Of a stretch of DNA of 64,000 bases, positions 1 through 64,000 are shown piece by piece. Source of the stretch: Alkalinema sp. FACHB-956 (GTDB lineage: Bacteria; Cyanobacteriota; Cyanobacteriia; Leptolyngbyales; Leptolyngbyaceae); assembly GCF_014697025.1 (NCBI RefSeq), contig NZ_JACJRC010000001.1, forward strand, positions 186,001-250,000, given 5' to 3'. The notes beneath the pieces are model-generated. The model worked only from the letters and a program-made list of their open reading frames with translations, did no database searches and was not told the origin of the DNA. Made by a program: the position numbers and the translations under genes. Position 1 is the stretch's first letter, and the number at the start of each line of letters is the position of its first letter.

Positions 1-596
1 TGATTAGTCCGAATCCGGGGGAGCCGTTGCAGCCGTTGACGGAAATTGCGTCCGGTGGGGAAATGAGTCGATTTTTGTTGGCGTTGCAGGCTTGTTTTTC
101 CCAGGTGGATGCGGTGGGGACGTTGGTGTTTGATGAGATTGATGCGGGGGTGTCGGGCCGGGTGGCGGGGGCGATCGCGCAGAAGTTACACCATCTCAGT
201 TTGCATCATCAGGTGTTGTGTGTGACGCACCAACCGATCGTGGCGGCGATGGCGGATCAGCATTTTCGGGTGAGTAAGCAGGTGATTGATCCGGAGAATG
301 CTGGGCAGCAGGCTAAGGATAACAGTAAGGTGGAGAATTTGCGAACGGTGGTGAGGATTCAGCCGTTGGATGAGGGGGAACGGCGGTTGGAGTTGGCGCA
401 GATTGCGAGTGGGGATGTGGTGCAGGCTGCGAATGGTTCAGCTAAGGCGGCGATCGATTTTGCGGAGTCGCTGTTGACTCAGGCGGCGAATATTCGGGAT
501 GGGCAGCAGGTGGAGGTGGTTGAAGTGGTATCGCAAACGGTGGTGAAGAAAGCGGGGAAACCGAAAAGAAAAGCTAATAAATCAAAGGTGGGTTAG
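1..596 (+). CDS. recN: DNA repair protein RecN, C-terminal part (5' end outside window)
   Basis: RecN is an SMC-like ATPase that acts early in recombinational repair of double-strand breaks. The reading frame is open from the left edge, so the N-terminal ATPase half and coiled coils are missing. What remains is the C-terminal nucleotide-binding lobe. The ABC signature EIASGGEMSRF is followed by the Walker B region LVFDEIDAGVSG and the switch histidine in CVTHQPIVAAMAD. The conserved domain ends near residue 140 of the visible part, and the last 45 residues are a basic, low-conservation tail (KKAGKPKRKANKSK). The last 140 bases of the gene and about 36 bases after the stop are repeated almost exactly 1410 bp downstream. 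The family call is secure. Confidence 0.95.
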   Translation, partial: ISPNPGEPLQPLTEIASGGEMSRFLLALQACFSQVDAVGTLVFDEIDAGVSGRVAGAIAQKLHHLSLHHQVLCVTHQPIVAAMADQHFRVSKQVIDPENAGQQAKDNSKVENLRTVVRIQPLDEGERRLELAQIASGDVVQAANGSAKAAIDFAESLLTQAANIRDGQQVEVVEVVSQTVVKKAGKPKRKANKSKVG

Positions 597-632
597 AAGG
601 GAGAGTGGAAGGGGCGATCGTAAAATCAACTA
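454..632 (+). repeat. Direct repeat, copy A (recN 3' tail)
   Basis: Bases 454-632 reappear at 1864-2042 in the same orientation with a constant 1410-bp offset. The coding part differs at one base (atcaaag/atcgaag), and a few changes follow the stop codon (gagagtggaa versus gattgtgtaa). Similarity fades just after base 632, where a hairpin begins. Confidence 0.9.
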
Positions 633-710
633 ACGGTTCGCGTCACCAGCCGTAGGCTGACTTTGCTGCTCACTATCATAGCTCATCGGTCTGGTGCACG
701 CGAATTGTTA
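631..710. other. Long imperfect hairpin resembling an integron attC site
   Basis: The left arm at 631-652 begins TAACGGTTCGCG and continues TCACCAGCCG. The right arm at 687-710 reads CGGTCTGGTGCACGCG then AATTGTTA. The arms pair with small asymmetric bulges (one unpaired T, an unpaired CA) and end in TAAC/GTTA, followed by TGC. Two paired boxes, extrahelical bases, and outer AAC/GTT cores are the architecture of integron recombination sites. The outer box GTTATGC departs from the GTTRRRY consensus at one position. No integron integrase gene is in the window. It could instead be an ordinary terminator-like hairpin after recN, but there is no T-tract. Confidence 0.4.
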
Positions 711-867
711 TGCTGTTTGCAAAAACAATTTTTCACATTTTACAGCGGATTGCGTAACGACAAGGAACAGATACAACGCCTGAATCCCGTTCTGCTGTGG
801 GCTGCTGTATCGATCAGTCGAGCAAAGGGCTGTATATCAAGAATTCTGATTTCAGGAACGTGGATCG

Positions 868-1233
868 TTATAAGTCCGGAAAAAGTCCGTGCACTTCTTC
901 AAGCAAAGTATTTGCAAAGTCTATAATTCGAGATATGCTTGAAGATTCCAGAGCATTAGGATCAGCCCAGAAACTTGACATTTTGTCACAATCTTGTGTT
1001 ATTGAATAATTAACTTTTCTATAAGCCTGAGCAGCGTCAGACCAAAGTCGAGAAAGATTGGCTTCATGCTCATAATCTCGATTGTTCATTCCCAAGCGCA
1101 CAATTTTACCAATATAAATTCTTGTTTCAGTTACAGCTTTTCGAATAATGGATGCTCGATCTTTGTCTGCGCTCTGAATTTTTGCCAAAGCTTCCTGAAT
1201 CTTATCTAAAACCTGAATAGCATCTTGAAGCAT
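868..1233 (-). CDS. Small helical hypothetical protein inside the recN-tail repeat
   Basis: This predicts a 121-residue soluble protein rich in Ala, Glu, Lys and Arg, with heptad-like spacing in its first 50 residues (IQVLDKIQEALAKIQ). I see no signal peptide, membrane segment or catalytic motif and do not recognise the family. The ATG at 1233 is preceded by only a weak purine stretch (AGTAAG). It lies alone, on the minus strand, between the two copies of the recN tail. It shares orientation with the large nuclease-STAND gene at 2213-7495 but is about 980 bp beyond that gene's 3' end, so an operon is unlikely. Base composition is AT-rich relative to recN, which fits acquired DNA. A small accessory or cassette-borne gene is the best description. 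Confidence 0.5.
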   Translation of the reverse strand: MLQDAIQVLDKIQEALAKIQSADKDRASIIRKAVTETRIYIGKIVRLGMNNRDYEHEANLSRLWSDAAQAYRKVNYSITQDCDKMSSFWADPNALESSSISRIIDFANTLLEEVHGLFPDL

Positions 1234-1863
1234 ATCTTACTAAGTCTTAATGCAAGTTGACAAAGTTAATATCCAGCTACATTACTTCTTGCTGGCGCAA
1301 GATTTAACGAATTTATAGTTAACCTTAACTAAAGCACTACAAGAAAACCTAATCTAGCTTGATTTCAAACACTGATAATTACAGCCCGTACTCTGCCCTC
1401 ACTAAGGACTGAGCAGCATAACTAGATTTATATGGATCTGAGCAGATAACTACCTGGATGGGACTGTTATCCAACTTACTCCGCCTCAATCCGGGATAAC
1501 GACATTATCCGGATTGAGGCGGATAATTCCGGTTTGGGTACATTATCCGGTAGTTCACGGTTTCCAATAGCTAATTTTTGGGAAATCTTAAGAGCAGAGG
1601 TAGTGCTGCCCAGTCAACTTTATCCCTGATTAGCGTCATGGATGACTGATTCTCCCAAATTGTTCGATCGCATCTATGAAACCTTCCAACTCAAGCACCT
1701 CAGCCCCAACATGGAGAATTGGTTGCGGTGTCAGTAGTCCTGCGGGACACTAATGCTTCTCAGTCGTTAACGTAGTGCCAATCCAAACGCACTGTGGTTA
1801 AGCATTGGGAAAGCGTTGGAATAGTCGATACAGGCTTGGGATCTGGGCTAAGTTGGTTTTTAT
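1234..1863. other. Non-coding stretch between small gene and recN-tail copy B
   Basis: I see no convincing gene here. The stretch contains the nested palindrome at 1448-1555 and a short hairpin near 1735-1752 (AGTCC-tgc-GGGAC). The rest is AT-rich and without recognisable content. Confidence 0.6.
1448..1555. repeat. Nested 108-bp palindrome
   Basis: The centre is a strong hairpin: CCGCCTCAATCCGGGATAA at 1481-1499 pairs with TTATCCGGATTGAGGCGG at 1505-1522 with one bulged base and a 5-base loop. Outside it, AACTACC (1448-1454) pairs with GGTAGTT (1549-1555), and the motif TTATCC/GGATAA recurs four times within the unit. The overall shape is that of a folded mobile repeat or a structured recombination site. 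No coding frame crosses it. Confidence 0.7.
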
Positions 1864-2006
1864 TCGATTTTGCGGAGTCGCTGTTGACTCAGGCGGCGAA
1901 TATTCGGGATGGGCAGCAGGTGGAGGTGGTTGAAGTGGTATCGCAAACGGTGGTGAAGAAAGCGGGGAAACCGAAAAGAAAAGCTAATAAATCGAAGGTG
2001 GGTTAG
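1864..2006 (+). pseudogene. Duplicated recN 3' fragment
   Basis: This fragment encodes the last 46 or so residues of RecN (from DFAESLLTQ to the KSKVG terminus) with an essentially unchanged sequence and stop codon. It is fused in frame to about 70 bases of unrelated upstream sequence, so it cannot make a functional RecN. The near-perfect identity to 454-596 implies a recent event. An open frame can be extended back to 1794, but nothing suggests it is translated. Confidence 0.85.
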
Positions 2007-2042
2007 AAGGGATTGTGTAAGGGGCGATCGTAAAGTCAACTA
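1864..2042 (+). repeat. Direct repeat, copy B (recN 3' tail)
   Basis: This is the second copy of 454-632. Immediately beyond it (2041-2120) is another hairpin-forming stretch: CACCGGAAGC at 2054-2063 pairs with GCGTTCCGGTG at 2098-2108 (one bulge), with an inner CGAGG-ca-CCTCG hairpin. Both repeat copies are therefore followed by a hairpin that starts CAACTA. Confidence 0.88.
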
Positions 2043-2212
2043 GCGACCAAGCTCACCGGAAGCAGACAACTTTTGTGACTCAGCGAGGCACCTCGTGGCG
2101 TTCCGGTGCGGGACTATGTCATCTTGCGCTCCCCACCCCCACCACGACCTGCTTCACACATAGAAAAAACTTCTACAGCAATAACTCTTACTTACAAAAC
2201 TAAAATTTAGAC

Positions 2213-5200
2213 TCACAATATTTTACGAGATCGAATAAGATGTTGTCGAAGATAATATGCTCTTGAGGAAGCGGTTTCGACTATTGCATTGAGCAGAACC
2301 AAACATGACTCATGCAAATTTCTTGATAAAAGTCCCACTTGATCGACCTGTAGAAAATGTTGAATGGCTCTTTCCAAATAGAACGCAGTATTTCTCCCCG
2401 AAAATAGACGAGTTCCGCCTTGTTCTCTCTGATGTTTAGAGAGAATGTGTATTCCTAGTTCAAAGAAGATTGAGCGAAAGTGATACATAAGTGAGGCTAA
2501 TGCTTCAAACACATCTGGATTATTTCCAGCATTTGTGACGAATTCAAGTAGCAAATCTTTCCCGAGTACAATGTCCTGATTCTCATAATCAACTTTTTGC
2601 CAACGCGTATGAGCACATAACATATTACGAATTAACTTTCGCATACTATCCTGATGCCTAGATCTTGATTCACTGGCAGCAAGACTGATAGCCAACTTTT
2701 GCAATTTCTGCGACAACTCTTTCCATAGTTGCCAGTAAACTTCCTTCTTATTTGCCCTTTCGGCAATAACAGCTACTTGCAAAGCTAAATAATCAATGAA
2801 TTCGGGTGCTATATCGCAACCTGTTATTAGGTATTCAAGGTAGGGTTGAAAATTCAAATCTTGTAGACAGAATATATGCTTTGCGAAACGTTCTATGAAA
2901 GCGAGTCGAATTTTATAATGGATCTCCAAGTTCTTATCTCTTTCAGAACTATAAGTATGTTCTTGCTGCTCGGATTCAAAAGAGAGATTCAGGATGTTAG
3001 ACAATAGTTTGATATGGCTAGATTCCCTTGACCCATCTGGTATCATCAAACATGGGCTTAAAAGATACCAATGGCTATAGGCTTGTAGAGTTATTTTTTC
3101 AAGTTCACCAGAAATCTCACCGTTTGCAAAGCGTTCACGAAATTCATCTTTCCTTTCTTGTAGCTTGGTAATCTCAGCCTCTTTATCAGCACCCTCTAGG
3201 CTATATATTCGTCTCTTTACAAATTGGTTATCTTGGTCTTGCTCAAAACGGGCATACTCAAGTGCCCCAATAATACATTTCTGTGCAAACTCAGAATCTC
3301 TTTTCCAAAGATGATTTCTGATACCCGCTGCTGCTTTATGCCGAACATTTTCATTAACGTGTGTTAGCGCAATAGCAATTAATTTTTTAACAATAAATTC
3401 CTCCTGTTTCTCAGAAACAAAATCCAATAAAATTGGAAGGATAGATGCCGCTGCCGCTGCACCATCATGATCAGTTGCATCAACAATTGCAGTTGAATTG
3501 TCTGAATCTGCATTCGCCATAACTGCTTGGATGATTAATTGAGCACACCACAAAACATCTTCTTTATTCAGTTCACTTGAATAGTCTCGTACAAAAACTG
3601 CTGCCGCCGTAACAATACCACCAAAGTACATTGCTGCTAGATTACTTACTGCACCAGCCTTAAGTTCTTCAAAAAGCTCTTTTGTCTCAGCAAGAGCTTC
3701 ATGCCACGTTGCGTAGTATTCAGTCTCTAGCGGCTCGTTTTTAAACGTTTTCCTTGACCATACACAAAGGGTAGAGAATCGGTTTTGAACCTGCATCATT
3801 TCTTGAGTTTGCTGCTGAATATCCTTTAAATCAGGTTCTAAGCCTTCAGGCTCGAAAATAATTCTGTTATTCTCTTGGTCTTCAACAGGCTTCCAGCCAC
3901 GACTGTCAATCCTATGCAAGAGGAATCGCATTGTTTCATCTTGAGGTTCAGATGCACGCAACAGATCAATTGCAGCAAGCGCCTCATCTCTCCATTCTGA
4001 AAACTGAAGGCGTACAACAAGCATTTCTAAATGCTCTTTTCGCCATGGACGCAGAGCGGCAGTACGCCGCTCTGCTGAATAAAGTTCAGAGAGTGGATCA
4101 AAACTAGAACGATGCCAATCAATTTCATTGCCGCCACATTCATGAATTGTTCGCTCTCGATCCATATGATACAACTCAGCAGTTCGTAGAAGTGGTAGCG
4201 CAGCTTTCCCAACTTTTAGAGAAAAACCTGTTGCTACAGAAGCTAAAACTGCTGTGGACATTACAGAATTACTACTTCTTAGAATATACTCAAACAGTAA
4301 CTCTATTTGATTTGCCTCAAAGTGCTCCACGTATGCAATTAGCCAATTTTCAAGAGCCATTAGGGCACACATTAACAAGGTAGGAACGTAAGAACCTAAA
4401 GAGCAATTACGATATGCAGTCCACAAACGGCTAGAGCAATATTGGCTTATTAGCGAACCATCATTTAGGTGTATATTAACTTGCTCAATAAGAGGCTCAG
4501 AATTTCTAATCCTTAAATAATGGGACTGCTCTGGAGTATCTAAAGTTGAATGCGCATACTTGTCCGCCGTTATATTCAGAAAATGAAGAATAAAGTCGAG
4601 TCCTTTTCTAGAATGGAAATCTAGTAAGCTTTTGAATGGTCCCTTTGCTCCGCTAGCTGGTGAAAAGCTATCATTATGCGCATGAAGTCCAAAGCAACCA
4701 GCAACATTTCTTCCATTTATGTGGCGAGACCCATTACTATTACTAGACTCTGTAACTAACCATTCAAAAAGTGCTAGTTTGATTAGTGTGTCTGGGTCGT
4801 ACTTGCAAAAGAAAGCGGCTTCAACTCCCTGAAAAGCCATTTTGCAAAACTCTTCAACATAATTTAGTCGGTGAGATCGCCTGAAATCGTCATCAGAATC
4901 ATCATCAAGAATAGGTTGCAAAAGCTCTTCTTGATTAGTTCCCATAGCTTGTAAACGTTCTTCTAGCTCTTTGTTCTTATTGACATCACTAGGTATAACT
5001 TCTTCCTGATCTGCCAAACTATCAGCTTGATCCGCAAAAACATCGGTGTTTAAAAGACTTAAGAAATCTTCATGTATCGCCGGAATGGTTTTTATGATGA
5101 TGCTGAGTAATTTCTTTCTGTCACCATTATCTCTGTAGGACTCCTTAAGAGGAGCTAAAAGGTGAAGAGCTAGTAACCCTGCTTCACGAGCTGGTAATGG

Positions 5201-7495
5201 TAGGTCTTCATTTAAATTTAATAGAGAAGACCAATTGTTTAAGACTGCTGTTACGTGTGGTATTAAATCCTCAAATAAAGAATCTCTGTTTTCAAATAGA
5301 AAACAAATTATGGCTTTCCATCCTTGACCATAGGGTCTAAGAAGTAAGGCATCAACTAAAGAGCTATCATCACTTTGTTTAAGTTTGGAAATAAATGTTG
5401 GATCTGGTGTTTGGCAAGCTATTCGCAGAATGAAGCAAAAACGTTTCAGAAGTTTTCCATCGTCTAAAAAAAGCCGATCCTTTAAGGAACTGAGGAATTT
5501 ATCTGGATTATCGCCTTGAAGTATCGCAGCAATAGTTTCATCCTGCCAATAGCTCTGGATATCTTGACTAGTAAGAACAAAGCTCACAAAATCATCAACA
5601 TTCTCGCCGCACCTTAACTTTTGATGAAGCCACAAGCGAAATGCACGGTTTATTGCGGGTTCATGACCGATTGCATCAAGGAAATCTTGTATTTTACCTG
5701 AATCTTTTCGATAAGCATCCTCAATATATTGGTCAAGCGCCCAGTCCTCTAGAACATCATGCGATGGACTAACAAGATCATTCGTGGAATCGCGACGAAC
5801 TAAGTTATCTTCTTCGAGCTTGAATACAGCATCACCATCGAAATCAGCTTCAGGAACTCCATAGACCATTTGCTTAGCTCGACTGACTGCGATATTGATG
5901 AAGGCTTGCTTTCGCTTAAGCGGCATTCCATTTGCTCGATCTTGTTCTTTAGCAATTACATTTTGCCAGACTGCAATGCGGAACTCCTTTTCACCATCCT
6001 GAGACGTAAATTCCGTTCCAGTTTGAAGAACTCTGTATGCTAAATCTGCAAAAAACGGCGATTTTAGCAATGGTTTCAACTTCGGATTTTCAGAAATTTT
6101 TTGCAAGGGTTCAAGTCGTCCGCATAGATTCTGAACTTGATCATTACTAAAACCGCTTAACGTAAGTGTTTTAAAGTTAACTCCAAAAGGCTGAAGATAG
6201 TTAAATGTTATTTGTTGATACGCATAGTCACGACCAGTAGCAATCACAGTCCAACCTTGATGCTTGCTCAGTAATTGAAGCAAATCTGTAAACGCTGTTG
6301 TTTTATCTAACTCAAGAAGCTTTTCAAGCGACTCGATAGTTAAGTACTTTTTGGGCATTAAAGCGAAGCCTGCTTCTATATCAGAAAGTGAACTTCTTAA
6401 GCCCATTGCTGAAAAAACATTGTTAAGATGAGACTGCTCTAAATCCTCAGTGCGTAGACAGAATATAGGAGATATAGGAGCACTTTTACTGATATAGTCT
6501 GAAAACTCTCGTATCAAGCTAGATTTTCCAGAACCACGCTCTCCGGAAACGAAAATGAAGCTAGAGGTTTCAGTCAAACCAAGCAGTTCAGAGAATATAT
6601 CCGGCTGCTCGATATGAAGTCCACCAATAGTAGTCCTTATACCACCTAAAATGTAATTACTATGTTCCTTGAGCTTAGTGATATCTGATGACCAACTGGA
6701 GAAACTAACAGTACTAAATGCAGTCCGAATACCTTCGGACAAAGTCTCTAAAGTGATTGTTCCTGCGGTTTGATTAAAGCCTTGAACCTCTTCAACAATA
6801 TTTTTCCACAAAGATGGTGCGGATTCATTTGAATATTGGGCAATTAGAGAATGAAGTAAGGATAATGTGCTCCCTGATTCTGTATCTAAATCGTAACCAA
6901 TGAGATGAAAGGCTTTTAAGAATTCCCAGAACTGCCCGTCAGAGACATCCATTTCACCATTAGCTGTCTTCAAATGCGTCTTGAACGCTTCCAACTTTTT
7001 CCTTTTTGCAGCACTACTAAAGTTGGAAGTATTAATTTTGGCAAAAAATTCTTCTTCATTTGCAGAGTGTCTTGCCCATTCCAGAATAGGTCGCACATCA
7101 TGTATGTCAGTTGCACTTAGAGGTCCTGTGATAAGAGCCAAAGCATCAGTACTAAGATTGAAACTTTCATCCTTAAAATCATTCCAGGTACTTTGGATGA
7201 CTTCTGCAAAGGTTTGATCTTTCGCTGTGATGCTCACATCGTGCTTGATTTGAGCTAGTAGCCTTGCTTCTCTATCTGTATCTGGCTGCTTGGCAAACAC
7301 GATAAAATCATCAGTATTAAAGCCTGCATAGCGTCCTTGAAGCTTGATTTTTGTAATTGGAAATGGTGGCAGGCATGGTGCCAGCCGACCCGACAGCATA
7401 AGAACGGTAAAGGCTGCTTGAACCCGTGTTTCAAAATTTACTCCACCGCCTCCCGTTGAAAAGGGGTTACTTTGCTGTTTTGCTGCTTCTGGCAT
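2213..7495 (-). CDS. Cap4-like nuclease fused to STAND-type NTPase (candidate antiphage protein)
   Basis: The protein has 1760 residues. Residues 1-100 match the pattern of PD-(D/E)XK nucleases of the Cap4/DUF4297 kind: GGGGVNFETRVQAAF (Glu22), then NTDDFIVF (Asp62/63), then LLAQIKHD (Gln82-x-Lys84). A P-loop follows at about 317-325 (VSGERGSGKSS), an ESLEKLLEL/TVIATGRD segment near 388-423, and an SPFFADLAYRVL helix near 479 of the kind seen in STAND/NACHT NTPases. The remaining 1200 residues are helical and repeat-like, as in sensor arms. The order nuclease-NTPase-long C-terminal sensor is the Avs design, in which phage protein binding drives oligomerisation and DNA cleavage. Assignment to that functional class is inference. 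The gene is AT-rich, monocistronic, and next to a rearranged recN end, all consistent with an acquired defence gene. The start ATG at 7495 places the nuclease motif near the N-terminus, as expected. Confidence 0.85.
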   Translation of the reverse strand: MPEAAKQQSNPFSTGGGGVNFETRVQAAFTVLMLSGRLAPCLPPFPITKIKLQGRYAGFNTDDFIVFAKQPDTDREARLLAQIKHDVSITAKDQTFAEVIQSTWNDFKDESFNLSTDALALITGPLSATDIHDVRPILEWARHSANEEEFFAKINTSNFSSAAKRKKLEAFKTHLKTANGEMDVSDGQFWEFLKAFHLIGYDLDTESGSTLSLLHSLIAQYSNESAPSLWKNIVEEVQGFNQTAGTITLETLSEGIRTAFSTVSFSSWSSDITKLKEHSNYILGGIRTTIGGLHIEQPDIFSELLGLTETSSFIFVSGERGSGKSSLIREFSDYISKSAPISPIFCLRTEDLEQSHLNNVFSAMGLRSSLSDIEAGFALMPKKYLTIESLEKLLELDKTTAFTDLLQLLSKHQGWTVIATGRDYAYQQITFNYLQPFGVNFKTLTLSGFSNDQVQNLCGRLEPLQKISENPKLKPLLKSPFFADLAYRVLQTGTEFTSQDGEKEFRIAVWQNVIAKEQDRANGMPLKRKQAFINIAVSRAKQMVYGVPEADFDGDAVFKLEEDNLVRRDSTNDLVSPSHDVLEDWALDQYIEDAYRKDSGKIQDFLDAIGHEPAINRAFRLWLHQKLRCGENVDDFVSFVLTSQDIQSYWQDETIAAILQGDNPDKFLSSLKDRLFLDDGKLLKRFCFILRIACQTPDPTFISKLKQSDDSSLVDALLLRPYGQGWKAIICFLFENRDSLFEDLIPHVTAVLNNWSSLLNLNEDLPLPAREAGLLALHLLAPLKESYRDNGDRKKLLSIIIKTIPAIHEDFLSLLNTDVFADQADSLADQEEVIPSDVNKNKELEERLQAMGTNQEELLQPILDDDSDDDFRRSHRLNYVEEFCKMAFQGVEAAFFCKYDPDTLIKLALFEWLVTESSNSNGSRHINGRNVAGCFGLHAHNDSFSPASGAKGPFKSLLDFHSRKGLDFILHFLNITADKYAHSTLDTPEQSHYLRIRNSEPLIEQVNIHLNDGSLISQYCSSRLWTAYRNCSLGSYVPTLLMCALMALENWLIAYVEHFEANQIELLFEYILRSSNSVMSTAVLASVATGFSLKVGKAALPLLRTAELYHMDRERTIHECGGNEIDWHRSSFDPLSELYSAERRTAALRPWRKEHLEMLVVRLQFSEWRDEALAAIDLLRASEPQDETMRFLLHRIDSRGWKPVEDQENNRIIFEPEGLEPDLKDIQQQTQEMMQVQNRFSTLCVWSRKTFKNEPLETEYYATWHEALAETKELFEELKAGAVSNLAAMYFGGIVTAAAVFVRDYSSELNKEDVLWCAQLIIQAVMANADSDNSTAIVDATDHDGAAAAASILPILLDFVSEKQEEFIVKKLIAIALTHVNENVRHKAAAGIRNHLWKRDSEFAQKCIIGALEYARFEQDQDNQFVKRRIYSLEGADKEAEITKLQERKDEFRERFANGEISGELEKITLQAYSHWYLLSPCLMIPDGSRESSHIKLLSNILNLSFESEQQEHTYSSERDKNLEIHYKIRLAFIERFAKHIFCLQDLNFQPYLEYLITGCDIAPEFIDYLALQVAVIAERANKKEVYWQLWKELSQKLQKLAISLAASESRSRHQDSMRKLIRNMLCAHTRWQKVDYENQDIVLGKDLLLEFVTNAGNNPDVFEALASLMYHFRSIFFELGIHILSKHQREQGGTRLFSGRNTAFYLERAIQHFLQVDQVGLLSRNLHESCLVLLNAIVETASSRAYYLRQHLIRSRKIL

Positions 7496-8415
7496 TGATC
7501 TTCAGTATTTTGTCTTCCTGGGCTTAATCCTTTTATCTTAGCTTTTCACCTTATGGATTGCCCTGAAGAAGTACATTTCAGAGATTCCTGCTAACACCTC
7601 AGATTAGGATCATAGGCAGACTAGTTTCAGTATAACGCCCCGTCCCAAACCCATGCCTCTGCTCAGAAAATTTTATAAATTGGAAAATAACTGTAACATC
7701 TATAGCAATCCGATCTGATTTATGAGCATACTCCGGCTCAAAGCTTTGCAGCTTTTGGATAGCTTTCTCACGATTCACGTCGGATTGCTATAGGTGCCCG
7801 CAGTCTATGGCACCAAAAGAACAACTACGCTCCAGCCGTTACTATTAGCGATCGCCCCTCCAGATACTAATGCATTGCACTAATTCCACTCGCTACGAAG
7901 TTGAGCAGAAGAACCATTGATCACAAGCTTCCCCTACACAATTGTTGAAATCCCTCAAAAGAATGGCTTGATCAGTTCTAATGGAACGCATCGCCAACCA
8001 ATTACAAATGCAGCGACAAAAGCGATGAGTTTGCCCGTTAACCAAGGAATGCAATCTTGTAACCTTGCCGCTGCCAAATACCCTGTTGCCAGATGCCACG
8101 TTACCAAACATCACAACCTTGCAAACAATCGCAAAACAGTTGACAGCGCCCCAGTTTACCCCTAGGCTGGTTTCTCATAGCTGACTGCAACCGTGTTCGT
8201 AAAGTCCCGATCGCATCAGCTACGACCCCAAAAATTAAAGCGCTGCCCCAGTTGCGTCCAACAACGTAAGGCAGCTAAACCCCGAAGCTGATCTGACCAG
8301 CTAGGCGGTCTGACACGGATTGTAACATTCGATCGGGCCACCCTACTTGTCCTGCGCAAAAGGGTGGCTTTAATTTTTGGGATTTCCTCCCATCACCCCA
8401 TTTAGGAGAAATCCC
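7496..8415. other. Long intergenic region with one MITE
   Basis: Apart from the 88-bp element at 7703-7790 I see no supportable gene. Open frames on both strands around 7893-8165 overlap each other, lack ribosome-binding sites and have unlikely residue composition. The region probably contains the promoter of the nuclease-STAND gene (start at 7495). Confidence 0.6.
7703..7790. mobile_element. MITE-like element, TA target duplication
   Basis: TAGCAATCC at 7703-7711 and GGATTGCTA at 7782-7790 form perfect terminal inverted repeats, and each end is flanked by TA. Including the TA and outer bases, the inverted repeat is 14 bp perfect (CTATAGCAATCCGA). The 88-bp interior has no coding capacity. 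A TA duplication is typical of IS630/Tc1-type transposases, so this is probably a non-autonomous derivative moved by an enzyme encoded elsewhere. Confidence 0.7.
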
Positions 8416-8643
8416 ATGTTTACTGGCTTTGGCGGTACCGATCGCCCAGAAACTTCGATCGACGATTCCCGCAGACCGTTCCAAATCTACCTCCTCGGCA
8501 CCCGCGAAGAGATCCAAACCACGATCAACCAACTACAAGTGGTGCGGTTTTGCGAGCGCATCCGCTGGAGTCCGCCCATCCCCGTCCTCGGCTCCGACTG
8601 GAAATACATCAGCATGATGGAACGCGATCGAGCACCAGAGTAA
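8416..8643 (+). CDS. Small conserved-looking hypothetical protein
   Basis: This predicts 75 residues, beginning MFTGFGGTDRPE. The ATG at 8416 is preceded by TTTAGGAGAAATCCC, a good Shine-Dalgarno sequence at normal spacing, which rules out the upstream in-frame ATG at 8377. The protein has no membrane segment or Cys cluster. It has an acidic-basic mixed composition and a central segment (FQIYLLGTREEIQTTINQLQ) that looks like a beta strand followed by a helix. I do not recognise a function. Its TAA stop codon doubles as the left target-site duplication of the 148-bp mobile repeat that follows, so the gene survived the insertion intact. Confidence 0.7.
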   Translation: MFTGFGGTDRPETSIDDSRRPFQIYLLGTREEIQTTINQLQVVRFCERIRWSPPIPVLGSDWKYISMMERDRAPE

Positions 8644-8791
8644 TACCAAATCAACCTGTGATTGCAACCCATGACGATCCCCCTAAATCCCCCTTAAAAA
8701 GGGGGACTTTGAAAGAATTTGACTAAATTCCCCCCTTTTTAAGGGGGGCTAGGGGGGATCGGATCTGTAGCATTGATAAATCAATTTGGTA
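8644..8791 (+). mobile_element. 148-bp MITE, copy 1
   Basis: The element starts TACCAAATCAACC and ends AATCAATTTGGTA, so the inverted termini share TACCAAAT. It is flanked by TAA on both sides (8641-8643 and 8792-8794). Inside are two G/C-run hairpins, CCCCCTTAAAAAGGGGG and CCCCCCTTTTTAAGGGGGG. An apparently identical copy lies inverted at 12261-12408. There is no coding capacity, so it is a non-autonomous element. The internal hairpins may also terminate transcription of the gene ending at 8643. Confidence 0.9.
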
Positions 8792-8825
8792 TAAGGGCGA
8801 TCGATCGGTTTTCCCAAGGGTTGTA

Positions 8826-8856
8826 AAAACCGGGATTTTTTGAACATCCCGGTTTT
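8826..8856. terminator. Hairpin terminator, possibly bidirectional
   Basis: AAAACCGGGAT (8826-8836) pairs perfectly with ATCCCGGTTTT (8846-8856) around a 9-base loop, with A-runs on one side and T-runs on the other. It lies between the plus-strand small gene ending at 8643 and the minus-strand gene ending at 8973, so it could serve both. Confidence 0.7.
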
Positions 8857-8972
8857 AGGCAAGGCACGATCAACGACCTTCGTGATTTCCTAGACCTTGA
8901 ACAGAGATGCGATCGCAGCTTGGCACGAATCCCCTGCATCCTTCAGAGTTTGAGCCAACGGAAACATGCTCG

Positions 8973-9218
8973 CTAACTACCGTGGTAATCTCGACAACCG
9001 ATCGCCGATTCGGAGAGCGCGATGACCGGATGAATCGTACATTTTAGATTGTAATCCCCCGTGAAATACCGGCAAGTACTACAGGGAATCTGATGTAACC
9101 GCTTAACCGATTTGTAACCTTGACGGAGACTGCGGGTCAGGCTAACGACCAAGAAACCCACCAACCCCCAAGCGATCGTGAAACACAGTCCAGTGAAGCA
9201 AGTTCTAACCCAAACCAT
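8973..9218 (-). CDS. Small membrane-anchored cysteine-cluster protein
   Basis: This predicts 81 residues. An N-terminal hydrophobic segment (about residues 8-27, CFTIAWGLVGFLVVSL) is a single membrane anchor. The C-terminal half carries four cysteines in the order CSTC, then LKC, then GC, together with His-Pro, in a pattern (IPCSTCRYFTGDYNLKC, AIGCRDY) that I associate with conserved small cyanobacterial proteins of unknown role. The four cysteines could bind zinc or an Fe-S cluster. The ATG at 9218 follows a GAGAGGG ribosome-binding site. It lies downstream of leuS on the same strand, about 240 bp from the leuS stop, with a tandem-repeat spacer between them, so co-transcription is uncertain. 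Confidence 0.75.
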   Translation of the reverse strand: MVWVRTCFTGLCFTIAWGLVGFLVVSLTRSLRQGYKSVKRLHQIPCSTCRYFTGDYNLKCTIHPVIALSESAIGCRDYHGS

Positions 9219-9390
9219 GGAACCCTCTCACGCAAACATTGATTGACCGATCGATGCTTGGATTGCTAAACGCTCAACAATAATCAAACTAAACAATCAT
9301 TCAACAATGATCAGGTAGAAGGAAGTCAACTTCCTCCTACCCAATGTCCATGAGGTGTGCGCAAAATGCAGTGCGCTAAAAGTGAGTGTT

Positions 9391-9441
9391 AACCAGGTCA
9401 GTATCAACCGAGTCGTTATCAACCGAGTCAGTATCAACCGG
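9391..9441 (+). repeat. 15-bp tandem repeat, about 3.4 units
   Basis: The units are AACCAGGTCAGTATC, AACCGAGTCGTTATC, AACCGAGTCAGTATC and a partial AACCGGG. The array lies just beyond the 3' end of leuS (minus strand). Confidence 0.9.
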
Positions 9442-9457
9442 GCTTATAGTAGCGATT

Positions 9458-12049
9458 TTAAGCTACTACAAAGTTTACCAATTTACCGGGAACAACGATC
9501 GTTTTCTTAATCTCTTTGCCCGCAATATGTTTTTGGGCAATGTCAGAATTCTTCGCCAATTCCTCGATTTGTTCCTTGGTGGAAGCCGCCGGAACCGTAA
9601 TGGTGCCTCGGGTTTTGCCCAGGATTTGAATCACGATCGTCAACTCATCGGCCACCAACGCCTTGGGATCAACGATCGGGAAGCCATGGGTATGGATCGA
9701 CTGGGCCTGCCCCAAACTAGCCCACAGTTCATCGGCCATGTGGGGCGCAAAGGGCGCTAACAGCAACAGCAACGTTTGCACCCCTTCCGCATAGACCGGA
9801 GACGTTTTGCACTTCGCATCATTCAACGCATTGCTCAACTTCATCAGCTCCGACACCGCCGTATTGAACTGATAGTCGTCGGTCAAGTCCTCCGTCACTT
9901 CTTTAATGGCAGTGTGAATCGATCGACGCAGATCCTTCTCTTCCTTCGTCAAGCTATCGGGTAACGTCACCGGATCAGCAGAGACCCCCGACTCCGTCAC
10001 CAACCGCCAAACCCGATTCAAGAAGCGGAACTGACCTTCCACATCCGCATCATCCCACTCCAAATCCTTTTCTGGCGGAGCTTTAAACAGAATAAACATC
10101 CGGGCAGTATCCGCCCCGTATTTGCTAATCACATCACCGGGAGCAACGCCATTGTGTTTAGATTTGGACATCTTTTCATACACCACTTCCAACGCTTCCC
10201 CCGTTTCCGGATCGGTGGGATTAGCAAAATCAGTGATGTTTTGGGGAATGACGTATTTGTCCGTGCGCGGATTTTTGTAGGTGCGGCCCTGCACCATGCC
10301 CTGGGTCAGCAAGCGCTGGAAGGGTTCATCGCAATTTAACAAGTCCCGATCGCCGTTAGGCGCACATGCGTGATCGCGCACCACTTTGGTAAAAAAGCGG
10401 GAATACAACAGGTGCAAAATTGCATGTTCAATTCCGCCCACGTATTGATCCACTGGCATCCAACTATTGCCGATCGCCGGATCGAAAACCGCCTCCGCAT
10501 TCTGGGCATCGGGATAGCGCATGAAATACCAAGAGGAACACATGAAGGTATCCATCGTGTCCGTTTCCCGTTTAGCAGGGGTGCCGCAACTGGGACAGGG
10601 GGTATTGACCCAGGACTCCAACTTCGCCAAGGGCGAGCCTTTGCCGGAAAACTCCACATCCTCAGGCAACTGCACGGGCAACTGATCATCGGGAACCGGA
10701 ACCGCACCACAGTCAGGACAATGGACGATCGGGATGGGACAGCCCCAGTAGCGCTGCCGAGAAATCAACCAATCCCGCAGCCGGTAGTTAGCAGTGCCTT
10801 TGCCCTTTTGGTTCGTTTCCAGCCATTGCACGGCGGCCTCCACACTCTGGCCTTTGCCCTTGCCAGCGGTCACCCCATCCAAGGGGCCAGAGTTGACCAT
10901 GACGCCCTCTCCCGGCCAAGCTTCAGCCATCGTTGCGCCATCCAAGCTTTCGCCCTCCGGCTGCACCACGACTTTTATTTCTAAGCCAAACTTGCGGGCA
11001 AACTCGAAGTCCCGTTGGTCATGGGCCGGAACCGCCATGATTGCTCCCGTGCCGTAGTCCATCATGACGTAGTCGGCAATCCAGATGGGCACCTTGGCTC
11101 CGTTTACCGGATTGATGGCATAGCTCCCCGTCCAGACCCCGGTTTTTTCCTTGCCTTCGGCGGTGCGATCGATGTCGCTTTTGGCTTCCGCTTCGGCTTG
11201 GTAGGCTTTGATCGCGTCGGCTTGGGCGGGTACGGTTAATTTTTCCACCAGGGGATGTTCTGGGGCAATCACCATAAAGGTGGCTCCCCACAGGGTATCG
11301 GGGCGAGTCGTGAAGACAACTAAGTCATCGCCCTGCTCGGTTTGGAAGGTGACTTGTGCGCCCGTGGACTTGCCGATCCAGTTGGCCTGCATCAGCCGCA
11401 CTTTTTCCGGCCAGCCGCCCAGTTGCTCCAAGTCCTGCAACAGTTGCTCGGCATAGTCGGTAATTTTGAAGAACCATTGGCGCAGTTGTTTGCGTTCAAC
11501 CTTCGCGCCCGATCGCCACGATCGCCCTTCGCTATCCACCTGCTCGTTAGCCAGCACGGTTTGATCGATGGGATCCCAGTTGACGGTAGCTTCCTTTTGG
11601 TAGGCCAAACCGGACTGGAAGAATTGCAGGAACAACCATTGTGTCCATTTGTAGTAGTCCGGGGAGCAGGTGGTAACTTCTTTGCTCCAGTCGAAGGAGA
11701 TCCCCAGACTATCCAACTGTTTGCGCATTTGGGCAATGTTGGAGTACGTCCATTTGGCGGGATGAATCCCCCGTTCGATCGCGGCATTTTCCGCTGGCAA
11801 CCCAAAGGCATCCCAACCCATGGGATTCAGCACCCGATAGCCCTGCATCCGCTTCAGGCGGGCGATGACATCGACGATCGTATAGACGCGGACGTGGCCC
11901 ATGTGGAGGTTACCCGAAGGATAGGGAAACATCGACAGTGCGTAGAATTTGGGCTTGCTGCTGTCGGTTGAAGTTTGGTGCAGACCTTGTTCGGCCCATA
12001 CCTGCTGCCATTTTTCCTCAATCTCAGCGGGACTGTAACGAGACTCCAC
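9458..12049 (-). CDS. leuS: Leucyl-tRNA synthetase
   Basis: This class I synthetase charges tRNA-Leu. The start chosen is the GTG at 12049, because GCAGGAG lies 8 bases upstream and the protein then begins [14 protein letters not shown], the family's usual N-terminus. The frame stays open 13 codons further upstream, to 12088, but lacks such a site there. The result is 863 residues, normal for bacterial LeuRS. The HIGH-type motif is HMGH near residues 49-52 ([12 protein letters not shown]). The CP1 editing domain carries TTRPDT, and KMSKS lies near residue 624. The anticodon-binding domain fills the C-terminal third. Upstream lie a perfect dyad at 12172-12192 and the second 148-bp MITE, so its promoter region has been altered by insertion. 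The call is secure. Confidence 0.98.
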
Positions 12050-12171
12050 GGGATTCACTCCTGCAATTGACGCTATGCAAACAACCATTCTAAAAGCTGG
12101 ACGGCATTCGGGATAAATATTGCCGTTAATCTTGCCCTCTAGATTTTTGGCAATCTGGATAGACCACCCAG

Positions 12172-12192
12172 TTATACTACATTGTAGTATAA
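12172..12192. promoter_or_regulatory. Perfect palindromic operator-like site
   Basis: TTATACTACA (12172-12181) is followed by one T and then its perfect reverse complement TGTAGTATAA (12183-12192). The arms resemble operators of the BlaI/MecI/CopY winged-helix family (TACTACA/TGTAGTA), though the centre is one base shorter than the usual TACANNTGTA. It lies about 123 bp upstream of the leuS start. It also contains TATACT, so it may overlap a promoter -10 box. No such repressor gene is in the window. Confidence 0.5.
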
Positions 12193-12260
12193 ACCCATTC
12201 CAGACACCAAGTCATCAAAGTCGCGATCGATCGCTGTTAAATCTGGAGCGATCGCAGTCA

Positions 12261-12408
12261 TACCAAATTGATTTATCAATGCTACAGATCCGATCCCCCC
12301 TAGCCCCCCTTAAAAAGGGGGGAATTTAGTCAAATTCTTTCAAAGTCCCCCTTTTTAAGGGGGATTTAGGGGGATCGTCATGGGTTGCAATCACAGGTTG
12401 ATTTGGTA
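12261..12408 (-). mobile_element. 148-bp MITE, copy 2 (inverted)
   Basis: This is the reverse complement of the element at 8644-8791; I find no difference between them by eye. It is flanked by TCA on both sides (12258-12260 and 12409-12411), a target duplication different from the TAA of copy 1, which proves an independent insertion. The two copies enclose leuS and the small cysteine protein gene as inverted repeats. Confidence 0.92.
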
Positions 12409-12546
12409 TCACGTATGGTTCACTTGTGATTCACGTAGGATTCACTTGCTGACAGCCTCGCTTCCGGCTGCAAATCAATTCAATTGCGATTATCTGGATG
12501 AGGAATCAGACGAATACCAAGCATGACACTAAAAGTTACAAGGAAT

Positions 12547-12605
12547 TACAAGTTACGACGAGCTACAAGTTGCAATCTACAAGTTGCGACCTACAAGTTG
12601 CAATG
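12547..12605 (+). repeat. Tandem repeat based on TACAAGTTGCAA
   Basis: Four imperfect units start TACAAGTTACGAC, TACAAGTTGCAATC, TACAAGTTGCGACC and TACAAGTTGCAATG. The period is 14 bp for the last three. The array is upstream of the phytase-like gene and is probably non-coding. Confidence 0.8.
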
Positions 12606-12758
12606 CGTTACAACACTAAAGCACGATACTACAGGCGTTGCCAAAGGTGTTTCCAGCGTCATCTCTTAGCCCATTCTCCCATCTCACCGCGTGCCTTCTT
12701 GGTTGAGACCCATTTCCCTTGTATCTTGGGAGAGGCAACTTTGTTGGGAGACGGGTTC

Positions 12759-14021
12759 ATGGCTGGGCAGTGGCAAGATCGGCAGTGGCAAGACTGGCAG
12801 TGGCAAAACTGGCAGTGGCAAAACTGGCAGTGGCGACGATCGCTCCTTAAATCCTTCAAGCTGATTGTGCTGACGATCGTAGCCTTTTGGGTCATGACGT
12901 TGAGTGCCTGTGCGCTGCCGCAAATTAAAGCGACCGATCGCTTATTTTTGCCGCTGTCCCTAGACTTTTTGGGCGAGTACGATCTACCCCAGGCTAGCCA
13001 GTTTGAGAACACACCCGTGGGCGGCTTGTCGGGCATCACCTACGATCCCCAGCGGGATGTCTTCTATGCCATTTCCGACGATCGCAGTGAAAAAGCCCCC
13101 GCCCGGTTCTACACGTTGAAAATCCAGCTTGATCCAGCGTCGCAGCTTAGCAAAGTGGATGTTCAGGGAGTCACATTCCTCCAGCAAGCCGATGGGCAGC
13201 CCTATGAACAGCAAACGATCGACAGCGAAGGGATTAGCCTGACGCCCCAAGGCACGGTGTGGATTTCCAGTGAAGGGGTGGCCCGTGATGATATTCCGCC
13301 CTTTGTGAACGAATTTGATGTAAAAACCGGCAAACTGTTGCGCAAGCTCTTTTTTCCCGATTACTACACCCCAAAAACGATCGAGGATCCGCAATCTAAA
13401 CAAACAACGCGCCAGGGCATTCAGGATAACCTGGGTTTTGAATCGCTTACCCTCAGTGCTGGAGCCGCTCGCATGGGGCCGACGGAACCCTATCGCCTGT
13501 TTACGGCAACGGAATCTGCCCTGACCCAAGACGCCGAAACCCCAACCGCCGAAACCCGCGCCAAGGCTCGCCTACTGCACTATTACGTGGAAGCAGGACG
13601 GATCGATCTGATTGCGGAATACCTCTATGAACTGGAACCCGCGCCCAGTATCACAATTCATCACGGATTGTGTGAATTATTATCCCTGGATCCAGCAGGA
13701 CGTTTTCTGAGTTTGGAGCGATCGTTTGGGCTGGGGGGCTTTAAGGTCAAGCTGTTTCAACTGTCCTTTGCTGGCGCGAAGGATACGTCCCTCCTGCCCA
13801 CGGTGCAAAATTTACCCAAAGTCGTCAAACCTGTGCAAAAGCAGGCGTTGCTGGATTTGAGTGAGTTGGGCATCGACCTGGATAACTTGGAAGGTATGAC
13901 CCTGGGGCCGCGTTTGCCGGATGGATCGCCCAGCCTTCTCTTGGTCAGTGACAACAATTTCAGCGACAATCAGAAGACGCAGTTTCTCCTGTTTCGTGTA
14001 AAAGGTTTAAAACCACAATGA
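12759..14021 (+). CDS. Esterase-like phytase-family lipoprotein
   Basis: The domain from about residue 60 onward has the features of the esterase-like phytase family (GLSGITYDPQRDVFYAISDDRS, DSEGISLTPQGTVWISSEG, NLEGMTLGPRLPDG): a secreted beta-propeller of uncertain substrate. The start is placed at ATG 12759, after a TTGGGAG site, giving 420 residues; the frame runs open further upstream to 12498 but through repeats. The N-terminus is odd. MAGQ is followed by four 5-residue units (WQDRQ, WQDWQ, WQNWQ, WQNWQ) encoded by a 15-bp tandem repeat, then RRSLLKSFKLIVLTIVAFWVMTLSAC, a lipoprotein signal with the lipobox Cys at residue 51. It probably sits on the outer face of a membrane. The stop overlaps the start of the CpcT-like gene (ATGA), indicating co-translation. 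Confidence 0.8.
   Translation: MAGQWQDRQWQDWQWQNWQWQNWQWRRSLLKSFKLIVLTIVAFWVMTLSACALPQIKATDRLFLPLSLDFLGEYDLPQASQFENTPVGGLSGITYDPQRDVFYAISDDRSEKAPARFYTLKIQLDPASQLSKVDVQGVTFLQQADGQPYEQQTIDSEGISLTPQGTVWISSEGVARDDIPPFVNEFDVKTGKLLRKLFFPDYYTPKTIEDPQSKQTTRQGIQDNLGFESLTLSAGAARMGPTEPYRLFTATESALTQDAETPTAETRAKARLLHYYVEAGRIDLIAEYLYELEPAPSITIHHGLCELLSLDPAGRFLSLERSFGLGGFKVKLFQLSFAGAKDTSLLPTVQNLPKVVKPVQKQALLDLSELGIDLDNLEGMTLGPRLPDGSPSLLLVSDNNFSDNQKTQFLLFRVKGLKPQ
12771..12830 (+). repeat. In-frame 15-bp tandem repeat, 4 units
   Basis: Four units of TGGCAAGATCGGCAG type encode WQDRQ, WQDWQ, WQNWQ and WQNWQ at the N-terminus of the phytase-like protein. Confidence 0.9.
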
Positions 14022-14614
14022 CCCACGCAACCGATATCAAAACCCTCGTAACCTGGATGGCGGGTGAGTTTAGCAACCAAGAGCAGGCGATCGAAAATCC
14101 GCCGTTTTTTGCCCATATTCGGGTTTGTATGCGGCCTTTGCCTAAGGGGCTTTTCGACGGAGCCGCGCTGTATCTCGAGCAAGCCTACGACTTTGCCCAG
14201 GATCAGCCCTATCGGCTGCGGGTGTTGCACTTCGTGGAAGTGGATGGACGCATTGAAATTCCCCACTACCGTGTCAAGAATGAGGATGCATTTCGGGGAT
14301 CCGCTCGCAACTTAGAAAAACTAGCAAAGCTGACCCGAGACGACTTGGAACCCATGTGCGGCTGTGGGATGCAGGTGGAATGGACGGGGCACAGCTTTAA
14401 GGGGCGCGTGGAACCGGGGAAACAATGCATCGTGGAACGGAAAGGGAAAACGTCCTACCTGGATAATGAGTTTGAGGTGATGGAGCAGGGACAGACCATG
14501 TGGAGCCTCGATCGGGGGCGGGATCCGGAAACCGATGAGATGCTCTGGGGCTCAGTGGCGGGGCCGTTTCACTTTAAACAGGTCAAGAGTTTTGCCCAAG
14601 AGTTATCCTGGTAG
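14018..14614 (+). CDS. CpcT/CpeT-type phycobilin lyase family protein
   Basis: This 198-residue protein matches the CpcT/CpeT chromophore lyase family. The N-terminus is LVTWMAGEFSNQEQA, followed by the conserved FFAHIRVCMRPLP, LYLEQAYDFAQDQPYRLRVLHF and the Cys-rich CGCGMQVEW segment, with SYLDNEFEV near the C-terminus, at the usual family length. Family members attach phycocyanobilin to Cys-153-type sites of phycobiliprotein beta subunits, or assist that step. Which subunit this one serves cannot be read from sequence. Its ATG overlaps the stop of the phytase-like gene by 4 bases, so the two are one transcription unit. That is an unexpected partnership, since no phycobiliprotein gene is near. 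Confidence 0.9.
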   Translation: MTHATDIKTLVTWMAGEFSNQEQAIENPPFFAHIRVCMRPLPKGLFDGAALYLEQAYDFAQDQPYRLRVLHFVEVDGRIEIPHYRVKNEDAFRGSARNLEKLAKLTRDDLEPMCGCGMQVEWTGHSFKGRVEPGKQCIVERKGKTSYLDNEFEVMEQGQTMWSLDRGRDPETDEMLWGSVAGPFHFKQVKSFAQELSW

Positions 14615-14762
14615 CTTGGCCTGTATAACTTGGTTGATTGTCGATCGGGGCAAGGTCGATCGCTAGCACAGGGCGATCTCAGGCCATGGCGTTCGGGCGC
14701 AGTCAAGCCCAATTGATTCAGACCAACTTCATTTGAGCAAATTACAATCGGGCAAAGTGACC

Positions 14763-15176
14763 ATGTCGAGTTTTGATTCCTCCTTGGATGCGACGCGCCA
14801 ACAACTGAAGGCAGTGCGTAATCTAATGCTGAAGCTGCATAAAGCTTTGCTGGACTCGGAGAAAGCGGTTTACGAGCAAACAAACGGACGCATTGCCAAC
14901 AACATGGAGTTTTTTAAGCTGGTGTTGGAGCATGAGCATTTTGCTTGGTTACGGGTGATGTCAAAGTACATTGTGGAAATCGATGAGGCCATGGCGGCGA
15001 AGGAGCCGGTGGAAATCGATGTGTTGGCGGCATTGTTGGATAAGGCCACGGCAATGCTCCAACCCAATCCCATGGGAGATCTGCTGTCCCAGCGTTACTA
15101 TGCCGCGATCGAGCGTGATCCGGTAATTTCTAAGATGCATGTGGAAGCAACGACGCTATTCCGGGGTGATGCTTAA
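14763..15176 (+). CDS. Conserved-type hypothetical helical protein
   Basis: This predicts 138 residues from the ATG at 14763; a TTG ten codons upstream is also possible. It is all-helical, opening with DATRQQLKAVRNLMLKLHKALLDSEKAVYEQTNG and including FFKLVLEHEHFAWLRVMSKYIVEID and NPMGDLLSQRYYAAIERDP. There is no signal peptide or membrane segment. The His-Glu-His-rich segment (LVLEHEHFAW) might bind metal, but that is speculation. It stands alone between the cpcT-like gene and rimM. I do not recognise a characterised family. Confidence 0.75.
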   Translation: MSSFDSSLDATRQQLKAVRNLMLKLHKALLDSEKAVYEQTNGRIANNMEFFKLVLEHEHFAWLRVMSKYIVEIDEAMAAKEPVEIDVLAALLDKATAMLQPNPMGDLLSQRYYAAIERDPVISKMHVEATTLFRGDA

Positions 15177-15299
15177 CTGGAATAGGTCGCATTGCTATCT
15201 CACCGCATTTGGTCATTACAGACTGATTGAGTTGGTAATTCACTAACGGTTGTTGATTAAATTTACGTTTCATTATCTAGATTGGAGTTGGGAGTTCCC

Positions 15300-15830
15300 A
15301 TGACCGTTCCACCTGAGTTTATGGAAATTGGTAAGATCGTTGCAGCCCAAGGGATTCGGGGTGAGGTGAGGATCTATCCCAGTTCCGATTTTCCAGAACG
15401 GTTTGAGGAGCCGGGAACCCGCTGGCTATTGCGTCCTAACCAAACCCAGCCAGAACCGATCGAACTCCTGAAGGGCTATTACCAAGAGGGCAAAGGGCTC
15501 TATATTGTCCAGTTAGCGGGGGTGGGCGATCGTAATGCGGCGGAGGCGTTGCGGGGCTGTTTGTTGCTGGTAGAAAGTAGCGATCGGCCTGAGTTGGAAG
15601 AAGGTGAATTCCATGTAGGGGATCTGATTGGGCTCCCGGTTTATTTGCAAGCGACCCAGGATTTGGTGGGAACGGTGAGTAATGTGTTGTTCGCCGGAAA
15701 TGATTTGCTAGAGGTTCAGGCAGAGGGGCGTAAGGAGACGATTTTGATCCCGTTTGTGGAAGCGATCGTGCCTGTGGTGGATTTGGAGGCCAAGCGCATC
15801 GAAATCACTCCACCCCCTGGCTTGATTTGA
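15300..15830 (+). CDS. rimM: Ribosome maturation factor RimM
   Basis: RimM helps fold the head of the 30S subunit during ribosome assembly. From the ATG at 15300, which follows GGGAG at good spacing, the protein has 176 residues. The N-terminal barrel signature is [20 protein letters not shown], the linker region contains [15 protein letters not shown], and the C-terminal PRC barrel shows [27 protein letters not shown] and [20 protein letters not shown]. An upstream in-frame start at 15282 would add six residues. The trmD and rpsP genes that often neighbour rimM in other bacteria are not next to it here. Confidence 0.95.
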
Positions 15831-15866
15831 TGGGACTAAACTGGTGTTGCTTGGCGAGTTGCACGA

Positions 15867-16127
15867 TTAATTGTCATAGTGGAGCGTGGCGGATTCTGCG
15901 ATTAATCGTGCATTCACTAAAGTAAATATTCGATCTATTTCAGCGATTCCTGCATACTCTGCTGATTCTGCCTCAGTGAGTGTATCATTCTTTCCTTTCT
16001 CCACGAGAGCTTCCAAACGAGCTTGGAGTTCATCGGTGAATTTGAAGAAGTTGAGGCCACGAACTTGCTGGATCTGAATCCCAGAATCCACCCAGGAGGA
16101 TGGTTGTACCATGGTTTGTGTGATCAT
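15867..16127 (-). CDS. Small hypothetical protein, possible antitoxin-like
   Basis: This predicts 86 residues, with GGAG seven bases before the ATG. The C-terminal half (FTDELQARLEALVEKGKNDTLTEAESAEYAGIAEIDRIFTLVNARL) is a helical pattern I associate with short cyanobacterial proteins often found beside nuclease or toxin genes. No toxin-like gene is adjacent here, so the role is unknown. It is convergent with rimM, 36 bp from its stop. Confidence 0.65.
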   Translation of the reverse strand: MITQTMVQPSSWVDSGIQIQQVRGLNFFKFTDELQARLEALVEKGKNDTLTEAESAEYAGIAEIDRIFTLVNARLIAESATLHYDN

Positions 16128-16223
16128 TTGATCTCCAAGGTAGTCAAGTGACTCTAGTGTACCGTATTCTCTGAGTAACTGGTTTTTCTGAATAGCTTTG
16201 ATACTTATCGATCGCCGGAAACT

Positions 16224-16622
16224 TTATCGGCTACGGAAGGTGGCACGGTACAAAATCATCAGCATCAGAAGGGTGATCACCAATGCTGGCACGATCGATA
16301 ACAGTAAGGGAATCAAGCCATTCAATCGATTGGTTACGATCGCGTGGTGGATTGCAGTAACCATCATTTGACCGATTAGCCCTAAGCTGATCACACTACC
16401 GAGGCCGATCGTGGCCCAACCAGTCAATAAAACCCATTTCGGTATCCGACCCCGAGCCAGTGTCCGTAATGCGCGACCTTCGGTTTCGATGTTGCCGATC
16501 GGATCGAGGGGATTGGGTAAGTGCATCTCGCGGTGCAGATGGGGATCGAGCGGTTGCTCGGTGTAAAGGCGATCGCGGCTAGGGTCGATCGGAAGGAAGT
16601 TTTTGGAAGGTTCTTGGGACAT
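16224..16622 (-). CDS. Two-TM hypothetical membrane protein
   Basis: This predicts 132 residues. A polar N-terminus of about 60 residues is rich in Pro, His and Arg (DPHLHREMHLPNPLDPIGN), followed by two membrane helices: about 63-88 (VLLTGWATIGLGSVISLGLIG) and 103-124 (LIPLLLSIVPALVITLLMLM). The family is not recognised. The ATG at 16622 has no clear ribosome-binding site. Confidence 0.6.
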   Translation of the reverse strand: MSQEPSKNFLPIDPSRDRLYTEQPLDPHLHREMHLPNPLDPIGNIETEGRALRTLARGRIPKWVLLTGWATIGLGSVISLGLIGQMMVTAIHHAIVTNRLNGLIPLLLSIVPALVITLLMLMILYRATFRSR

Positions 16623-16879
16623 TACGGCTGTTGAAGAGTGCTAGTTGAAGGGTGCTAAATGTGAAACCTAGCACCAATAGATTATGTCCATAACTTCAAG
16701 CGTTATGCAGCCCATTCCGAATTTGGATATTGGAAACCAGCATTTCCTTATAGTACATATTCTCTTTTTGAAACGAGAATCCAAAGATTAGTGAATTATC
16801 ACTAAATTTCTTAGGGTTTTTCAGCCTTTGAATGCTTTGAGCTTAAAGAAGCATCTCAAACATTCAGAGGTTTAACCAC

Positions 16880-17257
16880 ATGCTTCCCACCACTCATGAA
16901 GAATGTATTCGTCAGTTAGAACAGATTCGCTGGGGAGGACAGCACACATGCCCTTACTGTGGCTCAACCAAAGCTACAGCCTACAAAAAGGAACTGCGTT
17001 ATCGATGTAACGATTGCTTTACATCATATAGTGTTACAGTGGGGACACTTTTTCATAGAACTCATGTAGACTTGCATGTATGGTTCAAAGCAATTTATCT
17101 AATCTTCAACTCACCCAAAAAGGTGACTATTCATGGGTTGGCTAATGAGTTAAAAGTAAATAAAAACACTGCCTGTTCAATGTTGGCAAAGATTGATAAA
17201 GCTAGAGAAACCGATCGGGATTTTTTACAGAAACTCATTGATGACTTAAATCTTTAA
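16880..17257 (+). CDS. Stand-alone IS1595-type zinc ribbon/HTH protein
   Basis: This 125-residue protein has the exact N-terminal layout of IS1595-family transposases: a short helix (EECIRQLEQIRWGG), a zinc ribbon with Cys24, Cys27, Cys43 and Cys46 (CPYCG...RCNDC), the linker SVTVGTLFHRTHVDLHVWFKAIYLI, and a helix-turn-helix ending in NKNTACSMLAKIDKA. An intact transposase would continue for about 170 residues with an ISXO2-type catalytic domain. Here a stop follows the HTH, and no DDE-type remnant is found downstream. It is either a decayed transposase or, given the clean end and the gene 30 bp downstream, a domesticated DNA-binding regulator. The region is AT-rich, unlike rimM. Confidence 0.8.
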   Translation: MLPTTHEECIRQLEQIRWGGQHTCPYCGSTKATAYKKELRYRCNDCFTSYSVTVGTLFHRTHVDLHVWFKAIYLIFNSPKKVTIHGLANELKVNKNTACSMLAKIDKARETDRDFLQKLIDDLNL

Positions 17258-17287
17258 GGCTCAGGATTAGGAGATTTTGAGGGTTAA

Positions 17288-18358
17288 ATGATGGAAAGCA
17301 GTTTAAGTCCAAGTTTAATTCGTAAAAAGAACCTTCGCAGAAGCAACTTATTTATTAAGTTAGCCTTGCTCTATCTGTTTGGTGGCTTTGTTGCTCTATG
17401 GTTCGGTACTCGTAGCTTAACTGATTCGCCTTCGCCACCTCAGACACAAACTAGTCCAGCAAAAACAGAAAATACGACATCTCCATCTCCCCAAGCGATT
17501 AATCAAAAACCTCAAACTTTGCCTAATATTTGGGTTATGCCCGCAAAGTTTGTTGATGGTCTAATTTTACTAAGCAATGAGCAGGGAAAAATTCTTTTTC
17601 CTATCCTCTTAACTTTACCAGTTTTGTGCTTTTACTGGATGGTCAGTACTTTTATTGATACACAGGTTGATGAAGAGTTAGATATCAGATTGCAACAGGC
17701 TTTGAAAGAATTAAATGATAAGGAGACTTCAGAAGGAATCAAAGTTCGACAAGAATTAGAATTTTTTGTAATCTTAGAAAATCTTTGGCCTCTTGGATTG
17801 TCAATACAACATCAATTAGATTTGAACTCTTTAGCACAAGCAACTAAAGCTGAACTACTATCTCCTAATTGGAATGAGAAAGTAGATACAATTACAATGG
17901 AAGAAAAAGAACGTGATGCGGCCTTAAATATTTTAGAGAAAGTCGTCAAAAATGACCAAGAACACGAGGTTTTACTTATTTTGGCCAAAAATTCTACTTT
18001 GAAAGCCTTAAGTCACTTAAATATTAGTCAACAGTCTTTTGACGTAAGCCTCCTAGCCAAATCATTTGAGAAAGATATATATATTATTCTAAAAGCTTGG
18101 TTATGGTTTGGGCTTAAACGAGGTAGAGAATTTCCTGTTGCCTTATTGCCCCTAAGTGCTCCGGATAGACTGCCAGACTATATCGAGGCAATTAACCAAG
18201 TGTCTAGTCTTTTAGACTACCAGGATTTTGATGAAATCTTCAAGAAGGAACCAATTAATAACTATAAGCAAGGGAAAGAGTTGATTAAAAAGAAACTAAG
18301 AACTTTTGCACAGCTATTAGAAAATCACTACAAAAAGGATTTTCCAAGAGCATTCTAA
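17288..18358 (+). CDS. Two-TM membrane protein with cytoplasmic helical domain, unknown
   Basis: This predicts 356 residues. The first membrane helix is at about 23-44 (LFIKLALLYLFGGFVALWFG), followed by a Pro/Ser/Thr-rich linker of about 45 residues on the opposite side of the membrane. The second helix is at about 101-122 (ILFPILLTLPVLCFYWMVS), then a 230-residue helical soluble domain with no motif I recognise. The ATG at 17288 (or 17291) follows GAGGG. It lies 30 bp after the zinc-ribbon gene on the same strand and has the same AT-rich composition, so the two look like an operon: a DNA-binding protein plus a membrane protein. Function unknown. Confidence 0.7.
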   Translation: MMESSLSPSLIRKKNLRRSNLFIKLALLYLFGGFVALWFGTRSLTDSPSPPQTQTSPAKTENTTSPSPQAINQKPQTLPNIWVMPAKFVDGLILLSNEQGKILFPILLTLPVLCFYWMVSTFIDTQVDEELDIRLQQALKELNDKETSEGIKVRQELEFFVILENLWPLGLSIQHQLDLNSLAQATKAELLSPNWNEKVDTITMEEKERDAALNILEKVVKNDQEHEVLLILAKNSTLKALSHLNISQQSFDVSLLAKSFEKDIYIILKAWLWFGLKRGREFPVALLPLSAPDRLPDYIEAINQVSSLLDYQDFDEIFKKEPINNYKQGKELIKKKLRTFAQLLENHYKKDFPRAF

Positions 18359-18388
18359 ATTCAAAGTTTCTCTTAAATGTACAAATTT

Positions 18389-18826
18389 CTACTTCTTTAA
18401 AATGGGAACAGATTCGCTATCGTAGTCTGCTGCTTGTAATGCTTGAATTAGGTTTGTATACTCAATAAATTCTTCAGTAGTAGAACTTGGTTGATCAGGA
18501 AAATCTATTGAATCAATTGATTCAATAGCTGTGTCTACTGCTGCATCAATCGTATGAAAGGTTTCTTGTTTTTCCATAATTCGAATTGCCTTTAAAAGGA
18601 TAAGAATTTCTTTAAGCAACTCGAAAACATTCACCTTTTCTCCATCTCTTCTATTGACGCAAAGAATGTTTCGGTTATTGGTAGACATAGCAACTAGGGG
18701 CGATGAATAAAAGACAACACCCACATAGTATTCATTCAGAACCGGAGAAAATGTACCGTAAACTAGGAAATTTACTGAGTATTTTCGAGTTATTAAAATA
18801 GTACTCCAGTACTCAATAGATGTCAA
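18389..18826 (-). CDS. Hypothetical protein, start uncertain
   Basis: This open frame of up to 145 residues converges with the membrane protein gene, 30 bp apart. The C-terminal third is acidic (DAAVDTAIESIDSIDFPDQPSSTTEEFIEY) and looks like real protein. The N-terminal 46 residues are less convincing, and starts at 18688 or 18577 are possible. It has the same AT-rich composition as its neighbours. No family is recognised. Confidence 0.4.
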   Translation of the reverse strand: MTSIEYWSTILITRKYSVNFLVYGTFSPVLNEYYVGVVFYSSPLVAMSTNNRNILCVNRRDGEKVNVFELLKEILILLKAIRIMEKQETFHTIDAAVDTAIESIDSIDFPDQPSSTTEEFIEYTNLIQALQAADYDSESVPILKK

Positions 18827-19019
18827 TCAAGGACGATCGCCCATTTCTTCGATCTCGGCTTGCGAGGTAGACCTGCTAATGAGTCCAGCCTATATCGACT
18901 CTAGGTCGAAACCCACAGTCATCTAACCAGTGCTGTACAGGTAGGCTTTTCCCAGTCTGTCACCCGCCCCCCTAAAAAACGGTATAGTGAAGAAGTGACG
19001 CTTGCCTTGCTCCCAACAT

Positions 19020-20570
19020 ATGAACCTACTGTGGTTTCGACGAGACCTCCGACTCAGTGATCATGAAATTGTCAGCCTAGCCACTGCAAATAACGCTAGC
19101 GTTCTACCCTTTTTCATCATTGATCCTTGGTTTTATCAGTGGGAGGATGTGGGGCAAGCTCGGGTTCGCTTCCTGTTTGAATCCTTGGAAAACCTGCATA
19201 ACAACTTACAAAAATTGGGTAGTTCCCTAACGCTCTTTGAAGGCAATCCTGTTAAGATTATTCAACAACTAACGCAATACTTTCTCGATCGCCAGCAAAC
19301 CCCGAAACTCTACTTTAATCGAGATGTACAGGTTGAGTACGGAATCACCCGCGATCGCGCCATCCTAGACTTTTATCGATCGCGCAATCTCGACTATCAT
19401 CTGGGCCTCAACCATTTCCTGCAACTTCAGGACAACCGCGATCGTTGGTTTGCGGAATACTACACCTATCAACGCGCCACCCCCTATCCCGCGCCCAAAA
19501 ACATCAATACTCCGTCCCTAGAAATTCCCTTGCCCCAACTGTCCTTTCGCCAGCTCAAATACAAATATCGTGAGTTTTGGCAAAGGAAAAAAGTTTATTT
19601 CAGAGGCGGCGAAACGGAAGCAAAAACCACTTTACGATCGTTCTTAGACCGCAGATTTGAAGGCTATCACTGGAAACTTTCCCGTCCTTGGTTAGCGCAG
19701 TGGGGAGCCACATCCCATCTTTCGCCCCACCTCACCTTTGGCACCATTTCCACCCGCCAAGTGTATCAAAAAACGAAAGCCAAAGCGATCGACCTCAGCC
19801 ATGTCCCTAAAGCAGAATTTAGCCTGAAAAATTTTCGCGATCGTCTACGCTGGCACGATAGTTTTACGCAACGGTTGTACTTCCATCCCGAAGTCGCCTA
19901 CCAAAACCGCTATCCTGAATTTGATGATTGGTACACCCCTGCTGAATTATCGCCCCAAAAACAAGCCTTATTTCAAGCTTGGCAGGAGGGAATGACGGGA
20001 TTTCCCTTAATTGATGCCAGCATGAGACAACTCAAACACATGGGCTGGATGAATTTTCGAATGCGAGCGATGTGCGCCACGTTTTTAACCATCAATTGCG
20101 GCATTTCCTGGCACCATGGCGCACGGCATTACATGAATTATTTAGTCGATGGGGATCTCGCGATCGATAACTGGCAGTGGCAAATGCAAGCAGGCATTAC
20201 CAATCCCTTAAGCGAAACCTTTCGCATTTACAATCCCACTAAAAATATTGAAGAGAAAGATCCACAATTGCGATTTATTCACTATTGGCTCAGCGAACTG
20301 AAACCCTATGGCCTGAACGAGATTCTACGAGGTGACTATTTAACAGAAAGTACCTACCCAAAACCAATCCTTGACTGGGCAGAGACTCGCAAAGTTAATG
20401 GTAAAGTAATCTCTAACCTACGCAAACAAGTCAAGGAGCGTCTCATCGCCGAAGGGGGAGAGGAATTCACAAGTGCTCAAGCCGCCCAACAAACCGTCGA
20501 GAAGTATCAGCAATATCGCGATCGAGAATACGGTGCAATGACGGCTCGTTTGGCGCAAACGGATGGCTAA
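19020..20570 (+). CDS. Photolyase/cryptochrome family protein
   Basis: This predicts a 516-residue flavoprotein that repairs UV-induced pyrimidine dimers or senses blue light. The ATG at 19020 gives the canonical N-terminus MNLLWFRRDLRLSDHEIV of the antenna-binding Rossmann domain. The FAD-binding domain shows TGFPLIDASMRQLKHMGWMNFRMRAM, the tryptophan-containing SWHHGARHYMNYLVDGDLAIDNWQWQMQAG, and FRIYNPTKN. The general family is certain. The subclass is not: the segment WQWQMQAGITNPLSETFRIYNP deviates from the [20 protein letters not shown] of classic class I CPD photolyases, so a cryptochrome-like branch is possible. It stands alone, with no operon partner on the plus strand. Confidence 0.92.
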   Translation: MNLLWFRRDLRLSDHEIVSLATANNASVLPFFIIDPWFYQWEDVGQARVRFLFESLENLHNNLQKLGSSLTLFEGNPVKIIQQLTQYFLDRQQTPKLYFNRDVQVEYGITRDRAILDFYRSRNLDYHLGLNHFLQLQDNRDRWFAEYYTYQRATPYPAPKNINTPSLEIPLPQLSFRQLKYKYREFWQRKKVYFRGGETEAKTTLRSFLDRRFEGYHWKLSRPWLAQWGATSHLSPHLTFGTISTRQVYQKTKAKAIDLSHVPKAEFSLKNFRDRLRWHDSFTQRLYFHPEVAYQNRYPEFDDWYTPAELSPQKQALFQAWQEGMTGFPLIDASMRQLKHMGWMNFRMRAMCATFLTINCGISWHHGARHYMNYLVDGDLAIDNWQWQMQAGITNPLSETFRIYNPTKNIEEKDPQLRFIHYWLSELKPYGLNEILRGDYLTESTYPKPILDWAETRKVNGKVISNLRKQVKERLIAEGGEEFTSAQAAQQTVEKYQQYRDREYGAMTARLAQTDG

Positions 20571-20834
20571 TCGATTCATGCATTGAGAGGAACACCGTCA
20601 CACAAAATTCCTGTCGAAATTTATACAGTTTCTCAAGCCTGATACGAAGCAGCCTCACCCAATCGGGTGAACCGAGCTAGTCTGGTTTAATCAAGGCCCC
20701 AAGACGATCGGGAATTATGAATAATCCCTGTGTTTTTATGGACAGTGCCCGCAAATTCGGCACAATCACAGTACCCCCTTGGCAGAACCGCTCCCACTCC
20801 CATAAACTCTCGTCAGGATGCTAGGAGATCATGA

Positions 20835-22337
20835 ATGAATAGCTCAAAACCAACCGGCTGGATTCCCGATCTACAGGACCCCAGAGATTTCACCCTCAAT
20901 AATCAACTGATTCAACAGTTATTGCTCCAGAGCCAATCCGATCGACGAGTGACCCAGGTCACTCAGGAATTAATTAGCTGGTTAAATGAACTCATTAGCT
21001 ATCTACCCACCGATAATCCATCTAATTCATCCATTCAAGAAGGTAAATGGCAGAAATTAGTTAAATTTGTCCCAACCCTACTCGATCGCCTCAATCCCAA
21101 GCCCAATAAACCCTTAAATGCTCAACAAACAGAGCCTTCGGCTCAGCAATCCCTAGGAACGACCTTAGAAACGCTACAAAAACTAACCCCAGGCAACGAC
21201 GTAACCCTCCTCACGATGGTGCCTGCAAGACTGGTACCTGCCAAAGTCCTCTCACCCCAGCCCCCAGCCGCCCCTCCAGGCCCGCCTCCCTCACCATACA
21301 CCACCCTGATTCAGTTACAACCCACTCAAATTAAGCAAGCTGACTCTAGTTCTTCCCCTGACGCTGACCAAATCTATCTCCTCTTACGGGGAACTTTAAA
21401 ACAGTTAGAAACCCTGTTAAACAATACTCCCCAGCGATCGTTTCCCGCCGAGTTCACCGAACTCAAAGAGCACTGCCATCGCATCGAAAACCAAGCCCAG
21501 CATGGCTACAGTGCTTGCACCGCCCATGCTGGCATTGCACTGATGGAATACTTCGCCTCCCGCTACAGCCAAGGCCAAGGCAACGGCCCCGACGATACCC
21601 GCTTTTCCAGTCGCTTTCTCTATCGTGTTACCCGCTTAATTGATGGCACCGAGCAGCAAGATAGCGGCGCATCCCTACGATCGACCCTCAAAGCCATGAT
21701 GATTTTTGGCTTACCCCCAGAAAAATATTGGCAATGGCACCCCCCCTCCCCAAAAAATCGAAGTTGCGATCAAACCCTCAACCCAGACAATCTGTTGAGC
21801 GATCCCCCGGCCTTCTGTTACGCCTATGCCCAAAGCTACCAAACCCTGCGTTACTTTCGCCTCGATCGGCCTGGAATGAACAAGACTGCCCTCCTTGCCC
21901 AAATCAAAGCAGCCCTCCTCGGCGGATTCCCAGCCATTTTCGGATTCCGTATTTTGAGTGACACCCTCTACGCAGATTCCAAAGCCACTGGAGACATCGC
22001 TTTACCGAATGAAATTCCCGATTCTGAGAATGGTCATCCCATCCGGGGGCACGCCGCCCTAGCGATCGGGTACGACGATAACCACACCGTTCCTAACCAC
22101 AGTCCCGGAGCCATTTACTTTAAAAATTCCTGGGGTAAGGACTGGGGCGACAAAGGCTTTGGCTGGTTACCCTATGACTACATCCTCAAAGCCACAGAGC
22201 AAAATCAGTTATGCAGCGATTGGTGGACATTGCTGGACGCGAAATGGATGGAAACCAATAGTCTGGGAATTTCTGCCGCAGAGAAAGACAAAATTATTAG
22301 TTTTGGGGAAACTTCAAATCCTAAGATTAAGAAATAG
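20835..22337 (+). CDS. Papain-like (C1 family) cysteine protease
   Basis: This predicts 500 residues. The papain-type catalytic triad is visible in order: Cys228 in HGYSACTAHAGIALMEYFA, His406 in IRGHAALAIGYDD, and Asn431 in AIYFKNSWGKDWGDKGFGWLPYDY. The N-terminal 220 residues form a helical, Pro-rich extension that may act as a propeptide or adaptor; it begins WIPDLQDPRDFTL, a motif common in bacterial C1 peptidases. No signal peptide is visible, so it acts in the cytosol or by non-classical routes. The TIR-TM-WD40 gene begins 105 bp downstream on the same strand. A protease beside a TIR protein suggests a signalling or cell-death pair, but this is inference. Confidence 0.88.
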   Translation: MNSSKPTGWIPDLQDPRDFTLNNQLIQQLLLQSQSDRRVTQVTQELISWLNELISYLPTDNPSNSSIQEGKWQKLVKFVPTLLDRLNPKPNKPLNAQQTEPSAQQSLGTTLETLQKLTPGNDVTLLTMVPARLVPAKVLSPQPPAAPPGPPPSPYTTLIQLQPTQIKQADSSSSPDADQIYLLLRGTLKQLETLLNNTPQRSFPAEFTELKEHCHRIENQAQHGYSACTAHAGIALMEYFASRYSQGQGNGPDDTRFSSRFLYRVTRLIDGTEQQDSGASLRSTLKAMMIFGLPPEKYWQWHPPSPKNRSCDQTLNPDNLLSDPPAFCYAYAQSYQTLRYFRLDRPGMNKTALLAQIKAALLGGFPAIFGFRILSDTLYADSKATGDIALPNEIPDSENGHPIRGHAALAIGYDDNHTVPNHSPGAIYFKNSWGKDWGDKGFGWLPYDYILKATEQNQLCSDWWTLLDAKWMETNSLGISAAEKDKIISFGETSNPKIKK

Positions 22338-22442
22338 TCTTCCTTAGGAGAAGCCAAGCAGCCCCCATCCTCAGCTTCCTGTCACTCTGTGATTCTTCTT
22401 GCTCCTAGTTTTGATTGCTGTGTTCTATGATTGCTATGTTCT

Positions 22443-25313
22443 ATGCATGACCCCGAGCATTCCTCCGATCGTCCTTCCGAGCCCCCCCAGCCCCAGCCCG
22501 CTGCCGAGACGGATTCCAATCAACTTCCCGAGAGTCAATTTGATCTCTTCATTTCCTACTGTCGGCGCAATCTGGAATTCATTCAAGCGTTCTATCAAGA
22601 TCTGCAAAAGCAACAACGCAGCATTTGGATTGATTGGGCAGACATTCCACCTAGCGTTGATTGGCGCGCCGAAATTCACCAAGGGATTTCCGCAGCGGAT
22701 AGCTTCATTGCCGTACTAAGCCCGGAATACCTCGCATCTTACGAATGCCAGGTGGAGTATGAAACCGCCTTGCAGATGAACAAACGATTAATCCCGATCG
22801 TTTGTGAAAACGTCAATCCTAAAGAGGCTCCCAAACCGCTGGCTGATTTAAATTGGATCTTTTTTCGATCGGAAGACAATTGGGATGAGTCTTTTGCCAA
22901 ATTAGCAGAGGCTCTAGATACAGATTTACCGCACGTGCGAGCCCACACGCGGCTATTACTCCGCGCCCAGGAATGGCAGAATCACGATAAGGATGAAAGC
23001 TTTTTGCTGCGGGGAACAGACCTAGAACGGGCCGAACAATGGTGCATCGAAGGAGCCACAAAGCAACCCGAACCCAGTACCCTACAGCTGCAATATATCG
23101 ACACCAGTCGCCGTACAGAGCGAGCCCAGCAGCGATCGCTGATTCGGTTGCAACGAACGATGCTAGGCACGATGACAGCCGCTTTTTTGATTGCCAGCGG
23201 ATTGGGCGTTTTTGCCTATCGTCAATATCAAATGGCCACGGTCAATGAAATCAAAACCTTGGGAGCCTTTTCTGAAGCACTGTTTAAGGAAAATAACGTC
23301 TTCGATGCCTTAATCCAAAGCCTCCGCGCCAGTCGGCTCTTAAAACAAGCCACCTGGGCTACACCAGAAACCCAGCAAAAAATTACGGATACCGCCCTGC
23401 AAGCAGCCTACTGGGTGATGGAAGCCAATCGCTTGGAAGGCCATAAAGACTGGGCTATGGGAGTAGAGTTCAGCCCCGATGGTCAAATTCTGGCATCAAC
23501 CAGTGGTGACAAAACCGTGCGGTTATGGCAGTTGAACGGTCAACCCATCGCCACCCTAGAAGGTCATCAATCCGGGGTCTTTTTTGTCACCTTCAGTCCC
23601 AATGGTCAGCAACTGGCTTCCGCTAGCAAAGATGGCACCGTGCGGCTGTGGCAGCGCGATGGCACCCCTGGCCCCGTCTTATCCGGCCATAAAGACGCCG
23701 TGAATAGTGTTTTCTTTAGCCGCGATGGACAATCCCTATGGTCGGCGGGGGAAGACGGTACGATTCGCAAATGGTCGATCGAGGGCAAACCGGGCGTCAT
23801 TCTCCGCCAACATCCCAAAGCCATTTACAGCTTAGCGCCCAGTCCCGATGGCACCCTCATGGCTTCCGCAGGCGAAGATAAATTCGTGCGCCTATGGTCG
23901 ATCGAGGGCAAAGTCCTCAGGAAATTAAAGGGCGCTAAGGACTTAATTTCCCAGGTTAAATTCAGTCCCGATGGCCGTGCGATCGCTGCTGTTGACCTGA
24001 AAGGCAAAATTACCCTTTGGGATTCCAAGAGTGGGAAAATCCTGCGACAGTTTGCCCAACCCGACTCCGAACGCCCCCTCTATGGCTTAGCCTTCAGTCC
24101 CGATGGTCGCATCCTCGCCACGGCCAGTGCTGATAAAGTGATTGACCTCTGGCGCTGGCAGGATGGCACCTTTTTGGAATCCCTCAAGGGCCACAGCGGC
24201 ATGATTAACGGGATCACTTTTGCCCCCGATCGCAACCAATTACTCCTCGCCTCCGCCAGCCAAGATGCCACTCTGAAACTATGGCGCTTCGATCGCAGTA
24301 TTCTGTCACCGCTCATCGGCCACGAAGAACCCGTGAACAGCGTCAGCTTTAGCCCCGATGGCCAGCAAATCGTGTCGGGCAGTAGTGATAAAACCCTACG
24401 ACTGTGGTTACCCAACGGGGATTTAAAACAAGTTTTAAAAAGCCACCAAGATCGCATTTACAGTGTCAGTGTTAGTCCCAATGGCAAATTACTAGCCTCC
24501 GCCGGAGCCGACAAAAAAGTCATGATATGGGATTGGAACGGCACTGATAACAAGCATGAGAACAAGCAACTGCCGACAGCTCAAACCATCCATCGAGTTC
24601 AATTCAGTCCAGACAGTCAATGGATTGCAGCAGTGGATGCAGATGGAACGCTGTATGTCTGGAAAGTGGATGGCACCCCGATCTCGCAGGTCAAAACCTC
24701 CAGCACAAGGCTAGATAATGTGAACTTTAGCCCCGATGGCCAGTTCATTATCCTGGGTACTGAGCAAGGCGAGATTCAACTGTGGAGTATTGCTGGATTT
24801 CTGAAACAACAAACAAAACCTGTCAAAACGTTTCCTGCCCACGCTCAAGCAATTCACGATGTCGTTTTTAGCCCCGATGGTCAAACCCTTGCATCAACGA
24901 GTAACGATCGTACTGTCAAGCTCTGGAAACCAGATGGAACGCTACTGAGAACACTGACTGGCCACCAAGATATCGTTCTCGCCGTGCGCTTTAGTCCCGA
25001 TGGTCAAACGATCGCCTCTTCCAGTGACGATCGCTCGATCAAATTGTGGCACTTGGATGGTCGCTTAATTGCCAGTCTGAATGGTCACCGCAGTGGAATC
25101 TATGGACTCAGCTTTAGCCCCGATGGTCAAAAACTTGCTTCTGCTAGTGATGATAAACGAGTCCTCGTTTGGAATCTTCAGAATTTACAGTTAGATTCCC
25201 TATTAGATCGTAGTTGCAATTGGCTTCATGATTACTTAACAACCAATCAAGCAGCCTTAAAAAATCCAGATAGCATTCGCGATCGCCAATTTTGTGACGA
25301 TCGACGACGTTAG
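22443..25313 (+). CDS. TIR-TM-WD40 repeat protein
   Basis: This predicts 956 residues from the ATG at 22443; an in-frame TTG four codons upstream is an alternative. A TIR domain spans about residues 33-165 (FDLFISYCRRN; SIWIDWADIPP). It retains the putative NAD-cleaving glutamate in the S-x-x-C-x-x-E pattern (SYECQVE, Glu105). After a helical linker comes one membrane helix at about 240-262 (MLGTMTAAFLIASGLGVFAY), then about 14 WD40 repeats (FSPDGQ...LWQ pattern) from about 330 to 930, enough for two seven-bladed propellers. This architecture recurs in cyanobacteria; TIR domains act as NADases or oligomerising signalling domains. WD40 repeats would sense partners on the other side of the membrane, or on the same side if topology inverts. 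It is linked to the papain-like protease upstream. Confidence 0.92.
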   Translation: MHDPEHSSDRPSEPPQPQPAAETDSNQLPESQFDLFISYCRRNLEFIQAFYQDLQKQQRSIWIDWADIPPSVDWRAEIHQGISAADSFIAVLSPEYLASYECQVEYETALQMNKRLIPIVCENVNPKEAPKPLADLNWIFFRSEDNWDESFAKLAEALDTDLPHVRAHTRLLLRAQEWQNHDKDESFLLRGTDLERAEQWCIEGATKQPEPSTLQLQYIDTSRRTERAQQRSLIRLQRTMLGTMTAAFLIASGLGVFAYRQYQMATVNEIKTLGAFSEALFKENNVFDALIQSLRASRLLKQATWATPETQQKITDTALQAAYWVMEANRLEGHKDWAMGVEFSPDGQILASTSGDKTVRLWQLNGQPIATLEGHQSGVFFVTFSPNGQQLASASKDGTVRLWQRDGTPGPVLSGHKDAVNSVFFSRDGQSLWSAGEDGTIRKWSIEGKPGVILRQHPKAIYSLAPSPDGTLMASAGEDKFVRLWSIEGKVLRKLKGAKDLISQVKFSPDGRAIAAVDLKGKITLWDSKSGKILRQFAQPDSERPLYGLAFSPDGRILATASADKVIDLWRWQDGTFLESLKGHSGMINGITFAPDRNQLLLASASQDATLKLWRFDRSILSPLIGHEEPVNSVSFSPDGQQIVSGSSDKTLRLWLPNGDLKQVLKSHQDRIYSVSVSPNGKLLASAGADKKVMIWDWNGTDNKHENKQLPTAQTIHRVQFSPDSQWIAAVDADGTLYVWKVDGTPISQVKTSSTRLDNVNFSPDGQFIILGTEQGEIQLWSIAGFLKQQTKPVKTFPAHAQAIHDVVFSPDGQTLASTSNDRTVKLWKPDGTLLRTLTGHQDIVLAVRFSPDGQTIASSSDDRSIKLWHLDGRLIASLNGHRSGIYGLSFSPDGQKLASASDDKRVLVWNLQNLQLDSLLDRSCNWLHDYLTTNQAALKNPDSIRDRQFCDDRRR

Positions 25314-25361
25314 ATCGCTTATCCAACAGGCACAAACACGGACACCCTACCTGATCGATCG

Positions 25362-26678
25362 CTAGAGAAGTCGATCGCTGTAGGGATAGGGGCGATCGGG
25401 AAACGTTCCAGGCCAGCGTAGGAGAACGACTTCCTCACGCATTTGCTCCTTAGTTGCGGTGGCAATCCGGGTTCTAAATAGGTCAATATTAATCACCTCA
25501 TACCCTAACCCCTCCGCCACATTGGCCAGCAATTCCCCCGTCCGAATCATCACTTGCAGGTAGGACTTCTGATCCCCCACGACATAGGCCAATTGCGCCC
25601 CAGGCCGCAGAATCGTGCGCAAATCCGCTAAATGCTTGGCCATGCCCCCAAAGTAGAGTTTGACCGCCCGGTGATACAGACGCTCGAATCCGCTGGTTTT
25701 GTTCAAGTCAATGCGTCTTTGTTCAATTTCCTGGGCAATGCGTTGAATTTCAGGATGTTTCGCGACCCATTGATCATCCTGGTCAGCCGCATAAACATTG
25801 CGCGTATTCGATCGTAGTAGTCCCTGTTTCAGCGATCGTAAATCTGCTTTGGTTTGCAGAAAGCCCAGGAGAACAGATTCCAGTCGAGTCGTGCGAGTGT
25901 AGTCTTTTTCGTTCGGGTAAGGGGGGGATGTGATGATCGTATCGATCGATTGTGGTGCAAGCAATGGCAAAATGTTGCGAGAATCACCATGGTGAACCGT
26001 AGCAGCAATGCTGGGCAAAGTCTTGAGATATTGCAAGTCCTGCACCATCGCCTGCACTCGATCGAGCCATGCCTGCACCACCTCCGCATCATCCTTAGCT
26101 TTACCCACCCCAACTTCGGGGCCAAAATACAGGTTGCTGACATCGGATACCGCTGTTCTGGCAAGGGCTAGTTTAAGATGACGATCGATCGGTCGATCGC
26201 TCTTATGTCCCCACGTTTCCAACGTCTCCCGCAGTACCAGCAATTTATGGAGCGGGCGCGGACTAATGGAATTCTTCAGGAGTAACTTGCTGGCTTCTTC
26301 AGACAATTCCCGCAGTTGGGTTTCTTGCTGAAGCTGAGCGGTGGCGCGATCGGCAATTTGCTCCGCTTGGTGCCGCAGTTCAGCGGGATCCGGCGTCCAA
26401 TCCAGCTTAACTGACCCCGCAAACCAGGCCATGGGATTGGCTTCCACCCCAACACTGGCAATGCCCAACTTTTTGCCTTCCACAACGGTTGTACCCGTGC
26501 CACAAAAGGGATCGAGCATCGTCTGGTCAGGCCCGATCGCGAACTTTTCCAGATATTCCTGCACTAAATGGGCCGGAAAGGACAGGACAAAGCGATACCA
26601 GTCATGGGCAGCCCGATCGCACGATCGTAGTTGATTAATTTCCGGTCGGCTTAAATCCTGGGGGGAAACACTGCCCAT
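25362..26678 (-). CDS. Orphan DNA methyltransferase (N4-cytosine/N6-adenine type)
   Basis: AdoMet-binding motif I is DPFCGTGTT (residues 56-64 from the ATG at 26678), and catalytic motif IV is TSPPY (about 250-254) within IITSPPYPNEKDYTR. The order I then IV, about 190 residues apart, places it outside the usual beta class, with the intervening segment possibly the target-recognition region. No restriction endonuclease is adjacent, so it is an orphan methylase of unknown specificity. In HIP1-rich cyanobacteria such enzymes often methylate abundant motifs, but that cannot be judged here. A further in-frame start at 26771 exists. It is followed by no gene on its strand; the family-5 binding protein lies 138 bp upstream. 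Confidence 0.88.
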   Translation of the reverse strand: MGSVSPQDLSRPEINQLRSCDRAAHDWYRFVLSFPAHLVQEYLEKFAIGPDQTMLDPFCGTGTTVVEGKKLGIASVGVEANPMAWFAGSVKLDWTPDPAELRHQAEQIADRATAQLQQETQLRELSEEASKLLLKNSISPRPLHKLLVLRETLETWGHKSDRPIDRHLKLALARTAVSDVSNLYFGPEVGVGKAKDDAEVVQAWLDRVQAMVQDLQYLKTLPSIAATVHHGDSRNILPLLAPQSIDTIITSPPYPNEKDYTRTTRLESVLLGFLQTKADLRSLKQGLLRSNTRNVYAADQDDQWVAKHPEIQRIAQEIEQRRIDLNKTSGFERLYHRAVKLYFGGMAKHLADLRTILRPGAQLAYVVGDQKSYLQVMIRTGELLANVAEGLGYEVINIDLFRTRIATATKEQMREEVVLLRWPGTFPDRPYPYSDRLL

Positions 26679-26816
26679 AGAAGACACTACCCGTAGTGTG
26701 ACTAGCTGCAAAAAGACCAATTCAGACACTAGCTTACCATGTCTCTTGGCTCCTGCACGGTTTTCTCGCAACGGTGAGCTTCGATCGATTCTTTCAGATC
26801 GTCGATCCTTTCAGAT

Positions 26817-28490
26817 CTAGGTGGGCGGGTAACTAGCAGTCGATCGTTGGAGTTTCCAGAAAGGAATTTTTTGGGTCGCTTCCAGACTGGCTCCCAAAAT
26901 ATCCTGTTGGGCAAACAGAAAATCCTTGCTTTGCCAAAGAGGAATAAACGGGACATCCTCCGCCACGATCGCTTGCAATTCCGCAAAGAGTTTTTGGCGT
27001 TGCATAGGATTCTGTTCTTGACGACTTTGGGCGAGGAGTTGATTCGCGCGATCGCTATAGTAAAACGACCCTTGCAAGACTGATTGGCCATCACTACAAC
27101 CGTTTTTAGCATCGCCTTTAGTACAATCCACAAAGGGTTGGAGGTAACTATCGGCGTCAATGTAATCCGGTGTCCAATCTAGCAACATCATAGGATAGAC
27201 ACCCTTATCTAAATTGTTGTAGGCAGTGACTGATTCCACACCATTCAGTTGCAACTCTAGCATTCCTCCCATGGTTTTCTTAGCCAATGCCTTCAGTGTC
27301 ACCACAGATAATTGATCGTTAGTGAGATTCGATCGATACCAGAGTTCGACCTTCAAGGGGTTCTGGGCAGAAAATCCCGCTTTTTGCAGGAGTTCCTTGG
27401 CTTTGTCGATGTTGCGATCGCCATACTGGGTTTTAAACGTGGGCACATGTTCCGGCAAGGTAGCCGGAATCAGACTGTAGAGTGGGTCAACCTGTTGTTC
27501 AAAAATGCGCGATTGTAATAACGATCGATCGACCAGGGCCGCGATCGCTTGCCGCACAGCTTTCTGATCTAAGGGCGGAGAATTGAGATTAAGGGTTAAA
27601 TAGTCAATGCCACTGCCTGCTTGCTCAATGATTTGCCAATGTTTTTGAGCAACGGAGTCCTTGAGGTTGCGGATTTGTTCGATCGCGAGGCTCTGGGTGG
27701 CGAGATCGACGGCTCCGGTTCGGAAGGCGTTGTATAAGTTGGCTGGACTTGAAAAGATTTGTACATCAATTCCAGCATTGCTCGGCTTACCTCCCCAGTA
27801 TTGCTCAAAGGGTTCCAATCGTAATCGATCGACGTTAAACGCGACCAATTTATAAGGCCCAGTTCCCACGACTTCCTTGGGTTTAAATTCCCCTTCTTTA
27901 ATCGTGTAAGCCTTGGGAGAAACGGCACAGGCTCCGGAGAAAGCAAGCAGCGCTGGGAAAGCGGCAAAGGGCTTTTTAAGTTTAATGGTCAGTTCGTAGG
28001 GGGCGCTGGCTTTTACTTGGTCGATCGCGTCCGAGAGTAGGAATGAGGGCGATCCACCGTTTTTCATGAAGCGTTCTAGGGAAAAGGCCATGGCAGCGGC
28101 ATCGAAGGGGGTGCCATCGTGGAAGACAACGCCTTGGCGCAGGGGGATGGTGTAGGTCAAACCGTCGGCACTGACTTTTGGGAGGCTCATGGCCAGTTGG
28201 GGGACGAGTTCGCGGGTTCCCAGTTTGTAGGTGTAGAGCCGATCGCTGAGGTTATACAGCAACATCCCTTCAAAGCTGGTGTAGGCATCGGCAGGGTCGA
28301 TCGTGCTGATGTTGGCAGTGGTTCCAAGGGTGATGCGGCCATAGTCGCCCGGTTTGGCCCCCCTTTGAGCCCCCGGCTGGCTGGCGCTGCAACTGACAAT
28401 CATCAGGCAAGCACAGAAGAAAAGGCCCAGTTTGGTCAGGAGCGATCGTAGGGTAATCGGTCTGCTGGCAAGGGAAGATCGTCGATTCAT
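26817..28490 (-). CDS. Family-5 (oligopeptide/nickel) ABC transporter substrate-binding lipoprotein
   Basis: This predicts 557 residues. A lipoprotein signal peptide ends in IVSC, with Cys34 as the lipidated residue (LGLFFCACLMIVSC). The mature part has the SBP family-5 pattern ITLGTTANISTIDPADAYTSFEGMLLYNL, VFHDGTPFDAAAMAFSLERF and VGTGPYKLVAF. It would bind peptides or related ligands in the periplasm. No permease or ATPase genes are next to it; the neighbours are a methylase and a Uma2 gene. It must therefore use a transporter encoded elsewhere, as is common for scattered cyanobacterial ABC systems. Confidence 0.93.
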   Translation of the reverse strand: MNRRSSLASRPITLRSLLTKLGLFFCACLMIVSCSASQPGAQRGAKPGDYGRITLGTTANISTIDPADAYTSFEGMLLYNLSDRLYTYKLGTRELVPQLAMSLPKVSADGLTYTIPLRQGVVFHDGTPFDAAAMAFSLERFMKNGGSPSFLLSDAIDQVKASAPYELTIKLKKPFAAFPALLAFSGACAVSPKAYTIKEGEFKPKEVVGTGPYKLVAFNVDRLRLEPFEQYWGGKPSNAGIDVQIFSSPANLYNAFRTGAVDLATQSLAIEQIRNLKDSVAQKHWQIIEQAGSGIDYLTLNLNSPPLDQKAVRQAIAALVDRSLLQSRIFEQQVDPLYSLIPATLPEHVPTFKTQYGDRNIDKAKELLQKAGFSAQNPLKVELWYRSNLTNDQLSVVTLKALAKKTMGGMLELQLNGVESVTAYNNLDKGVYPMMLLDWTPDYIDADSYLQPFVDCTKGDAKNGCSDGQSVLQGSFYYSDRANQLLAQSRQEQNPMQRQKLFAELQAIVAEDVPFIPLWQSKDFLFAQQDILGASLEATQKIPFWKLQRSTASYPPT

Positions 28491-28740
28491 CCTCGGATAC
28501 CGTGGAATGGCCTGTGGAGACTAGGAACTCCACAAAATTAACAGCACCGCCGTAGGTCGCTGATGCCCTGTAGCGGACGATTATCCACGGTTAATGGATA
28601 ATGCCCCAAGCTGCAACCACCTGGAAGAAGGCGCATACTAGATATTACCATTACGATCTAGGTTCCCTGGTTTATGATACGGAGAGGCTTCCCATTCTGA
28701 AATGCCCCAGACGGTTTGAAAATCCTGATAGAGTTGGCAA

Positions 28741-29427
28741 ATGATTATGGTTGCAGTGTCTTCGATCCAATCGCGACAATTGGTAGGTGAGCAGCGGGTC
28801 GTTTTTTACAACTTAAATTGGTCGGCCTATCAGCAAATTTTGCAAGCCTTGGGCGATCGGAGGGCGGCTCGACTGACTTACGATCGGGGAACGTTGGAAA
28901 TTAAGATGCCGCTGGAAGAACACGAGTTTTATAGTGAACTGATTGGACGGTTTATTTACTTTCTGGTAGCGGAAACGGGGCAAAAAATTAAAACGCTAGG
29001 ATCGACAACGCTGATGCGGGAGGATCTCGATCGGGGGGCGGAACCGGACAAAGCCTATTATATCCAGAATCAGGCTCAGGTGTCTGGGAAAACGGTGAAC
29101 CTCCAGCAAGATCCACCGCCGGATTTAGTGGTGGAAGTGGATATTACCCATACGGATCTGGATAAATTAGCCCTCTATGCTCAAATGGGAGTTCCGGAGT
29201 TTTGGCGATATGATGGGCAAGATTGGCGAATTTATCAACGCTGCGGGGAGCAATACCAAGAGGTGTCTACCAGTCCCACCTTTCCGTTTGTGCCTAAAAC
29301 AAAGTTGGATGAATTTCTAGCCCAAGCTCAAGTGGATGAAATTGCAGCAGAAAGAACGCTACGGGAATGGGTTCACCAAACACTTGAGATCATCAAAAAT
29401 GGAATTTCCCCTGATCATCTAGATTGA
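28741..29427 (+). CDS. Uma2 family (DUF820) putative endonuclease
   Basis: This predicts 228 residues. Uma2 proteins carry a restriction-endonuclease-like PD-(D/E)XK fold and are hugely expanded in cyanobacteria; their role is largely unproven. Here the family pattern is seen in the start ATG-ATT-ATG, ARLTYDRGTLEIKMPLEEHE, the acidic pair EPDKAYYIQNQ and the catalytic-strand PPDLVVEVDITHTD with LALYAQMGVPEFWRYD. The ATG at 28741 and the one two codons later cannot be separated by sequence. It is a single gene. It sits between a binding-protein gene and an AT-rich region. Confidence 0.93.
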   Translation: MIMVAVSSIQSRQLVGEQRVVFYNLNWSAYQQILQALGDRRAARLTYDRGTLEIKMPLEEHEFYSELIGRFIYFLVAETGQKIKTLGSTTLMREDLDRGAEPDKAYYIQNQAQVSGKTVNLQQDPPPDLVVEVDITHTDLDKLALYAQMGVPEFWRYDGQDWRIYQRCGEQYQEVSTSPTFPFVPKTKLDEFLAQAQVDEIAAERTLREWVHQTLEIIKNGISPDHLD

Positions 29428-29687
29428 CTATAGACTGACATAGATTCTATAGGATCTAACCAATACATTGTATTCCTGGTCAGTATGCTTTGACAATAAT
29501 GTACTTCATTGGAGTGATTGCTGAAGGTGGCTATATTTTATTTTCATGAAATATAAGTCTCAATATTTTAATTTTCGAATAATGATGCTTAAAAGTAGAT
29601 ATTTCTCCTGAAAACTAAGGCATCCTATAGTAATGCTTGAGTAGATGTAGGTTACTCAACTCCTTAAAGGCTAAGTTTGTTAGAAGT
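29428..29687. other. AT-rich intergenic region before J-domain gene
   Basis: This stretch probably holds the promoter for the J-domain/HNH pair, judging by its AT-richness (for instance TATATTTTATTTTCATGAAATATAAG). A short inverted repeat CTATAGA/TCTATAG lies just after the Uma2 gene. No gene is seen here. Confidence 0.4.
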
Positions 29688-30242
29688 ATGGCCAAAAAAT
29701 CTAGCTCAAATAAACGATCAGTTCGCCCCAATATTAATCAAGTTAGGGCTAAAGTGCGTGAACTTTCGCAGCAATATGGCTATGATGAGCAAGTTTTGCT
29801 GAGTTTTGCTGAGTTTATTAATGGGGGGACTTTTAAGCTCGTCGAACCAAGTATGCAGGATTTAAAAAATGCCGTCATCAGTGCATTTGATTGTTCGTCG
29901 TACCAGGAATTGAAAAGGGATAGTAGCTTTAAGCTATTTGTCCAAGAAAATCACTTGCAAATGAATACTAAAGCAGCTTGGTTAAAAGTGTACCGAAAGT
30001 TTGTAGGTTTGCCTGAAAGCGAACGAAACTCGATTGGAAACACCTCGATTAATGGAGTCGATGTATTACGAAATTTCTTGCCTTGGAAAGTCTTTGATCT
30101 AGATCCTAAAACTGCTACAGCTGATGAAATTAAGTCAGCATTTAATAAACTTGCAAAGGAACATCATCCAGACCGTGGTGGAAATTCAGCAGTTTTTGAA
30201 CAACTAAAAATTATGCGAGACAGTTTGTTGGCTGCTTATTGA
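29688..30242 (+). CDS. Protein with C-terminal J-domain (DnaJ-like)
   Basis: The ATG at 29688 yields 184 residues; an in-frame ATG 51 bases upstream lacks support. Residues 1-125 form a helical domain unknown to me (NQVRAKVRELSQQYGYDEQVLLSFAEF). The last 55 residues are a J-domain: WKVFDLDPKTATADEIKSAFNKLAKEHHPDRGG, with the HPD motif at 160-162, needed to stimulate Hsp70/DnaK. J-domains are normally N-terminal, so the C-terminal position is unusual. The HNH gene starts 22 bp downstream, so the two form a tight operon. The region is AT-rich, suggesting horizontal transfer. Confidence 0.82.
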   Translation: MAKKSSSNKRSVRPNINQVRAKVRELSQQYGYDEQVLLSFAEFINGGTFKLVEPSMQDLKNAVISAFDCSSYQELKRDSSFKLFVQENHLQMNTKAAWLKVYRKFVGLPESERNSIGNTSINGVDVLRNFLPWKVFDLDPKTATADEIKSAFNKLAKEHHPDRGGNSAVFEQLKIMRDSLLAAY

Positions 30243-30264
30243 TGGTAAAGGAAATAGAAGACTA

Positions 30265-31278
30265 ATGGGAAAGTGTAACATTACGGATAAAGAACTAGCA
30301 GGTGCACTAGATATCTCAGTAGGAAGGTTAACTGATATTTGCGACTTCTTCGATGCCGATCCAAATGATGATTGGGTTTTAATCACGGGTATTCACTTTG
30401 AGTGGGGGCCTTATGGTTCGAGAGTCTTTAGTGCAGAGGGCGCAGTTGAGATTTGTAATTATCTAGAAGAGAACCAGAAAGAGCGTCCTTTACTTCAGCG
30501 ATGGAAGCGTTGGTTATTACAGCGTGATCGCAGACTCAAAGGTCTGATGGTTGCAAAACATGTTCAGGAAATCAGCCAACTGAAAGGACAAATTATTTTC
30601 AGAAATGGTAGAGCATTTCTAGGCCCCAGAGCTTGTCGAGAAGTGCTTGGACTGGGAAAACGCCAAGATATCCTCAACAGAACTTTCCAAGAGATTCAGC
30701 GTTCTGAAAATATAGAGATTGAACCACTAAAAATCGATATTGACTTTTTCATACATGAGGCAAATTCACAGTATTTTAGTCAATCTGGTCTAGCGTCAGT
30801 TAGTAAACATTTAGGAAAGCGTCTAACTCAAAAGCATCGACAGGAATGGGCAAAAGTTGTTGCTGATTATGCACCTCCAGCTTTGGAAGCAATTGAGAAA
30901 CATGAAGCTGATCGAGCCAAGCGGATCAAACGGGCTATGGATCGTGTTAGATCATATGCTAAAGGACGTTGTCAACTAACTAATCGTCGTCAATCAGTAG
31001 AAAAATTTGATCTAGAGGTTCATCATTTATTTGATAAAAATACTTACCCTCATCTCGCTGACATGGAAGCAAATCTCATCGCTATTGCTTCTGATATCCA
31101 CACCCATTTTCATAAATGGATGGGGGGAAGCCATGTTACATGCACCATAGAAGATATGGAGCGATATATTGAGGAATTCGGCAATTCTCTTTTTTCTGAA
31201 GAAAATGTAGATCAAGCAACAAAGGTAGCCATTATATTATCCAATTCAAAAAGAATACTTAAGCCACTAGTTGAGTAG
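30265..31278 (+). CDS. HNH nuclease-domain protein paired with J-domain protein
   Basis: This predicts 337 residues. The N-terminal third (DKELAGALDISVGRLTDICDFF) looks like a helix-turn-helix or DNA-binding segment. The C-terminal third has an HNH/betabetaalpha-metal layout: GRCQLTN, then LEVHHLFDK (His253/His254), then Asn270 in EANLIAIASD and His279/His281/His283 in IHTHFHKW. In many HNH proteins the first pair of histidines and the Asn-His follow exactly this order. It is the second gene of the J-domain operon. A DNA-cleaving effector paired with a DnaK co-chaperone is not a combination I can name; it could be a defence or mobile-element module. Confidence 0.78.
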   Translation: MGKCNITDKELAGALDISVGRLTDICDFFDADPNDDWVLITGIHFEWGPYGSRVFSAEGAVEICNYLEENQKERPLLQRWKRWLLQRDRRLKGLMVAKHVQEISQLKGQIIFRNGRAFLGPRACREVLGLGKRQDILNRTFQEIQRSENIEIEPLKIDIDFFIHEANSQYFSQSGLASVSKHLGKRLTQKHRQEWAKVVADYAPPALEAIEKHEADRAKRIKRAMDRVRSYAKGRCQLTNRRQSVEKFDLEVHHLFDKNTYPHLADMEANLIAIASDIHTHFHKWMGGSHVTCTIEDMERYIEEFGNSLFSEENVDQATKVAIILSNSKRILKPLVE

Positions 31279-31352
31279 TCTCTCTGCCCAACGTAAGAGA
31301 TCGCATCAAGCATCCCTGTTCACTCAGTAACATTATTCCACTTCTACCATCT

Positions 31353-32099
31353 CTACTCCGCTTGCAAAAAGGCTAGATAATCCTGGGTGATTTCCTTCAC
31401 GGCTAACTCGTAGAACTGCTGGCCATGCTCCGGCGTTGCCAAGGCTGGATTCGATCCCATGCGCCCATCGGGATAGCGCCGCCGAAAATCGATCGCGCCA
31501 TAAATCCTATGTCCCTTGGCCACAGGCTCACTCAACGGCGCAGTCTTAATCGCTTCTGGATAAATAAACTGCGTCACCGCCACCTCACTCGGCGTCGCGT
31601 GGGAACCCTCCTGATCTCCATAGAGTTCCTTGGCGAGCCGATATACCCCACCCCCCATATACCAATTGCAGACCGTGCATTGCACATCCTCAGCCCCTGC
31701 CAGCCCCATTTCCCCCAGGTAGGCATAGGTTTCCGCAAAGGCCGCCTTCAGCGTCGCCACATTACCGCCATGGCCATTGATAAAGAAAAACTTACGGAAT
31801 CCTGCCTTGGCCAAACTCGTGACGGTATCACGAATTACTAGAATTAACGTACTGGGCTTCAGGCTCATACTCCCTGGAAAGGCCATGTGGTGCAACGCCA
31901 TCCCCACATTAATCGTTGGTGCCACCAACGTTTCTGTTGCCTCGCCCACCCCCTTCGCGATCGCCTCAGCACAGATGGCATCCGTTCCAATCAACCCCGT
32001 TGGCCCATGCTGCTCCGTAGACCCGATCGGCAGCAAAATCCCCCGCGATCGTTGGAGATAGGTTTCCACTTCCGGCCAAGTACACAGATGCAGCAGCAT
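31353..32099 (-). CDS. Creatininase family amidohydrolase
   Basis: This predicts 248 residues. Metal-ligand motifs of the creatininase family are present: ILLPIGSTEQHGPTGLIGTD (Glu-Gln-His and Asp), INVGMALHHMAFPGSMSL, INGHGGN and GDQEGSHATPSEVAVTQ. Members cleave cyclic amides in creatinine or in cofactor biosynthesis; in bacteria without creatinine metabolism the substrate is usually unknown, so creatinine is not implied. The gene is monocistronic; the next gene on its strand is far upstream. Confidence 0.92.
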   Translation of the reverse strand: MLLHLCTWPEVETYLQRSRGILLPIGSTEQHGPTGLIGTDAICAEAIAKGVGEATETLVAPTINVGMALHHMAFPGSMSLKPSTLILVIRDTVTSLAKAGFRKFFFINGHGGNVATLKAAFAETYAYLGEMGLAGAEDVQCTVCNWYMGGGVYRLAKELYGDQEGSHATPSEVAVTQFIYPEAIKTAPLSEPVAKGHRIYGAIDFRRRYPDGRMGSNPALATPEHGQQFYELAVKEITQDYLAFLQAE

Positions 32100-32412
32100 A
32101 AATCAGATCCCAATGAGGCTTCTGTTTCTATCTTAGAATAGGAAATCCCATCAGTTAGACGTGAATTAACAGCAGCCTACATGTCACAGATCAGATTGCA
32201 CACAATAGATTGCAAACATAGATTGCGCAAAACTCAGATTGCGCAAAACTCAGATTACGCAAGATATAGATTGCGCAAGATATAGATTGCGCAAAACTCA
32301 GATTACGCAAGATTTCAGGCAATCAAACCATCCAGATGCGGCTATAAAACTGCGATCGCATTCCAAATTATCCCAACGTAGATCGATATAAATCGATCGG
32401 ATAGCCCCCGCT
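32100..32412. other. Intergenic region dominated by 16-bp tandem repeats
   Basis: The core at 32220-32315 is a six-unit repeat, listed separately. The flanks also contain degenerate copies (AGATTGCACACAAT, AGATTGCAAACAT). No gene is seen. It separates the creatininase start from the REC-PAS gene end. Confidence 0.8.
32220..32315 (+). repeat. 16-bp tandem repeat, six units
   Basis: The units are AGATTGCGCAAAACTC (three times), AGATTACGCAAGATAT, AGATTGCGCAAGATAT and AGATTACGCAAGATTT. The two variant types alternate, as if a larger 32- or 48-bp unit was itself duplicated. Confidence 0.95.
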
Positions 32413-33624
32413 TTAAGATAACTGTAATTGCGGCATCGGCATCGCAGAGCTGCGTTCGGCAGAATGGACTGTGCCCTCGTAATAGAGAATCTTGCCCCGT
32501 GCATCCCGGACAGCATAGATATTTTCAGTAATCCACAGAGTACTTCTATCTTGGCAATAGACCTCAGAGGTTGCTCCCAAAATATGTCCCTGTTGGCGTA
32601 ATTGCTGCACCAGTTCTTGCCGCCGCTCTGGTTGCACATAAAGCTGGGTACTAATATCCGTCATAGCAGCAATCAGATCCTCGCAGGAAGCGTATTTGTA
32701 GAGATTGGCTAAGGCGCGGTTCACTTTCAAGAACTGCCCCTCAGGACTGCTTTGAAACATCCCTTCGCTCGATCGTTCAAACAAACTGACATAGCGTTCT
32801 TCCATTTGCCGCCGTTCTGTCAGTTCATCCTGGAGGCGAACATTCTGGTTTTCTAGGCGCTTTTGCAGGCTGCGAATTTTCAGTTGGTTATCGACCCGCA
32901 CCAAAACTTCCTCAATCTGAAAGGGCTTGGTGATGTAGTCTGAGCCCCCTAGTCCAAAGGCTTTTACCTTACTCGATGCATCATGAATCGCACTGACAAA
33001 AATAACCGGAATATCCTGTGTCAGAGTATAGTTACGCAAATATTCGCAGACGGCATAGCCATCCATATCGGGCATCATAATGTCCAACAGCACCACATCG
33101 GGAATGGCATTCTGAATCGACGCCATGGCTTCCTTCCCGGACAGGGCTGTGTGAATGTCATAGCCTTGTCGTTTGAGTGCGGCTGATAGGAGCGTCAGGT
33201 TACTCTGCACATCATCCACAATCAGTACGGTGCCCTTATGGTTACCGTCGAAGGGCTTGAGGTGTAATAGTGAAAAGATTTTTTCTTCAGCTTTTTGCAG
33301 TTCCGAACGGTTCCTGGCACTCTGCCCACTGAGGCTCTGGTGTACTAGGGCGAGTCGCTCCAACTCATCGACCACTGAGTTGATCCGCTGCTCGTTACTG
33401 TAGAGGCTGGCCAACACGACATTGAGATCGCTGGTTGCATCTGGCTGGATCCCATCTCCCTGTTGGCCTTCAAATTTTAAGCGATCGAGATTTTGTCGAA
33501 GTAACTTACGAATGTAGTAACTGATGCCAGGAGGTAACTGTAGGCGCATAAGGGAGCACTCGTGCAGGATGGAGTCAGCGTCTCTGCACACCTCCGCCCA
33601 ATGGCCCAGAGAAATCCCAACCAA
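32413..33624 (-). CDS. Response regulator with PAS domain
   Basis: This predicts 403 residues from a TTG at 33624; an ATG at 33549 is a shorter alternative. After a helical N-terminal region of about 130 residues comes a REC domain (VLIVDDVQSNLTLLSAALKRQGY, phospho-Asp in VVLLDIMMPDMDGY, signature Lys in DYITKPFQ), a coiled coil (LQKRLENQNVRLQDELTERRQMEE) and a PAS domain (YVSLFERSSEGMFQSSPEGQFLKVN). It has no kinase or DNA-binding output. It probably receives phosphate and relays by protein contact. REC-coil modules of the same style open the genes at 38783 and 40186. Confidence 0.9.
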   Translation of the reverse strand: MVGISLGHWAEVCRDADSILHECSLMRLQLPPGISYYIRKLLRQNLDRLKFEGQQGDGIQPDATSDLNVVLASLYSNEQRINSVVDELERLALVHQSLSGQSARNRSELQKAEEKIFSLLHLKPFDGNHKGTVLIVDDVQSNLTLLSAALKRQGYDIHTALSGKEAMASIQNAIPDVVLLDIMMPDMDGYAVCEYLRNYTLTQDIPVIFVSAIHDASSKVKAFGLGGSDYITKPFQIEEVLVRVDNQLKIRSLQKRLENQNVRLQDELTERRQMEERYVSLFERSSEGMFQSSPEGQFLKVNRALANLYKYASCEDLIAAMTDISTQLYVQPERRQELVQQLRQQGHILGATSEVYCQDRSTLWITENIYAVRDARGKILYYEGTVHSAERSSAMPMPQLQLS

Positions 33625-33776
33625 CAGTGATGAGTCGGGTTTTGGGGGGAGTGTCTAGACGATAGACTCAGTGTTCCCATTTCCGGCGAAGATCTCATGG
33701 TAATTCTAGAAAAATCCGCGCCGATGGCAGGGTAATACTCCCCCCCAAATCCCCCTTAAACGTCAGGGTGCATCGC

Positions 33777-34631
33777 CTAGGCTCGTACTTGCTGTACGGG
33801 CTGGGTTTCGCTGGGTTGGCTATGTTTGAGGGTGACGCTGCGACGGGCTGCTTCCACAAAGCGACTGACGCGGATAGGGTCGATCGGGTTATCCCGTTTG
33901 CCTTGTCGCTTGAGGGAACTGGAGACAATCACCCCATCTGCCGCTTGCATGAGTTGCGGAATATTCTCCCAGGTGGCTCCACTACCGATGAAGACGGGGG
34001 TATCCTGGGCGGCACTGCTGGCGAGTTCCAAATCTTGGAGATCGGGAGGACTGCCCGTGGCCCAACCGGAGAAAATCACCGCATCGGCCAAACCTCGCTC
34101 GATCGTGTCCTGAACCGCAGTCGTCAGGTTGGGCGTTCCCAAAGGTCGGGCATGTTTCACTAAGACATCGGCAAAAATCTTGACATCGCTGCCCAGTTCC
34201 CGGCGATAGCGCATCAGTTCGTGGGCTTTGCCTTCAATGACACCCTGATCGGTGACCATTGCGCCCGTCCACACATTCACCCGGATAAAGGGAGCCTCGA
34301 CGCAACTGGCGATCGCGATCGCACTGCGAGCATCGTTCCGCAATACATTAATCCCGATCGGCACTGTGACCAGGCTTTGCAGCCGCTGGATCACCACCGT
34401 CATGGCACTCACCACCGCCGGATCGACCTGATCTTTGGGAAAGGGCGCATCAAAAAAGTTTTCCACAATAATGCCATCAACGCCCCCTGCCGCCAAGGCC
34501 GTTGCTTCTTGTTCAGCGCGATCGACAATCGCCCGCAGGCTGCCTCCCCAGCGAGGAGAGGTGGGCAGGGGCATCAAATGCACGACACCAATGATAGGAT
34601 TAGGAGTTCTGAAGATTTGTTTTAAGTCCAC
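33777..34631 (-). CDS. btpA: BtpA family photosystem I biogenesis protein
   Basis: This predicts 284 residues with a GTG start at 34631. It matches the BtpA family: IIGVVHLMPLPTSPRW, GGVDGIIVENFFDAPF, GINVLRNDARSAIAIA, RVNVWTGAMVTDQG and VIFSGWATGSPPDL. In Synechocystis, BtpA is a thylakoid-associated extrinsic protein needed for stable accumulation of photosystem I reaction-centre proteins. The TIM-barrel-like fold suggests an enzyme origin. No partner gene is nearby. Confidence 0.93.
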   Translation of the reverse strand: MDLKQIFRTPNPIIGVVHLMPLPTSPRWGGSLRAIVDRAEQEATALAAGGVDGIIVENFFDAPFPKDQVDPAVVSAMTVVIQRLQSLVTVPIGINVLRNDARSAIAIASCVEAPFIRVNVWTGAMVTDQGVIEGKAHELMRYRRELGSDVKIFADVLVKHARPLGTPNLTTAVQDTIERGLADAVIFSGWATGSPPDLQDLELASSAAQDTPVFIGSGATWENIPQLMQAADGVIVSSSLKRQGKRDNPIDPIRVSRFVEAARRSVTLKHSQPSETQPVQQVRA

Positions 34632-34886
34632 GTGAGCTATGAGTCTTGGCGTTTTGAAGCAAGGTCTATCTTACATCTATCGTAAAACGAGACCCGTTTA
34701 GATTTAATTTAGATTTGCCTTTTACTTTGCCTTTTACGGAGATCTGGCCCAGAAGCTGATGGCAAGTTGTCGCCTGCGAAGTGATTTAGACCCCATATTT
34801 CGATCGATAGATCGGGCATAGTGTAAGAAGGAAACAGCCCGATCCCCAAGGATCCACCCTGAGCCTTTTATCTGTGGAGAACTGCC

Positions 34887-36971
34887 GTGCAAGCCAAGGA
34901 GATTATTAAGGAAGCCAATCTGCTCTACAAGGCGCTTGCCCCAGTTTTGGCCTTAGGGCCAGCCTATGGAGATTATGTGCTGACGGACTTGGCGCGGGTG
35001 GTGCGCATCTGTGGTCGCAGCAATGCCAATATCAGCTCCAATGAGTTACTGGCCTACTTGGTGCTGTTTGGGCTGGTCAAAGCAGACAAGGACAAATTAA
35101 ATGTGGCGTTGCATCTGTGGGATTACTCCAGCCAGACCCGACGGGAGTATGAGAAGCAGACGCTCAAGCTGATCATGGACTTTACGCAACAGGATGGAGC
35201 CGTCGATCGCTTGGAGTTACCGGGACTGCTGGAGGCGATCGACCGCAATCGAGGGACGCAGTACACTAGCCATGTCATCAACGCCATCTATCGATTTGCC
35301 CAGATCATTATCAAAGCCGATAACCAAGTCACCATGCAGGAAATGGATGCCCTGTCGTCGATTTGGAAGTTATTGCATAACAGTTCTAGTAATGTAGCCA
35401 ATCCGGCAGTTAATTTGTCAGGGAACGATCGCGCGGCCAATCCAACGGCGACTTCGCCCAATCCGGCTCCACTATCGGATGTCATGGCGGAGTTGAATCG
35501 GTTAATTGGCATGGCGGAGGTGAAAGAAGAGGTCAAAACCCTGACGAATTTTCTGCGGGTGCAACAGGTGCGATCGCAGCGGGGACTGGCGAAAACCCCG
35601 GTCTCCCTCCATGCGGTCTTTTGTGGGCCACCGGGAACCGGAAAAACCACCGTGGCGCGGCTGATGGGCAAGATCTACAAAGATTTAGGGTTCCTGAGCA
35701 AAGGGCATTTGGTGGAAACCGATCGATCGGGGCTGGTGGCAGGCTATGTCGGACAAACGGCGCAGAATGTGGATGAACTGGTGACCCAAGCCCTAGATGG
35801 GGTGCTATTTATCGACGAAGCCTACACCCTCAAACCCCCCGGCGATGGTCGTGACTTTGGCCAAGAAGCGATCGATACTTTGCTGAAACGCATGGAAGAT
35901 CACCGCGATCGGCTAGTCGTGGTCGTGGCGGGCTATCAAGCGGAAATGCAGAGCTTTATTGAGTCCAATCCGGGTTTAAAATCCCGCTTTAACCGTTATT
36001 TCTACTTCAACGACTACAGGCCAGAAGAGCTGTTAGAAATCTTCCTCAAACTGGCAGAGAAAAGCCATTTCACCCTGACGCCCCCCGCCCAACAAGCCAC
36101 GCTGCAAGTCCTACACCATGTCTATGAAAGTCGGGATAAAACCTTTGGCAATGCCCGCATGGTGCGAAATTTATTTGAAAAAATCGTAGAACGGCAGGCC
36201 AATCGCCTTGCAACCGTTAGTCAATATGATTTGACCGATAGCTTACTGACGACACTCCAGCCAGAGGATATTCCCGTGGATGAATATTTGGGAACCACCC
36301 GAGAGGCAACCTCAGACTTGTCCGTGGAACTGCCTGGGGAAAAATCTGAGGAAAGGGCAGAAGAAATCTCTGGGGCGGAGAATCTGCCAGTGCCGACCCA
36401 GCCAACCGGCCAGATGATCGGGGCACCCATCCCCCCAGGGATCAGCCAAGGCTACGACCAACCGCCGCCCCCGGTTCCCGCTGAATGGACGATCGGACCC
36501 GCCAGCCAGTCCGTCAATGCCACCAATGCCAACCCCACCAATGCCAATCCCACTCCAACAGCTGCAACTCCCATGGCTGCAACTCCCATGGCTACCACTG
36601 CGCTGCAACCGCCGCCGCCCGCGCCGATCGACCCCCCGCAATCAACCGCCGAAAGTACGTTAATCCAAATTCGCACCTTATTGGCACGATCGCTACAAAA
36701 CCAGCCGCTACAAAGCCAGCCGCTACAGAGTCAGCCGCTACAAAACCAGCCGCTACAAAGTCAGCAAATTCAGGCCAAAACCAATTTACGGGATGGTTGT
36801 TTACAGGTGATGTTTGAGGCGGCCACTGCGCCGGAGATGAGCAAAATGGTGGTCTTAATGCGCCAGGTCATTCAAACGGTCGGGACCCAACATATTTCTC
36901 GGTTGCAGATTTATGGGCGAGAAATAGGCCAAGAATTTCCGGCTTGGAGCAAGGAATTTCGGTTGAGCTAG
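34887..36971 (+). CDS. TerB-like/CbxX-type AAA ATPase
   Basis: This predicts 694 residues from a GTG start preceded by GTGGAG. Residues 1-165 form a helical TerB-like domain (LTDLARVVRICGRSNANIS). The AAA domain of the CbxX/CfqX/SpoVK type has Walker A GPPGTGKTT at 247-255, pore-type loop GYVGQTAQNVDELV, Walker B LFIDEA at 307-312, and arginine-finger region LKSRFNRYFYF. After it comes a Pro/Ala/Gln-rich linker with 15-bp tandem repeats, then a C-terminal domain (CLQVMFEAATAPEMSKMVVLMRQVIQ). This is a hexameric unfoldase of unknown target. CbxX AAA proteins include Rubisco activases, but this one's extra domains make that role unproven. Confidence 0.9.
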   Translation: MQAKEIIKEANLLYKALAPVLALGPAYGDYVLTDLARVVRICGRSNANISSNELLAYLVLFGLVKADKDKLNVALHLWDYSSQTRREYEKQTLKLIMDFTQQDGAVDRLELPGLLEAIDRNRGTQYTSHVINAIYRFAQIIIKADNQVTMQEMDALSSIWKLLHNSSSNVANPAVNLSGNDRAANPTATSPNPAPLSDVMAELNRLIGMAEVKEEVKTLTNFLRVQQVRSQRGLAKTPVSLHAVFCGPPGTGKTTVARLMGKIYKDLGFLSKGHLVETDRSGLVAGYVGQTAQNVDELVTQALDGVLFIDEAYTLKPPGDGRDFGQEAIDTLLKRMEDHRDRLVVVVAGYQAEMQSFIESNPGLKSRFNRYFYFNDYRPEELLEIFLKLAEKSHFTLTPPAQQATLQVLHHVYESRDKTFGNARMVRNLFEKIVERQANRLATVSQYDLTDSLLTTLQPEDIPVDEYLGTTREATSDLSVELPGEKSEERAEEISGAENLPVPTQPTGQMIGAPIPPGISQGYDQPPPPVPAEWTIGPASQSVNATNANPTNANPTPTAATPMAATPMATTALQPPPPAPIDPPQSTAESTLIQIRTLLARSLQNQPLQSQPLQSQPLQNQPLQSQQIQAKTNLRDGCLQVMFEAATAPEMSKMVVLMRQVIQTVGTQHISRLQIYGREIGQEFPAWSKEFRLS
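36692..36766 (+). repeat. In-frame 15-bp tandem repeat, five units
   Basis: Units of the CTACAAAACCAGCCG type encode LQNQP, LQSQP, LQSQP, LQNQP and LQSQQ in the linker of the AAA ATPase. Confidence 0.95.
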
Positions 36972-37024
36972 TTTTGGGGGACTGGCCAGCCTTGGGGATT
37001 GGTGGGAATTTAGACGGTGAAATG

Positions 37025-37062
37025 CAAAAAGGGGAAGAAGCTTTTGACTTCTCCCCCTTTTA
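37025..37062 (-). terminator. Rho-independent terminator of tRNA-Leu
   Basis: On the minus strand, AAAAGGGGGAGAAG pairs with CTTCTTCCCCTTTTT around a TCAAAAG loop, ending in a T-run. It directly follows the tRNA 3' end. Confidence 0.85.
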
Positions 37063-37143
37063 TGCGGATGGCGAGACTCGAACTCGCAAGGCAATGCCAC
37101 ACGCACCTCAAGCGTGCGCGTATACCAATTCCGCCACATCCGC
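37063..37143 (-). tRNA. tRNA-Leu (GAG anticodon)
   Basis: The acceptor stem is formed by GCGGATG with CATCCGC and a discriminator A; no CCA is encoded. The anticodon stem CACGC/GCGTG closes the loop TTGAGGT with GAG in the centre. The T-arm contains GAGTTCGAGTCTC. The total of 81 bases and the class II variable arm fit leucine. It reads CUC/CUU codons. Confidence 0.95.
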
Positions 37144-37347
37144 GCACAGTTACCTCTTGGTTTTCCCAAGCTTTAGTATTATAGCAAAAAAAATCTGTTT
37201 GGCTAGTATTTTGCCCAGAAAATCTTGGAAATGTATTGAGCACATTGATCACCCATGATTGATCACCAATGACTTGTCAAAGGGAACTATTCGGTTTTCA
37301 ATGGTTGGCTAGCGCGATCGCCCTTACTTACCCTGCTATCCCCACCT

Positions 37348-38706
37348 ATGCCGTTCCAATCAACCCTGGCTCAACTCATCGAAATCACCCATGCCACTGG
37401 CTACCATCTGCAAGATTTAGCCCAGGTTGCCCAAGGCATCACCACCGATAGCCGTGCCATCCAGCCGGGACAACTGTTCCTGGCCCTGCGGGGTGAGCGA
37501 TTTGATGGCCATCAGTTTGTGGAAGCGGCGATCGCCCAGGGGGCAGTGGCGGCCATCGTCGATCGGCAATATCCCGTTGCAGACTCCGCCCTCCCCTTAG
37601 TCCAGGTAGACGATACGCTGAAAGCCTATCAGGCGATCGGGCGCTGGTGGCGGCAACAGTTTAATATCCCGGTGATTGGTATTACGGGATCCGTTGGCAA
37701 AACCACGATGAAGGAACTGGTGGCGGCCCTGCTCTCCCACTCCGGCAAGGTGCTCAAAAGTCAGGCGAATTTTAACAATGAAATTGGCGTACCGCTGACC
37801 CTGTTGCAATTGGATGCCGATCACGATTTTGCGGTGATTGAAATGGGAATGCGCGGTCGGGGCCAAATTGCTGAACTGGCGCAGATTGCCGAACCGACGA
37901 TCGGATTAATTACCACGGTGGGGACGGCCCATATTGAATTGCTGGGTTCCCGTGAGGCGATCGCGAAAGCGAAGTGTGAATTGTTCGCAGAATTGGCACC
38001 GGATAAGTTGGCGATTTTCAATGCGGATAATGCCCTATTGGCTCAAACAGCCGCCAAGGTCTGGCAGGGCAAAACCTTGTCCTATGGGTTTACCCAAGGG
38101 GATTTGCAAGGTCAGTTGCCCGATGGAGACACGATCGAAATTGCGGGGGTGCGATATCCTCTGCCCTTACCTGGAGAGCACAACGCGATCAATTACCTGG
38201 GGGCGCTGGCGGTTTTGAAGGCGTTGCATTTGAGTTGGCAGCCCTTTGAGTCGGGGTTAACCGTCGATCTACCGGGCGGACGGGCAAAATGCTACGAGTT
38301 ACCCAATGACATTGCGCTTTTGGACGAAACCTACAATGCTGGGTTGGAGTCCATGCTGGCGTCCCTCAAGCTCCTTGCGCAAACGCCCGGAAGTCGTCAT
38401 ATTGCGGTGTTAGGCACGATGCGGGAACTGGGGGAATTTTCGGTTCCGTTCCACCGTCAAGTGGGGGAACAGGTGCAGGAACTCCAGATCGATCGCTTGC
38501 TAATTCTGGCCGATCCGGCTGAAGCGGAAGCCCTAGCCCAGGGCGCTGCTTCGGTGCCGACAGAAACCTTTGACAGCCATGAAGCGGTAGTAGAACGGTT
38601 GATACACCTAATGCAACCGGGCGATCGCATTTTATTTAAAGCCTCCCGCGCAGTGGGGCTCGATCGGGTAGTGAATGCCCTGCGATCGGCAAATTCTCCA
38701 GCTTGA
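37348..38706 (+). CDS. murF: UDP-N-acetylmuramoyl-tripeptide--D-alanyl-D-alanine ligase
   Basis: MurF adds the D-Ala-D-Ala dipeptide to the peptidoglycan precursor in the cytosol. In this 452-residue protein, the N-terminal domain shows ITTDSRAIQPGQLFLALRGERFDGH, the ATP-binding P-loop is GITGSVGKTT at 111-120, followed by NFNNEIGVPLTLL and the C-terminal DETYNAGLESMLASLKLL. The length is normal. It is not in a dcw cluster here; the tRNA-Leu gene lies upstream in the opposite direction. An earlier start is not supported. Confidence 0.97.
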   Translation: MPFQSTLAQLIEITHATGYHLQDLAQVAQGITTDSRAIQPGQLFLALRGERFDGHQFVEAAIAQGAVAAIVDRQYPVADSALPLVQVDDTLKAYQAIGRWWRQQFNIPVIGITGSVGKTTMKELVAALLSHSGKVLKSQANFNNEIGVPLTLLQLDADHDFAVIEMGMRGRGQIAELAQIAEPTIGLITTVGTAHIELLGSREAIAKAKCELFAELAPDKLAIFNADNALLAQTAAKVWQGKTLSYGFTQGDLQGQLPDGDTIEIAGVRYPLPLPGEHNAINYLGALAVLKALHLSWQPFESGLTVDLPGGRAKCYELPNDIALLDETYNAGLESMLASLKLLAQTPGSRHIAVLGTMRELGEFSVPFHRQVGEQVQELQIDRLLILADPAEAEALAQGAASVPTETFDSHEAVVERLIHLMQPGDRILFKASRAVGLDRVVNALRSANSPA

Positions 38707-38744
38707 TTCCCAATGGCATAGATGGTGAACCAGCCTCAGACGAA

Positions 38745-38780
38745 GTCTAGATAAATGTCTAGATAAATGTCTAGATAAAC
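38745..38780 (+). repeat. 12-bp tandem repeat, three units
   Basis: GTCTAGATAAAT appears three times (the last ends AAAC) between murF and the REC-HK gene, in non-coding DNA. Confidence 0.9.
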
Positions 38781-38782
38781 CC

Positions 38783-39934
38783 CTACGAAACAGATAAATC
38801 TTGTTTGGAGTTCAATGAATGTAACGGTTGTTCCACCGTGAAATAGAAGGTGGTGCCAATACCAAATTGAGAGTCCACCCAGATGCGGCCTCCATGGCTT
38901 TCCACAATTTTTTTACAGGTGGCCAAACCAATGCCAGTACCAGGATAGGTTTTGCTATTGTATAGGCGACGAAATGCTTCAAAAATTTGCTCTCGATTTT
39001 CTGGCTTAATTCCAATTCCATTGTCATGAATGCTAAATAACCAGGCATTCTCCCGTTGTTCTGCATGAATTTTGACTTGGGGTAAAATTCCGGGCTGGAC
39101 AAATTTCAAGGCATTGCTGATTAAATTTTGAAACAGTTGCATTAACTGTGTTTCATTTCCCTGGAGAGTCGGCAGATCTTGGTAGAGAATACAGGCATTT
39201 TTTTCATCGATCATAGCCCGTAGGTTTTCAATCACGGTTTCCAACAATAAATTACAGTTAATCTCTGTCCAATCTAACGCCTCACGTCCGACCTTGGCAT
39301 AAACGAGGAGATCATGGATTAACTGTTGCATACGATTTCCGGCAGCCGCTACGCGATCGAGGTATTCCAAAACAGTTTCATCTAGACTATCTTGGTACCG
39401 CATTTTGACTAACTTAATAAATCCCGTTACACTTTGCAGGGGTTGTTGCAAATCATGGGAAACCACATGGGCAAACTGTTCTAGCTCCCGATTCGATTTT
39501 TCCAGGGCTAAATTGCGTTCAATCAACTGTTTCTGCAACCGTTGAAGTCGTAAATGATGTTCTACCCGCGCTAGTACCTCAGCTTCTTGAAACGGTTTTG
39601 TCACATAATCTTCCGCCCCCACATTAAATGCTTTGACTTTATCCATAGCCTCGTCGAGGGCGCTGATAAAAATGATTGGAATACTCCGAGTTCTTTCATT
39701 TTCTTTTAGCGATCGACAGACGCTATAACCATCCATTTCTGGCATCATGATATCTAGAAGAATCAGATCGGGTAAGCAAATGTCGATCGATCGCAGCGCC
39801 AAAACGCCACTCGGCGCTAGTCGAACCGTGTAGCCATAATCCGTCAGAACCTTGGCTAGCAAATGTAAATTGGCCGGAATATCATCGACAACGAGAATAT
39901 TACCTTTAGCTGAATACAAATTATCCGACTTCAT
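38783..39934 (-). CDS. REC-histidine kinase
   Basis: This predicts 383 residues from the ATG at 39934. An N-terminal REC domain carries the phospho-Asp (Asp61, LILLDIMMPEMDGY) and TKPFQ. It is followed by a coiled coil, then HisKA with phospho-His160 (FAHVVSHDLQQPLQSV) and HATPase motifs (N-box ISNALKF, HDNGIGIKPE, GTGIGLATCKKIV). A receiver placed before a kinase is typical of cyanobacterial phosphorelay intermediates. It has no sensor domain and would be driven by the receiver. It is third in a minus-strand series after 42217 and 40186. A 12-bp repeat lies downstream of it and a trinucleotide-like repeat upstream. Confidence 0.93.
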   Translation of the reverse strand: MKSDNLYSAKGNILVVDDIPANLHLLAKVLTDYGYTVRLAPSGVLALRSIDICLPDLILLDIMMPEMDGYSVCRSLKENERTRSIPIIFISALDEAMDKVKAFNVGAEDYVTKPFQEAEVLARVEHHLRLQRLQKQLIERNLALEKSNRELEQFAHVVSHDLQQPLQSVTGFIKLVKMRYQDSLDETVLEYLDRVAAAGNRMQQLIHDLLVYAKVGREALDWTEINCNLLLETVIENLRAMIDEKNACILYQDLPTLQGNETQLMQLFQNLISNALKFVQPGILPQVKIHAEQRENAWLFSIHDNGIGIKPENREQIFEAFRRLYNSKTYPGTGIGLATCKKIVESHGGRIWVDSQFGIGTTFYFTVEQPLHSLNSKQDLSVS

Positions 39935-40047
39935 AGTTGAAATTCGTTGTGATTGCAAAACATCATTAAAAAGTGAGAGATCGAGATATAGAGCATTCCT
40001 TGACCATCTAGGTAGACTACACCCAAGCCTAGTGAGAATAATCAGTA

Positions 40048-40142
40048 TTCACCATCACTATTTCAGGGAAACCGTTCACCATCACCATTCACCATTACCA
40101 TTCACCATTACCGTTCACCATCACCATTACCATTCACCACCC
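40048..40142 (+). repeat. Imperfect tandem repeat of CACCATTACCATT type
   Basis: A run of CACCATCACC, ATTCACCATTACC and similar words, low in G, fills the gap between the two response-regulator kinase genes. If read on the minus strand it would be GGTGAATGGTAATGG. The period is roughly 6 or 12-13 bp. There is no evidence for coding. Confidence 0.8.
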
Positions 40143-40185
40143 AAAGGATTGGAACATTGACGATGACAATACTTGACAACAATAC

Positions 40186-42096
40186 TTATAGTAAATTTGC
40201 CCCCTGTAAAAAAATCATTAACTGATCGTATTGAAAATCATTGCTCATCTGGATTAGCGTTTTGGCAAGGGTCGGATGCTGGGCTTCAATTTCATGGATG
40301 AGTGCGACCATGCGACTGAGATTGAGTTCCAAAACAGCTTGTTGAAACTGGGATTTCCATGCTGAGGGCAAGGAATCTAAAGCATCGGAGGCTAACCGGA
40401 TTGTGGGTAACGCTAAAGGATCTAGGTCTACCGACATATCCGCATAGATAAAACGCACTCCCAAATGTTTTTCTAGTTTTTCAACAATCACCTCTTCACG
40501 AAAGGGTTTACGAACAAAATCATCACAACCAATATCCAGAATCAGCGACCGATCGTCTTCAAAGGCACTCGCAGTGAGGGCAATCACAACGGTTGCCTGT
40601 CCCCGGATATGACCTTTAATCCGTTGAGCCGCTTCATACCCATCCATCACCGGCATCCGCATATCCATCCAAATTAAATGCGGTTGCCAAGTTTCCCACA
40701 TTTGAATCGCTTCTTGACCATTCTCCGCTTCCCGCACTTCAAACCCTAAGCGATCGAGCATTGTGACCAAAAGCTTACGATTCGTCCATTTATCCTCTGC
40801 AACCAAAAGCCGATAGCTAGGCTGATTGGGCGCAATACTGACCACCTGCTGGGGCACTTTGCTTTCTGCCAACTCCCCCACTTCCGCCACATCGACTGGG
40901 ATCTTAAATTCAACGGTGGTTCCACTCCCTAACTGACTGGTCATCATGATTTGGCCACCCATGATTTGAATAAATCGATGACAAATGGCTAACCCCAGCC
41001 CTGTCCCAGGCTGAGAGGTTTGCTGCGATCGGGTTTGGACAAAGGGCTGAAATAGTTTATCCATATCATCCACAGCAATGCCTAAACCCGTATCCGTAAT
41101 TTCAAACTGTAAGATTTGCTGATTTAAATACTCCATTGGGGATAGTGCATCGCAACCCTCCGGTGCATCAGGGCTGACCCGAACCCGCATTGACACCCCG
41201 CCTTGACTGGTAAATTTGACTGCGTTGCCCAGTAAATTAATTAAGATCTGCCTGAGCTTACTTTTATCGGTTTGAATATAACGAGGGAGTTCGGGCTCGT
41301 AGTCAAAAATCAGTTGCAGTCCTTGAGTTTCTGCTTTGAGATAGAACATATCCTCCAGTGTTTTCAAAAGAACTTTTAAATCAAAGCAACTGATATTGAG
41401 AGAAACTTTACCCGCTTCAATCTTAGACATATCTAAAATGTCATTAATCAGAGAGAGTAAATGCTCCCCACTATGAAGAATGATATCTAAACCGTTTTTG
41501 ATTGCTGGCGTCAGACAGGGCTCGTGTTGCAGCAGTTGACTGTACCCTAAAACGGCATTGAGGGGTGTCCGTAATTCGTGACTCATCCTGGCGAGGAATT
41601 CACTCTTGGCCTGATTGGCTGCATCCGCCTGTTCTTTAGCTGCCTGCAGAAGAATATTTTGCTCCTTTAGTTGCTCCTGTTGCTCTAATAATTGCTTTTG
41701 TAAATGTCGAATTGTCAGTTGATGTTCAACCCGCGCTAGTACTTCTTCAATCTGAAAGGGTTTAGTAATGTAATCTGCGCCTCCTACCGCAAAAGCTTGG
41801 ACTTTATCCATGGCTTCGTCGAGTGCACTCAGAAAAATCACCGGGATTTCACGGTTTTGTTTGTCAGCCTTGAGCGATCGACAAACTTCAAACCCATCCA
41901 TGTCAGGCATCCGAATATCTAGCAAAATTAGATCCGGGGCAGAGGCTTGGACGCTCATCAAGGCCAGGGAGCCACTTTTGACACACCGAATGGCATATCC
42001 TTGTTGGCTCAAGGTGGCTGATAGAACCCTGAGATTATCCAAGGAATCATCAACAATCAGGATAATACCTTTGCGTGAAGACGAATAGGTGTTCAT
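40186..42096 (-). CDS. REC-HK-REC hybrid sensor kinase
   Basis: This predicts 636 residues. The order is REC1 (Asp60 in [14 protein letters not shown]), coiled coil, HisKA (His173 in [18 protein letters not shown]), HATPase ([36 protein letters not shown]), REC2 ([16 protein letters not shown]), then a C-terminal helical tail of about 90 residues ([21 protein letters not shown]). The tail and second REC resemble the same parts of the 2732-residue kinase immediately upstream on this strand, suggesting that the two genes arose from a common hybrid. No sensor or membrane domain, so it is likely cytosolic. It lies 120 bp after the giant kinase gene. Confidence 0.94.
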
Positions 42097-42216
42097 TATG
42101 AGTGGGATGCTGCAAAACGGACAAAACGCTGCCAGACCTAGAATCGGGACCCAATCAGATAGTCAATCAATAGGATGGACTCATCAAAGCAATAAACCAT
42201 CACCCGGGAGGGGCTT

Positions 42217-45200
42217 TTAGGGGATTATATGGGGATATTCTTGGGCGATCAAATTTAAAATGTGTTCAAAGTCAAAGGACTGAATCTTATTGGCAATCAA
42301 GCGGTGAAGGTCGGAGAGAGGGGCGGGAATTTCCTGAATTAACTCAAGCAGTCGTTCAACATGGACTTCGATCGTCGCTTGTCTCAGTTGCATGACCCAA
42401 TCGATCGGCATCGCGCGCAGGCCCACCAGCGCATCCTCAACGGAAGGGGCCGCCGTCACCTCCGGGGCGGCTGGCGGGTGGGGTGGGCTTTCGGCAAATA
42501 AGTAGCGCACACCCAAATGCTCCACTAATTTATCGAGAATCAGACGGTCTTGCAGGGGTTTGGGGACAAAGTCATCGCAGCCCATCGCCAAGGTTTTCAT
42601 TCGCTCTTCCTCAAAGGCTCCAGCGGTCAAGGCAATAATTTTGGTGGGCAGGGAAGGGGTCACGGCGGGCAGTGCGCGGCGGGAAGCAATGTCACTTGGG
42701 GGCCGATCGGGGAGCAACCGTTCCCGTTGCCGAATTTGTTGAGTGGCTTCATAGCCATCCATCACGGGCATCCGAATGTCCATCCAAATCAGATGGGGTT
42801 GCCACAGTTCCCACAATTCCACGGCTTCCTGACCATTGATGGCCTCCCGCACCTGAAAGCCCAAGGGTTGTAACAGTGAGAGCATTAGCTTGCGGTTGGC
42901 AGCATGATCTTCCACAACCAGAATGCGGTAGGTCGGTTGTTCTGGAGCTAACCCGATCGGACGTTGCGTGAAAACGGGCGCGGGGATTCGATCCGTCGCC
43001 ACAGCCTCGATCGGTAAATGGAAGCGAAAACAGGATCCTTGTCCCACGCGACTCTCAACGGTGAGATCGCCGCCCATCAACCGGACAAATTCGCGACTAA
43101 TGGGTAAGCCTAGGCCAGTACCTTCCTGGAGCCGAGGTTGGGTCGAAGATTGGACAAAGGGTTCGAACAGAAGATTGAGTTCCTCCGGTGCGATGCCCAT
43201 CCCCGTATCTTCCACCTCACAGATGAGGTAAGCCGCCTGCTGTGGATCGATCCAGTGGAAGGTTGTCAGAGCGATCGATCCATCTTGGGTCGAGAACTCA
43301 CAACTCTTGACTCGCAGGCGAATCTGTCCGCGATCGGTAAACTTAATGGCATTGCTGAGCAAATTAATCAGAACTTGACGTAGCTTATTTTCATCGGTTT
43401 GGATATATTGCGGGATGGGTTCTGGATGCTCCCAAGTTAATCGCAGTCCTTTATGGTTTGCTTTGAGCTGAAACATTTGAATAAGACTCTCTAAAAAAGC
43501 TGGGAGATCAAACGGATTGGGATGGAAAACGCTGCGTCCCGCTTCAATTTTGGACATTTCCAAAATGTCGTTAATCAGTCCGAGTAAATGCTCGCCACTG
43601 CGGTTGATGATTGAGAGCTGTTCCTGGTGATTAGAATTCAAATGGGGGTCTTGGGCCAGTAATTGACTAAATCCTAAAATGGCATTGAGGGGCGTTCGGA
43701 GTTCATGGCTCATGTTGGCCAAAAAGGTGCTTTTAGTTCGGTTAGCCGCTTCCGCTGACTCCATTGCCTGTCGGAGTTCCGCCGTCCGTTCTTCCACACG
43801 ACGCTCTAGATCCAGGTTCGTTTGGCGCAGCACTTCTTCCATCTGTTTGCGCACGGTCACATCCCGAAACACCGCAACGCCACCAATCACCGTCCCTGCG
43901 GCATCGGTCAACGGTCGAGCGGTCACTTCAACATGGAGCCCCTCGGAGCGGACAGCATTCTGGAGAAGCAGTTCCGCCTGATCCACTGCATGGCCTTGAA
44001 TGGCTTGGGCTAGGGGAATCTGATCGATCGAACAGGGGCTGCCATCGGGCAAGTAAATGCCCCACAGACTTTGCCATTCTTCCGTTTGAGAATGTAACCC
44101 CTGAAGGCCAGTAATTTGTTCCACCGCAGGGTTATGGAGAATGATTTCTCCAGCGGCATTCGCAACAACAACGCCATCCCCCATGCTGTTCAAAATGGTT
44201 TGCAACAAGTGAGTTTGTTGCTGGAATTCTTCGGTCCGTCGTTGCACTCGTTGTTCTAATTCTTGGTTGAGATTCGCTAGGGCTTGTTCAGCTTTTTTAC
44301 GATCGGTAATATTCATGGCGATTCCCGCAGTACCGATCACCGCATTTCCATCGGCCACGATCGGGGTTTTGATGGTTTCAATCCACTGTTCTGTACCATC
44401 AACCGTGATCAGCCGTTCTTCCACCCGCTTTTGTTGCCGAGATTGCATGACCTCCCGGTCATCTTGAACATACCCAGCCGCTAGATCAGCGGGCCAAATG
44501 TCTTGATCTCGCATACCCACTAATTCTTCCGGGGTATATCCACAGGCTTGAGCAAAGGGTTGATTGACCGCCAGAAAACGACTTTCCAGATCCTTTAACC
44601 AGGCAATGTGGGGAATATTATTCAGCAGTGAAATAACCTGTTGTTCCCGAATATTGGCTTCGGTTTCAGCCCGTTTGAGATTCGCTTCCGTTTCTTTTAA
44701 GGCAGTAATGTCCGTAATCGCCCCTAAATACCCAATGGGATGCCCTACAGTGTCAATTTCCGGGGTAATTTGACAGTAAAACCACGAGACTCGGCCATCG
44801 GGCAACAAGCAACGGCCTTCGCCCTGGTAATAACCGCCCTGCTCAGTATAAGCCTGCCTCCAGGCTGTTAAAACCCATGGACGATCGTCCGGGTGGATTG
44901 TTTGGAGCCACCCCTGACCTAGGGCACTTTCTGGGGCTTGCTGGGTCAGTTCACACCAGCGATTATTGATGTATACACACCGCCCCCTGTGATCCAAGCG
45001 AAACAAGCCCACGGGAACGGCTTCCGTCAAGGCAGCATAGCGCTGCTCACTGGCCTTCCGTCGGCTAATATCCGTGACAGTGCCAACGTAACCCAGGACT
45101 TGTCCCTGATCATCCTGTTCGGATACGGCTTGGCCAACCACCCAAGTCACGGTACCATCCGGTTTTTGCAAGCGATATTCACTGAAAAACCCTTGCTGAT

Positions 45201-48200
45201 TTTGAACCGCAGTACACCATTCCCGAATCACCCGTTCGCGATCGAGGGGATGAATGGCCTCTTCCCAGTTGGCACCCGTGGAATCGGCTGAAGATTGGCC
45301 CGCCATTTCTAGCCATTTAGGATTGTGGTAAAGGCTGTTTCCTTGGGCATCCGCCCGAAAAATGCCCACCGGCGAATGTTCCGTCAAGGTTGCATAACGG
45401 CGTTCGCTTTGGTGTAAAGCGTCTGTGCGTTCTTGTACCCGTTGTTCTAGGCTTTGGGAGTAGGCTTCCAGTTGTTGATATAGTTGAGCATTTTCTAAGG
45501 CGATCGCCGCTTGGGTACAGAGAATTTTCAACCAATCCACCCGCCCATGACTAAAGGCGGCGGGGGTCACCTCATTTTCTAAATACAAAATCCCCATCAA
45601 TTTCCCCTGACCCAAAATCGGCATTGCCAGCACCGAACAGACCGGATGGGTTTGCCAATAGGGATCGGTGGCAAACCAAGAAGTAATCCGAACCTCATCT
45701 AACACGATCGGTTCTTGGCAGTTAATGACATAGTGAATCAGGGGCAGGGGCAAATCCGATCGGGATTCTAGGGGAACTTTGGGGGGACGAATCACCTGAG
45801 TCAGCGGATGATCTACCATGGCGGCGATCGTCCAGTCACGCTCTTCCTGTAGAATCATCACGCCACGGGTTGCGCCAGCATTTTCCAAAACAACCTGCAT
45901 TAATTTGGTCAGCAATTGATCAAGAACCACTTCCCCTGCCAAAATTTGGGAGGCTTTGATGATGGATGAAAAATCGAGGGCCTGTCCCAGGAGTAGGGTT
46001 GTCTGGAGATTGGAGACACTGTCGTGACTAGCGTTTCCTAAATTGCGACGGAGGGGAATGAGCAGGTGGGCGTAGTGCTGTTCTAAGTGATTAATTTTGG
46101 CGGTTGCCCCCCAACGGGCATAGGCATAGTAGGCATCCGTCAGGTAGACTTGCGCAATTTTCGGTTTGCCCCACGCTAGATAAAATTCGGCGGCCCGTTC
46201 GTTGGCAAGGGCTTCGTCTTGAATAAAACGATTTTGTTTGGCACTCGCGATCGCCCGATCGTAAAAGTCCATTGCCGCAAGATGATTGCCCAAAACCGCT
46301 TGGCGCTCAGCTTCGACCAATTCCCAGCGATGTTGATGATTGTTCGGTGCACAGTGAGACCAAGCCTGTAATTTTTCTTGATGCAATGCAACCCGCTCTA
46401 AGGTCAGGGCCAATTCCTGAAGGGCCAATTCCTGAAGAGTCAATTGCTGAGGGGCATTGGATGTCGATTCAAGCGCCGATAGTTTTTGAATGGAACTGCG
46501 ATAATTGGCAAGATGAATTAAAGCATCATAAAAGTGATAAAGAACGACTTGAATTTGTGCAACAAGCGCATCCAGATGTTGTTCCGTGAGGGCCGCATAC
46601 TGGGCTGCTGCTTCGTATTGACCAAACAGGTAACATAAAACCGTTTGGTTGAAATGAGTATGGGCTAACCCCGTACGATCGTTGGCCGCCTGAAGGTTAG
46701 GAATCATTTGGGCGGCGTCAAAGACTGATCCTTGCAAATGATAGGGAAGACACTGACCATGGTCTTCGGATTGTAATACCTGCACGTCCAGTCCAGAGTT
46801 TGATTCCAGCCCCGAGGATGCTTGCCCAGACTGCTCTAATAAATTCAGGACGGTTTGCCAGTAAATGCGATGAAAGGTTAAGGGGGCAGCTTGCTTCATC
46901 TGAGTCATAATTTGCTCGTAAAGCTGCATTTCCTCTGCCAGTTGAGGCAATTCTTGGCCACTAAAATAAGCGTGTTGGCAATAGCTGGATGCATTGAGTG
47001 CAACACATTCCCAATCCCCTGTTTCCCAACCACTGTGGTAGCCTTCTAAAAATCGGGGGAGGATAGTATGGAGATCATCTTTCCAGTGATGGATGAAGCC
47101 CGAAATAACAAAATAGGCTCTACTTTTGAAGAGGTTTGCTGGCAACTGTTCTAGTAAATGCAATGCCAATTGGCTAAATTCATAGGCGATTTCAATATCA
47201 CTGTTAGATCCGCAAAGAAAAGCAGCGTAATCAGTGTAAGCCATCGCAGAAACTGGACAATGGCCATGTCCGATCGACAATTCCACCTGCTTAAAAACAA
47301 GAAAGGGAAATAATTCGGGTTCAGCCATATAAGCCGCTGAAACCAAGTTCGTCAGAATCTGCATTGCTGCCAAGCAAGTACGATCGGTCATTGCAGGCAA
47401 ACTCACCAGATTGAGGGGAGAAGGCTCTGTGGTCACCACGGGGGCATTGGCAACCGTAGGATTTGACAACAATTGCTGGGCTCGATCGCGCCAGTGGTGC
47501 CAAGTTTGCTGAGCAGCGGTTGCAATGTCGGAGGGTTGGGGAGATTCGGGTAACGCAATCCCCAAGCCTTGCAAAACTTGTCGGCCAATTTGCAAAGCAG
47601 TTTGAAACTGACGCTGGGCCCGTGCAGTAATGATTCGCGTGATTTGCACAGGGATGGTATCCAAGACATCTCGTGCATGGGACAGAACGACTGCACTCCA
47701 GGGCTCAATTTGAGCATAATCAGTGTTGAGATAGGCGACTTCCACCCGATCGCGATGCAGCGCTAATGCTAAATCATAGTGCTGCTGCCAAGCATTCGTT
47801 GGCAAATGGTGAATTCCATGGGTAAAGTATTCGATCGCAGCGGCATAGGCTGTTGTATTTTTTGCTTTTTCACCGGCCTGCCAATTCAATTGGGACAGCA
47901 TCAAAGGTGTGATTTCCAGTAATTCTGGGGAAGCGAGGTCAAGCGCAGTCATGGCTACCGAGCTTGCATTGACAGAGCTTACATTGACAGATCCTGCATT
48001 CAAATGCTGGACAATTTCAAACAAGCGTTCGGCTTGTTCAACCAGGGATAATTTTTGCAGCAATAATTGTCCAATGTAGTTGTGAACGCTGGATTGATCG
48101 CTTTCCGGAATCAGTTCATAGGCTGCTTGTTGAATGCGATCGTGGATAAATTGATAGGTCGATCGAACGGGTAGATCTGTCTCAATATCACAAGTTTGTG

Positions 48201-50415
48201 ACAAGAGAATCAATCGATCGTCCGCCTTGACATGGTGGAGCTGATAAATGTCACTGGTTGCTGTTATTAAACCCGCCTGTAGCGCAGGCCAGAGACGATC
48301 GGCGGTCTCATGATCCGACTGATTTAAGATCAGGCTCAAGGTGTCTAATGTAAATTGATTCCCCAAACAAGCCGCTAGTTTCAAACTATCTTGGGTCTGT
48401 TGGGGGAGTTTGTGAATTTGCCCAATCATTAATTGCACAATATCATCGGTCAGCATCCATTCCGAAATTTGGGCCAAATCCCACTGCCATTCCCCCCGTA
48501 CAGGATTAAAAATAATGAATCCATCTTTGTACAACGCAAATAGAAGTTGCTTCGTGAAGAATGGATTGCCCTGGGTTTGTTGGTAAACCAACTGAGTTAA
48601 AGCGGCCAAACTGCCGGGATAACAGCTAAACGTATCGGAGATTAAACAACGAAGTGCTGATAGAGTCAGGGCTGGGAGAAATAAGGTTCGTACTCGTACT
48701 CCGGCTTGCTCAATGGCCTCTAGGGTGAGCCTCAAGGGATGGGTGGATGGGACTTCATCTTCACGGTAGGCACCAATCAGTAACAACGATGCTTGGCTTT
48801 CCAATTGGCTTTCCAACAAGTAATGCATCATTCGCAGGGATGCCCGATCGGCCCATTGCAAATCGTCCAGAAAGATCACTAAAGGATGATCTTGATTGGC
48901 AAAAACTTGAATGAATTTCTGGAATAAACGATAGAAGCGGTTTTGTACAGCACTTCCAGAGAGTTCCACTGCGGGGGGTTGGGGGCCAAGGATTTGTTCT
49001 AACTCTGGAATGATTTCCAGAATGACCTGACTATCTTTGCCTAGGGCTGCTAACAGTTGAGATCGCCAGTGGCGGAGTTGCTGTTCTGATTCGCACAACA
49101 CTTGCTGGACGAGATTCTGTAACGCTTGGACAAAGGCCGAGAATGGGTTGTCCCGTTGGGATTGGTCAAACTTGCCTTGAATACAATATCCTCGACGTTG
49201 CACGACAATGGATCGATAGACTTCGTTAACGACCGCTGTTTTACCAACGCCGGAAACGCCGGTTACTAAAATCAGTTCGCTACGATCGCACGGAGAAGGG
49301 GCTGGCTGAGAAGGCGTTGACTGAGAAGGCGTTGACTGAGAATTTGTAGTAGACGTTTCTGCCAGTGGATTAGCACCCGCAATTCGGTCAAAGGCATCTA
49401 GCAGTTCTGCCACTTCAGCGTCGCGCCCGTAGAGCTTGTCTGGTATGCGGAAGCGATCGCATCGATCTTGGCTGGCTAGGGGAAAGGGAGGAATTGCGCT
49501 TTGGGTGTACCAAGCTTCCTGGCAAACTTCTAAGTCGTGCCTTAAGCCCAACACACTCTGATAGCGATCGTCGGGATCTTTCGCCAGCAGTTTGTTGATG
49601 ATGGCAGACAGCATGGGTGGAACGATCGAGTTGCACTCATGGGCCAGGGGCGGCTGTTGTGCAATGTGGCAATGCACCCATTCCAGAGCATCCTCCGCTT
49701 GGAAGGGCAATTGCCCTGTCAACAGTTCAAACCAGGTAATGCCAACCGCATAGAAATCACTGCGATAATCCATGCCCCGATTCATGCGGCCTGTTTGTTC
49801 TGGCGACAGGTAAGCCAGCGTTCCTTCTAGGCGCTGCGGAGGCATCAGCATGGGAGAGTCGCTAGGCAGCCAGGAGGCGACACTAAAGTCGGTTATTTTG
49901 ATGAATTGGGTCTTGGGATGAATTAAGAAATTACTGGGTTTAATATCTTTATGAACCAGATTATGTTGACCCAACAGTTGTAGGATATCCACAATTTGTT
50001 GGGCGATCGGGAAAAATTCTGTCAAGGGCACTGTAGCTGATCGGGGTGATGCCGATCGGGGCAATCGAGCGATCGTCTCCGGGGAAGACTCCAAGGCAGT
50101 ATGAACACGCTGGCGACGATCGAGATAGGTCGGCAGAGAAACCCCACCAAAATCTTCCATAATCAGGGCAAACCCATTCTGCCAAGGTTCCAGCGCATAG
50201 GGCTGAACCACATGGGGAGACTGGATCGATCGCGCACAATGAAATTGATTGCGAAATTGAATCAGCTCTAGGACCGTCGGATAGGGGGTTCGCAGCAACT
50301 TGATAATCACAGATCGTCGATCGGTGGTACGAACGGCTCGATACACCCACGTACGGGCGCTCTCGTAAAGCAGTTCCCCCAGGTCATAGCCTGCAACTTC
50401 AACGATCGGATCCAT
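42217..50415 (-). CDS. Giant Ser/Thr kinase-AAA-GAF-PAS-histidine kinase-REC protein
   Basis: This 2732-residue protein belongs to the Hstk type of cyanobacterial dual-kinases. An N-terminal Ser/Thr kinase has Lys39, catalytic HKDIKPSN at 155-162, and DFS in place of DFG at 176-178; it lacks a clear Gly-rich loop. A PknK-like AAA module follows, with Walker A GVSGVGKT at 386-393. Then come about 900 residues of TPR-like helices, a GAF domain near 1480-1650 (RGVMILQEERDWTIAAM), four PAS domains (about 1670-2150), HisKA ([13 protein letters not shown], near 2238), HATPase, a C-terminal REC ([12 protein letters not shown], near 2543), and a helical tail. Typical Hstk proteins lack the PAS tetrad and terminal REC. 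It probably integrates phosphosignals on a soluble scaffold. Its in-frame linker repeat STPSQSTPSQPAPSP is encoded by 15-bp repeats near 49304-49345. Confidence 0.95.
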   Translation of the reverse strand: MDPIVEVAGYDLGELLYESARTWVYRAVRTTDRRSVIIKLLRTPYPTVLELIQFRNQFHCARSIQSPHVVQPYALEPWQNGFALIMEDFGGVSLPTYLDRRQRVHTALESSPETIARLPRSASPRSATVPLTEFFPIAQQIVDILQLLGQHNLVHKDIKPSNFLIHPKTQFIKITDFSVASWLPSDSPMLMPPQRLEGTLAYLSPEQTGRMNRGMDYRSDFYAVGITWFELLTGQLPFQAEDALEWVHCHIAQQPPLAHECNSIVPPMLSAIINKLLAKDPDDRYQSVLGLRHDLEVCQEAWYTQSAIPPFPLASQDRCDRFRIPDKLYGRDAEVAELLDAFDRIAGANPLAETSTTNSQSTPSQSTPSQPAPSPCDRSELILVTGVSGVGKTAVVNEVYRSIVVQRRGYCIQGKFDQSQRDNPFSAFVQALQNLVQQVLCESEQQLRHWRSQLLAALGKDSQVILEIIPELEQILGPQPPAVELSGSAVQNRFYRLFQKFIQVFANQDHPLVIFLDDLQWADRASLRMMHYLLESQLESQASLLLIGAYREDEVPSTHPLRLTLEAIEQAGVRVRTLFLPALTLSALRCLISDTFSCYPGSLAALTQLVYQQTQGNPFFTKQLLFALYKDGFIIFNPVRGEWQWDLAQISEWMLTDDIVQLMIGQIHKLPQQTQDSLKLAACLGNQFTLDTLSLILNQSDHETADRLWPALQAGLITATSDIYQLHHVKADDRLILLSQTCDIETDLPVRSTYQFIHDRIQQAAYELIPESDQSSVHNYIGQLLLQKLSLVEQAERLFEIVQHLNAGSVNVSSVNASSVAMTALDLASPELLEITPLMLSQLNWQAGEKAKNTTAYAAAIEYFTHGIHHLPTNAWQQHYDLALALHRDRVEVAYLNTDYAQIEPWSAVVLSHARDVLDTIPVQITRIITARAQRQFQTALQIGRQVLQGLGIALPESPQPSDIATAAQQTWHHWRDRAQQLLSNPTVANAPVVTTEPSPLNLVSLPAMTDRTCLAAMQILTNLVSAAYMAEPELFPFLVFKQVELSIGHGHCPVSAMAYTDYAAFLCGSNSDIEIAYEFSQLALHLLEQLPANLFKSRAYFVISGFIHHWKDDLHTILPRFLEGYHSGWETGDWECVALNASSYCQHAYFSGQELPQLAEEMQLYEQIMTQMKQAAPLTFHRIYWQTVLNLLEQSGQASSGLESNSGLDVQVLQSEDHGQCLPYHLQGSVFDAAQMIPNLQAANDRTGLAHTHFNQTVLCYLFGQYEAAAQYAALTEQHLDALVAQIQVVLYHFYDALIHLANYRSSIQKLSALESTSNAPQQLTLQELALQELALTLERVALHQEKLQAWSHCAPNNHQHRWELVEAERQAVLGNHLAAMDFYDRAIASAKQNRFIQDEALANERAAEFYLAWGKPKIAQVYLTDAYYAYARWGATAKINHLEQHYAHLLIPLRRNLGNASHDSVSNLQTTLLLGQALDFSSIIKASQILAGEVVLDQLLTKLMQVVLENAGATRGVMILQEERDWTIAAMVDHPLTQVIRPPKVPLESRSDLPLPLIHYVINCQEPIVLDEVRITSWFATDPYWQTHPVCSVLAMPILGQGKLMGILYLENEVTPAAFSHGRVDWLKILCTQAAIALENAQLYQQLEAYSQSLEQRVQERTDALHQSERRYATLTEHSPVGIFRADAQGNSLYHNPKWLEMAGQSSADSTGANWEEAIHPLDRERVIREWCTAVQNQQGFFSEYRLQKPDGTVTWVVGQAVSEQDDQGQVLGYVGTVTDISRRKASEQRYAALTEAVPVGLFRLDHRGRCVYINNRWCELTQQAPESALGQGWLQTIHPDDRPWVLTAWRQAYTEQGGYYQGEGRCLLPDGRVSWFYCQITPEIDTVGHPIGYLGAITDITALKETEANLKRAETEANIREQQVISLLNNIPHIAWLKDLESRFLAVNQPFAQACGYTPEELVGMRDQDIWPADLAAGYVQDDREVMQSRQQKRVEERLITVDGTEQWIETIKTPIVADGNAVIGTAGIAMNITDRKKAEQALANLNQELEQRVQRRTEEFQQQTHLLQTILNSMGDGVVVANAAGEIILHNPAVEQITGLQGLHSQTEEWQSLWGIYLPDGSPCSIDQIPLAQAIQGHAVDQAELLLQNAVRSEGLHVEVTARPLTDAAGTVIGGVAVFRDVTVRKQMEEVLRQTNLDLERRVEERTAELRQAMESAEAANRTKSTFLANMSHELRTPLNAILGFSQLLAQDPHLNSNHQEQLSIINRSGEHLLGLINDILEMSKIEAGRSVFHPNPFDLPAFLESLIQMFQLKANHKGLRLTWEHPEPIPQYIQTDENKLRQVLINLLSNAIKFTDRGQIRLRVKSCEFSTQDGSIALTTFHWIDPQQAAYLICEVEDTGMGIAPEELNLLFEPFVQSSTQPRLQEGTGLGLPISREFVRLMGGDLTVESRVGQGSCFRFHLPIEAVATDRIPAPVFTQRPIGLAPEQPTYRILVVEDHAANRKLMLSLLQPLGFQVREAINGQEAVELWELWQPHLIWMDIRMPVMDGYEATQQIRQRERLLPDRPPSDIASRRALPAVTPSLPTKIIALTAGAFEEERMKTLAMGCDDFVPKPLQDRLILDKLVEHLGVRYLFAESPPHPPAAPEVTAAPSVEDALVGLRAMPIDWVMQLRQATIEVHVERLLELIQEIPAPLSDLHRLIANKIQSFDFEHILNLIAQEYPHIIP

Positions 50416-50858
50416 TTAGACACCTATTCTAAGCACTGCTGTACAAATTCTGCCTACAATCTTTCCTGTGATCCAGGGTAGATCGTTCTATGGAGAAGTG
50501 AGTACTTTTCGACTGTAGCCAGCCTGCGATCTCTGCTTTCTAAGCAATGACAACTTGTGGGCAATTTCTAATGGGGCCTTGCTCATGGGTTTAATCATCT
50601 GATTGAGATGCTTGCCAATTCAAGCAAGACAATCAATGGTTTAAGTATTCATTTAAGCAATCATTCAAGCAACGTTTTAATTCACGGTTGAAGCAATGTT
50701 AAAACGATCATTAAATCACTTCTTGATGATGGAATACCCCAATCTCAGAGCGCTGTGAATTCTTGTGAATCCTAGGGTAACTGTAGGGGAAAAGCTAAAC
50801 TTAAATAAAAGCTAAATTTAAATGGACAATCGTTCCATTCTGGTCTGTTTCTGGCATA
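50416..50858. other. Intergenic region upstream of giant kinase and bestrophin genes
   Basis: This divergent promoter region contains loosely repeated words based on TTTAAGCAATCATTCAAGCAA (50620-50720) and a repeated GCTAAA(C/T)TTAAAT near 50793-50823. No gene is seen. Confidence 0.5.
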
Positions 50859-52193
50859 GTGGAGAGTAGATTTCCAGTGAAACTCTTGTACTGGATTGAC
50901 GGAACGGAAGATAATAGAGTTCTAGACGACTCATGGCGTGGGAGGCAGACGATCGTGCAAAAACATTTCCAGGGGTTCAATGGGTTACTGCACCTACGTG
51001 GTTCCTTTTTCCCGATCGTCCTGCCGCGAGTGGTCATCTTCGGAATTTTTGGGAGTTATGTCGGTTGGCTATTCCAACGTGAAGGATCGATCGACCTCAC
51101 CCTCCTGGGCCTCTTAACGGAAAATGTCGTTTGCAACTTGGTTTTGGGGTTGTTACTGGTTTTTCGAACCAATACAGCCTACGATCGTTTTTGGGAAGGC
51201 CGCAAAGCCTGGGGCGATTTAGTGACCAATATCCGCAATTTAGTGCGCCTGCTCCGAACCAACCTCATTAGCCTAGAAGGTGACGCCAAAGCTGAGCGCG
51301 ATCGTATTCTGCAATCCCTCAGCATTTTCATTGTCTGCACGAAACTCTATCTGCAAAAAGGGGAACTGGATGCCCTGCAATCTGCGTCCCAGCGCAAGTT
51401 AGGACTAGACCATTTGCAAGTTGACCCCAGCACGATCGTTAAATTAAAAGCAGCCCAAAATCCCCCTTTAGAAATTCTGTTATGGGTCAGCATTTATCTG
51501 CAAAAAACCTGTGAGCAAGGCCATCTTGACAGTAGCCAACGCAGTGAAATGAACGCATTAGTCAATCAATTGGTTGAAGCTTTAACGGTTTGCGAACGCA
51601 TTCAAGCGACACCAATGCCTTCGGCTTATATTTTGTGTCTAAAATTGTTGACGTTACTGTATTGCTTACTACTTCCCTTTGCGTTGGTTGAGAAGCTGGG
51701 GGTATGGACAGGACTGGTCACGGCAGTGATTAGTTTTGTTTTGCTCTGTGTGGAGGCGATCGGAGCGGAAATTGAAGATCCCTTTGGCAATGACGTGAAT
51801 GATTTACCCTTAAATGAGATTTGTCAGTCGATCGTGAATATGGTCAATGACGCGATCGTCACGCGCCCCTACAAAGTACAGACTGCTGCGCAAACAGTCC
51901 CAAATCTGCAAGCATTACCCAATGCGCAAACATCACCCAATGCGCAAGCATTCCCTAAAGCATCTAATGATTTACCCACCAGAAATTTATCCAGCACAGA
52001 TTTACCCATGACAGGTTTGCCCATGACAGATTTATCCAGCACGCCAGATCCCTCTCCACAGGGACGATCGACTCCCAAGCTCACTAAACCCTTTATTCAA
52101 TCCAATAGTCAATCCAATAGTCAATCCAATAGCCACTCCAGCCCCACCTACCCTATTCAGCCCACCATTCAACCTGACTTGCCCGCCCTGTAG
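50859..52193 (+). CDS. Bestrophin family anion channel protein
   Basis: This predicts up to 444 residues from a GTG at 50859; a GTG at 50877 is also plausible. It matches the bestrophin/UPF0187 family: VLPRVVIFGIFGSYVGWLF (TM1), LLTENVVCNLVLGLLLVFRTNTAYDRFWEGRKAWGDL with the family NTAYDRFWEGR motif, then a helical region and LLTLLYCLLLPFALVEKLGVWTGLVTAVI (TM pair) with GAEIEDPFGNDVNDLPL near the cytoplasmic gate. In plants and algae, family members move chloride or bicarbonate across thylakoids; the cyanobacterial role is inferred. The last 80 residues are low complexity with in-frame repeats (NAQTSPNAQAFP, DLPMTGLPMTDLS, SNSQSNSQSNSH). It is a single gene. Confidence 0.93.
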   Translation: MESRFPVKLLYWIDGTEDNRVLDDSWRGRQTIVQKHFQGFNGLLHLRGSFFPIVLPRVVIFGIFGSYVGWLFQREGSIDLTLLGLLTENVVCNLVLGLLLVFRTNTAYDRFWEGRKAWGDLVTNIRNLVRLLRTNLISLEGDAKAERDRILQSLSIFIVCTKLYLQKGELDALQSASQRKLGLDHLQVDPSTIVKLKAAQNPPLEILLWVSIYLQKTCEQGHLDSSQRSEMNALVNQLVEALTVCERIQATPMPSAYILCLKLLTLLYCLLLPFALVEKLGVWTGLVTAVISFVLLCVEAIGAEIEDPFGNDVNDLPLNEICQSIVNMVNDAIVTRPYKVQTAAQTVPNLQALPNAQTSPNAQAFPKASNDLPTRNLSSTDLPMTGLPMTDLSSTPDPSPQGRSTPKLTKPFIQSNSQSNSQSNSHSSPTYPIQPTIQPDLPAL

Positions 52194-52241
52194 CGTTCTT
52201 GGTTAGCCGCGATCGAAGTGTGTCTTTGCAGCGAAATGAAG

Positions 52242-52292
52242 AATACTTTGTAAGTGAACAATACTTTGCAAGTGAACAATACTTTGCAGTGG
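52242..52292 (+). repeat. 18-bp tandem repeat, about 2.8 units
   Basis: AATACTTTGTAAGTGAAC is repeated as AATACTTTGCAAGTGAAC and a partial AATACTTTGCAGTGG. It is non-coding, between the bestrophin and phosphatase genes. Confidence 0.88.
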
Positions 52293-52293
52293 A

Positions 52294-53772
52294 TTAATCG
52301 ACAGAGTTAACTGAAGATGCTTCTGGCTTATCAGCCTCCAGCTTGCCAGATTCTAACGAGTTATCTGCTGTAATCCGCATGACAACTAGGGTCATATCAT
52401 CGGCATTGGGTTTGCCTTCGCCTACAAATCCTTGCACGGCATCAAAGAGATGCTTCAGGATTTGCTGTGGGTCGCTGTAATGGCGACAAGCCCACTGAAA
52501 TGCTTTCGCTAAATTTTCTTCATCAAACTGTTGACCCGATTGATTAGCGGCCTCTGTAAAGCCGTCGGTGTAGTAGATAATCGTATCTCCCGATGCCAAC
52601 TGAACTTGACCATCCTGATACTGAGTATTTGCCTCCAGACCAATCAACATGCCCAACGTATCTAAGCGGCGTAAGGTGTTGGTCGCAGCTTGCCAGAGTA
52701 AGGGCGGATTATGGGCGGCGTTGCTATAGGAGAGGATACGAGTTTTGGGATCGTATTCGGAATAAAACAGGGTTACAAAACGGTTGGAATTCTCCAAATC
52801 CGCATACATGACTTGGTTGAGGTGCTGCAAAATTCGGGCCGGCGAGTGCCGGTTGAGCACTTCTGCCCGCAGCATGCCCCGCAGCATGGTCATGATTAAC
52901 CCAGCCGGAACCCCCTTCCCCATAACATCCCCGATCGCCACACTCCAATGATCGGGTTGATCTTGACTCTCAGGATGGGTGGGTGCAGCGGGAATAAAGT
53001 CATAGTAGTCACCCCCCACACGACTTGCGGTCTTACAAAGGGCTGCAAGCTCCACGCCGTCAATTTTGGGGCATTGGCGGGGCAATAGGCGGTATTGAAT
53101 ATCTGCACCAATTTCTAACTCACGATCGAGCCGCTCTTTTTTGCGTAGCTCTGCCGTTAGTTCATCATTTTCGATCGCGACTGCCGTTTGATCCGCCACC
53201 AATCGCACGAGCTTTTGCCGCTGTTCTGTCCAAGCATAGTCTGGATCCCGGCTAAAGACATACAGCCGCCCCCGTTCCTGCTTTTTAACCAGGATAGACG
53301 CCCCAAAAATCTGAATTTCTTCCCCCAAATAATGGCTAATTTCCACATCCAAATTCGCGATCGCCTGGGGCGATTTCACGATCGCTTCACTGGGGGGCAG
53401 GCTGATGATCGAGTTCGTCACTTTGCGCGCCGCCGACTCCAACGCCCGCCGAATATCCGGTGCCCAACGATTATCTTGGCAATGGAGCCGCTCGACCTTC
53501 ACCTGACCATTGGCTCGGAATAACACCAAGGCTCCCCCGTCGGAATCCGTCACCCGACTGGCCATCAGGGGAATCAGTTCCAGGAATTGGTTGAGATTAT
53601 TAAAGCTCCGAAGCGCAAAACTCAAGGAACTGAGGAGATCTTGAATTTTATGCTGTTCCCGATTCAGCCGAGCAACCAGTTCTTTTAACGCCAAAACAGG
53701 AGTGGCTCCCGCAGCACGGTTGCCGGGAGGGTCGGGTGGGGAGGGCTGTCTTGGCAGGGGCACAGCAGTCAT
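52294..53772 (-). CDS. GAF-SpoIIE family protein phosphatase
   Basis: This predicts 492 residues from the ATG at 53772. A GAF-like domain spans about 35-200 (LLSSLSFALRSFNNLNQFLELIPLMA; LVRLVADQTAVAIENDELT). After a short coiled coil (LTAELRKKERLDRELEIGADIQYRLLP), a SpoIIE/PP2C-type domain follows with metal ligands in VGGDYYDFIPA, IGDVMGKGVPAGLIMTMLRGMLRAE, YSNAAHNPPLLW and GDTIIYYTDGFTEAANQSG. It dephosphorylates Ser/Thr proteins, often anti-sigma antagonists, under control of the GAF ligand. No anti-sigma or STAS gene is adjacent, so the target is unknown. Confidence 0.93.
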   Translation of the reverse strand: MTAVPLPRQPSPPDPPGNRAAGATPVLALKELVARLNREQHKIQDLLSSLSFALRSFNNLNQFLELIPLMASRVTDSDGGALVLFRANGQVKVERLHCQDNRWAPDIRRALESAARKVTNSIISLPPSEAIVKSPQAIANLDVEISHYLGEEIQIFGASILVKKQERGRLYVFSRDPDYAWTEQRQKLVRLVADQTAVAIENDELTAELRKKERLDRELEIGADIQYRLLPRQCPKIDGVELAALCKTASRVGGDYYDFIPAAPTHPESQDQPDHWSVAIGDVMGKGVPAGLIMTMLRGMLRAEVLNRHSPARILQHLNQVMYADLENSNRFVTLFYSEYDPKTRILSYSNAAHNPPLLWQAATNTLRRLDTLGMLIGLEANTQYQDGQVQLASGDTIIYYTDGFTEAANQSGQQFDEENLAKAFQWACRHYSDPQQILKHLFDAVQGFVGEGKPNADDMTLVVMRITADNSLESGKLEADKPEASSVNSVD

Positions 53773-54279
53773 TGTTAGAAGCACTTAGGACAGACATGAA
53801 AGCGGACAGACATGAAAACAGAGTCACCCATAGGTCTGAAGACCCTACGATCGCCCCAGGGAGAATTCTGACGGTATCGGAATTCGATTGGGGCTTTCAG
53901 TCTAACGCGAACCTGTGGACAACAATATTAACGAATCCACTCAAGTTTGTGGATAAATCCTATACGTCTACTCCCAACAGAGTTATGCCTCAGGGAGCTA
54001 TACCACAGGCGAGTTATGTCAACGGGTGATTGGGAGAATACTGGGGTACCCAAAAATTATCTGTAGACAAATTTAAGGATACACAGCATAGATTTCCCTA
54101 ATCCAGAGAAGTATACACAAGTGTTGAAAAAACAGTATCACTAATATTTGAGAACTGTCTGAAAATTTGGAGTAATCTAGCCTGTTCTTCAGTCATGGGG
54201 GCTGGGCAGAACCTGTAGCACCCTAGGTGCTAGCGATTTTGATGCCTAACGGGGGCTGGAAAGTCAGGGGGCTGGAAAA
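53773..54279. other. Intergenic region between phosphatase and DUF2809 genes
   Basis: There is no supportable gene. A small palindrome AGCACCCTAGGTGCT lies near 54217-54231. The region has a low G+C, AT-rich core near 54050-54180. Confidence 0.5.
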
Positions 54280-54735
54280 TCAGTCCAAAGATTGAGCTTG
54301 TTGGCGAAGCCGCAGTGCTAGCCAGCCCCCGATTGCGCTGCCCAAAAAGTACGTCGGAAAATCTTCCCAGGTAAACGTGGTGCCTAAAACTAAGCGGCCT
54401 AGAAGGGTTCGGCGAGCAGCAATGAGGGCCGGATCCTGGGACAGTTGGAGAAATTCCAAGGCGCAGGTGACGCAACAAACCCCGATCGCGATCGCTGGGG
54501 GCCGTAATTTTGGCCAAATTGCCAAAACTAGGAAAATCCAGAAACTTTCATAGGCAACATTGCCCACTGCATTGTTAAACCATTCCGGTGTGATGCCCGT
54601 TGCAAAGCGGACACCGTACCCAACGGGAATGGCAACTAGGGCTGCTAGGAAGAGACTCAATCGGTATTTCCAGTGCGATCTTTCGGTCTTTGATCGATCA
54701 ATTTTCGATCGATCAATCTGCGATCTCTCAGTCAT
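54280..54735 (-). CDS. DUF2809 family membrane protein
   Basis: This predicts 151 residues; the ATG at 54735 overlaps the glycosyltransferase stop as ATGA, so the two are translationally coupled. Four membrane helices are likely: LSLFLAALVAIPVGYGV, VGNVAYESFWIFLVLAI, PPAIAIGVCCVTCALEFL and FPTYFLGSAIGGWLALRL. The DUF2809 signature is LIAARRTLLGRLVLGTTFTWEDFPTY. The N-terminus is odd: residues 2-20 are repeated pentapeptides (TERSQ, IDRSK, IDRSK, TERSH) from a 15-bp DNA repeat. Function unknown; the glycosyltransferase partner hints at envelope glycan chemistry. Confidence 0.88.
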   Translation of the reverse strand: MTERSQIDRSKIDRSKTERSHWKYRLSLFLAALVAIPVGYGVRFATGITPEWFNNAVGNVAYESFWIFLVLAIWPKLRPPAIAIGVCCVTCALEFLQLSQDPALIAARRTLLGRLVLGTTFTWEDFPTYFLGSAIGGWLALRLRQQAQSLD

Positions 54736-55694
54736 AGGGCTGCCTTGGTGGGAAAGGGCGCAATTTCGCGGGCGGGTTCGGGTAATTGGGCCTGTTGCTG
54801 GCCTTGCCATCGGGCATTAAGACACAGCAGCCCGATCGGGGTATTGATCAGATCCACAAGACTGGATTGGCGGAATAGGAGCCGCAGGAGGGCAATGGGA
54901 AATTCCTTGAGTCCCCAGCGGGCCAGCCGATAGCCATAGTACTTTGGTAAGGGTTCTGCCATCAGCCCAATGCCATGGAGATCATGCAAAAAGCGGTTCG
55001 ATCGACCATACCTACGCCACTGGCTGAGCAATTCAGCCAGGGTTTGGCGGTGGCGATGGCGCACGATCGCGGATTCTGCGAAGTGCCACTGACAAGCAGT
55101 TTCCCGTAAAATCCGCCAGCACAAATCAGCATCCCCCCCCGTGGTGAGGTAGGGGCGAAATAATCCCACGGACTCCAAGAGCGATCGCCGCAGCGCTAAG
55201 TTGGCAGTTTGGCCATAGGGGCAAAAGGGGTGAGCCAACGTGTGTTTCTGGGAGAGGGTTTCCTGACGATCGGCGTATTGTTCCAGTAAGGAAGATCCCG
55301 GCAGAGCCTGAACTTCTCCGGCGACTAACCCGATCGCAGGATTTTCAAAAGGTTGCATCAAACGCTCTAGCCAGGTTGGTTCAGGCCGACAGTCGGCATC
55401 GGTAAACGCTAACAGCGGTGCATTGGCCGCACAAATTCCCCGATTGCGGGCTGCATAGGAACTTTGGATGGCAGATTCTTGCAATACTCGCAGCCCCCAT
55501 CCATCGCTAGCCGCTTTCTGAGCCGCCGTTTGTAGCCGTTCCAGCGTATTATCAGAGCTATTATTGTCAACTATGAAATATTCCACGCGATCGCGGGGAT
55601 AGGTCTGCGCCCCTAGGCACCGTAACAAATCCTCTAGATCTGATTGACCGTTATAGATCGGAATAATGACAGAAACCGCTGGCTGAAAAGTCAT
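54732..55694 (-). CDS. Family 2 glycosyltransferase
   Basis: This 320-residue GT-A enzyme transfers a sugar from a nucleotide donor. SVIIPIYNGQSDLEDLL opens the domain, IVDNNSSDNT binds the nucleotide, and the metal-binding DxD-type motif is FTDADCRPEP. A central GDADLCWRI motif follows. No membrane helix is obvious until a C-terminal hydrophobic patch (about 270-300), so it is probably peripheral. It is upstream of and overlapping the DUF2809 gene, and 538 bp from wecB. The acceptor is unknown. Confidence 0.93.
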   Translation of the reverse strand: MTFQPAVSVIIPIYNGQSDLEDLLRCLGAQTYPRDRVEYFIVDNNSSDNTLERLQTAAQKAASDGWGLRVLQESAIQSSYAARNRGICAANAPLLAFTDADCRPEPTWLERLMQPFENPAIGLVAGEVQALPGSSLLEQYADRQETLSQKHTLAHPFCPYGQTANLALRRSLLESVGLFRPYLTTGGDADLCWRILRETACQWHFAESAIVRHRHRQTLAELLSQWRRYGRSNRFLHDLHGIGLMAEPLPKYYGYRLARWGLKEFPIALLRLLFRQSSLVDLINTPIGLLCLNARWQGQQQAQLPEPAREIAPFPTKAAL

Positions 55695-55921
55695 GGATAG
55701 GGATGAGGGTGCATTGCTGTTGTTTCAGTATGGGCACGATCGAGCAAGGAATTACAACACCCCACTTGATTGATAGCCACAATTGCAGAAGCCTCTACAG
55801 AAGCCTCCATGGCAGCCGATTCTGCAAGAAGCCACGGTTTCGTTCAAACTTAAATTGCCGATTCGAGAGCGACTACCCTAGACTCTAGAGTAGTAACCCT
55901 TTTTTATCTACCGAACGACCT

Positions 55922-56236
55922 GTGACTCAACAGCCTCAGCCCCAACCCTCCGATGATGCAAATTCTCCAGTTCCCCAACCTAACTTGAGGAAGGATGCAT
56001 TCACCATGCCCTACGCCACCTACCGGGGAGAGTTTATGCCAGAACATTTACTCTTCAACGCTAATTTGCAGGAGTTTGCTCAGCGCGTCTCGCTGCTCTG
56101 TAATTTAGAAACGGCGGGCAAAGTTTCCCCGGAAGAGACCTATCAACAAATCAAACAATTGTGGAAAGATCTCAAATCCTCTAAAAAGACGCTTTTGGAT
56201 GAGGCAGACCAACGCCGATCGGATAATTCCCCCTAA
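55922..56236 (+). CDS. Small conserved cyanobacterial protein (DUF7219-like)
   Basis: This predicts 104 residues from a GTG at 55922. A Pro/Gln-rich start is followed by YATYRGEFMPEHLLFNANLQEFAQRVSLLCNLETAGKVSPEETYQQIKQLWKDLK. I recall this pattern from small cyanobacterial proteins now grouped as DUF7219; that label is from memory. It is convergent with wecB, overlapping its stop by 4 bp. Function unknown. Confidence 0.75.
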   Translation: MTQQPQPQPSDDANSPVPQPNLRKDAFTMPYATYRGEFMPEHLLFNANLQEFAQRVSLLCNLETAGKVSPEETYQQIKQLWKDLKSSKKTLLDEADQRRSDNSP

Positions 56237-57360
56237 CAGCGACCTTCGCGGGTCAGATAGGTTTCCACCAGTTGGACAATTCTCTGGGCTGCAAGCCCAT
56301 CGCCAAAGGGACTAATCGCATTGGCCATCGTTTGGTAGGCGATCGGATTACTCAGAAGTTCACTGGCTTCTTGAAAGATTCGATCGGGATCCGTACCGAT
56401 TAATTTGGCAGTTCCGGCCATGACCGCTTCAGGTCGTTCTGTATTTTCGCGCAGTACCAGCACCGGTTTGCCTAAACTGGGAGCTTCTTCTTGAATGCCA
56501 CCGGAATCGGTGAGAAGTAGAAAACACCGCTTCATGGCCCCGACCAGTTCAGTATAGTCCAGCGGCTCCGTTAGAAAGACCCTGGGATGGCTGCCTAAAA
56601 TGGCTGTGAGGGGCTCCCGCACAGTGGGATTGCGATGCAAAGGAAGCAGCAACGCCGTATCTGGGTAAGCTTCTAGAATTTTCAAAAACCCTTGGGCAAT
56701 GTTTTGCAAGGGTTCCCCCCAGTTTTCGCGGCGATGAACCGTGGACAGAATCACGCGATATTGGGCCCAATCCAAACCCGGCACGTCACAGGCTGGATCC
56801 CGCTGCGCCACTTCTAACAAGGCATCAATGACCGTATTGCCCGTTTGGTGAATTTCCCCCAGCACCCCCGATTGCTTGAGATTTTCCACGGATAATTGCG
56901 TCGGTGCGAAATGCAGTTGGGTAATTTGCGAGACCAAGCGCCGATTCGCTTCTTCAGGGAACGGGTTGTAGATATCTTCGGTGCGTAACCCGGCTTCCAC
57001 GTGACCCACTGGAATTTTTTGATAAAACGCGGCTAAGGCTGCGGCAAATGCGGTGGTGGTATCCCCTTGGACGAGCACCATACTAGGGTTAAGCGACTGG
57101 AACAGTGCCTCTAATCCTCGTAGGGCATTGCAAGTAATGTCAGTCAAAGTTTGCTGGGGTTGCATAATGGCAAGATCCCGATCGGCTTTGAGATCAAATA
57201 AGTCCATCACTTGATCCACCATTTCCCGATGTTGCCCCGTCAAGACCACCTGGGTTTGGAAACTTTGCGATCGCTGGAATGCTTGGATCACAGGAGCCAT
57301 CTTAATCGCCTCGGGGCGGGTTCCAACAATAATGCAGACGGGGAGAGGAAATTTGAGCAT
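56233..57360 (-). CDS. wecB: UDP-N-acetylglucosamine 2-epimerase (non-hydrolysing)
   Basis: WecB interconverts UDP-GlcNAc and UDP-ManNAc for surface polysaccharide synthesis. The 375-residue protein starts VCIIVGTRPEAIKMAPVI and shows the family motifs VVLTGQHREM, VQGDTTTAFAAALAAFY, GHVEAGLRT, NPFPEEANRRL, VHRRENWG, LLTDSGGIQEEAPSLGKPVLVLRENTERPEA. All key residues appear intact. It is monocistronic, between a GT2 gene and small membrane protein genes, consistent with envelope-glycan functions nearby. Confidence 0.96.
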   Translation of the reverse strand: MLKFPLPVCIIVGTRPEAIKMAPVIQAFQRSQSFQTQVVLTGQHREMVDQVMDLFDLKADRDLAIMQPQQTLTDITCNALRGLEALFQSLNPSMVLVQGDTTTAFAAALAAFYQKIPVGHVEAGLRTEDIYNPFPEEANRRLVSQITQLHFAPTQLSVENLKQSGVLGEIHQTGNTVIDALLEVAQRDPACDVPGLDWAQYRVILSTVHRRENWGEPLQNIAQGFLKILEAYPDTALLLPLHRNPTVREPLTAILGSHPRVFLTEPLDYTELVGAMKRCFLLLTDSGGIQEEAPSLGKPVLVLRENTERPEAVMAGTAKLIGTDPDRIFQEASELLSNPIAYQTMANAISPFGDGLAAQRIVQLVETYLTREGRC

Positions 57361-57662
57361 GGTGCTGGAGAAATTGAGAAGGATAAACCCATTCAGGATA
57401 AACCCACGCGGGATACACCTATTGTGGGAACGTTAGCCTTTCACCTAACGTTAGCCCTTCACATATAGCCCGATTTGTCCCTGTTTGCCAAACAGATTTA
57501 CCCCCACGGATGACCGCACCACCAAAACTCAGCATAAAAAAACTCAGCCCTGGGCTGAGTTGAGGTTTGAAGCAATCTGTCTGAACAGCTTATTTAAACG
57601 TAGTAACAACGTAATAAGAACTGCACCGTAACCGGGGACGTATGGTGAAACGGTTAGGCTTC
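57361..57662. other. Intergenic region with terminator
   Basis: Contains the terminator at 57535-57561 and a direct repeat of GGATAAACCCA/GGATACACCTA words near 57379-57421; repeated CCTTTCACCTAACGTTAG/CCCTTCACAT words follow. No gene. Confidence 0.6.
57535..57561 (-). terminator. Rho-independent terminator
   Basis: On the minus strand AACTCAGCCC pairs with GGGCTGAGTT around a single base, followed by a run of T. It would end the transcript of the membrane protein gene at 57663-58037. Confidence 0.9.
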
Positions 57663-58037
57663 CTATCCTTTCACATCACAGGTCAAGGGGCAGGAGGCAT
57701 ACACCGAGGTGGTAGAAGGGTTTTCAGCACCATGGAGCCACCGCAGCCACTCCACATCAGAGGGATGAATGCCCTTCAAAGTCAAGAAGGTGGACACGGC
57801 AACAATTCCCAGTACGTGCACTCCGATAAAGCCTACGGCAGTTAGCAGAACAGCACTGGTCGGCATAATGGCATGCAAAGTAACAGCCATCAGAGAGGCG
57901 ATCGAAACAACTAACACCAAAACGGGGAACCCAATCACAATCATGCAAACAGCAAGCACGAATGACCAAATCAGGATACTCTTCAGCGTTGAAATCAAAC
58001 CCAAACCGACAGCATTTTGACTATTTGCTAATGCCAT
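57663..58037 (-). CDS. Small hypothetical membrane protein
   Basis: This predicts 124 residues from the ATG at 58037, which follows GGGAG at 8-base spacing. Two or three membrane helices: IWSFVLAVCMIVIGFPVLVL (about 23-42), SIASLMAVTLHAIMPTSAVLL and VGFIGVHVLGIVAVSTFL. The C-terminus contains two cysteines (YASCPLTC). No family is recognised. A terminator follows it. Confidence 0.75.
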   Translation of the reverse strand: MALANSQNAVGLGLISTLKSILIWSFVLAVCMIVIGFPVLVLVVSIASLMAVTLHAIMPTSAVLLTAVGFIGVHVLGIVAVSTFLTLKGIHPSDVEWLRWLHGAENPSTTSVYASCPLTCDVKG

Positions 58038-58530
58038 ACTTTTTTCTCCCAGAGTGCAATGGATATGAACTTGTACCAAACCTCTCGACAATCCCAAAAG
58101 TAGATCCTGCAATGATCCCCGCGATTGAGATTGAATGGATTTCAGTATAGGGAAAGCACTGAAGGAGGGGAAGAGCTATTTAATAAATTTTACAGTTTTT
58201 AGTTTTCAGTCTCATATTTAGTGAGTATTTCTACTAGTTATCTTGCTTCTAAAGCCCATAAAACCCAGCCTACATGGGAGATTGATTCCTTCAATGAGTA
58301 ATTATGCATATTGCAAAGATCTAGAATTTAAAAATACAAATTCCGTGAAAAAAACATCAATAAAAAACAACAACCATAAATAGTTGTTGAATCATTTAAA
58401 GAAAAACTATCAAGATTGATTTTTGTGAAGAAACGGTTACGAATTGCTTAATAATTCACTGAATCTACTTGCCATTGCAGCATTCTGCGCTGTTTTGAGC
58501 CAAGCTGGAGAGAACCGAATTACTAGAGAA
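58038..58530. other. AT-rich intergenic region
   Basis: AT-rich, especially 58180-58480. It contains an inverted repeat CAACAAC/GTTGTTG near 58368-58389. No gene. Probably the promoter of the small membrane protein gene. Confidence 0.5.
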
Positions 58531-59304
58531 CTAAGAATCATAGGGATTTTTAGGCTCAGGAATCGATTGGCTGGTCGTTTCTTGAATCACAACCTGTCGT
58601 TTATTGTCTAGGGTTTCAGTGATCATTTGACCTTGAACTTCCAGCCAGCTATCCGGTTTATAGAGATTCCGATCGCCCGTTTTGACCTTTACCGGCAAGC
58701 TGACGGGATACACATCTGCTGCACAGCACGTGATGACGAAGCGCGTCAGAAGAAAATATTCCTGGGGTAAGTTGGGGGGATGTACCACAAATCCTTGCAG
58801 TTTAGCCTTTTGACCCGTGTAGAGATCGGGTTCAGGGCGAACTTGCAACTCTCGGATCCATTCAATTAATGTTTTATTTTCCGGATTTTTAGCAGTCTGA
58901 AAACTTTGGGGTTTGACCCGAGTCAGGGTAATACTATCGTTGACCCCCCGTTGCAGTGCGGTCTGACTGGCGAAGGCGCGGGGAGGAATAATCAACCCGA
59001 GAATCGCAACGGTGAGTAACAACAAACTACTCCATCCCGGTGGGAGCAAATTGATATGTTGCACCACTGGCAAAGCGTTGCGCGATCGTTGGAGTAATAA
59101 CCAAGCTTTGTAAAACGCCACCAGGAGCAACACAACCCCAGTAATTACAGTAAGCAGCGAATAGTTGGGATGAATCAACAAGGCCAATTTGCCTGTGCCC
59201 CAGTAGACCAGAAACAAAATTCCCCAAGCAGTAATGGCAACAATATCTAACCACGGCAGAATTTTGGGCGGAAATATGAGTTTCTTAGGAGCAGGGCGAG
59301 ACAT
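58531..59304 (-). CDS. TIGR03943/DUF1980-type membrane protein (YcgQ-like)
   Basis: This predicts 257 residues from the ATG at 59304. Membrane helices lie at about 18-37 (WLDIVAITAWGILFLVYW), 49-70 and 91-108, followed by an extracytoplasmic domain with the family sequence LQGFVVHPPNLPQEYFLLTRFVITCCAADVYPV. Proteins of this family usually sit beside a putative permease (YcgR/DUF318 type) and are thought to be its subunit. No such permease lies next to it in this window: the neighbours are glgP and a small membrane protein. Confidence 0.88.
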   Translation of the reverse strand: MSRPAPKKLIFPPKILPWLDIVAITAWGILFLVYWGTGKLALLIHPNYSLLTVITGVVLLLVAFYKAWLLLQRSRNALPVVQHINLLPPGWSSLLLLTVAILGLIIPPRAFASQTALQRGVNDSITLTRVKPQSFQTAKNPENKTLIEWIRELQVRPEPDLYTGQKAKLQGFVVHPPNLPQEYFLLTRFVITCCAADVYPVSLPVKVKTGDRNLYKPDSWLEVQGQMITETLDNKRQVVIQETTSQSIPEPKNPYDS

Positions 59305-59672
59305 AGGCAAGCGGGATGAGATGGACTAGGACTGAGAGCCTGCGATCGAGGCTCTGGATCACATGCTTCGCAATTCTAGCGTGTTGCGTTCAATTCCAGG
59401 GTTCATCAAAATCTCAGGTTCACCAGAATCTCGAGTAAACCCAATCAAGGGCAGAAAAATAAACTCAAGGGCAGAAAATAAACAGTTGAGTCGAAATGGC
59501 GATTGTCCATTCCTGACTCAACTGTAAGAACTATGTCGATTACCGATCGCCCATTCCTGTAGAAAACCCCGCTGATTCCCTTGACGAAACGCCCCAGAAT
59601 GACAGGGCAGCTATCGGCGATCGAGGGTTTGGGGTGAGTTAAGGCAGAGGGCGAACTATTCCGACAGGCGAG
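59305..59672. other. Intergenic region with hairpin
   Basis: Contains a directly repeated AAACTCAAGGGCAGAAAA word near 59450-59480 and a two-tier hairpin: CAGTTGAGTC (59483-59492) pairs with GACTCAACTG (59515-59524), enclosing AATGG/CCATT. No T-tract follows, so it may be a leader structure of the 58531-59304 gene rather than a terminator of glgP. Confidence 0.6.
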
Positions 59673-61886
59673 TTAGACTTTCGCCAAACTCAGTTCCACC
59701 TTGGCAAGACTATGGGGAACGTACATCTGATTGACATAATCGATCAGCATCCGATGGGTATTGAATGCCGGACAGTTGGTCTTGATCGAAGCTTTCATCA
59801 TCTTGACCCAGTTATGCGGAACGCCATTTGCATCCTGGTCGTAGTAAAGCGGTAGAATTTCCTGCTGTAGCAAATAATAGAGTGCTTCTGAATCGATCTT
59901 GTCCTGGAGCGCTTGGTCGCTGGTGTGGGCATCTTCCCCGATCGCCCAACCATTCAGTCCTCGGCCTTGGGCATCGGCTTGGTAGCCTTCGCACCACCAA
60001 CCATCCAACACACTGCAATTCAATCCTCCGTTCACGCAGACCTTTTGGCCGCTGGTACCCGAAGCTTCTAAGGGACGGCGCGGATTATTCAGCCAGACAT
60101 CAACACCATGCACCAGCTTGCGGGCCGTGTACATGTCGTAATCTTCGATGAAGGCAACCCGATCGCGCAGATCGGACTGGCGGCACCACTCCATCAGCCG
60201 TTGGATGATGCGTTTCCCTTCTTCGTCTGCGGGGTGCGCTTTGCCGGAGAAGATGATTTGAATGGGTCGATCGGTGCTGCTGAAGATCTCCAATGCCTTT
60301 TCGGTATCCCGCAGCAGTAAATCCCCCCGTTTGTAGGGACTGAACCGACGGGCAAAGCCGATCGTTAAGATACTTGGATCCAAGAGGTGATTGGTGGCAT
60401 TGACTAAACTCCAATCTTCCCCCCGTCCTTCCCGGGCCGCCCGTACCTTCGATCGGGTATGGGCCACGAGACGGGCTTTGAGGATTTGGTGTCGTTGCCA
60501 AATTTCTTGATCCGGAATTTGATCAACCTGCTCCCAAAGCTTGGGATCGTGCATGTGATCCTGCCAGTTGGGTCCCAAATAGCCATCAAACAAATCGGCA
60601 AACAATGGTGCAATCCAACTAGACATATGGACCCCATTGGTGATGTAGCCGATCGGCACATTGTCTTCACTGCGATCGGGGTACATGACATTCCACATCT
60701 TGCGGGAGACTTCTCCATGGAGACGACTCACCCCATTAGCATTACGACATAACCGCAGAGCCAATACCGTCATTCCAAACGGTTCCCAAGGATCCCCTAG
60801 GCGGCGTGCTCCCAAGGAGAGAAACTGCTCCCGCGTCAGCTTCAATGCTTCCCAATAGTTCGCAAAGAAAGAATCAATCAAGTCGGCGGAAAAGACATCA
60901 TGCCCCGCTGGCACAGGGGTATGGGTGGTAAAGACACAGCGCTCCCGCACCGATTTTTCGACATCATAGAAGGCTTGCCCCGTTTTCTGCATGGTTTGCC
61001 GACAGACTTCCAGCAAGCAGAAAGCTGCATGGCCTTCATTGAGGTGGTAAATCGCGGGTTCAATGCCCAAGGCTTCCAACGCCCGTACACCACCGATTCC
61101 CAGCAGAATCTCCTGGGCAATCCGCGTTTCCTGGTTCCCGCCGTAGAGGTGCCCAGTTAGCCAGCGATCGATGGGATCATTGCCGTCAATATCGGTATCT
61201 AACAGAAAGAGCCTTGTGCGACCAACTTGAACTTGCCAAATTTGAGCTTGCACCTGTCGGGTGCGGACTTGAACGGCGATCGTGAGAGGCTGACCTGCGG
61301 AATTCGTGACTGGACTTAAGGCCATGCGCTCAAAGGGCGCGTCCACGTAATAATCTTCCTGCCAACCTTCTCGATTTAACCGCTGACGGAAGTAACCCTG
61401 GCGGTAGAGTAGGCCGATCCCCACCATGGGAATCCCTAGATCGGACGCAGACTTGAGATGATCGCCCGCCAAAATTCCTAGACCGCCAGAATACACCGGC
61501 AGCGATTCATGAATGCCAAACTCTGCACAGAAATAGGCGATCGGATGTTGACTGGACAGCTTATCTGAGACCCCCGAAAGTGACTGATTCACCCAGGTGT
61601 CTTGTCCTGTCATGTACTGATCAAACTGAGCCAGTACTTGGGCGAACCGTTTCATGTACTGGGGATCACAAGTCAGTTGTGTGAGGCGATCGGGAGAAAC
61701 TTGCTGTAGCAAAATGATGGGGTTATGACTACAGCGCCCCCACTCAACGGGATCAATCATCACAAATAACGAAACCGCTTCATGATGCCAACACCACCAA
61801 TAGTTATAGGCTAGATCAGCTAATCGTTTCAGCGATGTTGGTAAGCGGAGGCTCAGTTGGGCCGCTGGGGAAGGGTGATTTACCAT
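59673..61886 (-). CDS. glgP: Alpha-glucan phosphorylase (glycogen phosphorylase family)
   Basis: This enzyme releases glucose-1-phosphate from glycogen or maltodextrin. The ATG at 61886 gives 737 residues, beginning with the family's LRLPTSLKRLADLAYNYWWCWH; an extra 21 residues from 61949 look unlike the family. Key motifs: YFCAEFGIHESLPVYSGGLGILAGDH, MVGIGLLYRQGYFRQ, FARRFSPYKRGDLL, and the PLP-binding EASGTSGQKVCVNGGLNCSVLDGWW with Lys near residue 614. This is the shorter TIGR02094-type phosphorylase rather than the classic 800+ residue enzyme. Monocistronic. Confidence 0.94.
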   Translation of the reverse strand: MVNHPSPAAQLSLRLPTSLKRLADLAYNYWWCWHHEAVSLFVMIDPVEWGRCSHNPIILLQQVSPDRLTQLTCDPQYMKRFAQVLAQFDQYMTGQDTWVNQSLSGVSDKLSSQHPIAYFCAEFGIHESLPVYSGGLGILAGDHLKSASDLGIPMVGIGLLYRQGYFRQRLNREGWQEDYYVDAPFERMALSPVTNSAGQPLTIAVQVRTRQVQAQIWQVQVGRTRLFLLDTDIDGNDPIDRWLTGHLYGGNQETRIAQEILLGIGGVRALEALGIEPAIYHLNEGHAAFCLLEVCRQTMQKTGQAFYDVEKSVRERCVFTTHTPVPAGHDVFSADLIDSFFANYWEALKLTREQFLSLGARRLGDPWEPFGMTVLALRLCRNANGVSRLHGEVSRKMWNVMYPDRSEDNVPIGYITNGVHMSSWIAPLFADLFDGYLGPNWQDHMHDPKLWEQVDQIPDQEIWQRHQILKARLVAHTRSKVRAAREGRGEDWSLVNATNHLLDPSILTIGFARRFSPYKRGDLLLRDTEKALEIFSSTDRPIQIIFSGKAHPADEEGKRIIQRLMEWCRQSDLRDRVAFIEDYDMYTARKLVHGVDVWLNNPRRPLEASGTSGQKVCVNGGLNCSVLDGWWCEGYQADAQGRGLNGWAIGEDAHTSDQALQDKIDSEALYYLLQQEILPLYYDQDANGVPHNWVKMMKASIKTNCPAFNTHRMLIDYVNQMYVPHSLAKVELSLAKV

Positions 61887-62588
61887 AATTGCAATCTTGA
61901 AAGTGACAGTGGCAGAGCCGGACTCTGAAGCTTTGAAACGACACTCCAACTCTGAAACGCTAAAAACCTGTTTGCTACACCTAATCTTCCAGAGAGTTCA
62001 AATCAGTCGAAAGCAATGGGATTGGAATCATTAGATGAATGCTATGCTTGACGGCTCAGGAAGCTAATTCCAATGAGGATTCACCAAGATTTTTATCCTC
62101 TTCATCGCTACTGTTGGCGATGCTCCCATCCTCCCCTAGGATTCCTAGGAAATCTGTTAGGCTGTCGTTGATTGGGCCGTCTGTTTACGGAATCTATTGC
62201 CTGGGCTGTTGTTGACTGGGTTATATCGTGTCCATGAGAAGTAGCGATTGCGACCCTCGATCGAGTCAGGCGTACTACCAGGTTTTATCGTCTTAGTTTC
62301 CAGCTTACCCTAGGTGATTGTGAAAGGAAGGGTCTTGTGTAGTTTGTTACAGTTCTCGACAAGAGTATGGGATTGTTCAACTTTTGGCTGCATCTTGTAA
62401 TATTGCGCCATCACTTTTTTGGCGCGATCCCGACTGAGCAAATTGCCAACAAAAAACCTTAGTCGTGATTGCGACTAAGGCCAGAAAATCGTTTTATGGC
62501 TGAAAAACTTGAGAGTTCTGGTGAATTGAGTCATTAGGCAAAGAAAATCGCTGATCCCCAACGCTTTCCTAGAACTTTCTCAACGGCT
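61887..62588. other. Long intergenic region
   Basis: Probably carries the glgP promoter. It contains a repeated word near 62090-62220 (TGTTGGCGATG, TTGTTGACTGGG) and the terminator at 62451-62480. No gene is seen. Confidence 0.55.
62451..62480 (-). terminator. Rho-independent terminator
   Basis: On the minus strand CCTTAGTCG pairs with CGACTAAGG around a 6-base loop, followed by six T. It would end the transcript of the exported protein gene at 62589-63083. Confidence 0.9.
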
Positions 62589-63083
62589 CTACAGTAGATC
62601 AATTCGTCCATCATTACGAATGTAGAGGGCTTTGTCTCCTGGTTTCTGGGCCGCAAAGGTAAGCTCTACCCGCAAAACATCCAATCTAGGCTGAGAGAGC
62701 TTTGCTTTTAGAGGGGTTTCATTTTTTTCCCAAAAGACCACTGAAGCATTGGGTTCTGTACTACCACCCCGCTGAAAGGCGATTCGGCCCCCCCCAGCCA
62801 AAACGACGGGACGCGCCCCTTGAACTTTTTCGATAAATAAGGGACGTCCTGTGCGGTTCCAAACTTGGACTTGAATGCGTTTACCGGGCGTGAATTGCAG
62901 CGGTTTGGGAGGACAGCGGTTTGCACAGGTTCCAACTTCCTCGGCTTGGGCTGAAGTTTCCGGAGTGATCCCCATCCCTTGCGGGCCGAGGCTGGGGAGT
63001 AACAGGAGCCCGATCGCGATACCGATCCCCCGTAAACCAGAGATTCTCCGTAACCCGATTCCCCGTAGACCATATTTTGTCAT
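62589..63083 (-). CDS. Hypothetical exported protein
   Basis: This predicts 164 residues. GGAGG precedes the ATG at 63083. A positively charged repetitive start (GLRGIGLRRISGLRGIG) and a hydrophobic stretch (IAIGLLLLPSLG) form a signal peptide with cleavage possible after AQA near residue 46. The mature protein has CANRCPPKP and a beta-rich remainder (KRIQVQVWNRTGRPLFIEKVQG). No family is recognised. It likely folds in the periplasm. A terminator follows. Confidence 0.75.
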   Translation of the reverse strand: MTKYGLRGIGLRRISGLRGIGIAIGLLLLPSLGPQGMGITPETSAQAEEVGTCANRCPPKPLQFTPGKRIQVQVWNRTGRPLFIEKVQGARPVVLAGGGRIAFQRGGSTEPNASVVFWEKNETPLKAKLSQPRLDVLRVELTFAAQKPGDKALYIRNDGRIDLL

Positions 63084-63120
63084 CTGTGCCCTCCTGCGTT
63101 ATTCACCGCAATTGATTGCT

Positions 63121-63606
63121 TCATCCGTCACCCAACAGATCAAAAAATCCATCCTCAAGCTCATAGCCTAAAACCTTCGCCATCGCTTTAATCCGCGATC
63201 GCCCCTCAATCCCCTCCGATCGCATCCAACGCAGAAGCGTAAAGGTCTTGTGCATGACGAAAATTTCCAGGGCTTCGGGGTTGAACTGAATTCCGTCCTT
63301 GGGGTGAAACTGATGGGGGACTAGCATGGCGGTATAGCGAGCAAGTTCTCCTGATCGCCAATCGAGTAGAAAGGGCAACCAAGGATAGCAAGCATCGAGA
63401 CGAATAAACCAAAGCCGCACCTCGGGAATCTCTGACCATTCACGGGGATCCCCCGGTTCTCGATCGACCGCAATGGTAAAGGAAAGCTGCTGTTCATAAT
63501 TCAGAATGTCATCCCGCAGCGAATCCAGAAGTTGTTCCGCTTCGGAAATATCAATCCGATTGATTTGGTCGGTAGTCAGCGTAATTGAAACAGGCATAAC
63601 CATCAT
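63121..63606 (-). CDS. CRR6 family NdhI maturation factor
   Basis: This predicts 161 residues. The sequence LWFIRLDACYPWLPFLLDWRSGELARYTAMLVPHQF and the C-terminal half (HKTFTLLRWMRSEGI) match the CRR6 family (DUF1817). In chloroplasts CRR6, and in Synechocystis Slr1097, assist assembly of the NdhI subunit into the NDH-1 complex. It starts at 63606 (ATG ATG), though an internal ATG four codons on is possible. 38 bp separate it from the exported protein gene downstream. Confidence 0.88.
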   Translation of the reverse strand: MMVMPVSITLTTDQINRIDISEAEQLLDSLRDDILNYEQQLSFTIAVDREPGDPREWSEIPEVRLWFIRLDACYPWLPFLLDWRSGELARYTAMLVPHQFHPKDGIQFNPEALEIFVMHKTFTLLRWMRSEGIEGRSRIKAMAKVLGYELEDGFFDLLGDG

Positions 63607-63621
63607 GACAACGTGCAGAAA

Positions 63622-64000
63622 CTATTCTGACGCTTTCTCGGCATCTCGATACTGGTAAGTCGGCAAAAGAACATTGAAAATTGAGCCATCATTGGGACGA
63701 CTTTTCACGGAGATCGATCCACCACAGCGTAGTAGGAGCTGTTGTACGATCGTTAATCCCAGTCCCGCCCCACCGGGATCGTCCATGGCAATTTGGCGAA
63801 CGCGATAAAACCGATCGAAGATTTTTGGAATTTCCTGAACCGGGATCCCTACACCAGTATCCTTGAACTCCAGTTGAATGTAATCGCCCTGTTGCTTGGC
63901 TCTGACCCACACTTGACCGCCACGGGGGGTGAACTTGATCCCGTTATGCAGCAAACTAACGACAATCTGACGCAACCAAGGGTTTAAGCAAGCGATCGCG
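63622..64000 (-). CDS. Sensor histidine kinase, C-terminal part (5' end outside window)
   Basis: The reading frame is open to the right edge. It encodes the HATPase domain: N-box LRQIVVSLLHNGIKFTPRGG, G1-box DTGVGIP, F-box IFDRFYRV, G2-box GGAGLGLTIVQQLL. The sensor and HisKA domains lie beyond the window. The C-terminus ends 20 residues after the fold (YQYRDAEKASE), with no receiver fused. It ends just upstream of the CRR6 gene start, on the same strand. Confidence 0.93.
   Translation of the reverse strand, partial: AIACLNPWLRQIVVSLLHNGIKFTPRGGQVWVRAKQQGDYIQLEFKDTGVGIPVQEIPKIFDRFYRVRQIAMDDPGGAGLGLTIVQQLLLRCGGSISVKSRPNDGSIFNVLLPTYQYRDAEKASE

Follow-up and report, generated by a model that had tools for sequence, protein, structure and literature searches.

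In the available text of published studies, Avs4 is described as recognising the phage portal and Avs1-3 the terminase (PMC12724215), the nucleases of Avs1-4 as cutting both phage and host genomes (PMC12931631), and Avs3 as being activated by dimerisation of its nuclease through the STAND part (PMC12198126). The gene studied here, in a window of 64,000 nucleotides (the whole stretch of DNA that was analysed) from the cyanobacterium Alkalinema sp. FACHB-956, encodes effector, STAND NTPase and sensor in one chain, which is the Avs layout. A first-pass annotation had taken it for a Cap4-like nuclease-STAND fusion and candidate Avs-type antiphage gene, perhaps of an undescribed subtype. Structure prediction and fold matches agree that the protein is of the Avs type, its antiphage activity being the presumed consequence. 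It is ordinary in kind, an Avs-type immune protein, and unusual in combination: judged by sequence and fold matches, a Cap4-type effector replaces the EcAvs4-type N-terminus on an Avs4-type sensor.

Table 1. Features of the gene and its flanks, in window positions, with the evidence for each
Feature	Positions	Strand	Evidence
Nuclease-STAND-sensor fusion, whole gene	2213..7495	-	1760 aa; 30 of 45 related loci >1600 residues with the same architecture
PD-(D/E)XK nuclease of the Cap4/DUF4297/LmuA/Avs3 fold group, residues 1-262	6710..7495	-	AlphaFold2, Foldseek, VIA
E22, invariant	7430..7432	-	39 aligned N-termini
D62-D63, invariant	7307..7312	-	39 aligned N-termini
Q82-I83-K84, QxK motif (Q82, K84 invariant)	7244..7252	-	39 aligned N-termini
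Linker, residues 263-300, largely helical in model	6596..6709	-	AlphaFold2 model
STAND NTPase core and winged-helix part, residues 301-760	5216..6595	-	PDB 8dgf, 146 bits over 310-765; fold match
Walker A GERGSGKS, residues 318-325	6521..6544	-	Motif and alignment
H579-D580, invariant HD pair	5756..5761	-	STAND and sensor alignment (model H302, D303)
Avs4-type helical sensor, residues 761-1760	2216..5215	-	PADLOC, NCBIfam, PDB 8dgf
Divergent sensor segment, residues 881-1040, candidate target-specificity cassette	4376..4855	-	Pairwise comparisons
recN 3' end, copy 1 (flanking, outside gene)	454..635	+	182 bp
recN 3' end, copy 2 (flanking)	1864..2045	+	97% identical to copy 1; gene 3' end about 170 bp away

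Nuclease, STAND core and sensor

The first-pass annotation had found no repeat that it could name in the C-terminal 1200 residues, and here it was mistaken, as PADLOC, NCBIfam, the PDB and a fold match all identify an Avs4-type sensor. The comparison with Avs profiles that it had proposed gives Avs4 at 4.4e-177 as the sole Avs model among the four PADLOC matches of the protein, the best stretch running from residue 859 to 1753 on profile positions 686-1569, and PADLOC yields no Avs3 match at E<=10. In the PDB the sequence matches EcAvs4 (8dgf) at 1.2e-69, the second matching stretch (920-1753) scoring 96 bits and the sensors being about 25% identical. With the NCBIfam Avs4 model NF041815 the protein scores 683.4 bits, under the curated equivalog cut-off of 1500, and the relatives L070, L048, L055 and L078 score 580-675 bits, whereas EcAvs4 itself (L039) reaches 2054 over the whole model.

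The annotation had staked its reading on a Cap4-like PD-(D/E)XK fold and on a STAND NTPase core, and structure prediction finds both. The model of residues 278-1477 (pLDDT 80.8, pTM 0.62, low at model positions 547-596 and in shorter stretches) is mostly helical, as had been said of the C-terminus, and its top match is the complex of Avs4 with the phage portal (Foldseek 6.2e-44; Z 32.5 over 1038 aligned residues), with an overall rmsd to 8dgf of 15, so that parts are placed differently in the model and in 8dgf. The next fold matches are the animal NLRs NLRP9, NLRP3 and NLRC4, at Z 19.6 and below. The P-loop that had been noticed lies at residues 318-325, and G318, G321 and K324 (model numbering plus 277) are invariant in 31 aligned STAND and sensor regions; Pfam AAA_16 matches at 6.3e-6, below the Pfam cut-off, and the invariant HD pair presumably sits in the winged-helix part, as in other STAND proteins. 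The STAND core and the sensor are homologous to those of EcAvs4.

The N-terminal motifs FE, TDD and QxK seen earlier are located at F21-E22, T61-D62-D63 and Q82-I83-K84, and E22, D62, D63, Q82 and K84 are invariant, together with S13, G15, G18, Q53 and eleven more columns, in 39 aligned N-termini (the window protein and 38 of the 45 related loci, leaving out L042, L044, L058, L060, the partial L076, L081 and L085). The AlphaFold2 model of residues 1-288 (pLDDT 87.2, pTM 0.81) has a helix followed by three strands, another helix and one more strand, which is the order of a PD-(D/E)XK nuclease. Foldseek matches it to LmuA (3.7e-6), Cap4 (9.0e-5), Hachiman (5.6e-4) and Avs3 (9.9e-4), with a query-normalised TM-score of at most 0.48 among matches at E<=0.001, and VIA-align places Avs3 (PDB 8dgc) on top with Z 14.1 (rmsd 3.9, 211 aligned residues), ahead of LmuA (13.8), HerA-DUF4297 (13.3), Cap4 (12.9) and Hachiman (10.8), restriction enzymes staying at 6.3 or below.

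Sequence searches gave no such relatives. Pfam has no match in residues 1-313 of the window protein, its Cap4 family (PF14130) matches none of 30 family members at E<=1 and nothing in the genome of the window at E<=0.001, no Pfam family was matched by more than 3 of the 30 members in the scans of the nuclease (best E 0.001), and searching PDB sequences with a profile of the nuclease returned one match, at E 0.59. As only the fold search found relatives of the nuclease, its link to Cap4 is one of fold: in the predicted model, the nuclease core is alike in structure to Cap4. The catalytic Asp and the (E/Q)xK motif are kept, and by analogy D63 is likely the metal-binding Asp. In the available text of PMC10732053, Cap4 has D50, E67 and K69, AbpA has D45, and AbpA Q58 and K60 occupy the places of Cap4 E67 and K69, defence being lost in AbpA with Q58A or K60A; Cap4 D50 and AbpA D45 are the residues to set beside D63.

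The match to EcAvs4 begins at about residue 310, and the first 300 or so residues are unlike the N-terminal 200 of EcAvs4 in sequence; hhalign gives a probability of 0.8% for the nuclease family of the window against the latter. The NCBIfam Avs4 model is matched from position 161 for the window protein and from 142-170 for L070, L048, L055 and L078. Pfam names no domain at the N-terminus of EcAvs4, which I take to be an Mrr-like nuclease, and no sequence or profile match to a nuclease of the EcAvs4 kind was seen in the window protein. Because the Avs4 match lies only past the N-terminus, an Avs4-type core and sensor are taken to carry another effector. The protein would thus work like Avs4 and not be filed as Avs4, given that it scores under the NF041815 cut-off and that its N-terminus is not of the EcAvs4 kind by sequence or profile. 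Of the undescribed subtype that had been suggested, a narrower version stands, namely a Cap4-type effector on an Avs4-type sensor, but not its premise of a C-terminus without a name. A literature search over titles and the openings of abstracts, with the founding Avs studies outside its reach, did not find this combination of nuclease and sensor.

Exchange of modules and a divergent sensor segment

Effectors differ among the relatives of this protein. The N-termini of Avs4-like proteins in related cyanobacterial genomes are of the TIR (L007, 5.1e-24), caspase (L010, 1.2e-13) and nucleoside phosphorylase type (L011, 2.2e-14), and a tree of STAND regions pairs L083, which bears the nuclease, with L010, which bears a caspase, as sisters (100/99) with short branches, a clear case of different effectors on the same core. 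Over all rows of that tree, in which the long rows L095, L011, G437 and HALcap4 are placed with little certainty, the effector label shows no clustering beyond that of shuffled labels (158 of 500 shuffles gave a value as low).

The nuclease in turn is also found on other STAND cores, and its similarity to the window protein stops near residues 261-265 in L054, L062 and L066. In L062 (699-4223), L066 (540-4073) and L092 (5001-8561) it is joined to a C-terminus of about 910 residues that has no P-loop and no Pfam or PADLOC match, the three being 39-43% identical to each other in distant hosts, and L076 is a shorter relative. L092 belongs to a conjugative plasmid of Shewanella, where it follows genes whose annotations read Abi family and super-infection exclusion protein B. 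The nuclease with this STAND-less partner is a candidate for a defence protein that has yet to receive a name. Taken alone, the nuclease has matches in 14 plasmid records. Elsewhere, at L054 (6973-9108), a nuclease 62% identical to that of the window is followed by another C-terminus of about 450 residues, without a match to the rest.

The gene is under purifying selection, with a whole-gene dN/dS of 0.16-0.26 between the window and four cyanobacterial copies. One segment of the sensor, residues 881-1040, has diverged far more than its surroundings: amino acid identity of the window protein to L058 is 57% there vs 90% (301-760) and 78% (1061-1440), and to L041 56% vs 87% and 85%, whereas L041 and L058 are 88% identical to each other within it. 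Per bin of 80 codons, nucleotide identity to L058 and L041 is 0.57-0.69 in the segment and 0.76-0.98 elsewhere, and at 4-fold sites in the segment (15-20 sites per bin) it is 0.35-0.47. The lowest of 161 sliding windows of 160 residues starts at 911 in both pairs (54% and 52%, against medians of 84% and 83%). For 961-1040 the copy closest to the window is that of the Nitrospirales L047 (60% vs 51% for L058), and for all of 881-1040 the closest are still L058, L043 and L041 (57-56%). The likeness of L041 and L058, together with L047 being closest for 961-1040, fits replacement by recombination, and I propose that the segment may be a swapped cassette that sets target specificity.

Against a cassette speak these nearest copies for the whole of 881-1040 and part of what other clades show. 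Within the gamma clade, identity along the protein is lowest at 981-1020 (56%), and the broad cyanobacterial dip at 801-1040 does not recur there; in the Hymenobacter group 981-1020 is also low (55%), with 821-880, a region of insertions and deletions, lower still (43-44%). Two divergent E. coli Avs4 lineages have a low point within the stretch equivalent to the segment, which is about 720-862 in EcAvs4 (Ec 801-840, 23%). Other stretches reach as far down or further (Ec 1281-1320, 12%), so that these lineages support a cassette weakly at best.

Distribution and surroundings of the gene

When the GTDB species genomes were scanned with an alignment of four sequences, 45 of 130 pattern matches proved to be related loci. 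The 30 encoding more than 1600 residues all have BLAST matches to the nuclease, STAND and C-terminal parts of the window protein, the last being only partial in L078, L079, L080 and L082. According to record titles, the bacterial hosts are Cyanobacteria, Nitrospirales, Bacillota, delta-type sulfate and iron reducers, Acidobacteria, Gammaproteobacteria and Hymenobacter, and the archaeal ones Methanoregula and Methanoperedens. The Nitrospirales copy L047 is 69, 69 and 56% identical to the window protein in these three parts, and a cut-short copy in the cyanobacterium Xenococcus (L045) 71, 65 and 44%; the likeness of L047 is consistent with transfer between phyla. Among 194 related genomes, 5 (the window's own included) match at E<=0.001, of which that of the window and G192, apparently the genome of L058, have the full length and three have weaker or partial matches. 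Of 386 genomes of the phylum searched for the Avs4 family, 58 have matches at E<=0.001; no match exceeds the curated cut-off, and most of those listed reach no further than the beginning of the STAND core. The homologues L042, L045, L060, L061 and L064 are truncated within their contigs, which points to decay in places. Nothing resembling the opening 4000 bases of the Raoultella copy turned up in the E. coli genomes of the collection.

The reading frame (7495-2213) holds 1760 codons and a stop, with no internal stops; by eye, only a weak purine-rich stretch precedes the start codon, and the corresponding methionine is the start in many homologues. As had been remarked, the gene is AT-rich, with 39.7% GC (GC3 30%) vs 49.0% in the rest of the window (GC3 of leuS 65%), and its GC is also below that of the flanks in 23 of 29 loci (the 30 without L055). 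The rearranged neighbourhood that had been noted as well is borne out in part, by the 182-bp duplication of the recN end and in that no RecN end was found in 9 relatives, where about 5-10 kb each were read on the far side of leuS; both gene names were assigned by eye from sequence. This repeat beside the avs gene may be the remnant of an integrated element. The direct repeat encloses an orphan ORF of 121 amino acids (868-1233, minus strand), which I considered as a partner gene and rejected: it has no significant family and matches neither plasmids nor any of the 96 other genomes in a set of 97.

Nine of the ten window ORFs around the gene, up to position 31278, have no PADLOC match at E<=0.001. 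The tenth, an ORF of 228 amino acids (28741-29427, plus strand) 21 kb from the gene, matches the candidate model PDC-S17 (3.4e-38), and with this single match to a candidate model at such a distance the gene lies outside any evident defence island. None of the families of flanking ORFs common to at least 3 loci (BLAST E 1e-6, half-length overlap) has a cyanobacterial copy. A phage-borne gene is not supported, the phage collection giving no match at 1e-5 and none of the 61 pattern matches from viral contigs being confirmed. As for other loci, three consecutive long ORFs, recombinases by eye, lie upstream in L061, L064, L073 and L074, in six loci (these four, L069 and L070) a small ORF stops 0-16 nt short of the avs gene, and an SSB-like ORF (by eye) lies further upstream in three.

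Proposed function and relation to known systems

By analogy to described Avs proteins, the gene very probably encodes a single-protein, NLR-like defence in which a phage protein acts through the STAND part on the nuclease. In an infected cell the helical region of about residues 761-1760 would bind a phage protein, the portal being the most probable one, as in EcAvs4, upon which the STAND core (301-760) would bind ATP and oligomerise, and the Cap4-type nuclease domains (1-262) would be brought together and cleave double-stranded DNA, the cell being killed or arrested before phage release (abortive infection). Segment 881-1040 would set the target range and be exchanged by recombination. Portal trigger, oligomerisation, cleavage of double-stranded DNA and abortive infection are all carried over from known systems, and I consider the portal a fairly likely trigger.

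Not all alternatives exclude such an Avs-type scheme. With a sensor only about 25% identical to that of EcAvs4, the target may have changed, and the same architecture could respond to another phage protein, the terminase or an unrelated early protein, through a sensor diverged from Avs4. Apart from this low identity and the divergent segment, the available text of two studies fits such a change, as Ksap1 triggers Avs2 (PMC12931631, PMC12724215) and JADA triggers Avs5 (PMC12931631). However, the STAND and sensor model aligns over 1038 residues with the structure of Avs4 and the portal, and PADLOC offers no Avs model besides Avs4, so that I regard another trigger as rather unlikely. The nuclease could instead cut RNA or a specific DNA site, or only nick DNA, given the Gln in place of the usual acidic residue of (D/E)xK and a sequence outside the Pfam Cap4 family. 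However, defence-system nucleases of the DNA-cutting Cap4 kind make up its leading fold matches as far as Z 10.7. QxK is found in AbpA too, which depends on Q58 and K60 for defence according to the available text of PMC10732053, and this alternative seems improbable. Cut-short copies elsewhere and full length in only 2 of 194 related genomes might finally indicate a decaying or domesticated remnant without immune function, but the complete frame of 1760 amino acids, the low dN/dS and the kept catalytic and P-loop residues make this very hard to believe. An Avs-type protein, triggered by the portal and cutting double-stranded DNA, is the reading I prefer.

The protein is an example of how NLR-like receptors of bacteria exchange their effector and sensor halves across families. 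One such combination has reached many bacterial phyla and some archaea, with the laboratory-tractable genera Aliivibrio and Pseudomonas among its hosts. The sharply bounded divergent segment is a testable place for the target specificity of Avs sensors, and the nuclease with the STAND-less partner is a concrete lead to a defence gene without a name. Tentatively, and as a possibility I would not yet bet on, the proteins may form a distinct bacterial and archaeal lineage of NLR-like receptors that couple a Cap4-type nuclease from a separate sequence family to an Avs4-type sensor, the recombining cassette 881-1040 setting the target range and the nuclease being a mobile effector module that also serves other STAND cores and, in L062, L066 and L092, the partner of about 910 residues, an undescribed defence protein.

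Among known systems, the nuclease group of Cap4, DUF4297 and LmuA shares the PD-(D/E)XK fold (Z 12.9-13.8), but the nuclease of the window lies outside PF14130 and no SAVED domain is named in the protein; HerA and LmuB/C are the partners of other nucleases in this group. Avs3 (8dgc) has a nuclease of the same fold at the same N-terminal place on a STAND protein, at a Z tied with those of LmuA and HerA-DUF4297, but the nucleases are 13% identical and no Avs3 model is among the PADLOC matches. The QxK motif is shared with AbpA, going by the available text of PMC10732053. The closest likeness in STAND core and C-terminal sensor is to Avs4 (AVAST type 4; EcAvs4, 8dgf), which differs in the sequence of the first 300 or so residues and in the NCBIfam score (683 vs 2054). 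A protein on the Haliscomenobacter plasmid pHALHY01 (L091, 3107-8074) likewise has an Avs4-type sensor (5.4e-157) and a Cap4/LmuA-type nuclease, which matches an N-terminal stretch of Avs2 (8.9e-24) and LmuA (4.1e-21). However, this nuclease, as a single sequence, gives no alignment with the family profile of the window (0.4%), and judged from these comparisons L091 is apparently a separate, independent pairing of a Cap4-type nuclease with Avs4.
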